Assembly (NCBI GenBank): GCA_002724245.1 | Contig: PBOG01000041.1 | Location: 1-59,838 of the forward strand | Length of the DNA stretch: 59,838 nucleotides | DNA from: Planctomycetaceae bacterium | GTDB taxonomy: Bacteria; Planctomycetota; Planctomycetia; Pirellulales; Pirellulaceae | Direction of reading: 5' to 3' | Shown: positions 1 through 59,838 of the stretch, in pieces | Layout of the letters: every line of letters starts with the position of its first letter | How positions within the stretch are numbered: the stretch's first letter is position 1 | Notes under the pieces: model-generated | The model's database searches: none | What the model saw: only the letters and a program-made list of their open reading frames with translations | Told to the model about the DNA's origin: nothing | Made by a program: the position numbers and the translations under genes

Positions 1-1
1 C

Positions 2-163
2 GTTGTCGTACAGCGTCCCGTTGTCGTACAGCGTCCCGTTGTCGTACAGCGTCCCGTTGTCGTACAGCGTCCGGTTGTCGTGCAGCGGCCCGTTGTCGTG
101 CAGCGGCCCGTTGTCGTACAGCGTCCGGTTGTCATGCAGCGTCCGGTTGTCGTGCAAGCACCA
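2..163 (+). repeat. 18-bp tandem repeat encoding VVVQRP
   Basis: Nine consecutive 18-bp units run from the window edge. The first three are identical (GTTGTCGTACAGCGTCCC) and later ones differ at a few positions. The array probably continues upstream of the window. The unit length is a multiple of three, so gain or loss of copies keeps the reading frame. Confidence 0.95.
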
Positions 164-538
164 CTACTCGCACCTAGAAGTCTGTTTCCCGGCGGATGGA
201 CCTCCGCAGTCGTCGTGCAACAACCACTTATGTTCAGTCCGACCGTAGCTGCCTATCCTTCGTCGACAACTTTGCGACCAGCCGTGCCTCACTCGCCTGT
301 TAACGGTGCCAGTGCAACGCAACCAGCATCTGCACAGGCCCCGGTTAACGGCGCCAGTGCCCAGGCACCTGCGCTCAACGTGCCAGCCGCTGGCAGCTAT
401 CCGGCCGTCGTTGCAGCTCCGCCCGCTCTCATGCCAGGAACACTCATGGCACCTGCCACGCGGCCTATTGTTGTCCGCCCCAAAGTTTATGTCCCCGGAC
501 AACCTTTGAGGAACCTGGTAAAGGCTTTCACTCCCTGA
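2..538 (+). CDS. C-terminal part of a Val/Gln/Arg/Pro hexapeptide-repeat protein (5' end outside window)
   Basis: The reading frame is open from the window edge, so this is the 3' part of a longer gene. It begins with eight copies of VVVQRP (one is VVMQRP) and a degenerate VVVQAP. An Ala/Pro/Val-rich stretch of about 100 residues follows, with repeated PVNGASA segments, and the protein ends in YVPGQPLRNLVKAFTP. I recall similar YVPGQP-type endings from planctomycete secreted or surface proteins, but that is from memory. The 18-bp unit keeps all frames open over the repeat, but only this frame continues cleanly to 538. The low complexity suggests a structural or envelope role; no enzymatic domain is visible. 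Confidence 0.65.
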   Translation, partial: VVVQRPVVVQRPVVVQRPVVVQRPVVVQRPVVVQRPVVVQRPVVMQRPVVVQAPLLAPRSLFPGGWTSAVVVQQPLMFSPTVAAYPSSTTLRPAVPHSPVNGASATQPASAQAPVNGASAQAPALNVPAAGSYPAVVAAPPALMPGTLMAPATRPIVVRPKVYVPGQPLRNLVKAFTP

Positions 539-827
539 AGCAAGGCGCTCCGCCTGACGAAGTGAGGAGCGCCAACATTGCACGATCTACTCACCATCAA
601 CAGTCGATCATCTCTGAACGTTGTCACTGACAGCAGAGTCGTTGCGAAGTGTTTGCCAGGAGACCGTGCCGCCACGCCCGTGGCAGCCTGAGCAAGGTCG
701 CCGCATGCTGGTAGTGCGCGACCAGTAGTATTGAGACCAACCTGCCTGCCAGTCTTACCTGCCACATCAACGGGACTCGGGCTATCTGTTGGCCTGGTTA
801 CTCCAAGTTATTTGAAAGCAGTTTCTC

Positions 828-1313
828 TTGGCCCGGGATCAGCAACCACGTGAAGACCTGCTACGGGACGCCACGGCGCTCGTCGAGCGAGTCTCACTTC
901 AAGCGGGTTATTGGACAGAACCGGTTGTCGTTGGTTTTCGCTCAAATGGTGCAGGCAGCATCTATTTTGGGGAAGACCCTGTCTACCAGTTTAATTGCGA
1001 CGATGAATTACGCCGCAGCCACTGGCGAGGAAGACGCATCAAGGCACAGCAGCGTCAACTTCAATTACTACGACAGCAACCTGGTAGCTCGCGCCTGCAA
1101 CTCTCCAACACAGAGCTTGACGCCAACCAAACCAAGGAATTCCTCGACGAGTTGACAAAACGCCTCGAACTCTTGCGGACCGCCATCTTCCAACGCAACT
1201 TGCGCGTGATCGGCCAGGTACCCGAGCAGCCGGATTTGTTACCTCGCCTTCACAGCTGGCTCGAATCACTTGGTTCTTGTCCGACTATCGCGATCTCCCC
1301 CAGCGCCCAGTAA
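828..1313 (+). CDS. Conserved hypothetical protein (planctomycete type)
   Basis: A 161-residue soluble protein starting at a TTG. The N-terminal half contains YWTEPVVVGFRSNGAGSIYF and GEDPVYQFN, and the rest is a charged helical region rich in Arg, Gln and Leu ending near SWLESLG. I recall this motif combination from unannotated planctomycete proteins, but I cannot name a family or function. There are no signal peptide, membrane segments or obvious catalytic motifs. No ATG lies near the front of the frame, so the start is uncertain. The gene stands alone, about 290 bp after the repeat protein and 390 bp before the next gene. Confidence 0.6.
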   Translation: MARDQQPREDLLRDATALVERVSLQAGYWTEPVVVGFRSNGAGSIYFGEDPVYQFNCDDELRRSHWRGRRIKAQQRQLQLLRQQPGSSRLQLSNTELDANQTKEFLDELTKRLELLRTAIFQRNLRVIGQVPEQPDLLPRLHSWLESLGSCPTIAISPSAQ

Positions 1314-1705
1314 ATATTCACTGGGAATATCAGGTAGATCTACTGCGATCCCGAGCCTTGCGCAAATTGCCTTCCAACGGTAGATCTTCACAACACCCAG
1401 CCCTTTTCTGTTACCCTCAATGCCGCAACCATCAGGCCATTCAGAGCACCAGAGCGGCACTTGCGGCACGGCGATTCAGTGTAATTCGCGTCCCGCGACA
1501 ATGCCCATTCCGAGCATCCGCGTTTCACACCGCACCCATTCTCTGCGTTCTCTGCGAACCCAGCTCGTCAATAAAATAAGGAAGGCACTGGGGCTGCGCT
1601 CTTTTAGTTACCGCGGCGACGTGATTTAATCAGAGCCGCCAGTCACTCACGTCTCGAACCGGTCGCAGGCCCTACCTGCATCACCAATAACGAACCCATC
1701 AATTG
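1314..1705. other. Intergenic region, nothing recognised
   Basis: About 390 bp between the conserved hypothetical and the PqaA-like gene. Short overlapping open frames (around 1277-1579 and 1420-1629) have low-complexity or random-looking translations. I see no tRNA, convincing hairpin-plus-T terminator or repeat. Confidence 0.5.
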
Positions 1706-3232
1706 ATGTACTCAGTCATGAGAATGAACATGCATTACAGGCGACTGAATCACGCTGACTCCATTCCATTGCGCAACGCTTTCGATTTCAGCTGGATTGG
1801 CCATCGAACTCAGTGCTGGCAACACCACACCGTTATTACCGCATTTTGCAGTATTGCAATCGGAATCGTCCTGGCACTGCCAGCCGCCAGTAGTGAACCA
1901 ACGCCACCCGAGGACAAGAAGACCGCGTTTGATCTTTATGTCGCAGCGCCAGACAAAGCTTTTTCATGGAAGCTCGTTCGCACCCACGATTCACCGGAAG
2001 CCACAACTTATGTTGTTGACATGACATCCCAGCGGTGGCGAACCGCCGATGAAGTAAACCGGCCGCTCTGGCAACATTGGCTCACCATCACCAGGCCCAA
2101 GAACGTTCGCTCCCAAACCGCCATGCTCTTTATTGGTGGCGGACGAAACGGTAACCAAGCCCCGCGACAAGCACGGGACATGATCCTCCAACTTGCCACT
2201 GCCAGCCAAACCGTCGTCTGCGAGCTAGGAATGGTTCCCAACCAACCACTAATCTTCCACAAGGATGGGATCGAACGAAGTGAAGATGACCTGATCGGAT
2301 ATGCCTGGGACCAATACCTGAAGACCGAAGACCCACACTGGCTTCCCAGACTACCAATGGTCAAAGCTGTAATTCGCGCCATGGATTCAGTCCAAGATCT
2401 CTTGAAGTCAAGCAAGCCTGATCCCTTGACAATCGAACAGTTCGTAATCGCCGGTGGTTCCAAGAGGGGCTGGACGACGTGGATGACCGCAGCAGCTGAC
2501 GAGCGCGTAACTGCGATACTCCCCATTGTCATCGATGTCCTGAATGTGAAGATCTCAATGGATCATCATTACGCTGCATATGGATTCTGGGCTCCTGCGA
2601 TCGGCGACTACGTCCGCCACAAGGTCACGCACCGACGAAACGCACCGGGCTACGCAAAATTGTTACAACTCGTTGATCCCTACGCATACCGCTCTCGATT
2701 GAAAATGCCCAAATGTCTCATCAACGCGACAGGAGACGAGTTCTTTTTGCCCGATTCATCCCAATTCTACTTCGACGACTTACCTGGCGAAAAGCACCTG
2801 TGCTACGTACCCAATTCCAACCATTCGCTGCAAGGTACGGATGCGCTCGACACAATCCTGGCATACTACTTTTCCATTGCGCATGGCATTCCCCGTCCGC
2901 GTTTCAGCTGGCAATACAAAGCTCCCGGATTACTAAGCGTCACAACCGAAACAACACCAACCCGCGTACGGCTGTGGCAAGCACATAATCCGAAAGCACG
3001 CGATTTCCGTGTACAGACAATCGGACGGGCATATCGATCCCAAGAACTTGTCCCGCACACCGAGAAACAATACCGCGTCGATATCTCCGCTCCTGAAGAG
3101 GGCTGGGCTGCGTTTTTCATTCAACTTGAGTTTGACGTAGGGGCACCGACACCGCTGCGGTTAACAACCCCGGCCTACGTGATTCCTGACAAATTACCGT
3201 TTTCCGCCAGTCAGGCGCCGGAACTCCCGTAA
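1706..3232 (+). CDS. PhoPQ-activated pathogenicity-related (PqaA-like) protein, exported
   Basis: A 508-residue protein matching the PhoPQ-activated pathogenicity-related family, which has an alpha/beta-hydrolase-like fold. The putative nucleophile elbow is GGSKRGWTTW, with Ser at about residue 252. The downstream segment LINATGDEFFLPDSSQFYFD carries the expected acidic residue, and PNSNHSLQGTD carries the putative catalytic His. A hydrophobic stretch at about residues 41-62, just before a Pro/Glu-rich linker, suggests a signal anchor or a signal peptide preceded by extra residues. ATG at 1706 directly follows a TTG at 1703. Internal ATGs at 1721, 1727 and 1733 are other possible starts. The family's substrate is unknown; in Salmonella pqaA is PhoPQ-regulated, which need not apply here. 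Confidence 0.85.
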   Translation: MYSVMRMNMHYRRLNHADSIPLRNAFDFSWIGHRTQCWQHHTVITAFCSIAIGIVLALPAASSEPTPPEDKKTAFDLYVAAPDKAFSWKLVRTHDSPEATTYVVDMTSQRWRTADEVNRPLWQHWLTITRPKNVRSQTAMLFIGGGRNGNQAPRQARDMILQLATASQTVVCELGMVPNQPLIFHKDGIERSEDDLIGYAWDQYLKTEDPHWLPRLPMVKAVIRAMDSVQDLLKSSKPDPLTIEQFVIAGGSKRGWTTWMTAAADERVTAILPIVIDVLNVKISMDHHYAAYGFWAPAIGDYVRHKVTHRRNAPGYAKLLQLVDPYAYRSRLKMPKCLINATGDEFFLPDSSQFYFDDLPGEKHLCYVPNSNHSLQGTDALDTILAYYFSIAHGIPRPRFSWQYKAPGLLSVTTETTPTRVRLWQAHNPKARDFRVQTIGRAYRSQELVPHTEKQYRVDISAPEEGWAAFFIQLEFDVGAPTPLRLTTPAYVIPDKLPFSASQAPELP

Positions 3233-3809
3233 TCGCAATGCGGAGAAGGGGCAACGCACGCGCCGTTAGAACCATTTCCCATCACGTACCACCACACCAC
3301 GGCCTGCTAGAGCCGCTCAATCCACGGTCGGACACACACCGATACCGCGAGTAGAACAGACGGTCGTGTTTCTTGATGCCCTCGGCCTGGTGCTCGTGTC
3401 GTTTCGTACAAACACCAGCCACTAGCATCACCGACAGAATCACCCGGACGTCACGAAAGTCTCGATTCGGCTCCGTTACACGCCGAATCGAGCTGCACAC
3501 CCGGCACAGCTGCTGCTGCCTGGCAATGTTTATGGCTAAACCGAGCCTAAACCTATAACGTCAAGCCGAACGGGGCTCATAATTGCGACCTCCGGGGGCC
3601 GGAATTATGATTTTTCGCACCCCACCTCCATGGTATCGAACGAGCCCCTGCTGCCTCAGGATTCCGTCCGGTAGGCTTCGCGCGAGGCACACCAGCCTAT
3701 ACTCTGGTAGCCGTTGCCGAATCGATGAGTCAGGGCGCAATTACCGGATCCGGAGTCAGTTGGGAATTTAGTGGATTCTTAAAGCAGCATGTAACAACGC
3801 GGAACCATC
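3233..3809. other. Intergenic region upstream of the transhydrogenase operon
   Basis: About 580 bp with no credible gene. It contains one AT-rich inverted repeat followed by five T's, listed separately, and otherwise nothing I can identify. The promoter of pntAA presumably lies in the last 200 bp, but no clear -35/-10 pair stands out. Confidence 0.5.
3577..3615 (+). terminator. Possible terminator hairpin (inverted repeat plus T run)
   Basis: TCATAATT at 3577-3584 is exactly complementary to AATTATGA at 3603-3610, with an 18-nt GC-rich interval and TTTTT at 3611-3615. It lies about 345 bp past the PqaA-like stop, so it could end that transcript or act in the pnt leader. The outer stem is AT-rich, so the evidence is weak. 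Confidence 0.3.
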
Positions 3810-5468
3810 ATGAAAATTGCGGTTCTGAAAGAAACGTTTCCCGGTGAATGTCGCGTGGCACTCGTGCCAGATTCACTGGCCTCGCTCGTCAATCAAAAAT
3901 TGCAGGTCCTGGTGGAACGCTCGGCCGGTGACGCAGCCGGATTTGCTGATGCCGAATACGAAGCGCAGGGTGCGAGTCTCGTCAGTCGTGAAGAGGCTTT
4001 CCACGCTGACGTTCTTTTGCAGGTGCGCACTTGCAGTGCCAATCCCGAAGCGGGGCGCACAGACCTTGAACAATTTCGGCCTGGCCAAACTGTCATCGGC
4101 CTCTGTGATCCGCTGGGGAATCCGCAAACCATTCAGGAGATGGCAAACGCTGGCGTCACTGTACTGGCACTGGAAATGGTACCACGCATCGCTAGAGCGC
4201 AAGCGATGGACGCGTTGTCATCGATGGCAATGATTGCTGGATATCGTGCAGTACTGCTGGCCGCAAATCACCTTCCTCGCATGTTCCCCATGGTCACTTA
4301 TGCCGCCGGCCTGCTAAGACCGGCACGCGTCTTTGTAATTGGGGCAGGAGTCGCCGGATTGCGGGCCATTGCTACCGCACGGCAATTGGGCGCTGTAGTA
4401 CAGGCACACGACATCCGTCCCGGTAGCGCAGAGGAAGTACTCAGTGTAGGCGCGAAATTCATCGAACTACCGTTGGATACGGATACCGAAGACGAAGGGG
4501 GCTATGCACGGGCGTTAACCGAAGACGATTATCATCGGCAGAGAGAATTGATCCAAAGCATTGCCGTGGAAAGCGACGTCGTAATTACTACGGCGGCAAT
4601 CCCCGGCAAGAAATCCCCTTTGTTACTTACAGCGACTGCAATCGAGCAAATGCAGCACGGAACCGTTGTGGTCGACCTGGCTGCTCAAGGTGGTGGCAAT
4701 TGTGAACTGACCCAACCCGACAAAACAACCGTTGCAAACGGAGTCACCATTCTCGGTCCGACCAATGTCACCAGCCAGGTACCGGACCACGCTAGTCAGA
4801 TGTTTTCGAGCAACGTCGCCAAGCTCCTTCTCCACATCACGAACGATGGCGAATTGGATTTGAACCTTGAGGATGAAATTGTTTGTGAAACACTCGTCGC
4901 CGACAACCAGCAGGTAGTCCATACGCGTCTCCGGGATCTACTTGGACTCGCCGCGGCTGAAAGTGTTCTCTCTCCGGCAATCGACGACAATCTGGAACCA
5001 ACGCCAGATGCGCAGCAAGAGGATGACGCCGACGATCTCGAAGAAGAAATTCAAATCGAACCTGAGGAACCTGACGACCTTAGCCATTCCGTTGTAACGC
5101 CTCCAGAATCAGCAGACACCTCTGGCTCTAAGACTGAAGACCCATTGACTGAGTCCAAAGGGGATAACGTCGCCGCCAGTATCAAGCCATCTTCCGAGCC
5201 AACTCAGGAAGAGGCGACGCAACAACCAACTCAGGAAGAGGCGACGCAACAAGATCCGCAGGCCGATCTCGTTGACACCGATTCCGACTCAAACCAGCCT
5301 GCCGTAGAAACAGCCGAGCTGTTGGAAGCACTTGAAGAAGCACCGAATACCCGCAACTTGGAGCCGGAGCACCCTGCTGACAGCCACTCCAGTTCCCAGC
5401 ACGACTCATCTCCGAACTCAATAACCGACGCGCAACCTTCTCAGGACACGGAAGAAACAAAGCAATAG
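3810..5468 (+). CDS. pntAA: NAD(P) transhydrogenase subunit alpha part 1 (domain I), with a long acidic tail
   Basis: This is the NAD(H)-binding domain I of proton-translocating transhydrogenase, which couples hydride transfer between NADH and NADP+ to the proton gradient. Residues 1 to about 376 align with family expectations: MKIAVLKETFPGECRVALVP at the start, a Rossmann motif VFVIGAGVAGLRAIATA near residues 172-188, and RLRDLLG at the domain end. Stand-alone PntAA proteins usually stop about here. This one continues for roughly 175 residues rich in Glu, Asp, Thr, Gln, Ser and Pro, with no membrane segment and a 27-bp duplicated unit. It is followed by pntAB and pntB on the same strand, and the three subunits should form one inner-membrane complex. 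Confidence 0.96.
   Translation: MKIAVLKETFPGECRVALVPDSLASLVNQKLQVLVERSAGDAAGFADAEYEAQGASLVSREEAFHADVLLQVRTCSANPEAGRTDLEQFRPGQTVIGLCDPLGNPQTIQEMANAGVTVLALEMVPRIARAQAMDALSSMAMIAGYRAVLLAANHLPRMFPMVTYAAGLLRPARVFVIGAGVAGLRAIATARQLGAVVQAHDIRPGSAEEVLSVGAKFIELPLDTDTEDEGGYARALTEDDYHRQRELIQSIAVESDVVITTAAIPGKKSPLLLTATAIEQMQHGTVVVDLAAQGGGNCELTQPDKTTVANGVTILGPTNVTSQVPDHASQMFSSNVAKLLLHITNDGELDLNLEDEIVCETLVADNQQVVHTRLRDLLGLAAAESVLSPAIDDNLEPTPDAQQEDDADDLEEEIQIEPEEPDDLSHSVVTPPESADTSGSKTEDPLTESKGDNVAASIKPSSEPTQEEATQQPTQEEATQQDPQADLVDTDSDSNQPAVETAELLEALEEAPNTRNLEPEHPADSHSSSQHDSSPNSITDAQPSQDTEETKQ
5199..5252 (+). repeat. 27-bp perfect tandem duplication inside the pntAA tail
   Basis: Two identical 27-bp units (5199-5225 and 5226-5252) encode the nine-residue unit PTQEEATQQ twice, with the first residue belonging to the flanking codon phase. 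The copies are identical at the nucleotide level, which suggests a recent duplication in a region under little sequence constraint. Confidence 0.9.
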
Positions 5469-5573
5469 CATGCCATCCAGAATCCCGAATCCAGGAAAGC
5501 TCCTCCTCGGAAAACGGGAACGTTCATTCACACATCGCTATTTGAGTTTCAGGAAATGCAGGAAATCCCGGTC

Positions 5574-6095
5574 ATGAAACATTGGAGGCGACTTCTCACC
5601 GTGTTGTTTGTTTGGGCACCCTGGCTTGTCCTGATCGGCCTTGCTGTCGCGGCAGATCCCGAGACGGAGTCAGAAACAAGCCGCCCCAATCAAAGTGCCG
5701 CCGCTGCAACAACGAAAACGACACAACAAAACGATGTCCAATCACCATCGGCTCGAAAGCTGACAACCACAACTACGGGACAGCCACAAGATGTCGCGAC
5801 GGAATCGCAACCCACTTCAGAGTTGCTGATCGCAAGTCTGGCAATTCTTGTCTTGGCGGTATTTGTTGGTTTTGAAGTCATCTCAAAAGTCCCCCCCATG
5901 CTTCATACTCCACTCATGTCGGGTTCAAACGCGATCAGCGGAATTACCGTAGTCGGAGCGCTCGTCGTCACTGCTTCGGGGGCTTCGAACTTCGCTTCGG
6001 TACTCGGCATGCTGGCGGTCATTCTGGCAATGACGAATGTCACTGGCGGCTTCCTGGTGACCCACCGCATGTTATCCATGTTCCAGAAAAAGTAA
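5574..6095 (+). CDS. pntAB: NAD(P) transhydrogenase subunit alpha part 2 (membrane domain), with N-terminal signal and linker
   Basis: The last ~95 residues are the conserved PntAB membrane domain, with three hydrophobic helices and the motif PPMLHTPLMSGSNAISGI. It forms part of the proton channel. Ahead of it lie a hydrophobic signal-like segment (MKHWRRLLTVLFVWAPWLVL, ending near AVAA) and about 60 Thr/Gln/Ser-rich residues. Ordinary PntAB is only about 90-110 residues long, so the front is an addition. I chose ATG 5574 (MKHWRR) because it places the basic residues right before the hydrophobic core; the frame is open from a codon at 5556. The gene lies about 105 bp after pntAA and 19 bp before pntB. 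Confidence 0.92.
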   Translation: MKHWRRLLTVLFVWAPWLVLIGLAVAADPETESETSRPNQSAAAATTKTTQQNDVQSPSARKLTTTTTGQPQDVATESQPTSELLIASLAILVLAVFVGFEVISKVPPMLHTPLMSGSNAISGITVVGALVVTASGASNFASVLGMLAVILAMTNVTGGFLVTHRMLSMFQKK

Positions 6096-6114
6096 TTTCT
6101 CCGAGAATGACACC

Positions 6115-7485
6115 GTGACATCTTCTCTGACACAATTAGCCTACGTTGCCGCAGCTGTGCTGTTCATTGTCGGTTTGAAGCGGATGTCTCATCCGCGCAC
6201 CGCTGTACAAGGTAACGTGCTGGGCATTACGGGCATGGGGCTCTCCATCCTGCTCGCACTTGCGTCGGGCCAACTGGAACACCATTGGCTCGTCGGAATC
6301 GGACTCTTCGTCGGCACGGCCATTGGAGTTGGCTTTGCCTTGACCGTGAAAATGACAGACATGCCACAGATGGTGGCGCTTTTTAACGGCTTTGGTGGCG
6401 CAGCTTCCGTTCTTGTCGCGGCCGCTGCCTTGTTACACGACAAAGCCGATACGGTTTCTTCACGAACAGCGGTGGGTATTTCTGGCGTGATCGGTGCGAT
6501 TACGTTCTGGGGGAGCCTGGTAGCGTTTGGAAAGCTGCAAGAACTGGATCTATTCAAGAAACCAATCGCCTTTCCTTACAAGCAGCCAACCACGATTGGT
6601 ATCGCTTGTTTGATGTTGCTCTTGACGATCCTGCTAGGTCTGGGGACCGGCCATTGGCTCTTTATACCGACCGTCATCCTGGCCTCTGCAATCGGTGTTC
6701 TCCTGGTCAATCCCATTGGTGGGGCAGACATGCCGGTGGTAATCGCCCTGCTGAACTCCTACTCAGGTCTGGCAGCCGCGGCTACGGGATTTGTGATCAG
6801 CAACCACGTGCTCGTTATTTCTGGTTCGCTGGTCGGTGCATCAGGCATCATTCTGACACGGCTGATGTGTAAAGCCATGAACCGTTCGCTCACAAACGTG
6901 TTGTTCGGTGTTATGGCAACTGGAGACAATACTGGCGATGAAGACATCTATGACAATGTCCAAATCACCACAGCGGACAATGTCGCCTTAATGCTCGAAG
7001 CGGCACAACGGGTCGTTTTCGTTCCCGGTTACGGCATGGCGGTAGCACAAGCTCAACACGCAGTGCGAAACCTCTCCAAACTTCTGGAAGCGCAACAAAC
7101 CAGTGTCGAATATGCGATACACCCTGTCGCCGGGCGAATGCCTGGCCACATGAATGTGCTTTTGGCTGAAGCTGATGTCCCTTACGACCAGCTGATCGAA
7201 ATGGATCAGATTAACCCCATGATGGACAATGTCGACGTCGCCATCGTCCTGGGTGCAAACGACGTCGTCAATCCACTGGCGCGCACCGATCCCCAAAGTC
7301 CCATCGCCGGAATGCCGATCATCGATGTTGATCAAGCACGCATCGTAATTGTCATTAAGCGCAGCCTTAGTCCCGGATTTGCCGGAATCCCCAATCCACT
7401 CTTTGCGAATAGTAATACTTGGATGCTATTCGGGGACGGACAACAAGCTGTCCTGGACATTACGACTGCCATTACTGACGGCTAG
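6115..7485 (+). CDS. pntB: NAD(P) transhydrogenase subunit beta
   Basis: A full-length 456-residue PntB starting at GTG. The first ~270 residues form multiple membrane helices that complete the proton channel. The soluble NADP(H)-binding domain III follows, with VPGYGMAVAQAQHAVRNL, HPVAGRMPGHMNVLLAEA and VLGANDVVNPLA, all hallmarks of the family. The protein ends near MLFGDGQQAVLDITTAI as expected. It is the last gene of the pnt operon and converges on the TauE-like gene with only 5 bp between stop codons. No terminator hairpin fits in that gap. Confidence 0.97.
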   Translation: MTSSLTQLAYVAAAVLFIVGLKRMSHPRTAVQGNVLGITGMGLSILLALASGQLEHHWLVGIGLFVGTAIGVGFALTVKMTDMPQMVALFNGFGGAASVLVAAAALLHDKADTVSSRTAVGISGVIGAITFWGSLVAFGKLQELDLFKKPIAFPYKQPTTIGIACLMLLLTILLGLGTGHWLFIPTVILASAIGVLLVNPIGGADMPVVIALLNSYSGLAAAATGFVISNHVLVISGSLVGASGIILTRLMCKAMNRSLTNVLFGVMATGDNTGDEDIYDNVQITTADNVALMLEAAQRVVFVPGYGMAVAQAQHAVRNLSKLLEAQQTSVEYAIHPVAGRMPGHMNVLLAEADVPYDQLIEMDQINPMMDNVDVAIVLGANDVVNPLARTDPQSPIAGMPIIDVDQARIVIVIKRSLSPGFAGIPNPLFANSNTWMLFGDGQQAVLDITTAITDG

Positions 7486-7490
7486 CGACT

Positions 7491-8234
7491 TCACGGGAAG
7501 CCTGAAAACGTGCTGGCAATCAACGCGAGACCTAGCACGATCAACAAAAAGTAGACCCACTTCGTAAAGGCTTCGGGGTGAAATTGTTTGTGCAACCAGT
7601 GACCAAGTAACACCGCCGCCAGTGTGGCAGGTACTGATATCGCAAAGTACTTTCCAACGTCAGCGTCCAGGCGGCCGGAGAGACTATGGCCAGCAATGAT
7701 CAGCAAGCTGGTCGGCAAAGAAAATGCTTGGATGGTAGCGCGAAAATCCGCTGGACTCCAACGACGGCATGCTGCGTAAATGACCAGTACGGGACCCGCT
7801 GTGTTGTACGCACCTCCCAGAATGCCTGCCAGAAATCCAAAAACGCCTGCCAACCGGTCGCTCTTCAAACGGAATAAACTTGGTTGTGAAAGCTGGTAGG
7901 TGCCAAACGAAATCAATACGCCTGCCAACACGTACTTTACCAGGCTTTCCGGAACCTCCTCCAGCAGCAATAGGCCAACAGGTATTCCGAACCAGGCGGC
8001 CAGGATCAAACGCCAGGCTCCAGAAAATTGAACCTGGCGCCAATCTCGAATCAGAATTGCACCCGCGATGGTTATCGAGTTCAAGGCAACCCAGGGTGCT
8101 GCGACATCGGTTGTAAACAGAATCGAGAGCAACGGCATCGAGATCAGTGCTTCGCCAAACCCAAATGTTGATCGGGACAACGCCGCAACGAAGACAACCC
8201 CAAGCGCAGCAACATACAACGGTTCCAGGGTCAT
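7491..8234 (-). CDS. TauE/SafE-family membrane permease
   Basis: A 247-residue very hydrophobic protein with about eight predicted membrane helices. The duplicated architecture and motifs such as FGFGEALISMPLLSIL near the N terminus and FLAGILGGAYNTAGPVLVIY in the second half are typical of the sulfite-exporter TauE/SafE family (DUF81). Members export or import organosulfonates, sulfite or other small anions; the substrate here cannot be read from the sequence. It starts at ATG 8234. It is downstream of the creatininase gene on the same strand, but a likely terminator separates them. The transhydrogenase operon converges on its other side. Confidence 0.88.
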   Translation of the reverse strand: MTLEPLYVAALGVVFVAALSRSTFGFGEALISMPLLSILFTTDVAAPWVALNSITIAGAILIRDWRQVQFSGAWRLILAAWFGIPVGLLLLEEVPESLVKYVLAGVLISFGTYQLSQPSLFRLKSDRLAGVFGFLAGILGGAYNTAGPVLVIYAACRRWSPADFRATIQAFSLPTSLLIIAGHSLSGRLDADVGKYFAISVPATLAAVLLGHWLHKQFHPEAFTKWVYFLLIVLGLALIASTFSGFP

Positions 8235-8316
8235 TCAGACGATCCGTTCATAAGCTACCCCAGGAGCGCTGTCGGCGACTTCGTCATCCTATCGCGATGA
8301 GATTCACACACTAGAA

Positions 8317-8357
8317 ACAAAAAACTGGGAAACGTCTCTGTCTGTTACTTTCCCCAG
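8317..8357 (-). terminator. Rho-independent terminator of the creatininase-family gene
   Basis: On the minus strand, just after the stop at 8367, CTGGGGAAA (8357-8349) pairs with TTTCCCAG (8332-8325) with one bulged G, and is followed by TTTTTTGTTT. It separates this gene from the TauE-like gene downstream. Confidence 0.7.
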
Positions 8358-8366
8358 AAACAACGG

Positions 8367-9086
8367 CTAATGAAAGTCCGGAATCTCTGCGATTTGAGTG
8401 CCTTCGATCATACCTGCCAGAAATTCCGCCGTATTCGCAACAATGGATTCGATCATCGCTTGGCCCGCCTCAGCTGAAGCCTGCTGAGGCGACCGATCCT
8501 CCTGATCTTGCATCGCATCATGCCGTACGTTGTCAGGAAATGCAGCCAGCGCAAATGCCGTCTCAAATTCTTGCGCATGCCCAGGCCAAACACCCGTCTT
8601 GAGATTAGCCTGCGCGACCTCTTCGTCGAGGAAATCCCAATATGGCTTGAACCACAAATTGATTTCCAAACGCTGCAAGAATTGCCCCCAGATCCCTTCG
8701 CAGGGAGCCACGTTTCCACCGTGTCCATTCAACACGAGAATATTCGAGATACCCGCGTGGTGCACACTGCGAATCGTATCAAATAACACTCCCAGCCAGC
8801 TCCCGGGCATCGCAGTCAACGTGCCTTGGTGCCGCATATGGTGTTCACTAATGCCAATACTCATCGAAGGTGCTACTACCGCCTGTGGGTCTAATTTCTT
8901 GGCAACCTCAACCGCGACGTGCATCACGCTACGGAAATCGTGCTCCATCGCCAGATGTTCAAGATGTTGTTCGGTTGCCGCTACTGGAATAATGCAGGCT
9001 TTGAGTTCTCCGGACTCCATTCGTTGACGAAACTCGCGGCGAGTGTGTTTGGCCAATAGAACTCGGTTGTCAATTTGCTCGAGCAT
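8367..9086 (-). CDS. Creatininase-family amidohydrolase
   Basis: A 239-residue metal-dependent hydrolase of the creatininase/creatinine amidohydrolase family. Expected metal-binding elements are present: TEQHLEHLAMEHD (Glu39, His41, His44, Asp50), GISEHHMRHQGTLT, LNGHGGN and GHAQEFETAFA with a late Glu. Family members open small cyclic amides such as creatinine or act in cofactor and nucleoside degradation. The true substrate cannot be assigned. It starts at ATG 9086 and ends in a minus-strand terminator. The nearby amino-acid-related genes (gamma-glutamyltransferase, ornithine cyclodeaminase family) allow a nitrogen-scavenging role, which is inference only. Confidence 0.88.
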   Translation of the reverse strand: MLEQIDNRVLLAKHTRREFRQRMESGELKACIIPVAATEQHLEHLAMEHDFRSVMHVAVEVAKKLDPQAVVAPSMSIGISEHHMRHQGTLTAMPGSWLGVLFDTIRSVHHAGISNILVLNGHGGNVAPCEGIWGQFLQRLEINLWFKPYWDFLDEEVAQANLKTGVWPGHAQEFETAFALAAFPDNVRHDAMQDQEDRSPQQASAEAGQAMIESIVANTAEFLAGMIEGTQIAEIPDFH

Positions 9087-9352
9087 AAACTCTGCCCCCG
9101 AAAAATCGATTCATCCAAACCGTGAGGACATCCAAGCAGGACAAATTCTCACGGAAACGGTTCCACGATACCCACTTTGTCAAGAATGGCAATCATGCAT
9201 CCGGTGAACCAATCCACCAAAGCTGTCATCCACAGGTTCGAGCAGTACCATTCTGGGCAGTCCGCAGCATCACTCTTGAAGATGCTGCCCGCTGAATTGC
9301 GATGACCGGCGGGGGTTCAGCCATCCATCAACGCACCGTACAGCAGTGCCGT

Positions 9353-10195
9353 TCAGGTCTTTGGCGTTCGTGCTTTCCTTCGCTTACGGTCGTTATGCCG
9401 TCGGCGCGCATTTTCACAGAGAACACAACGATGTTTGTAGTACCGACTCGTACCCATACTGATCTTCTTCTCACGAATGTGAAAAAAAGAACGACGCTTG
9501 GGCCAACTGCGTCGGCAATCTGTACAAACCTGTTCGGAAACCGGGGGGTCCCGATGACGCAACTCTTTTCGTTGTTCTAGCAGTTCTTTCTCGTGCGCAG
9601 CCCGGCGAACCTCCCACATCCGCTTGCTTGCCCGCTGAATTCTCTTTCGGGCAGCAGACTGTTTCCGTTGAGAGTAGACCATCTTTACAACTGCTTCACG
9701 CGGGACTTTCAAACCCAATGCGTTTTGCCACCTGGCAACAGTACTACGCGCGACAGCCCATACTTTCCCGATCTCCTCCGGAGTCTGAGTCCTGGAATGT
9801 CGACGCAAATAGGCTTTGAATTTGCGCTGTTCACCTGCGGTCCAGACGCGTTTCTTCTTCATCAGTCGGGAACGACGGCGATTCGCAAGTTTCATACGCC
9901 CCCATTGCTTGGTAATACTCCAACGTGTCCTGACAGGCCCGCCTAGCAAATCAAATTCATGGATCTCTCTTGGTGTGAAACCCTCCGACTGCAGCTTACG
10001 CAGTCGCCGGCGTTCTTCTACCGACCACTTCTTTCGACTTGCCCGTTTTTCAACAAGCGCCATCCGCGTAACCTGACTACGGATCGCATTCAACGTCCGG
10101 CCATCAAGACGAACCTCCGCGAGAAGGCGTGCCTCCGTCATCACCTGACGGCGCAAGAGTTTTTTTTCTTTCGCGTTCCAGGGCTTTCCGGGCAT
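9353..10195 (-). CDS. Very basic protein with Myb/SANT-like repeats and a C-terminal Cys4 zinc knuckle; probable DNA-binding
   Basis: 280 residues, extremely rich in Arg and Lys. Three segments share a Trp-anchored helical pattern resembling Myb/SANT or homeodomain-like helix-turn-helix repeats: PWNAKEKKLLRR (from residue 5), KWSVEERRRLRKLQ (from 56) and VWTAGEQRKFKAYLRR (from 117). The third continues into a helix-turn-helix-like stretch ending VARSTVARWQNALGL. A basic helix follows, then CTDC (Cys224, Cys227) and CVLC (Cys257, Cys260), a four-cysteine zinc-binding arrangement like those on phage-type and HNH-associated proteins. No nuclease motif is visible. It is transcribed divergently from the oxidoreductase gene. 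A nucleoid, regulatory or former mobile-element protein are all possible. Confidence 0.75.
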   Translation of the reverse strand: MPGKPWNAKEKKLLRRQVMTEARLLAEVRLDGRTLNAIRSQVTRMALVEKRASRKKWSVEERRRLRKLQSEGFTPREIHEFDLLGGPVRTRWSITKQWGRMKLANRRRSRLMKKKRVWTAGEQRKFKAYLRRHSRTQTPEEIGKVWAVARSTVARWQNALGLKVPREAVVKMVYSQRKQSAARKRIQRASKRMWEVRRAAHEKELLEQRKELRHRDPPVSEQVCTDCRRSWPKRRSFFHIREKKISMGTSRYYKHRCVLCENARRRHNDRKRRKARTPKT

Positions 10196-10601
10196 AGCTC
10201 ATTCCGGACTAAACCAACAGGCAGGTTGGCACCGCAGGCAAATCATCGTTTCCGAGTCATGCTAGACACAGTGGCGGGCAACAAGAGGCGGGAGGCACGC
10301 CGCGTTACGCCCCCTTCTACCGAGTGCACAGCCAAATTCCGGCACACAGCAGAAGGAGTAAACGGCATGACCGGGGATCAGATTATCACCTCCAGGGACG
10401 AGATGCAAACACGGGGAACGGGCAGCTCAAAGACCACTGAACGCTTGAGTTTTCCAGCAGAAACCATCAGGATGGACAGCCTGTTCTTCGAAACCCGAGT
10501 ATTGGTTTCAATGAACGTTAGGCGACTCTAGCCCCGGTCTTTTTTGACCGTGCGTCTTCTGCGTCTTCCCCTCCCCCCACATTCCCCAAAAGGGCCACAC
10601 C
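10196..10601. other. Divergent intergenic region
   Basis: About 400 bp between the minus-strand Myb/SANT-like gene and the plus-strand oxidoreductase, so it should hold promoters for both. A pyrimidine-rich tract (about 10540-10590) precedes the GTG start of the oxidoreductase. I see no defined operator, riboswitch or RNA gene. Open frames crossing it on either strand have no recognisable product. Confidence 0.5.
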
Positions 10602-11579
10602 GTGACCCAAACTCCCGTTCGCATTGGTGTTGTTGGTCTCGGTGACTTCGGCCTGCGGCACGCAAAGACCCTGATGGGCCTGGGTGAAGCGGAACTTGTA
10701 GCACTGGTCACGCGCAGCCAGGAGACACTGGAGTCCGCTCAGCTGCAATTGCCTGACATCCGTGGGTGGACCAACCTGGAAACAGCGATCAAAGAATCGA
10801 CTGCTGAGGCTTGGGTTGTGGCAAGTGCCACCCATGTACACGTCGCCCAGACACAGCAGCTTCTCACAGCGGGGAAAGCAGTATTACTGGAAAAACCTGT
10901 TGCCACTGACCTGTCAGAAGCGGAACAGCTCAGATCACTTGTAGCAGACAGGTCGGCCCATTTGATGATTGGTCACATCGTACTCTTTAACAGCGAGTTC
11001 CAGGAACTCCTGAAGCTCGTTCACCAACAGAAAGAAATTGTATTCTTGGACTGTGTTCGCCACCGTCCTGCTCTGAATCTCCAGCGTTCTCCACCGGAAA
11101 ATCCACTGCATCTCACGATGGTTCATGACCTGTATTGTGCACAAGCATTGTTTGGTGGCGCAGAGCCAGATCACTTCTCGGCTCAGGTCCACTACATGGA
11201 GGGACACCGAGTGGACCTGGCAACCGCAGAATTAAGGTTTCCTTCCGGTGGACTCGCAAGGTTTGCAGCCTCGTATCTAACGCCACCAGGGATGCCGGGC
11301 GATGGATTTGACCGAATGGAAGTATTTGGACATTCCTGGTCGGGTCGCATTCATCCTAACCCTCGGCCGTTAGAATGGTACGACAATCGAGCGCGTTGGC
11401 CGATGGAATTAGAAATCCGCGACAACCCGTTGGCCGCAACAGGCATGCTTGCCGAAGAACTACGCTGTTTTTGTCGGGTCGTCCGCGGAGTAGAAGCGGT
11501 GCCCACAGGAGCGCGTTACAAGGATGCAATGCAGGTGCAACGTTGGCTCGCAGAGTTAGAAACTGTTGCCATGACCTGA
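10602..11579 (+). CDS. Gfo/Idh/MocA-family NAD(P)-dependent oxidoreductase
   Basis: A 325-residue protein starting at GTG with the dinucleotide-binding motif GVVGLGDFGLRHAKTL at residues 7-22, and the family motif EKPVATDLSEAEQL near residue 107, where the Lys is catalytically important. The C-terminal half has the mixed alpha/beta dimerisation domain. Members oxidise or reduce sugars, inositols or amino sugars; the substrate is not evident. It is the only plus-strand gene between the pnt operon and the FHA gene, and converges on the gamma-glutamyltransferase gene with about 110 bp between stops. Confidence 0.9.
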   Translation: MTQTPVRIGVVGLGDFGLRHAKTLMGLGEAELVALVTRSQETLESAQLQLPDIRGWTNLETAIKESTAEAWVVASATHVHVAQTQQLLTAGKAVLLEKPVATDLSEAEQLRSLVADRSAHLMIGHIVLFNSEFQELLKLVHQQKEIVFLDCVRHRPALNLQRSPPENPLHLTMVHDLYCAQALFGGAEPDHFSAQVHYMEGHRVDLATAELRFPSGGLARFAASYLTPPGMPGDGFDRMEVFGHSWSGRIHPNPRPLEWYDNRARWPMELEIRDNPLAATGMLAEELRCFCRVVRGVEAVPTGARYKDAMQVQRWLAELETVAMT

Positions 11580-11691
11580 CGGCATCGACAGTGTCAACAG
11601 CTACGGAACGCGCAGCCATCGAAGAGCGTGGTACACCAGCCACAGCATTGCCGACCTGGCACGAGCGCAACGTACTTCTGGCAATCAACAC

Positions 11692-13305
11692 CTACTCGAC
11701 CAACAGCGCCATCCCTTCGCCACCAGTATCAGCGGCGCCACTGAGCGTTCCACTCATTTCATCGATGGCAATCGCATGCACCAACGCCATGCCACCGTGA
11801 CTCTGAGGCAAACGCTGCGTCGGGTGCCGAACGCCAACCGCATCACAAGTTTGTTGCGGAATTCTGGCCTGACAGACAATCTCGTTACCCTGACAATCGA
11901 AGCGAGGTGCCCAGACGGCATCCGAAATGCCCATTCCAAAATCAACATGATTCAAGATCACTTGAAGCACCGAAGTCGTAATACGGGTTGCGCCGGGAGC
12001 GCCTAAAACTAGCATCGGCTTGGAGTCCTTCATGACCATCGTGGGTGTCATACCTGTTGTACGACCCTTGCCAGGCGCAATGCTGTTGGGATGTCCAGGC
12101 TGAGGCTCAAAATTTACCATCGAATTGTTGTACATGAATCCCAAATTGGGAGAGATAACACCGGATGACGTACCCAACGAATGTGTCAGCGAAACACAAT
12201 TCCCGGCATCATCAACAACGGTTACATGCGTGGTGTCAGGCGCATCATGCTGCCTGCGTCCAACATTGATAGGCTCACCCCGGTCAATAACTTCTCGCCA
12301 TTCAGCGGCTCGCTCTTTGGAAGTCAGCCACTCCAGTGGAACCTTAATATGCTGCGGGTCCGCCAGATGCCGGTTTCGATCGGCAAATGCAGCCTTCATG
12401 GCCATAGAAACCAAGTAGATATACTCGGCTGAATTATGACCCAACGAACGCAATTCATATCCTTCCAGAATGTTCAAAATAGCAATCAACGTTGGACCTC
12501 CATGCGGAGGTTGGCTGGAAACAACCTGCAGGCCCCGGTAGGTCCCAACCACGGCCGGCTCTTCACGAACGGTGTAATTGCGCAAATCATCCGCGGTCAC
12601 CCATGCTTCATGGGCTGTCAGGTCAGCTATCATTTCACCAGCTAAATCACCCGTATAGAAATCCTCCACGCCCTTTTCGACCACGCGTCCAAGAGTTCGC
12701 CCGTAATCTGGATTGTGTAGTACATCTCCCATTTCGAGGGTCGTGCCATCCGATTTGAGATAGATCCTCTGCGCTTCGGGGCTCACATTGAGCTTCTGGC
12801 GGAGGGAAGATGTCTCGTAGTACATCGGAGGTTCTTTCCAGCGAGCCGCCATTCCAGCGCTAACTGGCCACCCTGCCGTGCAAAACCGAATCGCCGTCTC
12901 CCACAATTCGGAAAGCTCTCTTGTACACCAGCGATTCAGCATCGTTTCGATGCCACGCATCACGCCAGGTGTACAAATAGCCTGATAGCCATCTTCATTG
13001 ACTTTGTCCTCCAAAAAAAATCCCCACCCCCTGGGATTAGGTCCAATCACCTGATCTTCCCACATAGAAGGGGTCACACCCGAACCAGCTGTTGCCGGCG
13101 CATCAAGTATCGGCTGAACATCTGCTGTATTTGCCAGGTGATAGGCCATCACCATGTAACCACCAATCCCACAGGAATGTGGGTCAATCAAGAACTGCAC
13201 GCCTGCGCAGGCAACAGCCGCGTCAAACGCATTGCCCCCGTTTGCGAGAATATGTGCCCCGGCCTCAACCGCATCTGGCTGTGGTGCGACGATCATACCA
13301 GGCAT
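11692..13305 (-). CDS. ggt: Gamma-glutamyltransferase family protein
   Basis: 537 residues of the gamma-glutamyltranspeptidase (Ntn hydrolase) family. These enzymes self-cleave before a Thr that then attacks gamma-glutamyl bonds. The expected site is DTTHVTVVDDAGNCVSLTH, with Thr358 as predicted nucleophile. Other signatures are ILANGGNAFDAAVA near the N terminus and GKGRTTGMTPTMV downstream. There is no signal peptide, unlike the periplasmic E. coli enzyme, so it may be cytoplasmic or act as an amidase of the wider family (cephalosporin-acylase-like members). It starts at ATG 13305, downstream of and co-directional with the ornithine-cyclodeaminase-family gene. Confidence 0.9.
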   Translation of the reverse strand: MPGMIVAPQPDAVEAGAHILANGGNAFDAAVACAGVQFLIDPHSCGIGGYMVMAYHLANTADVQPILDAPATAGSGVTPSMWEDQVIGPNPRGWGFFLEDKVNEDGYQAICTPGVMRGIETMLNRWCTRELSELWETAIRFCTAGWPVSAGMAARWKEPPMYYETSSLRQKLNVSPEAQRIYLKSDGTTLEMGDVLHNPDYGRTLGRVVEKGVEDFYTGDLAGEMIADLTAHEAWVTADDLRNYTVREEPAVVGTYRGLQVVSSQPPHGGPTLIAILNILEGYELRSLGHNSAEYIYLVSMAMKAAFADRNRHLADPQHIKVPLEWLTSKERAAEWREVIDRGEPINVGRRQHDAPDTTHVTVVDDAGNCVSLTHSLGTSSGVISPNLGFMYNNSMVNFEPQPGHPNSIAPGKGRTTGMTPTMVMKDSKPMLVLGAPGATRITTSVLQVILNHVDFGMGISDAVWAPRFDCQGNEIVCQARIPQQTCDAVGVRHPTQRLPQSHGGMALVHAIAIDEMSGTLSGAADTGGEGMALLVE

Positions 13306-13647
13306 AGCACATGACTCCTCTCTACAAATAACCAGTCAAAACAGTTCCAGACGCTGAGCGTAACAAAACCTGTTCGACACAAGCAACTCAACCCAGCTTG
13401 TACCTGCAAGTTTTGAGGGCAGCAAACAGGCCCCATTGTCAAGAGCCAGTAACGCGCGAGCGAGAAGTCCACTGACCCAGGGCCGGGAACCAGTACGCCG
13501 TTAACCAATCCGCCCCTTTGTTTCGCGCTTCATTCGCTGGAAACGAAAGCTCTTACCGCGGCTGTCTGCAGATCAAGCTCCGGGCATCTTCGCTCGGTTC
13601 AGATCGAAGACACTTCCCTGACTGGATCAATCGGGAGCGGAAACAAA
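13306..13647. other. Intergenic region between two minus-strand genes
   Basis: About 340 bp, presumably holding the gamma-glutamyltransferase promoter on the minus strand. I see no T-run terminator, RNA gene or repeat. Confidence 0.5.
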
Positions 13648-14637
13648 CTACCAATCGACTGTCTGACCGATGCCCAGTTTCAGGGCAGTGGAAACGGCAA
13701 CTCTTGCAGCAACGGCATCTTGTGCTGCAATTCCTACGGATTTAAACAAGGTAACTTGCGAGTTGTCCTGGCGGCCTGCAATCTCGCCCTGCGCAAGCGC
13801 ACCCAACTCGCCAACCAGATGTCCCTGGTCAATCAGTCCCAATCGTAAAGGCTGGATCAAGTCACCTGCCTCTTCCCAGGCAGCTTCCACCGAATCAACA
13901 TAAATCCGCGCGCGACACACCGTCTCGGCAGGCACCTCCACAACTTCCGGCTTAAAGGAGCCAATCGCATTGATATGCGTCCCAGGCTTGATGTCCGCAT
14001 CCGAAAACACCGGCTGCTTTGCAGTGGAAGCACAACAAATAATGTCCGCGTTCTGGACAGCTTCTCGCGGGCTATAGGCCCTCTCCCAGGAAATGTGTGG
14101 AAATTGTAATTTCATATCGACGAGCAGGGCATCTGCTTTTGCCCGTGTCGGGGTAAATAAGCGAACAACATCTACTGGTCGCACCTGGCACATTGCCACG
14201 ATCTGCTGGCGCGACTGCACGCCAGCCCCGAATACTGCTAACTGACGGGCATCCTTTCTAGCCAGCAAATCAGTTGCCAAGCCCGGCGCCGCGGCGGTGC
14301 GAATCGCGGTCAGAGTTCCCCCGTCCAACAACGCAACCGGACGCCCCGTATCTGCCTCAAACAACGTGACGGCCGCCTGAATGCGCGCCAAGCCACGATC
14401 CTGATTGCCATCAAACAAAGACACGGTTTTCACTGCCAGTGCCTGATCGGTCTCGCCACAACCAACAAACGCTGGCATCACAAGACAAATACCCGCATGG
14501 TCTGTAATGTTCATATGACAACGTGGGGGAACAAGCGCCTGGTTATTACTCAATGATGAAAAGGCCTCGCGCATCGCTTCGATCGCGTCGTCCATGGGAA
14601 GGGCACGCGCAACGTCTTTGGCATTCAAAATCAACAT
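13648..14637 (-). CDS. Ornithine cyclodeaminase / mu-crystallin family protein
   Basis: 329 residues with the family's N-terminal pattern (MLILNAKDVARALPMDDAI), the substrate-site region around LVMPAFVG and a Rossmann motif AVFGAGVQSRQQIVAM at about residues 134-149. Members include ornithine cyclodeaminase (ornithine to proline plus ammonia), alanine dehydrogenase of archaeal type, ketimine reductases and siderophore enzymes, so the substrate is open. Its position upstream of a gamma-glutamyltransferase family gene on the same strand, about 340 bp away, is consistent with amino-acid catabolism. ATG start at 14637. Confidence 0.88.
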   Translation of the reverse strand: MLILNAKDVARALPMDDAIEAMREAFSSLSNNQALVPPRCHMNITDHAGICLVMPAFVGCGETDQALAVKTVSLFDGNQDRGLARIQAAVTLFEADTGRPVALLDGGTLTAIRTAAAPGLATDLLARKDARQLAVFGAGVQSRQQIVAMCQVRPVDVVRLFTPTRAKADALLVDMKLQFPHISWERAYSPREAVQNADIICCASTAKQPVFSDADIKPGTHINAIGSFKPEVVEVPAETVCRARIYVDSVEAAWEEAGDLIQPLRLGLIDQGHLVGELGALAQGEIAGRQDNSQVTLFKSVGIAAQDAVAARVAVSTALKLGIGQTVDW

Positions 14638-14789
14638 ACTCTTTCACTCACACTTCGTTGTAGCAACAAAGCCCTGTCTATCGCGTGCCAGATCCAACAA
14701 ACGCTGTGTATACACCGTGGCCTCATCAACCAGCACCCAGCGAGTCAACGGCCCAGACGCCTAGGCGCGGTTCGCCGGTGAATCAACCC

Positions 14790-17051
14790 TTAGTTTTTGT
14801 GACGAAAAAACCAATGACAACAGATGGCTGTCGCCAGAAATAGCAGTGCAGCCAGCCCATGTAACGCGGAAAACCCAAACGCAATAGGCAGGAAAAATGC
14901 AGTCAGCGACCCTGCCGCAGCGCCAACTGCATCTGCGGCAAAAACAGCCAAAGGGTTTTCAGCAGATGCATCAAATAACGCTGGAAAGAAACTGCCTGTC
15001 ACAAATGCCGCCGGCAGCAGCAATAACAAGGCCACTGTCGGTCCTAGAGATGCGCTGAAAATCCATACCAGGATTACGCACACGCTACTGACAACCTGAA
15101 GCAAAAGTTGAAGCCGGGGAGTTATCAAGATGCTGCCCAGACTAGAAACCACTAGAAAACCAATCGCGCCCAAAACAACTGCGTCATGAAACAAATAAAG
15201 GCGTTTGAACAACACCAGGATGGCAAGATGTTCGACAACCAGAAAATTTGCACCGATCAGAGCCCCAAACAACACCACCTGTGCAAAGGACCTGCCTGGA
15301 ATAGGCGTATGCGAGATCTGTTTAAGCTTCCACAGCACTGCAGTCCCGCATAGGACCAAAAACAACGCCACAACACCAAACAACTGATAAACCTGCCGCA
15401 TCGAAAGGATGTTTTGAACGTTACCGGCTAAAAACGGCTGTGCATCCGTAATCGGACGAAATGCAGGATCGGACTCAACAGGCACCGGCAGGACACCGTA
15501 ACTGGGACGCGCGGCGAGCGGCGCGTCAGTACTGGTTGGGCGATGAAAAAACTCTTGCAGCTCCTCGACTGACGGCAGGGCAACCGACTCATCCCGGACT
15601 GCAAGTATCAGGACTTCATCGGAAATCCGCTGCTGAATGTCACCACTCAAATACGCACGAACATGCATACCCAGTGCCGGACCAGTGAGTGTACGGACGT
15701 ACTGCGACGTAAGAATATTTCCCTGATCCAAGCCAGCTGGATACCAGATCGCCAGGACTCCGTTGTCCGTCAAGTGATCACGCAAGACGCGAAACGCATC
15801 TTCCGTACGTATCATATTGCCTGGCTCGAGCATCATCTGGGGATCCCCGCCGACACTAGGCAGGTACACCAGATCAAATTTCTCTGGACTCGACTCCAGG
15901 TATCCGCGGGCCTCTTGATTCACCACGCGAACACGAGAACTTTCATAGACGTGACCGAACTCAGGTGCTAGCTCACCGCGCACCGCGTCCAGCACGGCCG
16001 ATTCAATCTCAATTGCGACAATCTCCCCAGCGCCAACATGCGTTTGCTGGGCATACTGCACTTGCCGCCCACCACCGGAACCGATAATCGCAATCTTCGC
16101 GTCCTGTCCGACACGGTCGATGGGCACCATACCCAGCGACCGTGTGATAAAGCCATAGACGGGTGAATATTCCCACTGGAAAATATCGTTGTAAAATCCC
16201 AGGTAATAGTCCCCACTGCTGTTCTTTCGGTGCATGATTTCGACCAGGCTGTACTTGCCCCATTTTTGCATCACGGGACGGTAGCCCTCCCGCGCAAAGA
16301 AGTGAGTCGATTGATTGCTGCGCCCTTTATAGAGATCGACAAATTTCCGATCTATTTGGGGAGTAAACAACAAAGCCACCAGGCAAACGAACTGAACCGT
16401 CAGGCAGGATCTCGCACGCCACGTAGAAGCTAGCAACGCCATACCCACAGCCACAAAAACAAAAGTCAAAATCAACACACGTGCTACGCCGATCTTGGAC
16501 AAAGTGAGCTCAACAAACAAATATGCCGCGGCGGCTCCTACCAGGTAGAGCGGGTAAACATACGCCATGCGCCCCCCGAGCCCTCGACAACCAAGTCGAT
16601 AACCCAAGTATTCCGTCAGTCCATAAGCACAAAAAAAGGGAAGAAAAAGGGAAGACAACACCCCCATTTGGATTAGCAGCCTCGACAACTCAATGTCAAA
16701 CATGTGCGCACGCAGATAGTCGTAGTGTTTGCAAACCAGCAAAGCCAAGACTGCGATGACCATCGTCACCTGCAAGATATACAACGTCTGAAAAAAAGAG
16801 CGTTCGCTAATCTTGAAGAAGCGAACTCCAAACATTGCGCCCAGCGGAAACCCTACGAACAGCAAGTCGAAAAACAACGACGGCATAATGAAGAACGTGA
16901 GTAACCGAAACACCGCGATCGTAAAAACGACGCACGAGAACGAGAGCAGCCACAATACAGCTGCCAACCGGTATGCAGATACCTTCGGTGAAGACTCAGC
17001 AACATGCACGACAGATACCTGCTCAGGCGGAACACAGGGACCAACAACCAA
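14790..17051 (-). CDS. Multi-spanning membrane protein with a spermidine-synthase-like methyltransferase-fold domain
   Basis: 753 residues in three parts: about six membrane helices (residues 28-230), a soluble SAM/decarboxy-SAM-type Rossmann domain (about 315-440) with IAIIGSGGGRQVQYA and IEIESAVLDAV, then about six more helices (560-750). This membrane-spermidine-synthase-like layout occurs widely in bacteria, and most members have no proven reaction. Whether it makes a polyamine or transfers another group cannot be said. The start is uncertain: the first candidate is TTG at 17051, and no ATG precedes the first helix. It is the last in a run of minus-strand genes after aspS and the helicase. 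Confidence 0.8.
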   Translation of the reverse strand: MVVGPCVPPEQVSVVHVAESSPKVSAYRLAAVLWLLSFSCVVFTIAVFRLLTFFIMPSLFFDLLFVGFPLGAMFGVRFFKISERSFFQTLYILQVTMVIAVLALLVCKHYDYLRAHMFDIELSRLLIQMGVLSSLFLPFFCAYGLTEYLGYRLGCRGLGGRMAYVYPLYLVGAAAAYLFVELTLSKIGVARVLILTFVFVAVGMALLASTWRARSCLTVQFVCLVALLFTPQIDRKFVDLYKGRSNQSTHFFAREGYRPVMQKWGKYSLVEIMHRKNSSGDYYLGFYNDIFQWEYSPVYGFITRSLGMVPIDRVGQDAKIAIIGSGGGRQVQYAQQTHVGAGEIVAIEIESAVLDAVRGELAPEFGHVYESSRVRVVNQEARGYLESSPEKFDLVYLPSVGGDPQMMLEPGNMIRTEDAFRVLRDHLTDNGVLAIWYPAGLDQGNILTSQYVRTLTGPALGMHVRAYLSGDIQQRISDEVLILAVRDESVALPSVEELQEFFHRPTSTDAPLAARPSYGVLPVPVESDPAFRPITDAQPFLAGNVQNILSMRQVYQLFGVVALFLVLCGTAVLWKLKQISHTPIPGRSFAQVVLFGALIGANFLVVEHLAILVLFKRLYLFHDAVVLGAIGFLVVSSLGSILITPRLQLLLQVVSSVCVILVWIFSASLGPTVALLLLLPAAFVTGSFFPALFDASAENPLAVFAADAVGAAAGSLTAFFLPIAFGFSALHGLAALLFLATAICCHWFFRHKN

Positions 17052-17188
17052 TAGAAGTGCAGGGCGGAGATGATAACAAAGTTCGCAATTTCGGATCTAG
17101 CCAAACTGTCAAACAACGACCAGTACCGATCCTGGCCTATCTCCTTACCGCGCCTGGCCCGCTCCTTGGTCGCTGTGACCCAATTGAA

Positions 17189-19165
17189 TTACCTGCGCCT
17201 TGCCGTCGCGCGCCGACGCGGTTTCTGCGGATTATCCGGGCCCACTTGTTCGGCAACGCCAGTCAATTCAAACAAGAAACGGCTGGGGTGTGTTTCACGG
17301 GGCTTGCCCCATTTCATCCGAGTCAATGCCATCGAAAGTGACAAACGGTCTTGCGCCCGTGTAACGCCGACATAACAGAGCCGACGCTCTTCATCGATTG
17401 CCGCCCCGTCTTCCTTGATACTTCGGTGATGTGGAAAAAGGCCCTCTTCCATTCCGACCATATAGACCTGGGGAAATTCGAGCCCCTTGGCGCTGTGCAT
17501 GGTCATCAAAACAATCGCGTTCGATTTCCGATCTCCAGTATTTTCTTCCTTGTCACGCGCATTCAATGCAATCTCTTCCAGAAACCCGGACAACGTGGGC
17601 TTTCGTTTCGCCGTCGCATAACTGGCGAGCGCGTTAACAATTTCCTCGACAGCAGCCCACCTGGATTCTTGTTCACCTTCATCAGGATAGAGACGACAGA
17701 GCTCCTGGTGATATCCAACCTCTTTCACAAAGTCACGAAAAACTTCGGCCAGGTCACCATCACCTACCCGCTGTCGATATTTTTCGATCAACTGCACAAA
17801 AGTACGAATTGCTTGTTGAGATTTTTCCGGAACGCCAACCGCCGGACCGGGACAGATCAGATCCCACAACGGACGTCCCGCTTCCACTGCCTGTGCCAAC
17901 AGGGACTCGACTGTTGCCTTACCAATCCCCCGTGGTGGATTGTTGATCACCCGCAACAAAGCAACCTCTTGTTGAGGGAGATCAAGCAGCTGCAGATAGG
18001 CCAGCATATCGCCGACCTCCTTGCGATCAAAGAACGACATACCACCAATCAAGCGATAGGGCAACTTGACCCGTCGCAGCTCGGTTTCAAACAGACGAGG
18101 CTGTTCATTCGTACGAAACAGAATAGCGAAATCGCCCGGCGACCATTGCGGATCCGTCAAACGTGTCTGTATTTCTGTAACAACTGCTTTGGCTTCGTCC
18201 GTCTCATTGGCATACTGCTCGATCCGAGGCTTTTCACCTCCGCGCCGATCTGCCTGGAGACTTTTTGGATGACGGTCCTTGTTGTACGAAATCAAAGTGT
18301 TCGCGCGATCAAGAATCGCCTGGGTGGAACGATAATTTTTCGTCAAACGCACCGTCTTGACATCCGGCCAATCCTGAGGGAAGCCTAAGATGTGCTGCAC
18401 TTCCGCACCACGAAACCCATAGATGGACTGGTCATCATCACCCACGACACATAGATTCCGATGGTCTTTCGCGAGCCCTTTGACGATCCGATACTGGCTG
18501 GCGTTGGTATCCTGGTACTCGTCAATCAAGATATGATCAAAGCGTCGCGCCTCCGAGACACGCACCTCGTCGTGCTCCCTGAATAGCTGCTCCGTACAAA
18601 GCAGGAGGTCGTCGAAATCCACAGCGCCGGCGACTTTCAATGACCTTTGGTAGCGTCGGTAGGCAACTGCTGCAAGATGTTCGCGATCGGTCTGCGCTAG
18701 CGCCGCGGCTTCAGGTGGCCGAACCCCAGAACTCTTCCAGCGACCAACATGGGCAAGCAAATCTCCAGGACGCAACTGCTGGTTCGAGACACGAATCTCT
18801 CGTAGCACACGGCGAGCAAGACTCTCCTGCTCACCCCGGTGATAAATGGCAAACTTCGCTGGATAGCCTAGTCGTCGAATATGGCGACGCAATACCTTCA
18901 CGCAAAACGAGTGAAATGTCGATGCCTGAGGACGCTCCTTCACCCGACGCCCAATTAACGAGACAATGCGTTCCTGCATCTCCGCAGCCGCTTTATTCGT
19001 AAACGTGACGGCCAAGATTCGTTCGGCGCGTGTGCCGCACCGAATCAGTTCAGCGATGCGATGTGTGATCACACGCGTCTTACCAGTACCAGCGCCAGCC
19101 AACACCAACAAAGGGCCAGACTGGGTGCGAACGGCTTCCTGCTGTTCTGGGTTCAATCCCGACAT
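17189..19165 (-). CDS. UvrD/PcrA/Rep-family superfamily 1 DNA helicase
   Basis: 658 residues with the full set of SF1A helicase motifs: Walker A GAGTGKTRV, motif II LIDEYQDTNASQY, motif III VVGDDDQSIYGFRGA, motif IV KNYRST, motif V MTMHSAKGLEFPQVYMVGME and motif VI RRLCYVGVTRAQDRL. It unwinds DNA 3' to 5' in repair or replication restart. It is shorter than typical PcrA or UvrD (about 720) and ends in a basic tail (KPRRRATARRR), without the usual C-terminal RNA-polymerase-binding region, so it could be Rep-like. I chose ATG 19165 (MSGLNPEQQEAV) over a GTG three codons upstream. The gap to aspS is about 60 bp, so co-transcription is likely. Confidence 0.95.
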   Translation of the reverse strand: MSGLNPEQQEAVRTQSGPLLVLAGAGTGKTRVITHRIAELIRCGTRAERILAVTFTNKAAAEMQERIVSLIGRRVKERPQASTFHSFCVKVLRRHIRRLGYPAKFAIYHRGEQESLARRVLREIRVSNQQLRPGDLLAHVGRWKSSGVRPPEAAALAQTDREHLAAVAYRRYQRSLKVAGAVDFDDLLLCTEQLFREHDEVRVSEARRFDHILIDEYQDTNASQYRIVKGLAKDHRNLCVVGDDDQSIYGFRGAEVQHILGFPQDWPDVKTVRLTKNYRSTQAILDRANTLISYNKDRHPKSLQADRRGGEKPRIEQYANETDEAKAVVTEIQTRLTDPQWSPGDFAILFRTNEQPRLFETELRRVKLPYRLIGGMSFFDRKEVGDMLAYLQLLDLPQQEVALLRVINNPPRGIGKATVESLLAQAVEAGRPLWDLICPGPAVGVPEKSQQAIRTFVQLIEKYRQRVGDGDLAEVFRDFVKEVGYHQELCRLYPDEGEQESRWAAVEEIVNALASYATAKRKPTLSGFLEEIALNARDKEENTGDRKSNAIVLMTMHSAKGLEFPQVYMVGMEEGLFPHHRSIKEDGAAIDEERRLCYVGVTRAQDRLSLSMALTRMKWGKPRETHPSRFLFELTGVAEQVGPDNPQKPRRRATARRR

Positions 19166-19225
19166 CCGGCGCACTCATCCTCACTGGGTTTGGGCGGTCT
19201 GACGACGCGTTAACCCGGTGACTTG

Positions 19226-21004
19226 CTAAGTTTCACTCAGGGGAATCGTCCGCACATTCAATTCGGCGAGCTGGGACGCGTCTACATCACCAGGAGCTTC
19301 CGTCATCATGTCGGACGCGCGTTGCGTCTTGGGAAAAGCGATGCAGTCCCGAATATTGTCCCAACCTCCGAACAACATCACAAAGCGATCAATGCCCAAG
19401 GCAATTCCCCCGTGTGGTGGTGCCCCATACTGCAATGCTTCGAGCAAGAATCCAAATCTCTCTTTGGCCGTTGCCTCGTCAATTCCCAGCAAGCGAAACA
19501 CTTTCTCCTGGAGAGCGCAATCATGCAGCCGAATTGTGCCGCCACCAGCCTCTGATCCATTGATCACGAGATCGTAAGCCTGTGCGCGACAACTCGCCGG
19601 ACTCTCATCCAGCAGCGCCGCGTCATCAACGCGAGGTGCCGTAAACGGGTGATGCATCGCATTCCATCGCTGATTGTCTTCATCAAACTCAAACATCGGG
19701 AACTCAACCACCCAGGAAAAATGCATGGCGTTTTCATCGTACAATTTCAATTCAGCGCCAAGACGGCGGCGTAACCCCGCCAAGGCCTTGCAGGTGACCT
19801 CCCAACTGTCCGCTACAAAAAACAACTGATCGCCCGGCTCTGCGCCCATCCGCTCGGAGAATTGAACCAGCAATTCATCGGAAAAATTCTTTGAAATCGG
19901 TGACCAGAGCGTTCCATCTTCTTCAACGCGGAACCAGGCCAGCCCCTTGGCACCAAAATCCTGGCGCACGTAGTCGGTCAGCTCGTCAATCCGCTTGCGG
20001 GAAAACTCTGCTGCAGCCCCTTTTGCATTAAACCCACGAACGCGCCCACCTGAATCAGCGGCACCGCGAAACACTCGAAATTCAGCTTGGCTGGCAAGAT
20101 CTGTGCAATCGACCAGTTCCATTCCAAAACGCAGGTCCGGTGCATCAGCCCCATATCGCTCCATCGCCTCGTCATAAGCCAACCGTGGCAACGGCAACTT
20201 GACCTCCATACCGAGCAGCTCACCTGCCAAGCGAGCTACTAAACCATCAATCAATCCGATGACATCGTCGGCATCGACAAAAGACATCTCCAGGTCTAAC
20301 TGAGTAAACTCGGGCTGTCGGTCAGCGCGGAGATCCTCGTCACGAAAGCACTTGGCGACCTGCACATAACGATCGTAGCCTGCCACCATCAGGATCTGCT
20401 TGTACAGCTGTGGAGACTGAGGCAACGCATAGAACTTGCCGTGATGCACTCGGCTCGGTACCAGGTAATCGCGTGCGCCTTCCGGTGTGCTGCGGCCCAA
20501 TACGGGGGTTTCGATGTCCAGGAAGTCGTGTTCCGCGAAATAATCGCGCATGCTCTTTACGATCCGGCTGCGAAGATACATGGCACGCTGCACTTCTGGC
20601 CGACGCAGATCCAGAAACCGGTATTTCAAACGCAGGTCTTCCCCTGGCAAATCGGGCTGGCCTGGCGTAAATGGCGGCGTCTGGGACCGATTCAACACTT
20701 CCAGGTGTGTCACTCGCAGCTCGACCTCACCCGTGCTCAACTTGTCGTTGACCGTTCCTTCAGGCCGCATTGCAACCAGGCCTTTCGCCAGAATCACGTC
20801 TTCACTGCGCAAGCGAGAAGCGGATTCCACCAGCGGAACGCCTCCTTGCGGCGCAGCGACCACCTGACTCTTGCCATAACGGTCCCGCAAATCAATAAAT
20901 ACGGCGCCACCATGGTCACGGGTGCTATCGACCCAGCCACAAAGTGTCACCTCCTGGTCGACATTTTCCGCACGCAGTTCGCCACACGTGTGAGTTCGTA
21001 GCAA
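19226..21004 (-). CDS. aspS: Aspartyl-tRNA synthetase
   Basis: 592 residues, the usual length for bacterial-type AspRS with its GAD insertion domain. It charges tRNA-Asp. Seen are the N-terminal anticodon-binding OB fold (MLRTHTCGELRAEN, LCGWVDSTRDHGG), class II motif 2 around CFRDEDLRADRQPEFTQLD, and motif 3 GGIALGIDRFVMLFGG near the C terminus. The start is a TTG at 21004, which matches the family's N terminus; no in-frame ATG lies just upstream. The helicase gene follows closely downstream on the same strand. Whether the enzyme discriminates between tRNA-Asp and tRNA-Asn cannot be judged here. Confidence 0.98.
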   Translation of the reverse strand: MLRTHTCGELRAENVDQEVTLCGWVDSTRDHGGAVFIDLRDRYGKSQVVAAPQGGVPLVESASRLRSEDVILAKGLVAMRPEGTVNDKLSTGEVELRVTHLEVLNRSQTPPFTPGQPDLPGEDLRLKYRFLDLRRPEVQRAMYLRSRIVKSMRDYFAEHDFLDIETPVLGRSTPEGARDYLVPSRVHHGKFYALPQSPQLYKQILMVAGYDRYVQVAKCFRDEDLRADRQPEFTQLDLEMSFVDADDVIGLIDGLVARLAGELLGMEVKLPLPRLAYDEAMERYGADAPDLRFGMELVDCTDLASQAEFRVFRGAADSGGRVRGFNAKGAAAEFSRKRIDELTDYVRQDFGAKGLAWFRVEEDGTLWSPISKNFSDELLVQFSERMGAEPGDQLFFVADSWEVTCKALAGLRRRLGAELKLYDENAMHFSWVVEFPMFEFDEDNQRWNAMHHPFTAPRVDDAALLDESPASCRAQAYDLVINGSEAGGGTIRLHDCALQEKVFRLLGIDEATAKERFGFLLEALQYGAPPHGGIALGIDRFVMLFGGWDNIRDCIAFPKTQRASDMMTEAPGDVDASQLAELNVRTIPLSET

Positions 21005-21331
21005 GGCCTTGTTCCCGTTGGACTTATGAACTTTGGTAATTGACTGAAACGACTATTTTAGACCGATCACTTGTTGGCGCATATAGGCTACCCGGCTAGC
21101 CAACCTGACACATCAACATGCGCGACAAACAGTATCCGTCCCGGAAAACCCGCGTGGGCCAGTCAACATCCAGTTCACCACGCGTCAGGGACTGCGACAG
21201 CTATGCTATGGATACTTGCGCATGGGGCAACTCATGGACGGCAGGTTGCCCGAACGCTCACAGTTCCTTCTTTGTGAACTGGGCAACCGAGTACGCCCAG
21301 GCGGCTCCATGACACCGATTCAAGGTAGTTC
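21005..21331. other. Intergenic region upstream of aspS
   Basis: About 330 bp carrying the aspS promoter on the minus strand and the 3' end of the radical SAM transcript. I see no T-box, attenuator or terminator hairpin. Confidence 0.5.
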
Positions 21332-22363
21332 TTACGACCGCTTCCGGTACCATTTCCCCTGCCAGGAGTCTCGCCGCTCGAATTCTTTGTCCACAGCGTT
21401 TCTGACAGCCGATTTATCCAGCGCCCAAGTCGGCCCAACAAAAAAATCACTTGGCGCCTCACCGGTAATCCGCTCTATGACAATGGAGGGGGGCAAAATC
21501 TCGATGAAATCAACGAGTGTCTGAACGTACTCATCCCGCTCCATCATGCGTGCTTCGCCGCGTGCACACTCCTCTGCCAGGCGTGTGTTGTGCACCACGT
21601 AGAGATTGTGAATCTTGATTGAATCCAAATCCAAACGACCAATTTCACGTGCCGTATCAAGCATTTCCGAGTGCGTTTCACCTGGCAAACCAAGGATCAC
21701 ATGCGCTCCGATCTCAAACCCGCGTCCGCGACTACGGGATACAGCATCTACCATGACATCATGGTGGTGGCCACGGTTCATCCAATCCAGTGACCGATCG
21801 TGCATCGTCTGCATTCCATATTCAACATAGAGTGGATTGTTGACTGCAATCTCCTCCAGCAATGCCAGCACGTCATCACCTACACAGTCTGGCCTGGTAC
21901 CAATAGCCAACCCGACGACCTGGGGGTGCTTGAGCGCTTCCTGATAGACAGTCCGCAGTCGATCGACGGGGGCGTAGGTGTTTGTCGCCGGCTGAAAATA
22001 CGCCAGAAAATCTTCGCATTGATAACGTCGTTTTAGGCGTTTTATTCCTTCATCAATCTGGTCCGTAATCGACTGCCTTGGAAGACGCCGACTTGGACTA
22101 AAGCTGCGATTATCGCAGAAACTGCAGCCACCAACAGCAACCGAACCATCGACATTGGGACAAGTAAACCCTGCATCAATACTGACTTTTTGGACGCGAC
22201 GACCAAATCGCGCGCGCAATGCTCTGCCAAGGGAAAAATACCGCTGGCCAGCAGCCCGCCAACCAGGCAACTCTCCTGCCGGAGATTCGCTATCTGGGCA
22301 CGATAAATCCACTTCCGTTGACGCCGCTCGAACCCGATCACGGTTGGCAGAAGTTGACGACAC
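21332..22363 (-). CDS. YhcC-type radical SAM protein (TIGR01212 family)
   Basis: 343 residues, GTG start. After about 50 variable residues comes the family signature VSIDAGFTCPNVDG, and the radical SAM cysteines follow as CPNVDGSVAVGGCSFC, the family's long CX11CX2C spacing that binds a 4Fe-4S cluster. Later motifs LAIGTRPDC, VEYGMQTMHDRSL and HVILGLPGETHSEM complete the radical SAM barrel. The family is widespread but its reaction is not established. The variable N terminus makes the exact start uncertain. It is divergent from the FHA gene, about 210 bp apart. Confidence 0.9.
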   Translation of the reverse strand: MSSTSANRDRVRAASTEVDLSCPDSESPAGELPGWRAAGQRYFSLGRALRARFGRRVQKVSIDAGFTCPNVDGSVAVGGCSFCDNRSFSPSRRLPRQSITDQIDEGIKRLKRRYQCEDFLAYFQPATNTYAPVDRLRTVYQEALKHPQVVGLAIGTRPDCVGDDVLALLEEIAVNNPLYVEYGMQTMHDRSLDWMNRGHHHDVMVDAVSRSRGRGFEIGAHVILGLPGETHSEMLDTAREIGRLDLDSIKIHNLYVVHNTRLAEECARGEARMMERDEYVQTLVDFIEILPPSIVIERITGEAPSDFFVGPTWALDKSAVRNAVDKEFERRDSWQGKWYRKRS

Positions 22364-22575
22364 GGCGACCCTCGACTAAAAAATACGGATACGAACTCGG
22401 TTCCGGATTATAGCAGTCTGTGGTTCCAAACGGGCGGCGACTTTAGCCCATTTACCGACGCCCACAGTTTGTGTTTCAAGAGCTACCTCTCGGAGAACTC
22501 CGGCCAAATTTCTCCACAGCGTGATACCACATACTAACGCTTGAGTTTACCTACAGCGACTAGACAGGTTCTGCA

Positions 22576-23064
22576 ATGAATTATGGGGAACTGGTTCCAG
22601 ACGGCGGCGGCGATCCAATTCCCCTGCTGCGCGAGAAGCTTACCGTTGGACGCCGCGAAAGTTGTGATATCGTTCTGCGATTCCCCAACATCTCGTCCAA
22701 ACACTGTGAACTAATGATCCAAAGTGGATATTGGTTTGTTCGTGACCTAAACAGCCGCAACGGAGTCAAAGTTGATGGAACACGAGTCCAACGCAAGCGA
22801 CTCGATCCCGGTTGTACACTCGCTATCGCCAAGCACGCCTACTCGATCGACTATTCGCCGACAGACCTGGGGGCGAGTGGCACGCCGCCGCCAGACGAAG
22901 AAACCATCGGCCAGGTTCTCGGTCAATCACTGCTAGATCGCGCAGGCCTTGAGCAACGAGACATTGTGAACCCCTATGGAAGCGAAACGACGTCGAAAAA
23001 GAAACGCTACGACGCCCAAGACGATCGGGCGGGGCAGATCGAAGATCCCAACAGGCCTGTTTAG
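22576..23064 (+). CDS. FHA-domain protein
   Basis: 162 residues. Residues 18-90 form a forkhead-associated domain that binds phosphothreonine peptides. The conserved residues are present: VGRRES (Gly-Arg), ISSKHCEL (Ser, His) and DLNSRNGVKVDG (Asn, Asn-Gly). The C-terminal 60 residues are charged and probably disordered (TSKKKRYDAQDDRAG). It has no signal peptide, so it should act in the cytoplasm as a reader of Ser/Thr kinase signalling, which is abundant in planctomycetes. It lies about 350 bp upstream of the large PQQ/TPR gene on the same strand; a functional link to the MoxR cluster further on is possible but unproven. Confidence 0.92.
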   Translation: MNYGELVPDGGGDPIPLLREKLTVGRRESCDIVLRFPNISSKHCELMIQSGYWFVRDLNSRNGVKVDGTRVQRKRLDPGCTLAIAKHAYSIDYSPTDLGASGTPPPDEETIGQVLGQSLLDRAGLEQRDIVNPYGSETTSKKKRYDAQDDRAGQIEDPNRPV

Positions 23065-23420
23065 ACTGGCTCTCGACCACGTGATTTCCATCGCTAGGGC
23101 AGGTTGAAAGGCAGCGGTCCAGCGGCGAAGCCCGGAAATAACTGTTTCCCGCAGAATTGGCTTTCGTACGCCATCTGTCCGCCCCGGAAGACTGACCTGC
23201 GACAGCTTGTAATGCGCCGATTGGGCGAGACCGCGAACGGTCCCTTGCTGTTTCTTACTTGGCGGTAAACGACCCAATGCGATACGATGTCGTCGTGGTT
23301 TACGCACCTGATGATGCAGGTCTTTACGACCTGTAACAAAGGCGTCTCGAGGATTCGCAAAGCGGTAAAGTGCGGCCACCACAGATCGCAAATTGAGCAT
23401 TGAGACGGAGCAGAAAACTC
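23065..23420. other. Intergenic region upstream of the large PQQ/TPR gene
   Basis: About 350 bp. A small perfect hairpin, CAGGTC (23317-23322) and GACCTG (23328-23333) with a 5-nt loop, is present without a T run and may be chance. Minus-strand open frames here have no recognisable product and one overlaps the FHA gene. Confidence 0.45.
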
Positions 23421-26400
23421 ATGAAAAGCAATCGATTCTGGTGGATTTGCCCTCTACTGGGTCTCTGTGGATTGAGTACGGCTCCTGGGCAACGGCTGGG
23501 AAATGCGCAGCCGCAGGCTGGAAACAGTCCTCTGGCCAGCGTTTTTCAATCCGCCCCACGTCCACTGCGACAACGCCTGGCCCGAGCGGAAAGAGCGTTG
23601 CAGGAAGAACGTTTTGGCGACGCGGTTGACGAACTACATGGAATCCTTACGGGCAACGACGAAGGGCATGGATTTGGCCAAGACTTTTTCTGGGGCTCCG
23701 TCGATCAACAACAGACCCAAACAAGTATCAAGGGTCGCGCGTTGCAGCTGATCTCACAAATGCCGCAACGAGGTCGCGAACTTTACGAACTGCGATGCGG
23801 CGCCGATGCACGCGTACTATTACAGGAAGCGATCAAGTCCGGAGACATTACCGCACTTACGGAGGTATCAAGGAAGTACTTCCACACCACATCAGGCAAT
23901 CAAGCAACGCTTTTGATCGGGCGTTACCACCTCAACCAGGGACGGGCGCTTGCCGCGGCACTCTGTTTCCAGAAGCTCGTCGTCACAGGTTGGCGCACAG
24001 AGAAATTTGAACCAGAAGCTTCACTCCTGCTCGCCACGAGCTGGCTCCGCGCCGGCCACACTGAAAAAGCGATATCCGCTCTAACTGCCCTGAAAGCACG
24101 ACAACCGAACCGCACGATCCAGGTTGCCGGCAAAACAGTACCGCTGTTTGAGGATGAAACACAAGCCAGTGCGTGGCTGGAAAACCTGGTTGGTGCCGCA
24201 TCGGAATTCGCGTTGCCAAGCGAATCACAGTGGTTAGTGTTTCGAGGAAATGCAACCCGCAATGGCACAAGTCGTGGCGGCCTGCCTCTCGTCAAACGAC
24301 GCTGGCAAGTCCCACTTTCGATCGATCCCGGCGATCAAAAATTACTCACCACAATCCACCGTGGGTTTACGGACCGAAACCTCGCAGCACTACCAGCATT
24401 CCACCCGCTGGCAGTGAACAATGTTGTGTTAATGCGCACCGTACAACGAATCCTGGCAGTGGATTTCGAAACAGGAAAACGAATCTGGGAGTATCCCTGG
24501 TTCGAGAGTCTCGAAGAAACTGAACCGAACAATCAACCCGAGCCCGGTCAACGGCTCGCTTCCGGCAGCCTGCGTGACAGACAGCTACGCGAACGCATCT
24601 GGGAAGATTCAGCCTATGGGCAGATTTCGAGTGACGGTCAATCCGTGTTCTTGATTGATGGGCTTGATTTTGCGACGCAAATTCGGCGGCGTCCGCTGAT
24701 GGTCGGTCCAGGCGGAGTTCGGCTGCAATCCAATTCCTCGACAACGCGAAACAAACTCGTTGCTCTAAGCCTTCCGGAACAAGGAAAACTACAATGGATC
24801 GTCGGTGGCCGCGATGGCGAGGATGAACCGCAACTGGCCGGTGCTTTTTTCCTGGGGGCCCCACTCCCATTACTTGGTGAACTATATGTGATCGCTGAGA
24901 TCAATGGCGAGATTCGACTCGTTGTTCTCGACGCAGACACGGGCCAGCTTCAGTGGGCACAACAACTCGCACACGTTGAGTCTATGACGATCAATGTCGA
25001 TCGTACCCGGCGACTTTCAGGTGTGAGCCCATCCTACGCCAATGGCCTGCTTGTCTGCCCAACCTCAGCGGGCGCGATCGTCGCCCTCGATGCAACCAGC
25101 CGATCGCTTCTCTGGGGCTACCAGTACCGAAAACAAACCACTCGATCGAGAACACGGTGGCGGGTACCTCTGCACGTGCAAAACCAGCAACCAGCGGGAA
25201 AACGCTGGGCCGATTCGAGCCTGACGATCGCTGATGGGCGAATCTTGCTCACGCCCGTTGAATCCGATGACCTGCATTGTCTCGATCTGCTGACAGGAAA
25301 ACCTGTCTGGCAAACAACCGCTCGTGACAAACGACTGTACGTGGCAGCCGTTCACGAAGGTAGTGCTATTTTTGTAGGCCCTGACAAAGTGACTGCAGTT
25401 GGGCTACAAGACGGGCAACCCACCTGGGAGAAACCTGTCAATCTAGGTATCGCGATGCCCAGTGGACGGGGTTTCTTGAGTGACGGGTTCTACTATCTTC
25501 CCACAACAGCATCGCAACTGCTGCAAATCAATCTTGCAGACGGTACCGTTGACGCATCTATTCCGACCGGCAAGGTTCTGGGAAACCTGGTCTCTCATCA
25601 AAACAGCGTGCTTTCACTTAATTTTGATGCTCTAGTCAAGTACGACCAGCTGCAACCTCTGCGCAAATGGGTCGCCGCGCAGCTGGAAACACAACCGGAA
25701 GCGCCTTTGGTATTGATGCGCCAAAGTGAACTTTTGCTTCACGATGGACAACAGCAGAAAGCGCTCCAGACGCTGCGCTCGGCACATGATCTGACCCCGG
25801 TAGATGATCCGTATCGCTGGTCCATACGGTCCCTGCTGGTAGAAACGCTATTTGATGTCCTGCGCAAGGATTTTGCGAACAACCGCAAAATCGCCCTTGA
25901 AGTCGAGTCTTTGATAGACGACCCCCAGCAACACAAAGAATACCAATGGCTCGTTGCCGCTGGCTTCACGCGCAGCGGGGAATACTCGAAAGCCTTTGAA
26001 ATGTATCTCAAGCTGGCAGGCTTGATCGACAAGGGACCTCAACAGCTGCCATTGATAACGGCAACTACCGAAGTGAACCCTGACTGGACAACACGAGAAC
26101 AGCACCGAGTCGCGGGACAACTCGCCAGTTTGCTCAACCTCGCAACAAGTGCAGAGGCCAGCGAAAAAGAAACGATCAATCAACTCGTACAGGCCCAGTG
26201 GGAACAGACCATCAATTCTGAAAGTGAAAAAACGCTCAGACAATTTCTGTTGTTTTTTGACACCCACCCTCTGGCGGACCGAGCCCGACTGGCATTGGCT
26301 GCGACTCTGTCACGAGAAAAACCAGGCGTCGAAGCCGAGTGGTTATTACGCCGTGCGAGCGGAGCGATCGAGGCGTCAACCGCTGCGAGAGCGACTTTTC

Positions 26401-28142
26401 AGCTTATCGAGGTACTGAGACGCAGTGGGCAATTCACGGCAGCGGCGGTACAGTTCGAGCAACTCGTCACAAAGTGGCCCGATGTCGTCTGCGTCAATGA
26501 CAGCACGGCCCGAGATTTATTTGAACAAGCCAAATCAACTGGCGAATTAAAGACGGCGCTGAATCCCGTTCCCTGGCGATTTGGCCAGGTACAAGGAACG
26601 GCAATCGGAAAGAAAACGCTGCAACGCTCGTTTCCTATCTTGCCGGTCTCCGAAGATGCGAATTCCGCGCCACTGCAATTCGATCTGATTACACGTGGAC
26701 CGATCACTGTTCGAGATGCGTGGGGGCGCAAGATTCAGGACATCGGTTTACGGGCTACAAATGGTTTCACGCCACGTACTCCTTCCGGAATCGGACGCGT
26801 GAAAACCTTCGGACACCTGGCTGTGATTCTGTTGAATACGGAGCTTCTGGTCGTCGACCTCCTACAGGCCGGCCAATCGTCAATTCTCTGGCGACAGCCC
26901 ATGCTCGTGCCCGACGAAGCCGGCAACCCTCAGCCCATTCGCGGTCGCCTCAGTGCATCCATGTGGGGCGCGGAGCGATATCAGTTTACCAGCGGATCAC
27001 TGGGACCAGTTAACGACCATGGCGTCTACTTTATCAAAGGTCGGCAGTTAATCTGTGCCGATTTACTCACCGGTGCTGTAACCTGGACTCGAACTGGCTT
27101 ACCAGCCAATTGCGATCTGTTTGGCAACCGCCAGCATCTCTTTGTCGCTCCATTCGACTCTGAAGAGGCAATGGTCTTTAACCCCCACGACGGCGCGGCA
27201 CTTGGTACGCGACCCATTCCCCCCAGGGAAAACCGTGTCACAACGTCGGCAGGCCACGTTTTGGTGTGGCAGTTGGAAGACGGAAAGTTTTCGGTAAGCC
27301 TCCGAGATCTGGCTGGGCAGAACGACCTTTGGCACCGCGTTTTCTCTAGCGATGCCAAGGGACGCCTTATCGAAAATGATGAATTCGCTGTCCTGCAACA
27401 AGATGGCAAATTCGAAATCCTTTCAATTCGGAACGGACAAACACGAGTCACCTCACAACTAAAACCAGAACGCGCGTTGTCGGGCATTTACGTCTTTCGC
27501 TCACCGGACCAATACCTGCTCATCACCAATCGTAATCACAATACGCCAACCCCAGACGGCGTGCACATTACGAAAGTCAATCTAGGTACGGCTCCCGCAC
27601 CGATGATCAATGGCCACGTCTATGCCTTCAGTCGGAAGACCGGGAAATCGATCTGGCCTGGCCCAGCCACCATCACACGCTACTCGCTGCCCTTACGACA
27701 GCCAAGCGGCTCACCTTTGCTGGTCTTCCTTCGCCAGGTGAGTACGGCAAGCTCCCGGAACTCAAATGCACCTAGCCAACGTACGGAACTGGTCTGTCTA
27801 GATCGGCGCACGGGACGACGCGTATTCGAGCAGACAAGGAAAGATGGACTGGGGGGCACTAGCCTGTTCAGCATGGAAGCCCACCCAGACAAACAAATGA
27901 TGCAACTGCGACTCTCAAGCAAGTCTTTTGAGTTCCTGTTTACCGATCAGTCCACCCCTCCTGAACCACCTGCCCAAATCGTCGAACTCCACTGGCTGGC
28001 ACCTCAGGCCCTCGTGAATCGCGTCAGCAGCAGCATTTCAGGAGGAATCAAGCAGCTAATCAATGCCGTCCCGAAGCCCGCTGCCCCAGGAAAACCGCAA
28101 GACAAGAACGGCATATCACCGGATAAAAAAGACAAACCATAA
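23421..28142 (+). CDS. Very large exported protein with TPR-like and PQQ (beta-propeller) repeats
   Basis: 1573 residues from ATG 23421 (MKSNRFWWICPLLGLCGLS, a signal peptide ending near residue 30); a TTG seven codons upstream is the alternative. A helical TPR-like region (about 40-260) is followed by PQQ-type propeller blades, for example LVVLDADTGQLQW, IVALDATSRSLLWGY and LHCLDLLTGKPVW. A second TPR-like region (about 760-1050) follows, then another set of blades (LICADLLTGAVTW, YAFSRKTGKSIW, LVCLDRRTGRRVF). PQQ-like repeats without dehydrogenase motifs are usually protein scaffolds, not quinone enzymes. It probably acts in the periplasm or paryphoplasm. It sits 320 bp ahead of the MoxR gene, same strand, and may belong to that system. 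Confidence 0.85.
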   Translation: MKSNRFWWICPLLGLCGLSTAPGQRLGNAQPQAGNSPLASVFQSAPRPLRQRLARAERALQEERFGDAVDELHGILTGNDEGHGFGQDFFWGSVDQQQTQTSIKGRALQLISQMPQRGRELYELRCGADARVLLQEAIKSGDITALTEVSRKYFHTTSGNQATLLIGRYHLNQGRALAAALCFQKLVVTGWRTEKFEPEASLLLATSWLRAGHTEKAISALTALKARQPNRTIQVAGKTVPLFEDETQASAWLENLVGAASEFALPSESQWLVFRGNATRNGTSRGGLPLVKRRWQVPLSIDPGDQKLLTTIHRGFTDRNLAALPAFHPLAVNNVVLMRTVQRILAVDFETGKRIWEYPWFESLEETEPNNQPEPGQRLASGSLRDRQLRERIWEDSAYGQISSDGQSVFLIDGLDFATQIRRRPLMVGPGGVRLQSNSSTTRNKLVALSLPEQGKLQWIVGGRDGEDEPQLAGAFFLGAPLPLLGELYVIAEINGEIRLVVLDADTGQLQWAQQLAHVESMTINVDRTRRLSGVSPSYANGLLVCPTSAGAIVALDATSRSLLWGYQYRKQTTRSRTRWRVPLHVQNQQPAGKRWADSSLTIADGRILLTPVESDDLHCLDLLTGKPVWQTTARDKRLYVAAVHEGSAIFVGPDKVTAVGLQDGQPTWEKPVNLGIAMPSGRGFLSDGFYYLPTTASQLLQINLADGTVDASIPTGKVLGNLVSHQNSVLSLNFDALVKYDQLQPLRKWVAAQLETQPEAPLVLMRQSELLLHDGQQQKALQTLRSAHDLTPVDDPYRWSIRSLLVETLFDVLRKDFANNRKIALEVESLIDDPQQHKEYQWLVAAGFTRSGEYSKAFEMYLKLAGLIDKGPQQLPLITATTEVNPDWTTREQHRVAGQLASLLNLATSAEASEKETINQLVQAQWEQTINSESEKTLRQFLLFFDTHPLADRARLALAATLSREKPGVEAEWLLRRASGAIEASTAARATFQLIEVLRRSGQFTAAAVQFEQLVTKWPDVVCVNDSTARDLFEQAKSTGELKTALNPVPWRFGQVQGTAIGKKTLQRSFPILPVSEDANSAPLQFDLITRGPITVRDAWGRKIQDIGLRATNGFTPRTPSGIGRVKTFGHLAVILLNTELLVVDLLQAGQSSILWRQPMLVPDEAGNPQPIRGRLSASMWGAERYQFTSGSLGPVNDHGVYFIKGRQLICADLLTGAVTWTRTGLPANCDLFGNRQHLFVAPFDSEEAMVFNPHDGAALGTRPIPPRENRVTTSAGHVLVWQLEDGKFSVSLRDLAGQNDLWHRVFSSDAKGRLIENDEFAVLQQDGKFEILSIRNGQTRVTSQLKPERALSGIYVFRSPDQYLLITNRNHNTPTPDGVHITKVNLGTAPAPMINGHVYAFSRKTGKSIWPGPATITRYSLPLRQPSGSPLLVFLRQVSTASSRNSNAPSQRTELVCLDRRTGRRVFEQTRKDGLGGTSLFSMEAHPDKQMMQLRLSSKSFEFLFTDQSTPPEPPAQIVELHWLAPQALVNRVSSSISGGIKQLINAVPKPAAPGKPQDKNGISPDKKDKP

Positions 28143-28464
28143 GCCAGCTGCGATGTTGAGCAACCGCACCGGCCGGCGGACAGGATCGGCAAGTGCCAGC
28201 AGTTTAGATCAGCGCAAGCTAGGCAAATTCTTCCGCTCTATGTATGTTTAGCGTCAGATTCTGCAGTCCTCGCCTGTGCTAATCGTTGCCGCGGCGCGCA
28301 GCTGAGCGACATTGGTTAGGCGCTGGTGCAAGCACGACTTGTGTTTTTTTCACTAGTGTGTCGCGATACCCACAGGAGAGTGTCCTGGCGAATCGTGTAC
28401 TGGGCCCGGCCACGACTGCGCACCACCTGGCAATGACTTGGAATTCAGTGTAGCGAGGACAGAG
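28143..28464. other. Probable promoter region of the MoxR cluster
   Basis: About 320 bp between the PQQ/TPR gene and the MoxR gene. It is the largest gap before the cluster and is therefore its likeliest promoter. A short hairpin CAGGA-N5-TCCTG lies near 28371-28385. No RNA gene or clear terminator is visible. Confidence 0.4.
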
Positions 28465-29517
28465 ATGGCAACGGATGGCGACAACGGAACCACGGAATCA
28501 ATCGGCAAGCTACGTCAGGCCCATGACAAACTTCGAAGTCAATTGTCTCAAGTCATCGTCGGCCAGGATCATGTGATAGAAGAGCTGTTGATTTCGCTGT
28601 TCAGTCAAGGTCATTGCCTGTTGGAAGGCGTACCGGGATTGGCCAAGACATTGATGATCAGCACCTTAGCTCGAACACTCAACTTGAGTTTCAGCCGCAT
28701 CCAATTCACACCGGATTTGATGCCGGCAGACATCACCGGAACGGAAATCATCGAAGAAAACAAGAGCACTGGAGCGAGAGAACGACGTTTCCTGGAAGGG
28801 CCGCTGTTCTCACACATCATTCTCGCTGATGAAATTAATCGAACGCCTCCCAAGACCCAGGCGGCTTTGTTGGAATCGATGCAGGAACGCCAGGTAACTG
28901 TCGGGCGTGTCCAACACCCCCTAAGCGACCCTTTCTTTGTACTCGCCACGCAAAACCCAATTGAACAGGAAGGAACGTATCCGCTTCCTGAAGCACAACA
29001 AGATCGCTTCATGTTCAAGGTCTTTGTAAATTACCCCACCTTTCAAGACGAATTTGAAGTGGCACGCCGTACCACGACGGTTTCCTCTGACGAAGTTCAA
29101 GCAGTCCTCACCGGCGAAGAAATTCTGGCGTTACAACGGATGGTCCGCGAAGTGCCGATCACCGACCACGTAATCCGATACGCGCTCTCACTTGTCCGAC
29201 AAACACGGGTCGACCACCCAGGTACTCCTGACTTTATTCAAGAAATGGTTGCCTGGGGTGCCGGGCCACGCGCGGTACAGTTTCTGATTCTGGGAGGAAA
29301 AACTCGAGCGCTGATGCATGGCCGTACACACGTCTCGACAGACGACATCCAGGCGCTCGCCGCACCTGTGCTGCGACATCGGATCGTTGTGAATTTCGCT
29401 GCGGAGAGTGAAGGTGTCACATCGGACACGATTGTCGAACGTCTACTAGAACTGACTCCTACCAAGGAAGACGAATTGGCGAACGATGCCCGATTCCAGC
29501 AAATTTTTGCATCCTGA
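28465..29517 (+). CDS. MoxR-type AAA+ ATPase
   Basis: 350 residues of the MoxR family, AAA+ ATPases thought to act as chaperones that insert metal or remodel VWA-domain partners. Walker A is GVPGLAKT (residues 55-62), Walker B plus sensor region is [20 protein letters not shown], and [20 protein letters not shown] is the family's typical sensor/arginine-finger stretch. I chose ATG 28465 (MATDGDN), which has GAGGA about 6 nt upstream, over a TTG at 28438. The DUF58 gene starts inside its last 32 bp, so the two are translationally coupled, the classic MoxR-DUF58-VWA arrangement. Confidence 0.97.
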
Positions 29518-30388
29518 GGCAATCAAGCGGATCTCGCGACTCGACCTCAGAGCTCGACACATCGTCGAGGGATTTCTGTCCGGAATGCATCGCAGTCCGT
29601 ATTTCGGTCAGTCTGTCGAATTTCGACAACATCGCGAGTACGCTGCCGGCGATGACCTTCGGCATGTGGATTGGAAGGTATGGGCGCGGCAGGACCGGCT
29701 GTACGTCAAACAGTTCGAAGAAGACACAAACCTCCGCTGCACACTTCTGGTTGACGTGTCCAACAGCATGTCCTACGGAAACCGTTCTTTGAACAAATAC
29801 GAGTACGGCTGCACGCTTGCTGCGAGTCTCGCCTACCTCGTACTGAAACAACAAGATGCCGTTGGCTGCGTGGCCTTCGACAGTAAAATTCGCGCCCAGG
29901 TTCCAATCCGCAGCAAGCGCAATCACCTTCACACGGTGACACAATCACTATCCGTCAACGCTCCGGAAGACAAGACAGACACTTACCGCGTCTTGAAGAG
30001 TGTGGCGGAAAGTTATCCACGCCGTGGAATGATGGTACTGGTATCTGACCTCCTCGCAGATTACGAAGGTACTCTGCGCGGCCTGAAACTCCTCCGCAAA
30101 CGAGGCCATGACGTCCTGGTATTTCACGTGATGGACGATGACGAATTGGATTTCGAGTTCTCTGGACCACTCCGATTCGAAGGTCTGGAGACCCTCGACG
30201 CATTGAACTGCAATCCTCGTTCCTTACGAGACGGGTACCTGGAAGCACTCAACACATTCCTTGAACAATTGCGCCGCGACTGTGCCGGGAACACAATTGA
30301 TTACGCGCTGATTCGTACTAGTCAACCATTGGATGCCGCATTGGCAAAATATCTGAGCAATCGGCTAGGAATGCACCACAGAAATTAG
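29486..30388 (+). CDS. DUF58-domain protein (von Willebrand A-like fold)
   Basis: 300 residues. The DUF58 core is unmistakable: [40 protein letters not shown] and [12 protein letters not shown], which supplies a MIDAS-like DxSxS (Asp90, Ser92, Ser94). No membrane segment is seen, so it is cytoplasmic. DUF58 proteins are constant partners of MoxR ATPases and probably link them to the membrane VWA proteins encoded next. It starts at ATG 29486, overlapping the MoxR gene by 32 bp, and is followed 86 bp later by the BatA/VWA gene. Confidence 0.96.
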
Positions 30389-30474
30389 TTTCAATCAATC
30401 GAAACTGGAACACAGCACACTTAACCAAGTGACTCGCGACACGAACCGAGTGTCTCTTAATCGGTCATCGAACC

Positions 30475-32823
30475 ATGCAGTTTGTTTACCAGTCGCTAAC
30501 CTGGGGATTCTTGTTGGCATTGCTCCCCTTGTTGATCCACCTGATCAACATGATGCGCCACCGGCGCGTTCACTGGGCGGCAATGGAGTTTCTGTTACAG
30601 AGTTACCAAAAACATCGCCGCTGGGTTTGGCTTAAACAACTACTGCTGTTACTCGCCCGCATGGCCGCTATCGCGTTGGCCGTAGGAATGCTCGCACAAT
30701 GGGTAACGCGCGGCGAATGGCTCGACATGTTCTCCGGAACTGCCACGCACCATTACGTTATTCTCGACGACAGTTTTTCGATGTCAGAACGTGTTGGAGG
30801 AACCACGGCCTTTGATCGTGCGCTGAATGTGCTGCGACAAATTGGGTCCGAAGCTTCGACGACCCGTAGTGGTGGCCAACATGCCCTCACGGTTCTGCGC
30901 ACATCGCGGGTGATGCAGCACTCACCTTCCGCAACAGCGGGTGAATTAGAAGAACTTACGGATCTGAATGCCGAGGTGATTGACTCTGAATTCTCTGTAC
31001 TGTGGGAAGAAAAACAGGCCACCATGGACGTTACGCAAATGTCCGGCAGCCCGTTGGCCGCGCTGCGCGTCATCGAAACGTTGTCCAAAGTACGTCCCGA
31101 CGACAGGCAGGTTGTCTATCTCCTGACAGATTTCCGCACCGGACAGTGGGGCAACGCGGTCGAGATCCGCAAAGTTCTCAGACAAATAGAAAAAGCTGGC
31201 ATCGCCATTCGCCTGGTGAATTGCGCCAGTGAGTCCTCACGCAATTTGGCTATTACTCGCCTCGAACCAACCAAAGATACACGTGCGGCTGGCGTACCAC
31301 TCTTCATGAATCTGGACATCACCAACTTCGGCGCTGCCGAGGAACGGAATGTGCAGTTGGCAATACGCACCCGTTTTTACGGCAGCACTGCGACCGCACA
31401 AGCCAACCTGCGCGAGTTCCAAGGACAACTAGAAGAAATCTATATCCCTCCGGTAGAAAGCATTGCCCCCGGCCAGACAGTTACAAGACGCGTACAAGTC
31501 TATTTCTCAGAAGCTGGCCAGCACGTAGTCGAAGCGGAATTGTCCAGTGGTGACTCTATTGCCACTGACAACTACCGCTGGAGTGTCGTTGATTTTCCCG
31601 AAGGCGAATCAGTGCTGATTCTGGATGACGGGGAACGACGAGCGGCAGCCACAGATACGACGGCCATGAATCAGTCCTTCTTCCTTCAAAACATTTTCCA
31701 ACCGGGGCGTCGAACCAACACCGGCATCCGACCCGATGTGCAAACCGACCAGCGCATCTTGCGGGACGCTACCCCCGAGTCTCTCCGAAAGTATTCTGCG
31801 ATCTATCTGCTGGATGTCGAGCAATTAGACGACCGATCGATCACCAACCTGGAGGGTTTCGTGCGAGAAGGGGGGGGACTAGGCATCTTCACCGGCAACG
31901 ATGTTGACCCCGCCTACTACAATCAACGACTCTACCGCGACGGTACCGGTCTGCTACCGGTACCCCTGCTGGGTACGATGCTACTGCCCCCGGACATTGA
32001 TGCCGATCAGTCCGATGTCCAGGTAGCCGACCACCCCGTTTTTGAAACGTTTCAAGGGGATCGAAACCCACTACTTCGACGTGTGCGCATCGCCCAATAC
32101 CTGAGACCCGCTGAAGACTGGCAACTACCGAATGACGCGCCACTGCGAATAGCGGCGAAACTACGGAACCAATTTCCGCTCGCAATCGAACAGCAATTTG
32201 GAGAAGGTCGAGTTCTCGTCATGCTGACAACACTCGCCCCTCAATGGAACAATTGGGCCCGCGATCCCAGCTTCGTCGTGGTCCTCCTTAAATTACAGTC
32301 CTATCTCGCCGCACCTCACCGGAACCACCCTCAATACCTTGTCGCGGATGGACTGAATATCCCAGTCGACGGTAACCTGTACGAAGAGGGTGTCGAATTC
32401 CTTGCTCCAACCGGACTTCACGCCACCGATCGGAGTGTAATCAAGAAACCTGCCCAGAAGCTGGACCCACAAGATCTGCTCGCTCGTGCAACTCTAGACT
32501 GGCAGGAAACCCAACACATGGGAATTTATGATGTAGTAATGACCTCGCGCAATGGAGAACAGGCGTCTAACCGTTTCGCTGTCAATGTCGATGCACGAGA
32601 AAGTGACTTGACCGCCCTCGACCAAGAAGCCGTGCTCGCCGAACTTAGTCCAGTAAAACCGACTTACGTTCGCGCCGACCGATATGAAGGCGGCCTGGTG
32701 GAATCCTCTGGAATTAATCGAAGTCTGATGCTGATGATACTGCTGATCGCTTTGCTGATCGGTGAACAATGGCTGGCCTTCAACGCCAGCTACCACCCCG
32801 CGAAATCGGGAACCCCCGCGTGA
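30475..32823 (+). CDS. BatA-type membrane protein with VWA domain
   Basis: 782 residues. The N terminus is the BatA module (TIGR02226): a membrane helix, then HLINMMRHRRVHWAAMEFLL, then a second helix (about 52-76). The VWA domain follows with MIDAS motif DDSFSMS (Asp98, Ser100, Ser102) and LLTDFRTGQW. A middle beta-rich segment precedes a glutamine-amidotransferase-like region (VREGGGLGIFTGNDVDPAYY), and a final helix near LMLMILLIALLIGEQW anchors the C terminus. Most of the protein should lie outside the inner membrane between the helices. It ends in GCG TGA, where the next gene's GTG overlaps the stop. Confidence 0.92.
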   Translation: MQFVYQSLTWGFLLALLPLLIHLINMMRHRRVHWAAMEFLLQSYQKHRRWVWLKQLLLLLARMAAIALAVGMLAQWVTRGEWLDMFSGTATHHYVILDDSFSMSERVGGTTAFDRALNVLRQIGSEASTTRSGGQHALTVLRTSRVMQHSPSATAGELEELTDLNAEVIDSEFSVLWEEKQATMDVTQMSGSPLAALRVIETLSKVRPDDRQVVYLLTDFRTGQWGNAVEIRKVLRQIEKAGIAIRLVNCASESSRNLAITRLEPTKDTRAAGVPLFMNLDITNFGAAEERNVQLAIRTRFYGSTATAQANLREFQGQLEEIYIPPVESIAPGQTVTRRVQVYFSEAGQHVVEAELSSGDSIATDNYRWSVVDFPEGESVLILDDGERRAAATDTTAMNQSFFLQNIFQPGRRTNTGIRPDVQTDQRILRDATPESLRKYSAIYLLDVEQLDDRSITNLEGFVREGGGLGIFTGNDVDPAYYNQRLYRDGTGLLPVPLLGTMLLPPDIDADQSDVQVADHPVFETFQGDRNPLLRRVRIAQYLRPAEDWQLPNDAPLRIAAKLRNQFPLAIEQQFGEGRVLVMLTTLAPQWNNWARDPSFVVVLLKLQSYLAAPHRNHPQYLVADGLNIPVDGNLYEEGVEFLAPTGLHATDRSVIKKPAQKLDPQDLLARATLDWQETQHMGIYDVVMTSRNGEQASNRFAVNVDARESDLTALDQEAVLAELSPVKPTYVRADRYEGGLVESSGINRSLMLMILLIALLIGEQWLAFNASYHPAKSGTPA

Positions 32824-35561
32824 CAATCTTTGCCCAATCTACCCAGATTTCTCACGAGTTTGCTCGTGTGCTAGTGATGAGCGAATGGTGGCATTGGCTC
32901 CTGATGCTAGGGGTGATCCTGGGTGTCCTGACTTATACCGTCACGATGTACGTGCGCGACAGTGTCGAATTGCCGCGTGGGATCAGTGCGACCCTAACGC
33001 TACTAAGGTTACTCGCATTCACCGCCATCCTGTTCTATTTTCTCGGCCTGGAAAAACGTTCCGCTCGGCGTCTTGTCCGACCATCTCGCGCATTGCTGCT
33101 GGTTGACACCAGCCAGAGCATGGGATTACCAGCCGCTACAGCAACCGGAAAAATCACGCGCATTGAAAGTGTTATTCAGGAACTAAAAACAGGCAGTTTC
33201 GTCAAGCAGTTACGAGACCAACACGAAGTGGTTGTCTACCGGTTCGATGAAGGCAAGCAACCTGTCAAGCTGGCTGCCTTTCCCAGACAGCAGACTCTCC
33301 AAACGGATTCCGCGAGCGATGCCGTTGGCGAAGCACCCCTAGGAATGGCACGCTATCTCGCCTGGACGGGTTGCGTACTTGTCGGACTGGCATTCGTCGC
33401 CGGCGTCTGGCACTTCATGGTCGAACGACGCCGCCTCACGACCGAAGCAACATACTGGAGCTTGCTACTGGCAACCGTGTCTGCCATTGCCGGTTTGCTC
33501 TTCTTTTCAGTCGCCAACCTGCGGCACCCTGATGCTCCAGCGACGGCTTTACTGGGACTCGCGCCGACGCCATCGCCAAAGAACACGCAAACCACACCAT
33601 CTGATCAACGCGCACCAGTATCCATCGACTGGAACAAGGAACTGATCCCACAAGGCAACGAAACACGACTGGGAGATGCCCTGCGTTTTCTGGTGCAACG
33701 TGAGCGAGGTGGGCCCATTGCTGGAATCGTTGTGTTTACAGACGGACGCGGCAACGCCGGACAAGATACAGAATTGGCTGTTGTTGAAGCCCGCAACGCC
33801 CGTATCCCAATCTTTGCCATAGGCCTGGGCAGCAACCAGCAGCCTGTTAACGTACGTGTCATTAATATCGAAGCACCGCAACGCGTGTACCCCGGCGACG
33901 ATTTCACGATCTCTGGATACATCCAGTCTTTTGGTTTTGCGCAACGACAGGTCACTGTCGAATTACGGGCAGGTGCGTCTACTGCGGAAAACGCTGAAAA
34001 CCGGTCGCAACTGATCGAACAACAAACAATCCGCCTGGGAAGCGACGGTGAAGTCCGCACTGTCGAGTTCTCGCTGGAGCCAAACGCGCAAGGGAAACAG
34101 GAGTACACCTTGCGGGTCCTAGCGCCAAACCAGGACGCCGAACCCAAGGACAACCAACTTGGGGCGATCGTAGAAATCGTCAAACGCAAACATCGGGTTC
34201 TGCTGATCGCAGGCGGCCCCGCTCGTGAGTACCGTTTTCTCCGCAACATGCTATACCGTGATCCAGAAATTCACCTGGAAGTCTGGCTACAAAGTGCTCA
34301 AGGTGATGCCGCTCAAGAAGCGGATGATGTGTTGTTCGAGTTCCCCGACAAAGAAGACCATCTTTTCAATTTTGATTGCATTGTCGCCTTCGACCCGAAT
34401 TGGGAGTTGCTCGACGAGCGCGATGTCGAGCAACTCGACCGATTCGTAGCTGATAAAGCGGGAGGTTTGATCGTCGTCAGTGGGCCAGTGTATACCGCAG
34501 AATGGACTCGTTATCGACGTGGCCGCGACCGCCGCATCGACACGATCAAGTCTCTCTATCCGGTGCAGTTTTATACGCAAGGTTCGGCAAGCCTCAATCT
34601 GGGGCGCGTCGGTGGCGAACAACCATGGCCACTTTCGTTTTCTGTAGAGGGACTACAGGCTGAGTTTCTATGGCTTGAAGACAACGCGAAATTGAGCGAA
34701 CAGACGTGGGCGTCCTTTGAAGGTGTGTATGGCTATTACCGCGTCAAGGATCCAAAACCTGGGGCCCAGGTCTTTGCCCGCTTCTCCGATCCAGATACCG
34801 CCATCGATGGTCAGCTCCCCATTTACCTGGCCGGTCATTTCTATGGAGCAGGACGCGTTTTCTTTCAAGCTAGCGGGGAAATGTGGCGTGTTCGCTCTGT
34901 TGATGACAGCTACTTTGACACCTACTACACACGCCTCTTGCGTTGGGCATCTGCTGGACGCATGTTGCGCGACTCCAATCGCGGCCTACTACTGACGGAC
35001 AAAGACCGCTGTCGTATCGGAGACCATGTAATGGTGCGCGCGATCTTGCAGGATGCCCAACATCAACCACTTGTTGCAGACCAGGTTACCGCGCTACTAC
35101 ACCTTCCCGACGCGTCACAAAAGACCCTTTCATTACGACAGGTCCAGGACGCTTCCCAGGAGGGAACGTTTGCGGCGCAGTTTACCGCGTTACAATCCGG
35201 CAGTTATCGAGTTGATCTGGAACCGGCAGGAAGCAATACAGGCGAGTTGATGAGCAGAGAAGTGCGCGTTGTGGCGGCGCAAACGGAGACCGAGCGCCCC
35301 GAACGTAATGATCCAGGTTTGAGTTTGATCGCCGAACAGACCGGCGGGAAATATTACGTCGGTGTTGCAGCCGCAGTGCACCGCTCGACCGCTGGCTTGC
35401 CACCTGTCACTGGATTATTGGAACCTCAAGATCAGACAACGTACCTTCCTGGCACACCGGATCGGCAATTTGAGCGACAACTGATGATCTGGCTGATGGT
35501 GGTTCTATGTGGAATGCTCAGCCTCGAGTGGCTCTTAAGAAGACTTAGCCGGCTGGCATGA
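32820..35561 (+). CDS. Membrane VWA-domain protein with a membrane hairpin inserted into the VWA domain
   Basis: 913 residues from GTG 32820, which overlaps the upstream stop (GTGA); ATG 32877 (MSEWWHWLL) is an equally possible start. Two N-terminal helices precede the VWA domain, which opens with VDTSQSMG (Asp96, Ser98, Ser100 from the GTG). After the third strand (HEVVVYRFDE) about 110 residues intervene, including two hydrophobic helices near 177-199 and 212-232, before the domain resumes with NETRLGDAL (the MIDAS Thr) and IVVFTDGRGNAG. Further on come beta-sandwich and amidotransferase-like regions, and a C-terminal helix near residue 895. The product presumably pairs with the preceding BatA/VWA protein in the membrane. 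Confidence 0.9.
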   Translation: MTIFAQSTQISHEFARVLVMSEWWHWLLMLGVILGVLTYTVTMYVRDSVELPRGISATLTLLRLLAFTAILFYFLGLEKRSARRLVRPSRALLLVDTSQSMGLPAATATGKITRIESVIQELKTGSFVKQLRDQHEVVVYRFDEGKQPVKLAAFPRQQTLQTDSASDAVGEAPLGMARYLAWTGCVLVGLAFVAGVWHFMVERRRLTTEATYWSLLLATVSAIAGLLFFSVANLRHPDAPATALLGLAPTPSPKNTQTTPSDQRAPVSIDWNKELIPQGNETRLGDALRFLVQRERGGPIAGIVVFTDGRGNAGQDTELAVVEARNARIPIFAIGLGSNQQPVNVRVINIEAPQRVYPGDDFTISGYIQSFGFAQRQVTVELRAGASTAENAENRSQLIEQQTIRLGSDGEVRTVEFSLEPNAQGKQEYTLRVLAPNQDAEPKDNQLGAIVEIVKRKHRVLLIAGGPAREYRFLRNMLYRDPEIHLEVWLQSAQGDAAQEADDVLFEFPDKEDHLFNFDCIVAFDPNWELLDERDVEQLDRFVADKAGGLIVVSGPVYTAEWTRYRRGRDRRIDTIKSLYPVQFYTQGSASLNLGRVGGEQPWPLSFSVEGLQAEFLWLEDNAKLSEQTWASFEGVYGYYRVKDPKPGAQVFARFSDPDTAIDGQLPIYLAGHFYGAGRVFFQASGEMWRVRSVDDSYFDTYYTRLLRWASAGRMLRDSNRGLLLTDKDRCRIGDHVMVRAILQDAQHQPLVADQVTALLHLPDASQKTLSLRQVQDASQEGTFAAQFTALQSGSYRVDLEPAGSNTGELMSREVRVVAAQTETERPERNDPGLSLIAEQTGGKYYVGVAAAVHRSTAGLPPVTGLLEPQDQTTYLPGTPDRQFERQLMIWLMVVLCGMLSLEWLLRRLSRLA

Positions 35562-35877
35562 CAGCAGATTTCTGGCTACCTGAAGTCGGCGCCGAGGTCT
35601 CGGAACTGGCGTCTAATGGCCTTCTCTACCGCCACCCGAACATTCAGCTGGCAACATTCTCGTAGGCCCACTTCCGGAGTGCTTTCTTGCCAGACTCGGC
35701 AAGAACTGCCTCCCAGCTTATGCCAAACCAGAGACTTAAGACCAACGCGCCAGCGGTACTGAACCGGCTCATCGCGCAACAAATGCCGTATTCCCGACTT
35801 CGGCCAACACCTCGCCTTGGGATAATTACCGGAAGGGCGGTATAATCGGTGCAACCTGCAAGGAATACCTGAGACCT
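35562..35877. other. Internal gap in the MoxR cluster, possible second promoter
   Basis: About 315 bp, the only large gap inside the run from the MoxR gene to the third HtrA-like gene. It may hold a second promoter. A minus-strand open frame (35576-35854) looks like chance. No terminator hairpin is seen. Confidence 0.45.
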
Positions 35878-38256
35878 ATGGCAACTACCGCCCCGTCGCT
35901 AAATCTGGCACCACACGTCCGCTCGCTACTGGCGGGTCTGAGGTGGCGCATTCGTTGTTACGTCTGGCTGGAAGGCATTGCCCTCTGCCTGGCCTGGCTG
36001 GGACTTACGTTCTGGTTCGGACTCGCTGTCGATTTTCTTCCAGTTCTCGTCGGCGCCAGTGAATTACCACGCGCGGCTCGAGCGACGCTGCTGATCGGCA
36101 CAGGAGTCGTGGCAAGCTGGTTGTTTTACCGCTGGGTTCTGCGACGCGTATTCGTACAACTTGGTGATCGCAGCATGGCGGTTCTTCTGGAAAGAAGATT
36201 CACATTTCTGGGCGACAGCCTGGTCACCAGTGTCGAAATGTCGAACGAACCAGAACGTGCAGTCGACTTCAACCCGGACATGTTGACGGAAACACACCAC
36301 CGGGCAATCCATCAAATTCAAGAAGTCCAGTTGCGGCGTGTCTTTCGTTTCCCACCGCTGCTGTGGAAGTTAACGATTGCTACTGCGGCAACGCTGTCAA
36401 TCATCGTATTTTATGCCACCAATCTGCCTGCGTTTGAGATCTGTGTTCGACGACTATACCTGTTAGAGAACCAGCCTTGGCCGCGGCGTGCTTACCTCGA
36501 GATGGATCGCATCGAGATCCTGTCAAATGACCCCACTGATCAAGTGCGGACGTCGCGGTTCCTGAATTTCGACAAACGCCGCTCCGTCAAAGTCGCTCGT
36601 GGCAGCAATTTGAGACTGTATGTAAACGCCGGCATGAAGGCCCGTGTTGTTCCCGACTACTGCACGATTCAGTACGAAACTGCAGACCGCGATCGAGGGC
36701 GCGTCAACATGTCGCAAATGGGTCGTCCACAAAATGGATTTCAACCCTACGCCTTCGACGGGAAACCGCTGCGTGGCATTCTGTCAAACATGCATTTCGA
36801 TGTCATCGGATTTGACTATCGCATTCGCGACTTCCAGATTCAGGTTGTCGATCGGCCTGAAATTCAATCCGTGCGACTTGATTGCGAATTCCCGGAATAC
36901 ATTGAACGACTTCCGGAAACTGATGTACCGTGGACACCAGGAATGCAGCGTGCCCGTGGATCAACTGTCACCTTGCACTTCACCACAACAAAACGTCTTG
37001 ACCAGGTCATGCTCAATTGGATTTCCAACGCGAATGCAAACACCACGAATAACCACACCGTTCCAATCGGACCGAATGGCAGGTCTTTCGCGTTTTCCAG
37101 TGGAGTGCTGGATTCGGATCTAATCTTTGAATTGACGTTACGTGACACCGACAACATTTACAACGACCATCCTGTAAGGTTTGTCCTGACTGCGGTCGAT
37201 GACGAAACGCCCCGAGTAGACGCGCAACTGCATGGCATTGGCTCTGCTATTACGCCACAGGCACGGATTCCCTTTCAGGGTACTGCCGAGGACGATTATG
37301 GAATTGCCAGGAGCACCGTTGAGTTGACACTACAACGCCCACCTGGCCCCGAAGGTACGTCATTTGAACAACTACGCCACTCGTACCCGTTCGAGCTAGG
37401 TGACACGCGGGACATTGACACGGAATTAGACTTTCGCAAACTCGACCAGGAAAAGCAGGTCGCGCTGCTACCGGGCGACAAACTGGAACTCAAGGTTACC
37501 GCACAAGACCGCAGCACTCTCCCTGGAGCACCACACCTTGGTGAAAGCGATGCCTTTCAAGTCGACGTGGTTTCGGACGACGAATTATTAAAGCGACTAG
37601 AACACCAGGAATTGGCTTTGCGACAACGTTTCGAGCTTATTCTCGGCGAAATGACTGACTTGCGAGACGATCTCATTCGTCTGCAAGACGACCTGGCAGT
37701 TGCCCAAAACAATGCGACAGCGGATCCAGCAACATCGCCTGAAACCGAAAACGCGACTGGCGACAACGGACTCAGCCCTCAAGATCGAGCCCGCGCATTC
37801 CGTCTTCTACGCATTCAACAAGCACAAATCCAGAGCCGCAAATCGACACAAGAAACCCTGGGAGTGGGAATTTCTTTTGAAGACATCTTGTTGCAGCTAC
37901 TGCATAACCGGATTCCGAAAGCTGAAGAACGCAAGTCACGGATCAAGAACCGGATCGCCACACCACTGCGGGAAATCTCAACGGACGACTTCCCCAAACT
38001 GGACAACAGCCTCGAACAGCTAGAGTCCCTCGAAGACCAAATAACCCAAGCTGCTGCTGCGTCTGATACGGTGATTCAAGCAAACGCGATTGTCTCTCGA
38101 CTCGAATCTGTGTTACAGGAAATGGTCGAACTGGAAACCTATAATGAGCTTATTGATCTGGTACGAAAACTGATTAGTGACCAGGAAGAATTGTCCAAAG
38201 AAACAGACAAAGAACGCAAGCGTCGCCTTTTGGGCCCGCTACTCAAACGCAAATAG
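35878..38256 (+). CDS. DUF4175-like membrane protein with coiled-coil C terminus
   Basis: 792 residues. Three hydrophobic helices near the N terminus (about 31-58, 65-86 and 160-180) flank a segment with GDRSMAVLLERRFTFLGDSL. A long beta-rich region follows with repeated Ig-like traits (about 200-560), then a charged coiled-coil region with Gln/Glu-rich helices (about 570-790). The layout resembles DUF4175 proteins found beside MoxR/VWA operons, but I assign this by layout, not a diagnostic motif. Function is unknown. It ends 16 bp before the next gene, pointing to shared transcription. Confidence 0.85.
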   Translation: MATTAPSLNLAPHVRSLLAGLRWRIRCYVWLEGIALCLAWLGLTFWFGLAVDFLPVLVGASELPRAARATLLIGTGVVASWLFYRWVLRRVFVQLGDRSMAVLLERRFTFLGDSLVTSVEMSNEPERAVDFNPDMLTETHHRAIHQIQEVQLRRVFRFPPLLWKLTIATAATLSIIVFYATNLPAFEICVRRLYLLENQPWPRRAYLEMDRIEILSNDPTDQVRTSRFLNFDKRRSVKVARGSNLRLYVNAGMKARVVPDYCTIQYETADRDRGRVNMSQMGRPQNGFQPYAFDGKPLRGILSNMHFDVIGFDYRIRDFQIQVVDRPEIQSVRLDCEFPEYIERLPETDVPWTPGMQRARGSTVTLHFTTTKRLDQVMLNWISNANANTTNNHTVPIGPNGRSFAFSSGVLDSDLIFELTLRDTDNIYNDHPVRFVLTAVDDETPRVDAQLHGIGSAITPQARIPFQGTAEDDYGIARSTVELTLQRPPGPEGTSFEQLRHSYPFELGDTRDIDTELDFRKLDQEKQVALLPGDKLELKVTAQDRSTLPGAPHLGESDAFQVDVVSDDELLKRLEHQELALRQRFELILGEMTDLRDDLIRLQDDLAVAQNNATADPATSPETENATGDNGLSPQDRARAFRLLRIQQAQIQSRKSTQETLGVGISFEDILLQLLHNRIPKAEERKSRIKNRIATPLREISTDDFPKLDNSLEQLESLEDQITQAAAASDTVIQANAIVSRLESVLQEMVELETYNELIDLVRKLISDQEELSKETDKERKRRLLGPLLKRK

Positions 38257-38272
38257 AAATTGAATAAACGCA

Positions 38273-40102
38273 ATGTTCAGAAGCCTCACGCTCCTTGCCT
38301 TGTTGTCTTGTTTCTGTCTGGCTCCTGCAGGCACGGCACAAGACCCTGCGGATGCTGAAAAGCCGCAAGACACGCCTCCCTCGGACGAGAACATTGCAAA
38401 CCGGCAACTGAAGATCGCGAACCGTTTTCGGCGTTTGGAAGACCTACTTTTTCGCATGGCAGACTTTGAATCGACACAGAATCCACGACGCGCTACATTG
38501 CTCAAGCAGGCCTACAAGGAGTCCAAAGATCGACTCATCTCGAAAGACCTTGATGCACTTGTTGAGTTATTAGGAAAAAAATCACTCAAACCTGCAGTCG
38601 AAGGTCAGAAGCGAGTGGAGGATGATCTACAGGCCTTGCTGCAGTTACTGTTGAGTGAAAACCGCTCCGACCGCCTCAAGGATGAACAGCAGAAACTACA
38701 GAACGCCGTCAAGGAGCTAAAAAAACTTCAGCAGCTGCAACGTTCCAACCGTGGCCGTACCGAAGGCAACGCAGACCTGGAAGACCTTTCACGGGCACAG
38801 CAGAAAATCGCCGATCGTACTTCACGTGTCGCCGAACAACTCGAAGAGACTGAAGGTGGCGAACCCTCGAAAGACCGCAAAGCGCCGACCGATCAGGATG
38901 ACAAGAAACCTGCACCAGACAACGCACCCTCCAAAGGCGATGATCCCACTCAAGAGTCCACGGAGAACTCCGACAACAAGAAGGATTCACAGACGGAACG
39001 TTCGCAATCAGATTCCCAGCCCGCGGACACTCCTCCAAGCGACGATGCACCAGGTGCAGAAAACACAAATTCCTCCGACAATGAGCCCACGAAAGACAGC
39101 AACTCCGCGGAATCCAATAGTCCTGAACGCCCACCTTCTCCGGAAAACAAAAGTGACGGCCAATCCGGAAAGCCGGGAGACAATTCCGGGGAATCAGCGA
39201 ACCCTTCAGAATCGCAGAGCCCACAGACACCTCCCACGGGTGATCCACAACAAGACATACCGCCGTCGACTCAACAGCGTGTACAACAAGCCGAACAAAA
39301 GATGCGGCAAGCGCAGCAACAACTGGAGAATGCTCAAAGAAAGGAGTCGGTTGAGTCACAGAAAGAGGCCGAGCAAAAACTGGAAGAAGCCATCGCTGAG
39401 CTCGAGAAAATTCTGCGGCAATTCCGTGAAGAAGAAGTTGACCGCATGCTCGCTCTTCTGGAGAGTCGGTTCCGCAAAATGCGAGACATGCAGCTGAAAG
39501 TAAACGACGACACATTACGCTTGGACCGATTTGACGAATCCAAGCGGGACGAAGAATTCAACGTACGGTGCTCGCGACTAAGCGTCTCGCAACAAAAAAT
39601 CGTACTGGAAGCCAGCCGTACTCTGACACTTCTGCTGGAAGAAGGGTCCTCGATTGCCTTTCCGGAAACTGTTCAACAAATGCGTGACGACATGGAACAA
39701 GTCGCACGTCGCCTGGCTGAATCCCAGGTCGGAGACGTCACGCAGGTAATTGAACAAGATATCCTGCAAACCCTGGAAGAGTTGATCGAATCATTACAGC
39801 AAGCGCAAAGCGACCGCGAACAACAGCAACAACAACAGCAACAACAACAGCAACAACAACAGCAGCAGCAATCAGAGGAGCCACCACTCGTGACGATGCT
39901 AGAGGAACTGCGGATGATCCGCGCTCTGCAATTACGAGTCAATCGCCGCACCAAGAGTTACTCCCGGATTCTCGTGAATCCAGATGACCCTGTTGGCCAG
40001 GCTAAGGATCCAGATCTTCAAAACTCCTTACGTGAACTCAGCCAACGGGAAGCCCGCATTCAGCGCATTACTCGTGATCTGGTACTCGGAAAGAACCGCT
40101 AA
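38273..40102 (+). CDS. Exported coiled-coil protein with a disordered centre and a 17-residue polyglutamine tract
   Basis: 609 residues. A signal peptide (MFRSLTLLALLSCFCLAPAG, cleavage near residue 23) is followed by Lys/Leu/Glu heptads, then about 140 residues of Ser/Pro/Asp/Asn/Glu-rich disorder (about 195-335). A second coiled-coil block follows, and an uninterrupted run of 17 glutamines lies at about residues 517-533, just before SEEPPLVTML. The final 70 residues are again helical. No enzymatic motif is present; a scaffold role in the periplasm is plausible. Its TAA stop overlaps the next gene's ATG (TAATG), so the two are translationally coupled. Confidence 0.88.
   Translation: MFRSLTLLALLSCFCLAPAGTAQDPADAEKPQDTPPSDENIANRQLKIANRFRRLEDLLFRMADFESTQNPRRATLLKQAYKESKDRLISKDLDALVELLGKKSLKPAVEGQKRVEDDLQALLQLLLSENRSDRLKDEQQKLQNAVKELKKLQQLQRSNRGRTEGNADLEDLSRAQQKIADRTSRVAEQLEETEGGEPSKDRKAPTDQDDKKPAPDNAPSKGDDPTQESTENSDNKKDSQTERSQSDSQPADTPPSDDAPGAENTNSSDNEPTKDSNSAESNSPERPPSPENKSDGQSGKPGDNSGESANPSESQSPQTPPTGDPQQDIPPSTQQRVQQAEQKMRQAQQQLENAQRKESVESQKEAEQKLEEAIAELEKILRQFREEEVDRMLALLESRFRKMRDMQLKVNDDTLRLDRFDESKRDEEFNVRCSRLSVSQQKIVLEASRTLTLLLEEGSSIAFPETVQQMRDDMEQVARRLAESQVGDVTQVIEQDILQTLEELIESLQQAQSDREQQQQQQQQQQQQQQQQQSEEPPLVTMLEELRMIRALQLRVNRRTKSYSRILVNPDDPVGQAKDPDLQNSLRELSQREARIQRITRDLVLGKNR
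39821..39871 (+). repeat. CAA/CAG trinucleotide tract (17 Gln codons)
   Basis: Seventeen consecutive glutamine codons, a mix of CAA and CAG with a recurring CAACAACAG pattern. Such tracts can change copy number by slippage without breaking the frame. Confidence 0.95.
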
Positions 40103-41187
40103 TGCAAATGCAACACCACAAGGCATCCGGCCACTGTTTGGCCCGCAGATTTTCGACATTCCTCGGCACCGTGACTTTGCTTTTGCTGTCCATTCAAGTG
40201 GTTGCCCAGGACGATCTGAAAGTGCGCGCTAGTTGGGACATTCCCACGCTGGAACAAGCTGAATCCAGGATGCGAGACTGGCTTGATACAAAAAACATCG
40301 GCGACGACCTGCGCAGCAAGGTCGACGCGATCTGGGCATCGCCAGACTCGAACGCCGTTGCCCGCGATTTATTAGCGCGCGTTGCCAGCACCGCGGCACT
40401 CGCAGACCCTCGAGTGGCAAAGCTGACAACCCTTTGCCAGGGCCCCAAACAGTCACTCCTGCTTCCCGAGTTGCCAGTGTTAACCACTCCGGAACTTCCC
40501 GCATTTCTGAAAGCAACTCTTCGTCTCTACTACGCGCGATGGCTGGCGCAACACGGCTGGCACGACGAAGTATTACTCCAACTAGCGGAAACGTCGACCA
40601 GCGATGTGCTCGATCCAGCGTCGCTGCTGTTCTATCGCGCTACTGCCGAACACACCCTTCTGAAGAAAGAAGCATGCCTGAAAAGCCTGTCTAAATTACT
40701 CGAAAAGGAAAAAGAAATACCTCGTCGCTACGCGACTGTAGCCCGCTTGTTAGAAGCGGACAGTCAGCAGCTAAAAACCGATTCACTAGACGAGGTTGCA
40801 CGTTTAATGAACGATGTGCGGCGTCGACTAGATCTCGGGCGCACTGGCAAACGCGTTCGAGAGGAAGAAGACGAGGTCATAGCTAAACTCGACAAAATGA
40901 TTAAGAAACTGGAAGAAGAACAACAGCAACAACAGCAACAACAGCAACCGGGTCAGCCACAAGGCAATCAGAATGCACCCCAGCAGCCGGCGAATGAAAG
41001 CAACGCATTGCCAGGCAGCGGACCAGGGAATGTAGATCCCCGAAATCTGGGGGATAACATTGACTGGGGAAGTCTGCCGCCGAAAGAACGTCAGGCGACA
41101 CTTCAACGGATAAGCGAAGGACTCCCCGCGCATTTTCGAGAAGTGATCGAGGCTTACTTCAAAAAGATCGCTAGTAAAGATGATTGA
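40102..41187 (+). CDS. Exported helical protein with a polyglutamine linker
   Basis: 361 residues. A signal-type segment near residues 18-36 (TFLGTVTLLLLSIQVVAQ) comes after a basic stretch. A helical-repeat (TPR-like) region covers about 40-250. A Glu-rich helix then leads into nine consecutive glutamines and a Pro/Gln/Asn-rich linker. The end, DWGSLPPKERQATLQRISEG followed by FREVIEAYFKKIAS, resembles a short C-terminal module I recall from proteins near MoxR/VWA operons. It starts at ATG 40102, overlapping the upstream stop. Together with the preceding polyQ protein it looks like a pair of exported adaptors. Confidence 0.87.
   Translation: MQMQHHKASGHCLARRFSTFLGTVTLLLLSIQVVAQDDLKVRASWDIPTLEQAESRMRDWLDTKNIGDDLRSKVDAIWASPDSNAVARDLLARVASTAALADPRVAKLTTLCQGPKQSLLLPELPVLTTPELPAFLKATLRLYYARWLAQHGWHDEVLLQLAETSTSDVLDPASLLFYRATAEHTLLKKEACLKSLSKLLEKEKEIPRRYATVARLLEADSQQLKTDSLDEVARLMNDVRRRLDLGRTGKRVREEEDEVIAKLDKMIKKLEEEQQQQQQQQQPGQPQGNQNAPQQPANESNALPGSGPGNVDPRNLGDNIDWGSLPPKERQATLQRISEGLPAHFREVIEAYFKKIASKDD
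40921..40947 (+). repeat. CAA/CAG trinucleotide tract (9 Gln codons)
   Basis: Nine consecutive glutamine codons with a strict CAACAGCAA-type period, inside the second polyQ gene of the cluster. It is the same codon mix as the longer tract at 39821. Confidence 0.95.
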
Positions 41188-41268
41188 ACCGTATCAAGCA
41201 GCGGAAGTGCCAACCCTCGCACTATCATTTGTAGCTTCCAGTCCTTGCCATCGCCACGGAGTCTAACC

Positions 41269-42465
41269 ATGTTGAGCCTGGCTGCCACTGCTTTATTTTT
41301 CCTGGCATCTGATGAGCTCAGCGTCACACTGCTTTCCGGAAACGAAATTTCCGGCCAGCTGGTTGCCCTGAAGGATGGAACCATCTCGCTCAAAGGCCGC
41401 GACTCGGTTCAAGAATATTCATTCTCTGAATTGCTCACGATTACGCGCCGTGCGGAGGGGAAAAAGAGTGCGCGTCCGAGTGCATGGATCGAGTTAACCG
41501 ATGGCTCTAAATTGAACGGACACGCGTTTTCCGTAGAGAAGCGGATCGCTGACCTCACGTTGATTCAGGGAGAGAAACGACAAATTGCTACCAGGTTGAT
41601 TCGTGCGGTCAGATTTCACCCCCCCTCACCAACCGACGCTCAATGGAAGCGTATCGCCCACCGCAAAGTTACCGCAGACGTGCTTGCCATACGGGTCGAC
41701 GACAATGTGCTGGACGAATTGGATGGCATTCTACACAACATTGACGCAGACACCGTCCATTTCGAATTAGACGATGAAACTGTGCCCGTGGAACGAATGC
41801 GACTCGAAGGAGTCGTCTATTTTCACCCACCCCGTGCACCAGCCCCTAAGCCTGTTGCCCAGCTACTCGACGCCTACGGCAATCTGTGGAATGCCCAGTC
41901 GCTCCAGCTGCGCGCGGACCGTTTGCACGTTACGACTTCCAGCGGATTAAAACATAATCTGGCACTGACCGATCTAGCCAAGATTGATTTTTCCTCTGAG
42001 AACCTTACCTTCCTGAGTGACCTCGATCCAGATTCCGTAACCTGGACTCCTTTCGTCGGCAAAGCAGACCCATTGGCTCAAGCCTTGTTTGGACCTCGAC
42101 GTGACCGGAGTTTTAGCGGCGGAACACTCCAACTCAGTAAGCCAGATGGTCGCGAACTGGAATATCGGAAAGGACTGGCAATTCAAAGCCGGACCCAATT
42201 GGTCTACCGACTGACCGAGCAATTTCGAAGATTTAAAGCCACGGTCGGGTTCGATCATCGAACGCGCAGACAAGGAAATGTTGATTTGGTGATTCTTGGC
42301 AACCAGCGAGAACTCCTCAGAAAATCGGTCACCGGTGCAATGGAACCGTTTGATTTGGATTTGGATATTTCGGGAATTCAACGTTTAACAATCCTGGTCG
42401 ATTACGGAAAAGGCAAGGGGATTCAGGACCACCTGAACCTCTGCAACGCAAGGATCACAAAATAA
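41269..42465 (+). CDS. Exported protein with a C-terminal NPCBM-like domain
   Basis: 398 residues from ATG 41269 (MLSLAATALFFLASDELS, a short signal peptide); a TTG eight codons upstream is the alternative. The N-terminal half has repeated small beta motifs (VTLLSGNEISGQLVALKDG, and IELTDGSKLNGHAFSV) resembling LSM-like or secreted planctomycete beta repeats. The last ~100 residues match the NPCBM/NEW2 carbohydrate-binding fold (FKATVGFDH, DLVILGNQ, LDISGIQRLTILVDYG). This suggests glycan binding, but no enzyme domain is attached. Its TAA stop overlaps the ATG of the HtrA-type protease gene that follows (TAATG). Confidence 0.82.
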   Translation: MLSLAATALFFLASDELSVTLLSGNEISGQLVALKDGTISLKGRDSVQEYSFSELLTITRRAEGKKSARPSAWIELTDGSKLNGHAFSVEKRIADLTLIQGEKRQIATRLIRAVRFHPPSPTDAQWKRIAHRKVTADVLAIRVDDNVLDELDGILHNIDADTVHFELDDETVPVERMRLEGVVYFHPPRAPAPKPVAQLLDAYGNLWNAQSLQLRADRLHVTTSSGLKHNLALTDLAKIDFSSENLTFLSDLDPDSVTWTPFVGKADPLAQALFGPRRDRSFSGGTLQLSKPDGRELEYRKGLAIQSRTQLVYRLTEQFRRFKATVGFDHRTRRQGNVDLVILGNQRELLRKSVTGAMEPFDLDLDISGIQRLTILVDYGKGKGIQDHLNLCNARITK

Positions 42466-44291
42466 TGATTCAGGACCATCGCAGGGCAACAAACGGCATA
42501 CGGCACCACTGTGCCCGCCTGCCTGGTGCGCCTCTACTAGCTGCATGGTTGGTCGTGCTCTGGGGTCTTGTGTCGTTTGCTGCAGAACTCCCACCGCTGG
42601 TACGAAACGCAGAACAAGAGCGCATTCGCGTCATCGCAAAAGCGAAAGCGACCGCGGTCTGTATCTTTGCACGCGGTGGTCACGGGGGCGGGTCAGGCGT
42701 GCTCATTTCCCCGGACGGTTTCGCGCTGACCAATTACCACGTGGTCAAACCCGCCGGAAATTATATGAAGTGCGGAATGGACGACGGAAAACTATACGAC
42801 GCAGTTCTCGTCGGCCTTGACCCCACTGGCGATGTAGCCCTGATCAAGCTGCTGGGCCGGACCGATTTCCCACATGCAACACTCACCGATAGCAATCGTG
42901 TCCGCAGCGGAGACTGGTGTTTTGCGGTCGGCAACCCCTTTCTCCTGGCAACAGATTTTCAGCCAACTGTCACATATGGGATTGTCTCCGGTATTCATCG
43001 CTATCAACCTCCGGCAGGAACTTTGCTTGAATACACGGACTGTATACAAACGGATGCATCGATTAATCCGGGAAACTCGGGTGGACCGCTATTCAATGCG
43101 GCTGGCGAGTTGATCGGTGTCAATGGCCGAGGATCGTTTGAAAAACGCGGGCGTGTTAACGTCGGCGTTGGCTATGCTATCTCCAGCAACCAATTGCGCA
43201 ACTTTCTTGGCTACCTCAAGAGCGGACGCATTGTGGATCACGCCACCTTGGGAGCAACCGTAGCCACGTCCGATGACGGACGTGTAGTGGTCTCTAATAT
43301 CCTTGACTCGTCAGACGCCTATCGGAGAGGACTGCGATATGGTGACGAGATCGTGGCCTTCTCGGGGCGCACTATTAACACCGTCAATGAATTCAAGAAC
43401 GTACTGGGAATTTACCCGAAAGGCTGGAGCGTACCTCTCGAGTATCGCAGAGACGGCCAAGAGTTCGAAGTGGTTGTAAGATTGATGGGAGTGCATTCGC
43501 GACGAGAACTCCTCCGTAAGATTCAGGGCCCCACTGCTGAACAACCACAACCAAACCCTGCCCCCAAGAAACCCGCCCCCAACCAACCTGATGCTCCCAA
43601 ACGTCAGCCCCTGCCAGCGCCCCAGATACCTGCACCTCAAAAACTTCCACCTGAAATTACGACCCTTGTGCAACCAAGGGAGGGTTATGCAAACTACTTC
43701 TTCAATCTGGAAAATCAGAAACGAATCTGGGCCGCGAATGTCCAGCACGGTGATTTTTCCAATACCAAAGGACAGTGGTTATTTTCAGGGGCATTGAAGG
43801 CTGGGGGGGAGTTCCAGATCGCGTTGGAAGACTCGCGACTTCTCGCGCAGTTTCCTTCAGGGCCCGCCCTGGTTGATACCACACTTGACCTTGACCAACA
43901 GACAGACCCAGAGGACAGCGGAGGCCTGCTTGCCGCGTTACATTTGTGGCGCCGCCTACTCACGTCAGGACCCGACAAGTTTGGCGAAATGTTCTACCTG
44001 GGCACAGCACCCACTCCTTCGCAACCCGGTCTTTTCGATGTACTTGTGGGAACCTACGACGTTATTCAAGAGACGAGATTCCTGTTTGATACGGCCAATG
44101 GAAAACTGGTTGGTATGGAAATGGCACTCAACGACGACATCGACCGATGCGACATCACGTTCTCGGATTTCAACATGTACAAAGGATTGCAAATCCCCCA
44201 CAAAATAGAAGTTCGACATGGCAGTCAATTATTTGCCACGCTTGAAGTCACGAACTTTGAAATCAAGAGTCCCACCGTGAAAAAGCCCTAA
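42465..44291 (+). CDS. HtrA/DegP-type serine protease with PDZ domain (catalytically intact)
   Basis: 608 residues. The N terminus has a signal-like helix (about 21-40). The trypsin-like S1C domain keeps the full triad: His92 in LTNYHVV, Asp123 in TGDVALIKL and Ser205 in NPGNSGGPL. A PDZ domain follows (about 255-350), then a Pro/Gln-rich linker (about 355-400) and a C-terminal beta-rich domain of about 200 residues that I do not recognise. It should degrade or guard misfolded proteins outside the cytoplasm. It is the first of three HtrA-like genes in tandem and the only one with an active site. It is translationally coupled to the NPCBM-like gene. Confidence 0.93.
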   Translation: MIQDHRRATNGIRHHCARLPGAPLLAAWLVVLWGLVSFAAELPPLVRNAEQERIRVIAKAKATAVCIFARGGHGGGSGVLISPDGFALTNYHVVKPAGNYMKCGMDDGKLYDAVLVGLDPTGDVALIKLLGRTDFPHATLTDSNRVRSGDWCFAVGNPFLLATDFQPTVTYGIVSGIHRYQPPAGTLLEYTDCIQTDASINPGNSGGPLFNAAGELIGVNGRGSFEKRGRVNVGVGYAISSNQLRNFLGYLKSGRIVDHATLGATVATSDDGRVVVSNILDSSDAYRRGLRYGDEIVAFSGRTINTVNEFKNVLGIYPKGWSVPLEYRRDGQEFEVVVRLMGVHSRRELLRKIQGPTAEQPQPNPAPKKPAPNQPDAPKRQPLPAPQIPAPQKLPPEITTLVQPREGYANYFFNLENQKRIWAANVQHGDFSNTKGQWLFSGALKAGGEFQIALEDSRLLAQFPSGPALVDTTLDLDQQTDPEDSGGLLAALHLWRRLLTSGPDKFGEMFYLGTAPTPSQPGLFDVLVGTYDVIQETRFLFDTANGKLVGMEMALNDDIDRCDITFSDFNMYKGLQIPHKIEVRHGSQLFATLEVTNFEIKSPTVKKP

Positions 44292-44295
44292 ACCA

Positions 44296-45360
44296 ATGTC
44301 ACGCCTTTTAGCTCTAGTTAATTCCAGGTACGCCACGGGAATTTGCCGGCCCATCAGAATCGTGCTGCCGGCAATACTACTGTTCAGTTGGCTCTGTGCG
44401 CCATCAGATCTTCCGGCGGATGACTCGTACGCGCAAACCATCTCTGCGGTACAGCCCAAGATGGTCAAGATTTATGGCGCTGGGGGCATTCGCGGACTTG
44501 AAGCATATCAGAGTGGGTTGATCATTTCTGAGAAGGGGCATGTGCTTACGGTATGGAGTTACGTACTCGATACCGAAGACGTCGCTGTAGTGCTAAACGA
44601 CGGTCGCAAGTTCCAGGCTCAATTGACGGGAGCTGATCCGCGTCTCGGAATTGCAATCCTGAAGATCGATCTCACGGAAACACCCCACTTCGCGCGACAA
44701 GCATCGGCAGAACCAGAGCCGGGGGACCGTATTCTCGCATTCAGCAACCTGTACGGAGTTGCTACCGGCAATGAACCGGCCAGCGTCTTGCATGGCACCA
44801 TTGCTGCGCGTACACAACTAGCAGCGCGAAGAGGTGCCTTCAATACTACCTACAAAGGACCTGTTTTTATTCTCGACGCAATGACAAATAACCCAGGAGC
44901 CGCCGGTGGTGCATTGACCGATCACCAAGGTAATCTCATCGGTCTTCTGGGCAAGGAACTGCGCAATGCCGAAAACGAAATCTGGTTGAACTATGCCATA
45001 CCCATTGCAGTACTCGCCAACTCGATTGATGACCTGATTGCCGGACGCACCCCCTCGCAATCCAGCAACGCAGATCGCAAGAAACCGGCCCAGGCCCTCA
45101 ACCCAACACTCTTAGGATTCGTGCTTGTTCCAGATGTACTCGACAAGACACCCGCTTTCGTTGACAACGTCCGAAAAGGTTCCGTAGCTGAGCAAATGCA
45201 GTTGCAACCTGACGATCTGATTTTATTTGCCAATGAGCGTCTCGCCTCAACGTGTAAGCAACTCATCGAAGAGCTTTCCTTTATTGACCGAATCGACCCG
45301 GTAACACTCACCATTCAACGAGGGCAAAATTTGATCGACATCACCCTTCAAATTCCGTGA
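44296..45360 (+). CDS. HtrA-like pseudoprotease with PDZ-like domain (triad lost)
   Basis: 354 residues starting 4 bp after the active protease. A signal peptide covers about 20-36. The S1C fold is clear from VLTVWSYV, LGIAILKID and NNPGAAGGALTDHQGNLIG. By alignment with the neighbour, the catalytic His, Asp and Ser are replaced by Ser88, Gly118 and Ala203. A PDZ-like region covers about 265-354 (GSVAEQMQLQPDDLILFANE). It cannot be a protease by the normal mechanism. Likely jobs are substrate binding or regulation of its neighbour. The reading frame is intact and of normal length, so it is not a decayed gene. Confidence 0.88.
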   Translation: MSRLLALVNSRYATGICRPIRIVLPAILLFSWLCAPSDLPADDSYAQTISAVQPKMVKIYGAGGIRGLEAYQSGLIISEKGHVLTVWSYVLDTEDVAVVLNDGRKFQAQLTGADPRLGIAILKIDLTETPHFARQASAEPEPGDRILAFSNLYGVATGNEPASVLHGTIAARTQLAARRGAFNTTYKGPVFILDAMTNNPGAAGGALTDHQGNLIGLLGKELRNAENEIWLNYAIPIAVLANSIDDLIAGRTPSQSSNADRKKPAQALNPTLLGFVLVPDVLDKTPAFVDNVRKGSVAEQMQLQPDDLILFANERLASTCKQLIEELSFIDRIDPVTLTIQRGQNLIDITLQIP

Positions 45361-45457
45361 CATCTCGTTGCAGCGCGAAATGACATTCACCTCCAAGACC
45401 GATCCACGATTCTTAATGACAACACTTCGAATCTTTTCTTGCCAGGTCTACAGATCG

Positions 45458-47431
45458 ATGCCAGTTAATCGTGACGGGCTCCTGGTCCTGTTTATACTTG
45501 CCTCCGCACTTGCCACATCAACAGAATGGTGTACGAGTACTCGCGCTGCTGACGACTTATTGTCTCTGGAAGCCCAGGCGATGAAGTCCGCTGTTGCACG
45601 AATTGCTCCTTCCGTACTGCGGATCGAAACATTTGGCAATCAACAACGCGCTGGATCACCGCTAACAAACAGCCGAATCACGTCGGGTGTGGCAGTATCG
45701 GAGGAGGGTCACATCCTATCGAGTGCTTTCCAGTTTGCTGGTAAACCCAGCTCGATTCTCGTCACCTTACCGACCGGAAAACGCGTTGCCGCACAGATTG
45801 TCGCCCGTGACCAAAGTCGAATGCTGGTAATGCTGAAAGTTACGACCGAAGAGAAGCTGAGCGTTCCAGAAATAGTACCCCGGGCGGACATGCGAGTAGG
45901 ACAATGGACTCTGGCAGTGGGCAAGACCTTTGACAAAGACTTACCGAACCGTTCGGTTGGTATCCTGAGCGCTCTCAATCGGATCTGGGGCAAGGCGATC
46001 CAAACTGATGCGAAGATTTCTCCCGCCAATTACGGTGGTCCCCTTATCGATATTGAGGGACGAACTTTGGGAATCCTGGTACCCATGTCACCACAACAAC
46101 AAACTGAGGTTGCTGGCGCCGAATGGTATGATTCCGGAATTGGATTTGCGGTTCCACTTGCCGACATGCTGCCATATCTGGAACAACTCAAACGCGGCGA
46201 GGATCTTAAGCCTGGACTGCTTGGAATCTCGCTCAAAGCAGGAGACATCTATTCGTTACCGGCAGAAATCGCCGCGGTTCAACCTAAATCACCAGCCTAC
46301 CAGGCGAACCTTGCCGTAGGAGACGTGATTGTAGACGTTGATAAGCAACCTGTGTCCCGCCAGGTGCAGTTGCGGCACGCTTTGGGACGTCATTACGCAG
46401 GCGACAGTGTATCTCTAACCGTCCAACGCGGCGAAGAACGCGTTACCGTTTCTCTGAAGCTGACTGACAAACTCGACCCCTACATCCACCCATTTCTGGG
46501 TCTGCTTCCCGCACGTTTACGGAACTCAAACGAACGTGGGATCGAAATTCGTTACGTGTATGCCAATAGCCCAGCCGCCAAGATCGGATTGCGTCCCGGC
46601 GATCGCCTCCTGGCAATCGCGGAAAAGAACATTAACGTTCCCGATGACGTTTACACGATCCTTGGATCCTTTGAACCTGGGTCGGAATTCGCAATCAGTG
46701 TCATCAAATCTGGGCGGCCCGAAACCATTGCACTGTCGACTTCCAAGTTACCGACACAAATTCCCAAGGAACTTCCCTTGGTACCGCCACTTGAAACCGC
46801 CGCCGACAATCCCGCGATAACTGGCCTCATACCTATCAAATTGCCAGAAGAACCGAATGAATGTGTTGCACTGGTACCAGACAGTTATAAGGCCGGAGTA
46901 CTGCATGGCCTGGTTGTGTGGCTGCACCCGTCCGGACAATTCAATCAAGAGCGTCTCGTGAAACGCTGGCAGCGTCACTGCAATACTCGACACCTGATCC
47001 TGTTGATGCCACAAGCAGCAAAACAAAAACGGTGGGTCCCCACTGAAGTCGACTACGTGCGCAAAGCAATTGACGAGATTCGCAAATCCTACCGGATAGA
47101 CGATACGCGGATTGTCGTGCACGGACATCAGGCCGGCGGGGTACTGGCATACATGCTTGCTTTTTCGCAACGCGACTTGATACGTGGTGTCGCGACTGTC
47201 GACGCTGAGGTTCCGCGACGACTGAATGTTCCTGCAAATGCCCCGCTTCAACGCTTAGCCGTCTATGCAGCATCTGACAGTGAATCGCCAAGAGCCGCGC
47301 GGGCAGCCGCGGCATTAAAACGCCTGCGGGATTTACAATACCCTGTCACAACGCGCCAATCGAAAGGCTATCTCTCCGAGATGCAGGTCGATGAATTGGT
47401 GCGGTGGATCGACACATTAGACCGGCTCTGA
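45458..47431 (+). CDS. HtrA-like pseudoprotease with two PDZ domains and a C-terminal hydrolase-like domain, both active sites lost
   Basis: 657 residues from ATG 45458 (MPVNRDGLLVLFILASALAT, signal peptide). Earlier in-frame starts exist at 45380 and 45416 (ATG) and at 45368 (TTG), which gives 687 residues. In that longer numbering the protease triad positions hold Phe121, Met152 and Tyr222 (SPANYGGPL). Two PDZ domains follow (about 255-365 and 385-460). The last ~190 residues resemble an alpha/beta hydrolase or esterase (VVWLHPSG, RIVVHGHQAGGVLAYML), but the nucleophile position of the GxSxG elbow is Gln588. The protein is thus probably a binding scaffold carrying two inactive enzyme folds. 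It closes the cluster. Confidence 0.85.
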   Translation: MPVNRDGLLVLFILASALATSTEWCTSTRAADDLLSLEAQAMKSAVARIAPSVLRIETFGNQQRAGSPLTNSRITSGVAVSEEGHILSSAFQFAGKPSSILVTLPTGKRVAAQIVARDQSRMLVMLKVTTEEKLSVPEIVPRADMRVGQWTLAVGKTFDKDLPNRSVGILSALNRIWGKAIQTDAKISPANYGGPLIDIEGRTLGILVPMSPQQQTEVAGAEWYDSGIGFAVPLADMLPYLEQLKRGEDLKPGLLGISLKAGDIYSLPAEIAAVQPKSPAYQANLAVGDVIVDVDKQPVSRQVQLRHALGRHYAGDSVSLTVQRGEERVTVSLKLTDKLDPYIHPFLGLLPARLRNSNERGIEIRYVYANSPAAKIGLRPGDRLLAIAEKNINVPDDVYTILGSFEPGSEFAISVIKSGRPETIALSTSKLPTQIPKELPLVPPLETAADNPAITGLIPIKLPEEPNECVALVPDSYKAGVLHGLVVWLHPSGQFNQERLVKRWQRHCNTRHLILLMPQAAKQKRWVPTEVDYVRKAIDEIRKSYRIDDTRIVVHGHQAGGVLAYMLAFSQRDLIRGVATVDAEVPRRLNVPANAPLQRLAVYAASDSESPRAARAAAALKRLRDLQYPVTTRQSKGYLSEMQVDELVRWIDTLDRL

Positions 47432-47586
47432 CGAGAAAACCTCACTGAGCATACAATGCTGATAGTGCCAGAGGTGACGCTGTGTACTCAGCGATTACGT
47501 AGCGTGTCGCGGATTTCGTATACCACGGTTATTATTTGAGCATCCATTTGCGCTAACAAGCATTCGCCGTCGCCTGATTGCCAACC

Positions 47587-47919
47587 ATGCAACGCTATTT
47601 CCTGGGATTCCTCGCTCTGCTGCTCACTACGACCGGCCTTGTGTGGCTAGTGAATGGGACCAGTAACGAATTCGAAAATGCGATTGCCTCGGCCTGCCTC
47701 AAAGTTGGTCCCGTCCTGGGAGCACTTTGGCTTGCATTCCCTCAAGTCCTTCAAATCGTACGTCGATTTCCACCTGTACTGATCATCGCAATTGTGCTTA
47801 GCAGCGGATTTGTTATCGTCAGACCCAAATCCGCCCCCTTCGTAATCCCGGTTCTCTTCGCCATCCTGGGTCTGCACTATCTTGGCCTCCTGTTCAAGTC
47901 CACAGCCAAGAAACCATAG
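47587..47919 (+). CDS. Small membrane protein
   Basis: 110 residues from ATG 47587 (MQRYFLGFLALLLTTTGLVW). About four hydrophobic helices (near 4-22, 37-56, 63-79 and 84-101) are joined by short loops, and the end is basic (KSTAKKP). It matches no family I can name, though I recall similar small four-helix proteins from planctomycetes. It lies about 155 bp past the third HtrA-like gene on the same strand and 80 bp before the stop of the convergent uracil-DNA glycosylase gene. A function in the cluster cannot be inferred beyond position. Confidence 0.65.
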   Translation: MQRYFLGFLALLLTTTGLVWLVNGTSNEFENAIASACLKVGPVLGALWLAFPQVLQIVRRFPPVLIIAIVLSSGFVIVRPKSAPFVIPVLFAILGLHYLGLLFKSTAKKP

Positions 47920-48000
47920 GCTGCACGTTTAATCGCGCAGATTATCGGCAGCTTGACGCGGCCGAAAAAACAAAACACCGCATGCACCCACCTGGTGCCG

Positions 48001-48690
48001 TCACGCGGTAACGTCTGCATCCAGACATGTGCGGATGGCACGGAACACTCGATCAAACATTTCTTCGGTCAACCGCCCAGTAAAGGTATTTTGCTGGCTG
48101 GGGTGATAACTACCCACCAGGAGAGTCTGGTTGTCAAGCTGAACCTCAACTGCGTGGCCAAACTTCGGACGTCGTGCGGCCCACCATTCGCGCTCTATCG
48201 CTACATCTACAGTACTTTTCCATGCTAGTTGCCCCAAAGCCAGAATGACCTGTGGCTTCACCTGATCAATTGTCTCATCAAGCCAACTTCGACAGGAGCT
48301 AATTTCGGCAACAGCAGGCTTGTTAGCAGGAGGGGCGCAATGACAGATTGCAGTGATAACGCAATCGATCAACCTCATTCCATCATCTGAATCGGTTGAT
48401 TCACACTGACTCGCAAAGCCCGTTTTGTAGAGTGCGCGGTACAGCCAATCACCGCTGCGATCCCCGGTAAACATTCGCCCGGTTCGATTCGCGCCATGCG
48501 CTGCCGGTGCAAGCCCGACGATGAGCACACGCGCGGGCGGTGAGCCAAAATTGGGAACCGGACGTCCCCAATATTCGCATTCCCGATACGCGCGTCTTTT
48601 CTCTCGCGCAATCCGCTGGCAATGCTTGATCAGCCGAGGACACTTCTGACACTGGACGATTTGACGATTAAGTCTGGACCAGGACTTCAT
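48001..48690 (-). CDS. Family 5 uracil-DNA glycosylase
   Basis: 229 residues. It removes uracil and probably other deaminated bases from DNA to start base-excision repair. Motif A is [18 protein letters not shown], lacking the catalytic Asp/Asn of family 4 as is normal for family 5 (UdgB), and motif B is [13 protein letters not shown]-terminal CQKCPRL and later Cys residues (around ICHCAPP) fit the 4Fe-4S cluster of families 4 and 5. ATG start at 48690. It is oriented against both neighbours, so it is transcribed alone. Confidence 0.92.
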
Positions 48691-48797
48691 TTCAAATAAA
48701 CACCTTCAGGGGCACAACGCGGCAGATGGATCCTGACTCTCACAACAATACCCTGAGTCAACGCCAACGCTTCTTTCCGGAGCGAACCGATTGCTAC

Positions 48798-48824
48798 AAA
48801 ATTCTTCAATACCATGAGAATTTT
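48798..48824. repeat. AT-rich perfect inverted repeat
   Basis: AAAATTCT at 48798-48805 and AGAATTTT at 48817-48824 are exact complements with an 11-nt interval. It lies between divergent genes, about 110 bp before each start, so it could be an operator or part of a promoter. It has no T run beyond the stem and is not a convincing terminator. Confidence 0.35.
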
Positions 48825-48935
48825 GATTCCAACACCATTGCCACCACCCGATCTACAAGCGAACCGAGTAGAATAACCGCGTTATCGTTTACACCAAACT
48901 GACCCGAACTCTCCTGTATCTTCTGACCAGCCTTC

Positions 48936-51404
48936 ATGAACCTCTCGTGGACAACCTGGCAATTCGTCCTGGCTGGGTTCGCGTGCGCGACCGGTCCTAT
49001 TCTAATCCACCTGCTCAACCGCCGCCGCACCAGGACTGTTTCCTGGGCGGCGATGCATCTCCTCCGTGAAGCACTCGCACAACAACAGCGTCGCTTGCGT
49101 TTGCGTGACTGGCTCTTGTTATTGCTCAGAACGGTAGCCATCCTGTTGTTCGCGGCAGGCCTGGCAAGGCCATTCTTTTCGTCTGGCTACCAGGGGGATG
49201 ACAACCATTCAGCTATCCATGCGATACTCATTATCGACAACAGCCTGAGCATGAGCTATCTGGCAGTCGACGGACCACTCCTTGACCAGGCCAAAGCTCG
49301 TTGCCTCTCATTTATACGCAAACTTCCACCGGGCAGCGCTGTCAATCTCATCCCAGCTTGTGGAAATGAAATTCCCCTTCGTCCCGATCCCTATACCCGT
49401 GTTGATGAAATGCGTTCGGCATTAGGCGAAATTCAAATTGCCGACCAGTCAGTCCATCTCCGTGACATAATCAATCGAGCCCAACAGGCGTGTCAAATCG
49501 ACAACCAACTCAGTAAACGAATCGTCTTTTTCACAGACCAACAGAAACTTCATTGGACAGACACGGAGGATCTTTTCGATGAAGTCGCTTCACTACAAAT
49601 TGTCGATGTAACGCCCTCGTCGTGGGAGAACACCTGGGTATCGGGATTGCGTATTCAGGATGGATTGGCAGACACCAGCACGCCAACGACAATTCTCGTT
49701 CGTTTAGAACATCATGGTCCCGAACCGCGGCAAAATATCCCTGTCACGTTATGGGTGGAAGGGAAAGAAGTCGCCACGAAGACCATAACGTTACGTGGTA
49801 AACAAGACCTGCGAGAATTGACGTTTGAATACACTTTCAGCGACTTCGCACCCAATCCCGGAATCCCGCTTTACGTCCCGGTCAAAGTCACTTTACCTCC
49901 TGATCGGCTTAATGCAGACAATGAACGCGTGCTTGCTGTACCCGTTGTCAAACACCTGCCGATTGTATTTGTAGATCAATACAGCAATACAGAAGAAGAT
50001 GCTACAAAAAGCCAGATTGGAGAAACCTACCAGTTACGTCGTTTGTTAGCGCCAAATATTCCTCGCGATGCCAACGAGCCACCTGTATTCAAGATACGGC
50101 ATCTGTCCATTCGCGAACTGCAGCAACAACAACGCGAAGCAATATCCGACGCGCGACTTGTGATTATCGCTGGGGTTGCTGATCCCGGGACCAGTGTCAC
50201 TCTTCTACGGGAATACGTGACACAAGGTGGGCGATTAATTGTTGGCACCGGCGGGCAGTTCGACCATGCGTTATGGAACCGCGCTGCCTGGCGAGAAGGT
50301 GACGGAATACTGCCGGGGAAGCTAACCGGCACTGTCGGCCAGCTCCCGGAGCTAACTAACAATCCGCAGTTATTTACCCTTGCTTTTGAGAGCATGGAGG
50401 AACATCACTACTTCCGACTGCCCGGCGTCTCGAAAGTGGAACTCGAGGCGTTATTCTCCGAACCCGTTTTCTTCAAGGCCGTTGGCATCGACGCTGGTGC
50501 CGACGCAAGACAATCTCTTTATCGTCGCGCCCTGGCCCGTTTCACACGTCATGTTTCCCGAACAACTGCTGGAGTTCGGGAAAGAAACGAAGACAGCGCA
50601 GAGAGCATACCCGACAATCCACCACCACAGTGGCTTGGCTGGCAGACCTCATTTGTCGGTAGCCAGTGGAGAGGACTTCCTGCAGACCTGACGGCCCGAC
50701 AACAATTCCTGGAATCGCGTGCCGCGAGCGAGTTGCCACAGATCCGCGCCCGCTATACAAACCCCAGCCACTCACCATTCCTGGTCGAACGTCGCATTGG
50801 ACAGGGAAACACAATCTTTGTGAGCAGCGGATTCTTGGCCCGGTGGAACACACTCGCACAAACCCACGCATTCTTGATCTTCGATCGAATTGTACGTTCT
50901 CAGGTCCATGCAACTTTACCCATCCGTGATTTTCCCAGCGGACCGCGGATCGTGGTGGACATCGCTGCCCGTTCACGTACGCCAGACACAAGGATCTTTC
51001 GGCCCAATCGCCGCATCGCAGATAGTGTCGATGCTGGCTTACTACACGGCCCATACCTTGCCGTTGAAGTGCTGCTCCCGCTGACTCGTGGAATTTACCG
51101 GATTGCAACGCAAGACGACGCCACGAATCAGGATATTACAACTTGCGTCAGTGTGAACGGCCCCTCCGAAGAATCAAACTTGACAGCACTCAGCCGTGCT
51201 GATTTCGAAGAAAATACAACCGCAACACAAGTCCGCTGGATAGGACAAGACGAAGCACCAACCCTTGCAGGCGTAGCAATCCAAGGCCAAAGTATGTGGC
51301 GTTGGCTGATCGGTGGTGTCATTCTAGCGCTCATCGCCGAAACGGTCCTTCTGGTGCGCCAACATCGGCTGAATTCACCTGCAAAATTTGATCCGCAGCT
51401 CTAA
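48936..51404 (+). CDS. BatA-type membrane protein with VWA domain (second copy)
   Basis: 822 residues, paralogous in layout to the BatA/VWA gene of the MoxR cluster. The BatA module comprises helix 1 (about 8-27), HLLNRRRTRTVSWAAMHLLR, and helix 2 (about 59-79). The VWA domain has MIDAS DNSLSMS (Asp101, Ser103, Ser105) and IVFFTDQQ. A long beta-rich and amidotransferase-like section follows (YVTQGGRLIVGTGGQFDH). The C-terminal helix is near WRWLIGGVILALIAETVLLV. It stands alone between two DNA glycosylase genes, both on the other strand, and has no MoxR or DUF58 gene beside it. It may use the partners encoded 19 kb upstream; that is inference. Confidence 0.9.
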   Translation: MNLSWTTWQFVLAGFACATGPILIHLLNRRRTRTVSWAAMHLLREALAQQQRRLRLRDWLLLLLRTVAILLFAAGLARPFFSSGYQGDDNHSAIHAILIIDNSLSMSYLAVDGPLLDQAKARCLSFIRKLPPGSAVNLIPACGNEIPLRPDPYTRVDEMRSALGEIQIADQSVHLRDIINRAQQACQIDNQLSKRIVFFTDQQKLHWTDTEDLFDEVASLQIVDVTPSSWENTWVSGLRIQDGLADTSTPTTILVRLEHHGPEPRQNIPVTLWVEGKEVATKTITLRGKQDLRELTFEYTFSDFAPNPGIPLYVPVKVTLPPDRLNADNERVLAVPVVKHLPIVFVDQYSNTEEDATKSQIGETYQLRRLLAPNIPRDANEPPVFKIRHLSIRELQQQQREAISDARLVIIAGVADPGTSVTLLREYVTQGGRLIVGTGGQFDHALWNRAAWREGDGILPGKLTGTVGQLPELTNNPQLFTLAFESMEEHHYFRLPGVSKVELEALFSEPVFFKAVGIDAGADARQSLYRRALARFTRHVSRTTAGVRERNEDSAESIPDNPPPQWLGWQTSFVGSQWRGLPADLTARQQFLESRAASELPQIRARYTNPSHSPFLVERRIGQGNTIFVSSGFLARWNTLAQTHAFLIFDRIVRSQVHATLPIRDFPSGPRIVVDIAARSRTPDTRIFRPNRRIADSVDAGLLHGPYLAVEVLLPLTRGIYRIATQDDATNQDITTCVSVNGPSEESNLTALSRADFEENTTATQVRWIGQDEAPTLAGVAIQGQSMWRWLIGGVILALIAETVLLVRQHRLNSPAKFDPQL

Positions 51405-51621
51405 TTCCGCACCCCTGAATCCTGCGGACACAAAGTCCTCGTGCCTACTGCGTTTTAGCAGCTCACCACACTCGGCTTGTTGTCGTGGGCTGACTACCGA
51501 AGTGGTTATCCACTAGACACACGGCTGGGTTATCAAAGCAACAAACCTGCCTTCCCGCACCAGCACGAGGCTGCAAATTCGAGGTGCAGCCTGTCTGACT
51601 GATTCTGGCCTGTCGCCAAAA

Positions 51622-52254
51622 TCACGATCGGCGGTGCCAGCGCCGCGGTCCACTTACAAAAGGGCTGCCGTTGACAAAGAACCGCAAGCGGGCATCCGGA
51701 GCTTTGGTTACTCCAATTCTGGGGGCGGCGACAACATCTGCAGGCTCCACATGAGCCTGAGGATTCGAAGTAATCCAGACGCGACGGCCGATCGTCAAAT
51801 CAACTCCATTCATCTCGCGGGTGACCTGAACCGCCTGGCACAAGCGCGCGGGCCCGCGAGCCAGATCGAGGACATTTGTACGATCACGTCGGCGCTGCAT
51901 CAGTGAAATCCCCTGGGTTGGCTCAATTGCCCGAATCAGTACGGCGGAGGGCGTCCGCTGCGGACCGGTCACAGCGTTCAGGCAAAACCTCGCGTGGATC
52001 GAATAGACGTATAGGTACCCCGGCGAACCAAACATGACCCGGTTGCGAGGAGTCTTCCCTCTGAACGAGTGGCTCGCAGGATCATGTGCACCTCGATAAG
52101 CCTCAACCTCGACGATTGTTCCACATGTCACCCCCTGCCGGGATCTGCGCCAGAACTTCTTACCCAGCAGGTCACGCGCAACGACAACTACATCTCGATC
52201 GTAAAAAGAGCGCGGCAAAGGGCCACATGGCTTTTGCTGTGATTGACAAGCCAA
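51622..52254 (-). CDS. mpg: 3-methyladenine (alkyladenine) DNA glycosylase, AAG/MPG family
   Basis: About 210 residues. The family is identified by ARDLLGKKFWRR, TIVEVEAYRGAHDPASHSFR (with the catalytic Glu in VEAY), TPRNRVMFGSPGYLYVYSIH and NAVTGP. It excises alkylated purines and hypoxanthine. The frame is open from a TTG at 52275, but a perfect AGGAGG sits at 52271-52266, nine bases ahead of a TTG at 52254. That internal TTG is therefore my preferred start. It lies on the minus strand downstream of the large VWA gene with a gap of about 145 bp, and convergent with the second BatA/VWA gene. Confidence 0.93.
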   Translation of the reverse strand: MACQSQQKPCGPLPRSFYDRDVVVVARDLLGKKFWRRSRQGVTCGTIVEVEAYRGAHDPASHSFRGKTPRNRVMFGSPGYLYVYSIHARFCLNAVTGPQRTPSAVLIRAIEPTQGISLMQRRRDRTNVLDLARGPARLCQAVQVTREMNGVDLTIGRRVWITSNPQAHVEPADVVAAPRIGVTKAPDARLRFFVNGSPFVSGPRRWHRRS

Positions 52255-52421
52255 GACGTGAAGCCTCCTGATCAAACTCCTCGTTCACTTCTAACAGTGC
52301 GCAACATGATCCTTGCTGCGATTGAGATGTGTACAAATGAATCAAGCACTACAAGAATCCGTATCATCTGACGCCAGCAGATCGTAGATAGAACCGGGTA
52401 CCGTCTGCCTCAGTCTGACAC

Positions 52422-54731
52422 TCACACAAGGCCCCACTTTTTCCTCAACCCCCACTCAAAACTCAAGAGGGCAACAACTCCCAGGAAAAACAACCACGCA
52501 TCCCACAACGTATCCGCGAGCTGCCAGCGGGCCTGGGCGCGGATTTCGGTTGCCTGTGGATTTTCATGAATCTCATTGAGAAGTCCGGGCAGTTGCTCAG
52601 GAGCAACCAACCGTCCGCCAGCCGCACTCGTCATTCGTGCCAACCTGGCAAGCTGCGCCGGATCCGCAGCTGGATTACTTAATTCAATATCTCTGTCTAA
52701 TATCTGAAAAGCGGCCTTTGTTTCTCCCAACTTCTGGTTCTGCCGCATCGCGATCAACTGAATCTGATAGGTCCCTGGTTGCTCAAGTCCAGTGACCGTT
52801 CCTTCCACTTCTCGATTGTCCAGCGACAGGGAAATTGTCGATGTGGAGTCATCCGGAGCTATCAGATTCGCCTGAAAAACCGCGTCTTCAATTATTTCGC
52901 CCGCAGAGTCTTTCGCCCCACCGCTAAAGGAAATCGGGCTCGTTGGAAAGAACCGGCGCTGGTCAAGTTGAATCCACACATCGTTTTTCTGCAACTCTTC
53001 TCGACGGGCTAACCACAGAATTGCTTGCCGCCAGAATCTTTTGTGTTCCCGCTCAAAATTGCTGGCTCCCGGTCGTGAGAGCCATTTCCAGGTTGAATCA
53101 CCCGCAAACGCCAGTACACGGCCACGTCCGTATTCTCCGCTCACCAGGATCGGGTTCTTGCCGGCTGTCTCCAAGAGAACCTGAGTTCCCGGTGTGTCCT
53201 TCACCCCCGCAAAACGATTTGCCCAATCCAGTTCCGGAAGACGTTTCCATACCGCGGCATTTTGCGACGGCGTTGCAATGGTAGTCACTGGGTGGGGACG
53301 CACGGGAATCATCCGTAAATCATTGGGGTCGTCATCACTGTTTCGAAGATGTACATCGCGACGGGGAGGCCCACCAAAATCCTCTTTTTCCAATGGTCCA
53401 ATCGTGATTGGAAGCACATCAGAGAGACTTGAGTCACGATAATTCCCTGGCCCAAACGAATGTGGCCCCCCGATCATCATTAACCCCTTGCCCTCAGCAA
53501 CAGCAGCTTCGAGATGATTCAGCGTAGTGTCACCCAAGGCGTCTGCGTAAACCGAACCAATCAGATAAACATCAACAGTCCGGTCAGTAGCGGTACCATT
53601 CGTCTTCAATGGCCAATTCTCCGGAAAATTGTAACCTCGCAAGTCGACAAGTCTGACTTGCACGTCTGGAGACGATGCCAATGAATCTCGGATCCGCATC
53701 TCTGGACTACCCTGTCGGAATCCCCCTACATAGATTACGACTTGCAATCCCCCTTCCAACACCGTGACATACGTCGTTGACTGATTATTACTCGTGACAA
53801 CTTCACCAGCTTGTGGCTGGGCATTCAAGATCACCCGATATTTCCCGGGTTTTTCCGGAATGAACGGCATGTCAATTTCAGCGTACTGGCCATCCTCTGC
53901 AACCGAAAGTTTCTGTTGCCCCAGAGGCTGCTGATTCCCCATCGCATCTTCAAGGATCATTTCCACAGGAACCTGCAGGTTGACAAAACCGCGCACACGC
54001 AACCGCGCCGCAATTCGCAACTCCGTCTTTACAAATACCGTGTATTGCTCAGGTAACCCCTCAATGGCCACATCACGTGTTTGCTCATCACCGCCAGCTG
54101 GGCCTAAAGGCACCCCATACAACGGAAATTCAAGCCGCTGCATTTCGCGGCCTGCTTCAACCACTTCGACTTCTGGGGCAAATGCATTTTGCGCCCCGTC
54201 GCCCATCAAGATCACGCCCACCACTTTACGTCCCGCTTCGCGCCGCACCGCATCAAAAAGACTTGACCCGATATCCGTCTGATCTCCTTCGGGATCCAGT
54301 GGTAACGCAAACCCAGTCTCCCCCCATTCAATGGCAATTAATCGCTTGTCGAACACGTAACCCCGCAATTCAACTTCACCACGTAAAGCAGCGAGAGATT
54401 CGCGGCAACGACCTAAAACACGGACCATTGAATCCCAGCGTGTTTCACCTTGCCGGTCAGACGACAATTGCATACTGCGACTTTGGTCAAACAGCATCAC
54501 CAACACCGCCTGCTGACGCTCACCCGTTGAACGCACCAGTGTGGGGCGCAACATCGCCAACAACATCAACAAAACGACGCCAAGTCGCAATGTTATTAAA
54601 AGGCGCTGCCGGGTCAGTGACAGCTGACGAAAAGCAGGGCGGATCAGCAGCAACAGCGATAACACTGTAGCCAAGACCATCACTAGCAAGTGGCTATTCA
54701 AGATCGGTTGCGTCGACCAGTTCCAGATCAC
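52422..54731 (-). CDS. Membrane VWA / glutamine-amidotransferase-like protein
   Basis: 769 residues, GTG start at 54731. Two N-terminal helices (about 13-31 and 43-61) precede a VWA domain with MIDAS DQSRSM (Asp82, Ser84, Ser86) and VVGVILMGDGAQN. Beta-sandwich domains follow, then an amidotransferase-like fold with GLMMIGGPHSFGPGNYRDS near residues 416-434; the GGP context lacks the catalytic Cys of true amidotransferases. A C-terminal helix (about 742-760) anchors it. This is a third architecture related to the MoxR-cluster proteins. It is on the opposite strand to the BatA/VWA gene, with the alkyladenine glycosylase between them. Confidence 0.9.
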   Translation of the reverse strand: MIWNWSTQPILNSHLLVMVLATVLSLLLLIRPAFRQLSLTRQRLLITLRLGVVLLMLLAMLRPTLVRSTGERQQAVLVMLFDQSRSMQLSSDRQGETRWDSMVRVLGRCRESLAALRGEVELRGYVFDKRLIAIEWGETGFALPLDPEGDQTDIGSSLFDAVRREAGRKVVGVILMGDGAQNAFAPEVEVVEAGREMQRLEFPLYGVPLGPAGGDEQTRDVAIEGLPEQYTVFVKTELRIAARLRVRGFVNLQVPVEMILEDAMGNQQPLGQQKLSVAEDGQYAEIDMPFIPEKPGKYRVILNAQPQAGEVVTSNNQSTTYVTVLEGGLQVVIYVGGFRQGSPEMRIRDSLASSPDVQVRLVDLRGYNFPENWPLKTNGTATDRTVDVYLIGSVYADALGDTTLNHLEAAVAEGKGLMMIGGPHSFGPGNYRDSSLSDVLPITIGPLEKEDFGGPPRRDVHLRNSDDDPNDLRMIPVRPHPVTTIATPSQNAAVWKRLPELDWANRFAGVKDTPGTQVLLETAGKNPILVSGEYGRGRVLAFAGDSTWKWLSRPGASNFEREHKRFWRQAILWLARREELQKNDVWIQLDQRRFFPTSPISFSGGAKDSAGEIIEDAVFQANLIAPDDSTSTISLSLDNREVEGTVTGLEQPGTYQIQLIAMRQNQKLGETKAAFQILDRDIELSNPAADPAQLARLARMTSAAGGRLVAPEQLPGLLNEIHENPQATEIRAQARWQLADTLWDAWLFFLGVVALLSFEWGLRKKWGLV

Positions 54732-55003
54732 CGTTCGCCTCTAAGCAATTCATTCCGGGCTTGCCATACTCAAAAGTACACGATTGTCCTTCACCTCGGC
54801 TACCTTAGATCCTGAACGTACAGTGGCCACACGAAAAACAGAGACGTTAACGTATCCCCTAAACCGTAAAGTCCAGCATTTTGGCACTTTCCCTTTAAGG
54901 CAACCGGCTGCTATGGTGATCATCTCCAAACGACGAAACTTATTGCGCTGTTTGGGGCATTTTCACGAGTTGTTTCGATTCCCTTCAGAGAGTTTATCTT
55001 TCT

Positions 55004-56425
55004 ATGGAATGGTTCGCTGAGCACCAATGGCAACTGCTATTTCTTTGCGCGTACCTGGGCTTGCTCTCTTACCATTGCTGGATCGCCAATCGTGGCACCC
55101 ACAATATCGCAGATTACCTTATCGCTGGCCGTGGCCTCGGGGGCTGGGTCGTTGCTCTCTCTTCTTACGCAACTTTTGTCAGCACCAACACATTTATCGG
55201 CCAGGCTGGCAAAAGCTGGGACGTTGGGATTATCTGGTATTGCAAAGCGTTTGTGTTTGGGATGCTCTGCTATTTGTCCTGGTACGTCGTCGCTCCCCGA
55301 TTTGTCGAGCAGACTCGCCGATACAACTCGCTAACGGTTGCGGATTTTCTGGGGCATCGATTCAATTCGCCAACCGTACGACGCATTACGTCCGTCGTGA
55401 TTGTGGTCGCTTCTGTGCTTTATCTTGTGGCGGTCTACAAGGGTTCTGCAGTCGCTTTACAAGCATTCCTGGGACTGGACTATCGCCCCGCAGTGATCGT
55501 TATTTTCGTAGTCGTCACAGCATATACACTGGCCGGTGGATTCCGGTCGGTGGTCATGACAGATGCGGTTCAGGGGCTGTTGATGTTTGCCGGTGCCGTT
55601 GCCTTGATAAGCGTTGTCGTAAAACAAGGCGGGGGATTGTCTCAAATCCTGGAAACACTCCATACCCAAGACCCGGAATTGATATCCTGGCAAGGCAAGT
55701 TACCACTGCTCTCGATACTTGGGCTGGCTTTTGCCGGTGGAGTCAAATTACTCGTTGAACCGCGTCAACTTTCGCGTCTCTACGGTTTGCGAGATGATCA
55801 AGCGTTGCGCACAGCGCGTCTCGTAGCACCGATACTCATTATCGTCACCTATCTTTGCGTCTTACCGATCGGCGCACTCGCACACGCCTTGATTCCCCCC
55901 TTCGCAATCGACGATTCCGACAAGGTCATTCCCTACCTGCTCGGTACCGCACAAATCCTGGGTCCTGTTTTCAGCTCGTTTTTTCTGCTCGTTTTGCTGT
56001 CCGCCGCCATGTCGTCTCTCGATTCGGTACTTCTTGTCGCCGGGTCAACGATCAGCCGAGACCTGTTCAGTCAGTCAAACCATGAAACGAATAGTATCCG
56101 CATGACGCGCATCTGGCTCTTTGTGGTTTCCTTAGCCAGCATGGCTTTAGCACTCAACCCGATCGGCGATATTGTCGAAGTTACAGCGTTCTCGGGCTCA
56201 ATGTACGCGGCCTGTTTTCTGCCCACACTGGCCTTCGGGCTCTATTGGACGAAGGGGACTGAGGCTGGTGCCATCAGTTGCCTCGCAACCGGCTCGTTAG
56301 TTGCAATTGGATGGTATAGTGCGCGCAAGGCCGGCTGGACGGACTGGCACGAAGTCTACCCTTCCGTCACCCTCGCGCTGATCGCATTCGTCATGGTTTC
56401 ATTATCGACCAACAAGCGGCCCTAA
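55004..56425 (+). CDS. Sodium:solute symporter family (SSS) transporter
   Basis: 473 residues with about 13 membrane helices. Typical SSS motifs are present: DYLIAGRGLGGWVVALSSYA near residue 38, FIGQAGKSWDVG, LTVADFLGHRF, and AYTLAGGFRSVVMTDAVQG in the middle, which is the family's best signature. Members carry proline, pantothenate, sugars or carboxylates with Na+; the substrate is not evident. ATG start at 55004. It lies upstream of leuA on the same strand but is separated from it by a 460-bp leader with its own terminator, so co-transcription is regulated at most. Confidence 0.92.
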   Translation: MEWFAEHQWQLLFLCAYLGLLSYHCWIANRGTHNIADYLIAGRGLGGWVVALSSYATFVSTNTFIGQAGKSWDVGIIWYCKAFVFGMLCYLSWYVVAPRFVEQTRRYNSLTVADFLGHRFNSPTVRRITSVVIVVASVLYLVAVYKGSAVALQAFLGLDYRPAVIVIFVVVTAYTLAGGFRSVVMTDAVQGLLMFAGAVALISVVVKQGGGLSQILETLHTQDPELISWQGKLPLLSILGLAFAGGVKLLVEPRQLSRLYGLRDDQALRTARLVAPILIIVTYLCVLPIGALAHALIPPFAIDDSDKVIPYLLGTAQILGPVFSSFFLLVLLSAAMSSLDSVLLVAGSTISRDLFSQSNHETNSIRMTRIWLFVVSLASMALALNPIGDIVEVTAFSGSMYAACFLPTLAFGLYWTKGTEAGAISCLATGSLVAIGWYSARKAGWTDWHEVYPSVTLALIAFVMVSLSTNKRP

Positions 56426-56551
56426 ATTGCGACTTCCTGCACATCGCGGCGTGGCCATGCGTCCACTCGCTGCAGCCCCTTACCGCGATTAGTGGCTTTC
56501 CGCGGCGAGCCATTATTCGCCCGTACTCGTGAAACTGCCCAATCTTCATGG

Positions 56552-56580
56552 TTGACCGCGTTGCTGAGGTCCACTAGTCT
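56552..56580 (+). promoter_or_regulatory. Possible leuA promoter
   Basis: TTGACC at 56552-56557 and TAGTCT at 56575-56580 are separated by 17 nt and resemble -35 and -10 boxes, the second only weakly. A start seven bases on would fall at or next to the leader ATG, giving a leaderless leader peptide. This is a guess from spacing. Confidence 0.3.
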
Positions 56581-56587
56581 AGACTGG

Positions 56588-56656
56588 ATGAAGCCTATGA
56601 ACTTTTGCTCGCACGTTTTGACACGACTTCTTTTGCCCGCCAACAGCGGGCTTTAG
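56588..56656 (+). CDS. leuL: Predicted leucine leader peptide of leuA
   Basis: A 22-codon ORF, ATG to TAG, encoding MKPMNFCSHVLT then RLLLPANSGL. Five of 22 codons are leucine, including three in a row (CTT CTT TTG, 56627-56635), and one is valine. It ends inside the RNA arm that can form the antiterminator (see the attenuator entry), which is where a leader stop codon should lie for ribosome-mediated attenuation. No strong Shine-Dalgarno precedes the ATG; ATG 56597 is an alternative start, with GGATGAAG upstream. It is expected to act in cis as a leucine sensor, the peptide itself having no role. Confidence 0.65.
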   Translation: MKPMNFCSHVLTRLLLPANSGL

Positions 56657-56722
56657 GGATTCTGTGCGACAACAAACAGTTGAGAAGATCCCTGAGGCAG
56701 ATTCAACCTCAGGGATTTTTTT
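56635..56722 (+). promoter_or_regulatory. Leucine attenuator: pause hairpin, antiterminator and terminator
   Basis: Three mutually exclusive pairings are visible. (1:2) GCCCGC 56635-56640 with GCGGGC 56646-56651, loop CAACA. (2:3) GCTTTAGGGAT 56650-56660 with ATCCCTGAGGC 56688-56698, eleven consecutive pairs including two G-U. (3:4) ATCCCTGAGG 56688-56697 with CCTCAGGGAT 56707-56716, the terminator, running into seven T's. A ribosome stalled on the three leucine codons would block 1:2 and leave 2:3 free, so leuA is read. A ribosome reaching the TAG at 56654-56656 would cover strand 2, so the terminator forms. The assignment is from sequence complementarity only. Confidence 0.72.
56688..56722 (+). 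terminator. Rho-independent terminator in the leuA leader
   Basis: A perfect 10-bp stem (ATCCCTGAGG / CCTCAGGGAT) with a 9-nt loop and a run of seven T's (56716-56722). It lies 160 bp before leuA and about 260 bp after the symporter gene, so it would stop both read-through and leader transcripts. Confidence 0.9.
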
Positions 56723-56884
56723 GTGCAATAACCACTATTTCCAATTACCACGAATTCCCAGCAGCCTTGCCAGTGCGCTGTATTACACCGGTAGTACCCG
56801 ATACGAATAAACCAACGCATGCGCGTGTTATTTGCGATTGAACCCTGTGTTGCGACTGCCACCCCTTGAGGTAAATCCAAAACG

Positions 56885-58426
56885 ATGAGCGATCCGAGAC
56901 CGATCAAGATCTTCGACACGACTCTGCGTGACGGCGAACAATCTCCTGGTGCCAGCATGAATCTTCAGGAGAAACTGGAGATCGCTCAAGCACTCATTGA
57001 CCTGAAAGTTGACGTCATTGAGGCAGGATTTCCAATTGCATCTCCCGGTGATTTCGAGGCCGTTCAGGAAATTGCCACCAATTTCCGTGGATCAACAATT
57101 TGCGGATTAGCTCGCTGTAACGATGCAGATATCGATCGCGCTTGGGATGCCGTCAAACTCGCCGCAGCACCGCGTATCCATGTGTTCCTGGCGACCAGCG
57201 CGGTGCATCGCGAATTCAAACTCCGAATGTCACAGGAGGAAATCCTCGAACGAACAATCGCGGGTGTCAAGCGCGCCGTAGGATACTGCGATGATGTTGA
57301 ATTCTCCCCTGAAGATGCCGCGCGCACTGAACATGAATTCCTCTGCAAGGTTGTCGAACAGGCAATCGACGCCGGTGCCACGACCGTCAACATCCCCGAC
57401 ACCGTTGGTTACGCAGTACCACAACAACTGGGAAGCACGATTAACATGCTTCGCAATAAGGTCCCAAACATTGAACAGGCCATCATCAGCATCCATTGCC
57501 ACAATGACCTGGGACTCGCAGTAGCAAACAGCCTGTCGGCCGTCGAACAAGGTGCCGGACAAATCGAATGCACGATTAACGGAATCGGTGAACGGGCAGG
57601 AAACTGTTCGCTCGAAGAAATCGTCATGGCTCTGCAGACTCGCGCAGATTACTACGACTGCACAACCAAAATAGAGACGCGTAGACTGGTCCCCACCAGT
57701 CGCCTGGTCTCTTCAATTACTGGCATAGAAGTTCAACGCAACAAAGCTATTGTGGGGCGCAACGCATTCGCGCATGAAGCCGGAATCCATCAAGATGGGA
57801 TGCTTAAAGAACGCACTACTTATGAGATCATGAGGCCCGAAGATGTCGGCTTCACCAAAACCGATCTGGTACTCGGAAAGCACAGCGGACGCGCCGCACT
57901 TGCAGATCGAGCCAAGGCGCTAGGCTACCATCTCAACGGCGAGCAACTCCTTGGGGTTTTTGAAGAATTCAAGAAACTGGCAGACAAGAAAAAAGAGGTC
58001 TATGACGGCGACATTGTTGCCTTGGCACAACAACAACTACAAATCACAAGTCGAGGCGAATGGCAACTGATTTCCTATGACCTGCAGTCCACGAGTACGG
58101 GTGAGCACCGCGTATGTGTGCATTTGCAGTGCGGCGACATCCAGAAAACAACGGAGTCCACTGATGGAGACGGGCCGGTTAATGCAGCCTTCTCCGCCAT
58201 CGAGGAAATCACTGGAATTAAGATGAAGTGCAAGGATTTTCAGCTACGCAGCGCAACGATCGGCCGCGACGCGCAAGGCGAGGCAACGATTGAAGTCGAG
58301 TATCAGGGCTCGAACTTTCGCGGGCGCGGAGTCTCCACCAACACAATGGAGGCCACCATCAAGGCGATTCTAAATGTCGTAAATCGTATCGCCGTTTCCG
58401 GCAGCGACAATAGCGCCGAAACATAA
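56885..58426 (+). CDS. leuA: 2-isopropylmalate synthase
   Basis: 513 residues, the standard length. It condenses acetyl-CoA with 2-oxoisovalerate, the first committed step of leucine synthesis. Signatures are FDTTLRDGEQSPGASM at the N terminus, SIHCHNDLGLAVANSLSAVE with metal-binding HxH, GIGERAGNCSLEEIVMAL and NAFAHEAGIHQDGMLK. The last ~120 residues form the LeuA allosteric dimerisation domain that binds leucine for feedback inhibition. ATG 56885. It is preceded by a leader with leucine codons and a terminator, which would add transcriptional attenuation to the enzyme-level control. No other leu gene is adjacent in this window. Confidence 0.98.
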   Translation: MSDPRPIKIFDTTLRDGEQSPGASMNLQEKLEIAQALIDLKVDVIEAGFPIASPGDFEAVQEIATNFRGSTICGLARCNDADIDRAWDAVKLAAAPRIHVFLATSAVHREFKLRMSQEEILERTIAGVKRAVGYCDDVEFSPEDAARTEHEFLCKVVEQAIDAGATTVNIPDTVGYAVPQQLGSTINMLRNKVPNIEQAIISIHCHNDLGLAVANSLSAVEQGAGQIECTINGIGERAGNCSLEEIVMALQTRADYYDCTTKIETRRLVPTSRLVSSITGIEVQRNKAIVGRNAFAHEAGIHQDGMLKERTTYEIMRPEDVGFTKTDLVLGKHSGRAALADRAKALGYHLNGEQLLGVFEEFKKLADKKKEVYDGDIVALAQQQLQITSRGEWQLISYDLQSTSTGEHRVCVHLQCGDIQKTTESTDGDGPVNAAFSAIEEITGIKMKCKDFQLRSATIGRDAQGEATIEVEYQGSNFRGRGVSTNTMEATIKAILNVVNRIAVSGSDNSAET

Positions 58427-58582
58427 GAGGTGAGATCTCGAAGTCACTACGCGAGAGACTCGGCACGACAATGGACCATGCCTCGTCGCCTGGTGCATCC
58501 TCGCATCCGGATAATGTCTGGCCGTGCGCAATCAAGTCGACCTCGCTGGAGGTCTAATCCGATCCGGCAGAATCCTGGAAGG

Positions 58583-59838
58583 TCAGTCGAGACCTTGTAC
58601 GGTTGTCGATTCCGACGGAACGAGCACAACAACACTAAACGAAGCGTCCGGACGATCAGTATCAAAACTATCTATTGCTGTGTAGCCTCGACGAATCCAT
58701 CGCTCTTTCCGCCTCCGGACAATTCGTTGTGAGTCATTGGCATCTGACCAGATCACGACCGGCAATATTGCCTTCTCATTGGGCGTCACTTGATCGATCA
58801 ATTCCATTGCATCGGTCGTTTCCACGCCAAAAGGCCAGGGCAGGGTAGTGCCTGTGCGGTCTTGCTGAACTCTCCATCCGCTAAGTTGAATACTCCGATT
58901 GCGGATATCTACCTGGCAATAACTGTCCATTTCCATCCAATAAGGATCCAGCAACACTGCGGACACCTGCATTGCGCGCAGCTTCTCATCGATTTTCTCT
59001 GCAACAATCCGTTTGCTTTTGAAATCGGATAGCAACCCACCGCCGCGAAGCAGCAAGCATTCCATCAGAATACACAGGCCGATCAGACAGATACGCGTAC
59101 ACCAGCGACGAGACAAGGCAAATTCCGACAGACGAGAAGCTTGCATCACACAACTTGATACCAACACCAATCCACAAGCGATACCCACCGTCGCACTAAC
59201 ATAGGCAGGTGTCATGTATTCAGCATTCGTATAAAACGCAGTGACAGGAACCGTCATCACCATCACCACAACTAATTGCAGACACATGCCCCGTCGCCTG
59301 CGTGACCGTGCCATCCATACCAGGCCGGCCAACAAAAATACAGTTACTGGCAGGGGTAAAACGACATGGCGTCTTCCTAGTTCAACAAACCACCGAGGTA
59401 AATTCCCCACCATCTTGGCAAGCGTTGTACCAGGATGCGACCACATCATTCGAACAACCGAATAGTCATAATTTTTCGGATGGCCAAAATACTCTTGTGC
59501 GACTCGTACCCGTGCAGAATACGAATGATCATCGGTCGGCATCCAGGATAACGGAATACCGTCTAGCAGAGTCCAGCAACCATACCCGCGTGCATCGAGC
59601 CGATACTCACCGGAACTGATCCCTCGAATCCACACCACCAGGCCGACCCCGGTCACTAAACCTGAGAGAACTAACATTCCCGCAAGAACGCCTCTTCGAA
59701 ATGAGAATTTGTCCAGATACAACCACGGCAAGTCGGTGAAGTGCGTCACCATCCATGCACTAGACAACCACACCGTCAAGTAAATACCAGAGAAAAGCAA
59801 ATGTTCGGCGCGGAACAAGACCATTACATTGGCTGATA
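58583..59838 (-). CDS. Membrane glycosyltransferase-like protein, C-terminal part (5' end outside window)
   Basis: At least 417 residues. The frame stays open to the window edge (upstream codons read SANV before the first Met at 59824), so the N terminus is missing. Several hydrophobic helices are seen: near the edge, then TLAKMVGNLPRWFVELGRRH followed by a helix, and more up to about residue 270. A soluble C-terminal domain of about 130 residues follows. The layout resembles GT39/ArnT-like integral membrane glycosyltransferases, whose catalytic Asp motifs lie in the missing N-terminal part, so the assignment is tentative. Confidence 0.65.
   Translation of the reverse strand, partial: SANVMVLFRAEHLLFSGIYLTVWLSSAWMVTHFTDLPWLYLDKFSFRRGVLAGMLVLSGLVTGVGLVVWIRGISSGEYRLDARGYGCWTLLDGIPLSWMPTDDHSYSARVRVAQEYFGHPKNYDYSVVRMMWSHPGTTLAKMVGNLPRWFVELGRRHVVLPLPVTVFLLAGLVWMARSRRRRGMCLQLVVVMVMTVPVTAFYTNAEYMTPAYVSATVGIACGLVLVSSCVMQASRLSEFALSRRWCTRICLIGLCILMECLLLRGGGLLSDFKSKRIVAEKIDEKLRAMQVSAVLLDPYWMEMDSYCQVDIRNRSIQLSGWRVQQDRTGTTLPWPFGVETTDAMELIDQVTPNEKAILPVVIWSDANDSQRIVRRRKERWIRRGYTAIDSFDTDRPDASFSVVVLVPSESTTVQGLD

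Follow-up and report, generated by a model that had tools for sequence, protein, structure and literature searches.

A predicted ribosome-mediated leucine attenuator upstream of leuA that recurs among Planctomycetes

The window, i.e., the whole stretch of DNA that was analysed (59,838 nucleotides; contig PBOG01000041.1 of assembly GCA_002724245.1, Planctomycetaceae bacterium), carries leuA, encoding 2-isopropylmalate synthase, at 56885-58426 on the + strand; the assignment is based on NF002086 (737.8 bits, cut-off 532) and TIGR00973 (699.4 bits, cut-off 598.7). A sodium/solute symporter-like gene is located upstream in the same orientation (55004-56425, +; best NCBIfam matches below cut-offs), and the regulatory element proposed to control leuA occupies 56552-56723, between the two genes. 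The next long ORF past leuA is on the opposite strand; thus, the switch seems to serve leuA alone.

A preliminary description, made from the sequence, had proposed a complete ribosome-mediated leucine attenuator at 56588-56722, and the parts that it listed are all present on the + strand. The leader ORF (56588-56656) has 22 codons, encodes the peptide MKPMNFCSHVLTRLLLPANSGL followed by a stop, and contains five leucines, with consecutive CTT CTT TTG codons (Leu14-16, 56627-56635) that the fold model marks as the predicted sensing codons. Hairpin 1 (GCCCGC-CAACA-GCGGGC, 56635-56640/56646-56651), recognized by folding, precedes strand 2 of the antiterminator (TTTAGGGATTCT, 56652-56663), which has the leader stop codon (TAG, 56654-56656) inside it and pairs with strand 3 (AGATCCCTGAG, 56686-56696) through 11 base pairs, two of them G-U, with one bulge. 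Alternatively, strand 3 pairs with strand 4 to generate an intrinsic terminator (56688-56722) with a 10-bp core (ATCCCTGAGG, 56688-56697; CCTCAGGGAT, 56707-56716), a 9-nt loop and a run of seven T (56716-56722); folding and covariation both point to these pairings. The start of leuA is >160 nt 3’ of the terminator. The true 5’ limit of the element lies further upstream than had been described, at a predicted promoter (56552-56580, +) with a -35 box TTGACC (56552-56557), a 17-nt spacer and a -10 box TAGTCT (56575-56580). A simple promoter/terminator scan, which has a loop limit of 8 and needs 9/12 promoter matches, overlooked both features. Transcription usually starts about 6-8 nt past the -10 box, and the leader ATG is 7 nt past this box; RNA polymerase would start at ~56587-56588, with the leader ORF probably translated from the very 5’ end of a leaderless transcript.

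The fold of 56588-56725 has a free energy of -50 kcal/mol compared with -32±3.9 for shuffled sequences (z = -4.6; 0/200 as good). Hairpin 1 and the antiterminator coexist in the fold of 56630-56703, so that a 1:2 hairpin excluding the 2:3 pairing is not seen in the window. The GCCCGC/GCGGGC hairpin itself is present as described (a GCCCG/CGGGC pairing can also be read by eye in L003, from a sister species); it does not block the antiterminator and would act at most as a pause hairpin. More generally, strand 2 prefers an upstream pairing in 68 of 128 leaders collected from relatives (see below), and the classical 1:2 hairpin does not appear to be a general feature.

The locus combines the features expected of a trp/leu/his-type attenuator: a Leu-rich upstream ORF, an intrinsic terminator before leuA and an antiterminator that shares strand 3 with it. 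Folding of the competing structures, a check suggested in the preliminary description, used a thermodynamic model in which the RNA was folded up to a point 14 nt downstream of where strand 3 begins, minus the bases covered by a ribosome whose footprint was assumed to extend 13 nt past the first A-site base. In this model a ribosome bound at the stop codon masks strand 2, while one bound at the control codons leaves it free. For the window, the probability that strand 3 is sequestered in the antiterminator is 0.976 with the ribosome at Leu11, 0.996 at Leu14-16, 0.65 at Asn19, 0.08 at Leu22 and 0.036 at the stop (0.875 at the stall and 0.037 at the stop by the strand definition used for the 128 leaders). 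The mean probability that strand 3 is held upstream in the 128 leaders is 0.73 when the ribosome occupies the first Leu of the run, 0.71 for the last Leu and 0.22 for the stop; it drops by >0.2 from stall to stop in 119/128 leaders and rises by that much in none, and shuffled linkers give 0.50 (stall) and 0.42 (stop). Stalling at CTT CTT TTG would, according to the model, antiterminate. With no ribosome on the RNA the antiterminator already forms with a probability of 0.87 in the window, or 0.89 with the fold begun at the ATG, and an untranslated leader should therefore read through; the corresponding mean for the 128 leaders is 0.57 and the family is mixed. In the classical behaviour of E. 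coli trp the opposite occurs when the leader is not translated.

To survey relatives, we used a detector that searches for a terminator and a short ORF ending 12-75 nt before it, the last 22 residues of which contain ≥4 Leu and are ≥22% Leu, plus an LL. The detector was applied to the 235 of 276 loci in which the LeuA N-terminus can be recognised and ≥250 nt of upstream sequence are available, reduced to 207 distinct upstreams by identity of the last 150 nt (59 of them shorter than 700 nt); close relatives remain in this set, and the counts do not represent independent events. A Leu-rich leader with a terminator occurs in 128/207 distinct leuA upstreams (126/205 without those reached solely via RNA model R2); the detector criteria were fixed with the first leaders already in view, and related genomes do not provide independent observations. 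The same detector set to any of the 19 other residues found 0 to 3 of 207. No hits were obtained on the antisense strand (0/207), on dinucleotide shuffles (0/207, one shuffle per upstream) or on two stretches inside leuA, which 155 and 143 of the 207 hold in full (52/207 have <750 nt of coding sequence for this control). The arrangement thus recurs, in support of the attenuator originally proposed. Loss of the leader ORF or of the pairings in close relatives, which the preliminary description had named as evidence against it, was not seen; the ORF and both pairings are present in the same genus (L002, L003), family and order and in other families of the class.

RNA models gave a second view of this recurrence. 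Model R1, built on 8 leaders, matches upstream of leuA, and on its strand, in 30/30 loci retained when 60 relatives were searched for LeuA (E ≤ 0.02 for 29 and 0.24 for one; 8 of the 30 are training rows) and a sense-strand match in 53/80 named loci at E ≤ 1. The RNA model begins just before the stop codon and lacks the Leu run, and the Leu content is therefore separate evidence. In its own genome the leader is found by model R2 at E = 8e-11, the sole other match being an antisense echo (E = 0.0014). An RNA-model survey of the phylum gave matches in 43/294 genomes, many of them weak, and the distribution given below is based instead on leuA positions. Altogether 73 distinct leaders, with peptides such as MHQNLLLPLLLLLLADDRP, MDTLLALLPLLLLDGRGP and MNQLTILLPLLLLAPARRRL, were collected in this way; a few (L010, L027, L084, L090) have no clear Leu-rich ORF at this position.

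By loci that were not deduplicated, the detector found the arrangement in 26/30 relatives, 22/27 loci of the window’s own order in the class survey and 52/80 named loci. Among other families of the class the counts were 16/18 (f21), 3/20 (f111), 7/14 (f112), 2/2 (f113), 1/1 (f114) and 3/3 (f115), and outside the class 2/22 (G088, G090), with a third (G170) recognized by a looser look. The detector missed 79/207 upstreams or, by non-deduplicated loci, 28/80 named loci and 20/22 of those scored outside the class. A promoter together with a Leu-rich leader is present in 15/79 misses overall, of which single cases may be due to chance (control: antisense 1/207, other residues up to 7/207). In f111 this applies to 11/17 misses (L189, L191, L192, L195-L198, L203, L204, L206, L207). 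The hairpin that follows the leader in the f111 misses is mostly tailed by CTTC or similar, without TTTT; judging from these tails, termination may be weaker or factor-assisted in this family. All four f112 misses viewed (L209, L211, L214, L216) contain an ORF with Leu codons together with a GGCCCCGGA/TCCGGGGCC hairpin near the leuA start; a clear T run is lacking, and this is possibly a translational variant. No Leu-rich short ORF was apparent in 15 of the 18 named misses viewed. Judging from this distribution, the arrangement may have been present in the ancestor of the class and lost in some lineages. Among records with unexpected titles, four labelled Candidatus Kuenenia (L075, L094, L109, L110) have leuA genes 65-69% identical to that of the window and fail the detector, and one labelled Alphaproteobacteria (L035) has a planctomycete-like leuA with a leucine leader; the titles may be wrong.

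Compensatory changes were evaluated in an alignment (A4) of 41 of the 73 distinct leaders, aligned without reference to structure. Partial or divergent leaders (Rhodopirellula-type and others in which strand 2 does not line up) were left out, and the counts hold for leaders of the A4 type; furthermore, the structures were taken from diagonals of A4 itself, which favours them over slid controls. The terminator pairs covary strongly: 92.0% of cells are paired, 7/11 pairs have changed on both sides, and there are 30 both-side-changed cells compared with 8.6 in shuffles (covariation 0.331 vs. 0.196; 0/500). For the antiterminator, 75.6% of cells are paired, with 31 both-side-changed cells vs. 20.7 shuffled and a covariation of 0.201 vs. 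0.157 (1/500), while the number of changed pairs (132/500) and the pair types (82/500) are not clearly above shuffles. Both conservation and covariation are weaker for the antiterminator than for the terminator, and a strict antiterminator scan overlooked leaders with an internal loop. A linker swap, which is independent of A4, gave 0.70 for own vs. 0.62 for foreign linkers, the own linker being better in 91/128 (p = 1e-6).

Codon content and start-site architecture bear on whether the leaders are translated. Between L001 and the sister-species leader L003, all five Leu are kept (two identical and three synonymous codons), while 10 of the 17 non-Leu codons are replacements. CUA accounts for 23.4% of 934 leader Leu codons vs. 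1.8% of 3679 leuA Leu codons, a 13-fold enrichment; the window’s own leader has no CUA. A promoter pattern (TTGACN-N16-18-TANNNT) is located upstream of 102/128 leaders, with a spacer of 17 in 84 (shuffled control, 1/128; reverse strand, 4/128). Of the 95 leaders with an in-frame ATG downstream of the promoter, 24 have the ATG 6-8 nt past the -10 box, forming a sharp peak; L068, L070, L055, L165 and L168 are among these 24. As this is the usual distance to the transcription start, up to 24 leaders, including that of the window, are probably leaderless, a number that represents an upper bound since L008 and L018 have long peptides in which an inner start codon is possible. A Shine-Dalgarno-like core is present at the first in-frame ATG in 10 of the other 71 leaders.

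A related arrangement was found upstream of cimA (TIGR00977, 648-665 bits for the 3 genes tested; cut-off 450), where a terminator preceded by an Ile/Val-rich leader (e.g., MTNSQMIPTNIAILGIIGDVVIIESLRA) occurs in 10/20 relatives (L143, L146, L147, L149, L150, L151, L156, L157, L159, L160). The terminators of the cimA leaders are mostly AGCCCTGA..TCAGGGCT-like. The Leu rule fits 1/20 cimA upstreams and the Ile/Val rule, which differs from it (5 of the last 18 residues, with a run), fits 1/207 leuA upstreams. This match between codons and pathway in leuA and cimA is strong support, at the sequence level, for amino-acid sensing. The cimA upstreams of the window’s own genome (L142) and genus (L148, L155) contain no clear Ile/Val leader, and any hairpin there is weak.

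The anatomy, conservation, amino-acid specificity, covariation and dependence of the modelled fold on ribosome position, all shown computationally, make it very probable that the element is a leucine attenuator maintained by selection. We are confident that it regulates leuA through ribosome-mediated transcription attenuation, with charged leucyl-tRNA as the signal. Given ample leucyl-tRNA, the ribosome would reach the stop codon inside strand 2 and mask this strand; strand 3 would then pair with strand 4, and RNA polymerase would terminate at the T run. Under a shortage of leucyl-tRNA, the ribosome would instead stall at CTT CTT TTG and leave strand 2 free to pair with strand 3, in which case the terminator would not form and leuA would be transcribed.

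We consider it improbable that the conserved terminator is real but governed by another sensor, such as an RNA-binding protein or a small molecule, with the Leu-rich ORF a by-product or serving another role. The ribosome-free fold already favours the antiterminator in the window and partly in the family, which could let a factor act independently of translation, and a binding protein has been proposed for the actinobacterial LEU element (available text of PMC1262725). Against this, Leu is the sole enriched residue, CUA is enriched among its codons, the cimA leaders switch to Ile/Val, the stop codon sits over strand 2, replacements between sister leaders spare Leu, and the window has no Rfam match at or above gathering score. 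An additional role in trans for a functioning attenuator, through the terminated RNA of ~135 nt or its peptide, is less probable again: short terminated leader RNAs are an expected product and the ORF is kept between sister species, but outside Leu the peptide is poorly conserved and there is no pointer to a target. Trans action of this kind has been proposed for trpL in Sinorhizobium. That the hairpin simply terminates a transcript from upstream and is preceded by an ORF by chance is very nearly negligible, since despite the symporter gene upstream on the same strand, the position before leuA, the ORF, its codon content and the promoter recur in many genomes (with zero hits in the controls), several times with visibly different sequence further upstream (by eye).

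The attenuator mechanism favoured here is already known, and its relationship to described systems differs from case to case. With the enterobacterial leu attenuator (leuL, RF00512), the planctomycete element shares a leader ORF with Leu codons, a stop over strand 2 and an antiterminator/terminator switch before leuA. CUA codons are used by leuL and are common to many planctomycete leaders, but not to the window’s own. In contrast to leuL, hairpin 1 and the antiterminator are not mutually exclusive and the leader is probably leaderless; there were also no RF00512 matches in the window’s own genome at E ≤ 0.001, while a control search was positive in E. coli. A T-box or riboswitch was considered as well and rejected, based on the lack of Rfam matches at gathering score (one chance match, E = 0.83).

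The preliminary description had likened the parts to those of known attenuators, including actinobacterial leuA leaders; the latter model does not apply. As presented in the available text of the source, the actinobacterial LEU element is a pseudoknot with its base stem on the leuA Shine-Dalgarno box, and classical attenuation was considered unlikely (PMC1262725). Leucine leaders of Streptomyces lividans are described as leaderless, with the leuA one lacking a typical Rho-independent terminator (PMC8079986, available portion). The LEU element thus shares with the planctomycete one a leader ORF with a Leu run upstream of leuA, leaderless in Streptomyces lividans, and differs in having, according to these portions, no typical terminator, where the planctomycete element has a U-tailed terminator and an antiterminator. 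For Corynebacterium ilvBNC (ilvB-II motif), the accessible parts of PMC11857589 and PMC10272879 describe a branched-chain leader peptide beside the transcript start and a choice between terminator and antiterminator, as predicted here. The Corynebacterium system differs in its target, ilvBNC, and in having an anti-antiterminator, which extends over the initiation site as well; the planctomycete targets are leuA or cimA, and their leaders lack a conserved first hairpin.

The suggestion that such an attenuator may be new for the phylum is consistent with the open-access titles and abstract starts, where no planctomycete leader-peptide attenuator appeared among the matches listed (subscription papers being outside this scope); the element is apparently undescribed in the Planctomycetota by that search. 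The ilvB-OMG motifs of various phyla have leader ORFs, and the main text, as available, does not contain the word Planctomycetota (PMC10272879). Planctomycetes are mentioned in the available text of PMC4833913 solely for leader genes close to structural genes. A 2010 survey stated, in its accessible part, that its authors knew of leader peptide systems demonstrated solely in Proteobacteria and Actinobacteria before their own Firmicutes case (PMC2965389); the planctomycete leaders would extend this known regulatory kind beyond the phyla named there.

Segregated transcription and translation have been claimed for planctomycetes (2014 work, as cited in the available text of PMC5394234 and PMC5287468). 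Since leader-peptide attenuation requires a ribosome close behind RNA polymerase, the attenuator would bear on this dispute, and it is of interest chiefly because it offers a ready test of whether transcription and translation are coupled in planctomycetes. Its recurrence in relatives would imply that ribosomes follow closely behind RNA polymerase in bacteria where this has been doubted, and if leuA read-through tracks leucine and leader translation, coupling exists at leuA. A joint reading of the data, which we offer tentatively and to which we give somewhat below an even chance, is that these leaders form an attenuator family with an early origin in the class Planctomycetia, separate from that of the proteobacterial attenuator, and with a leuA (Leu) and a cimA (Ile/Val) branch. 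Its two RNA states would be set only by the ribosome, often on a leaderless transcript, over the stop codon; an untranslated leader would read through, and upkeep of the family would reflect tight coupling of transcription and translation at leuA.

With the leaders as a guide, the control of leuA and cimA can be annotated from sequence in planctomycete genomes. Upstream of ilvB, hisG and trpE (30 upstreams each, with short-flank loci partly covered), no leader enriched in the corresponding amino acid was found, except in 1/30 ilvB upstreams (L280, genome G018), where a Val-rich short ORF (MSMVSVVAAGLVVRYSLMAMGIF) is located before a terminator-like hairpin.
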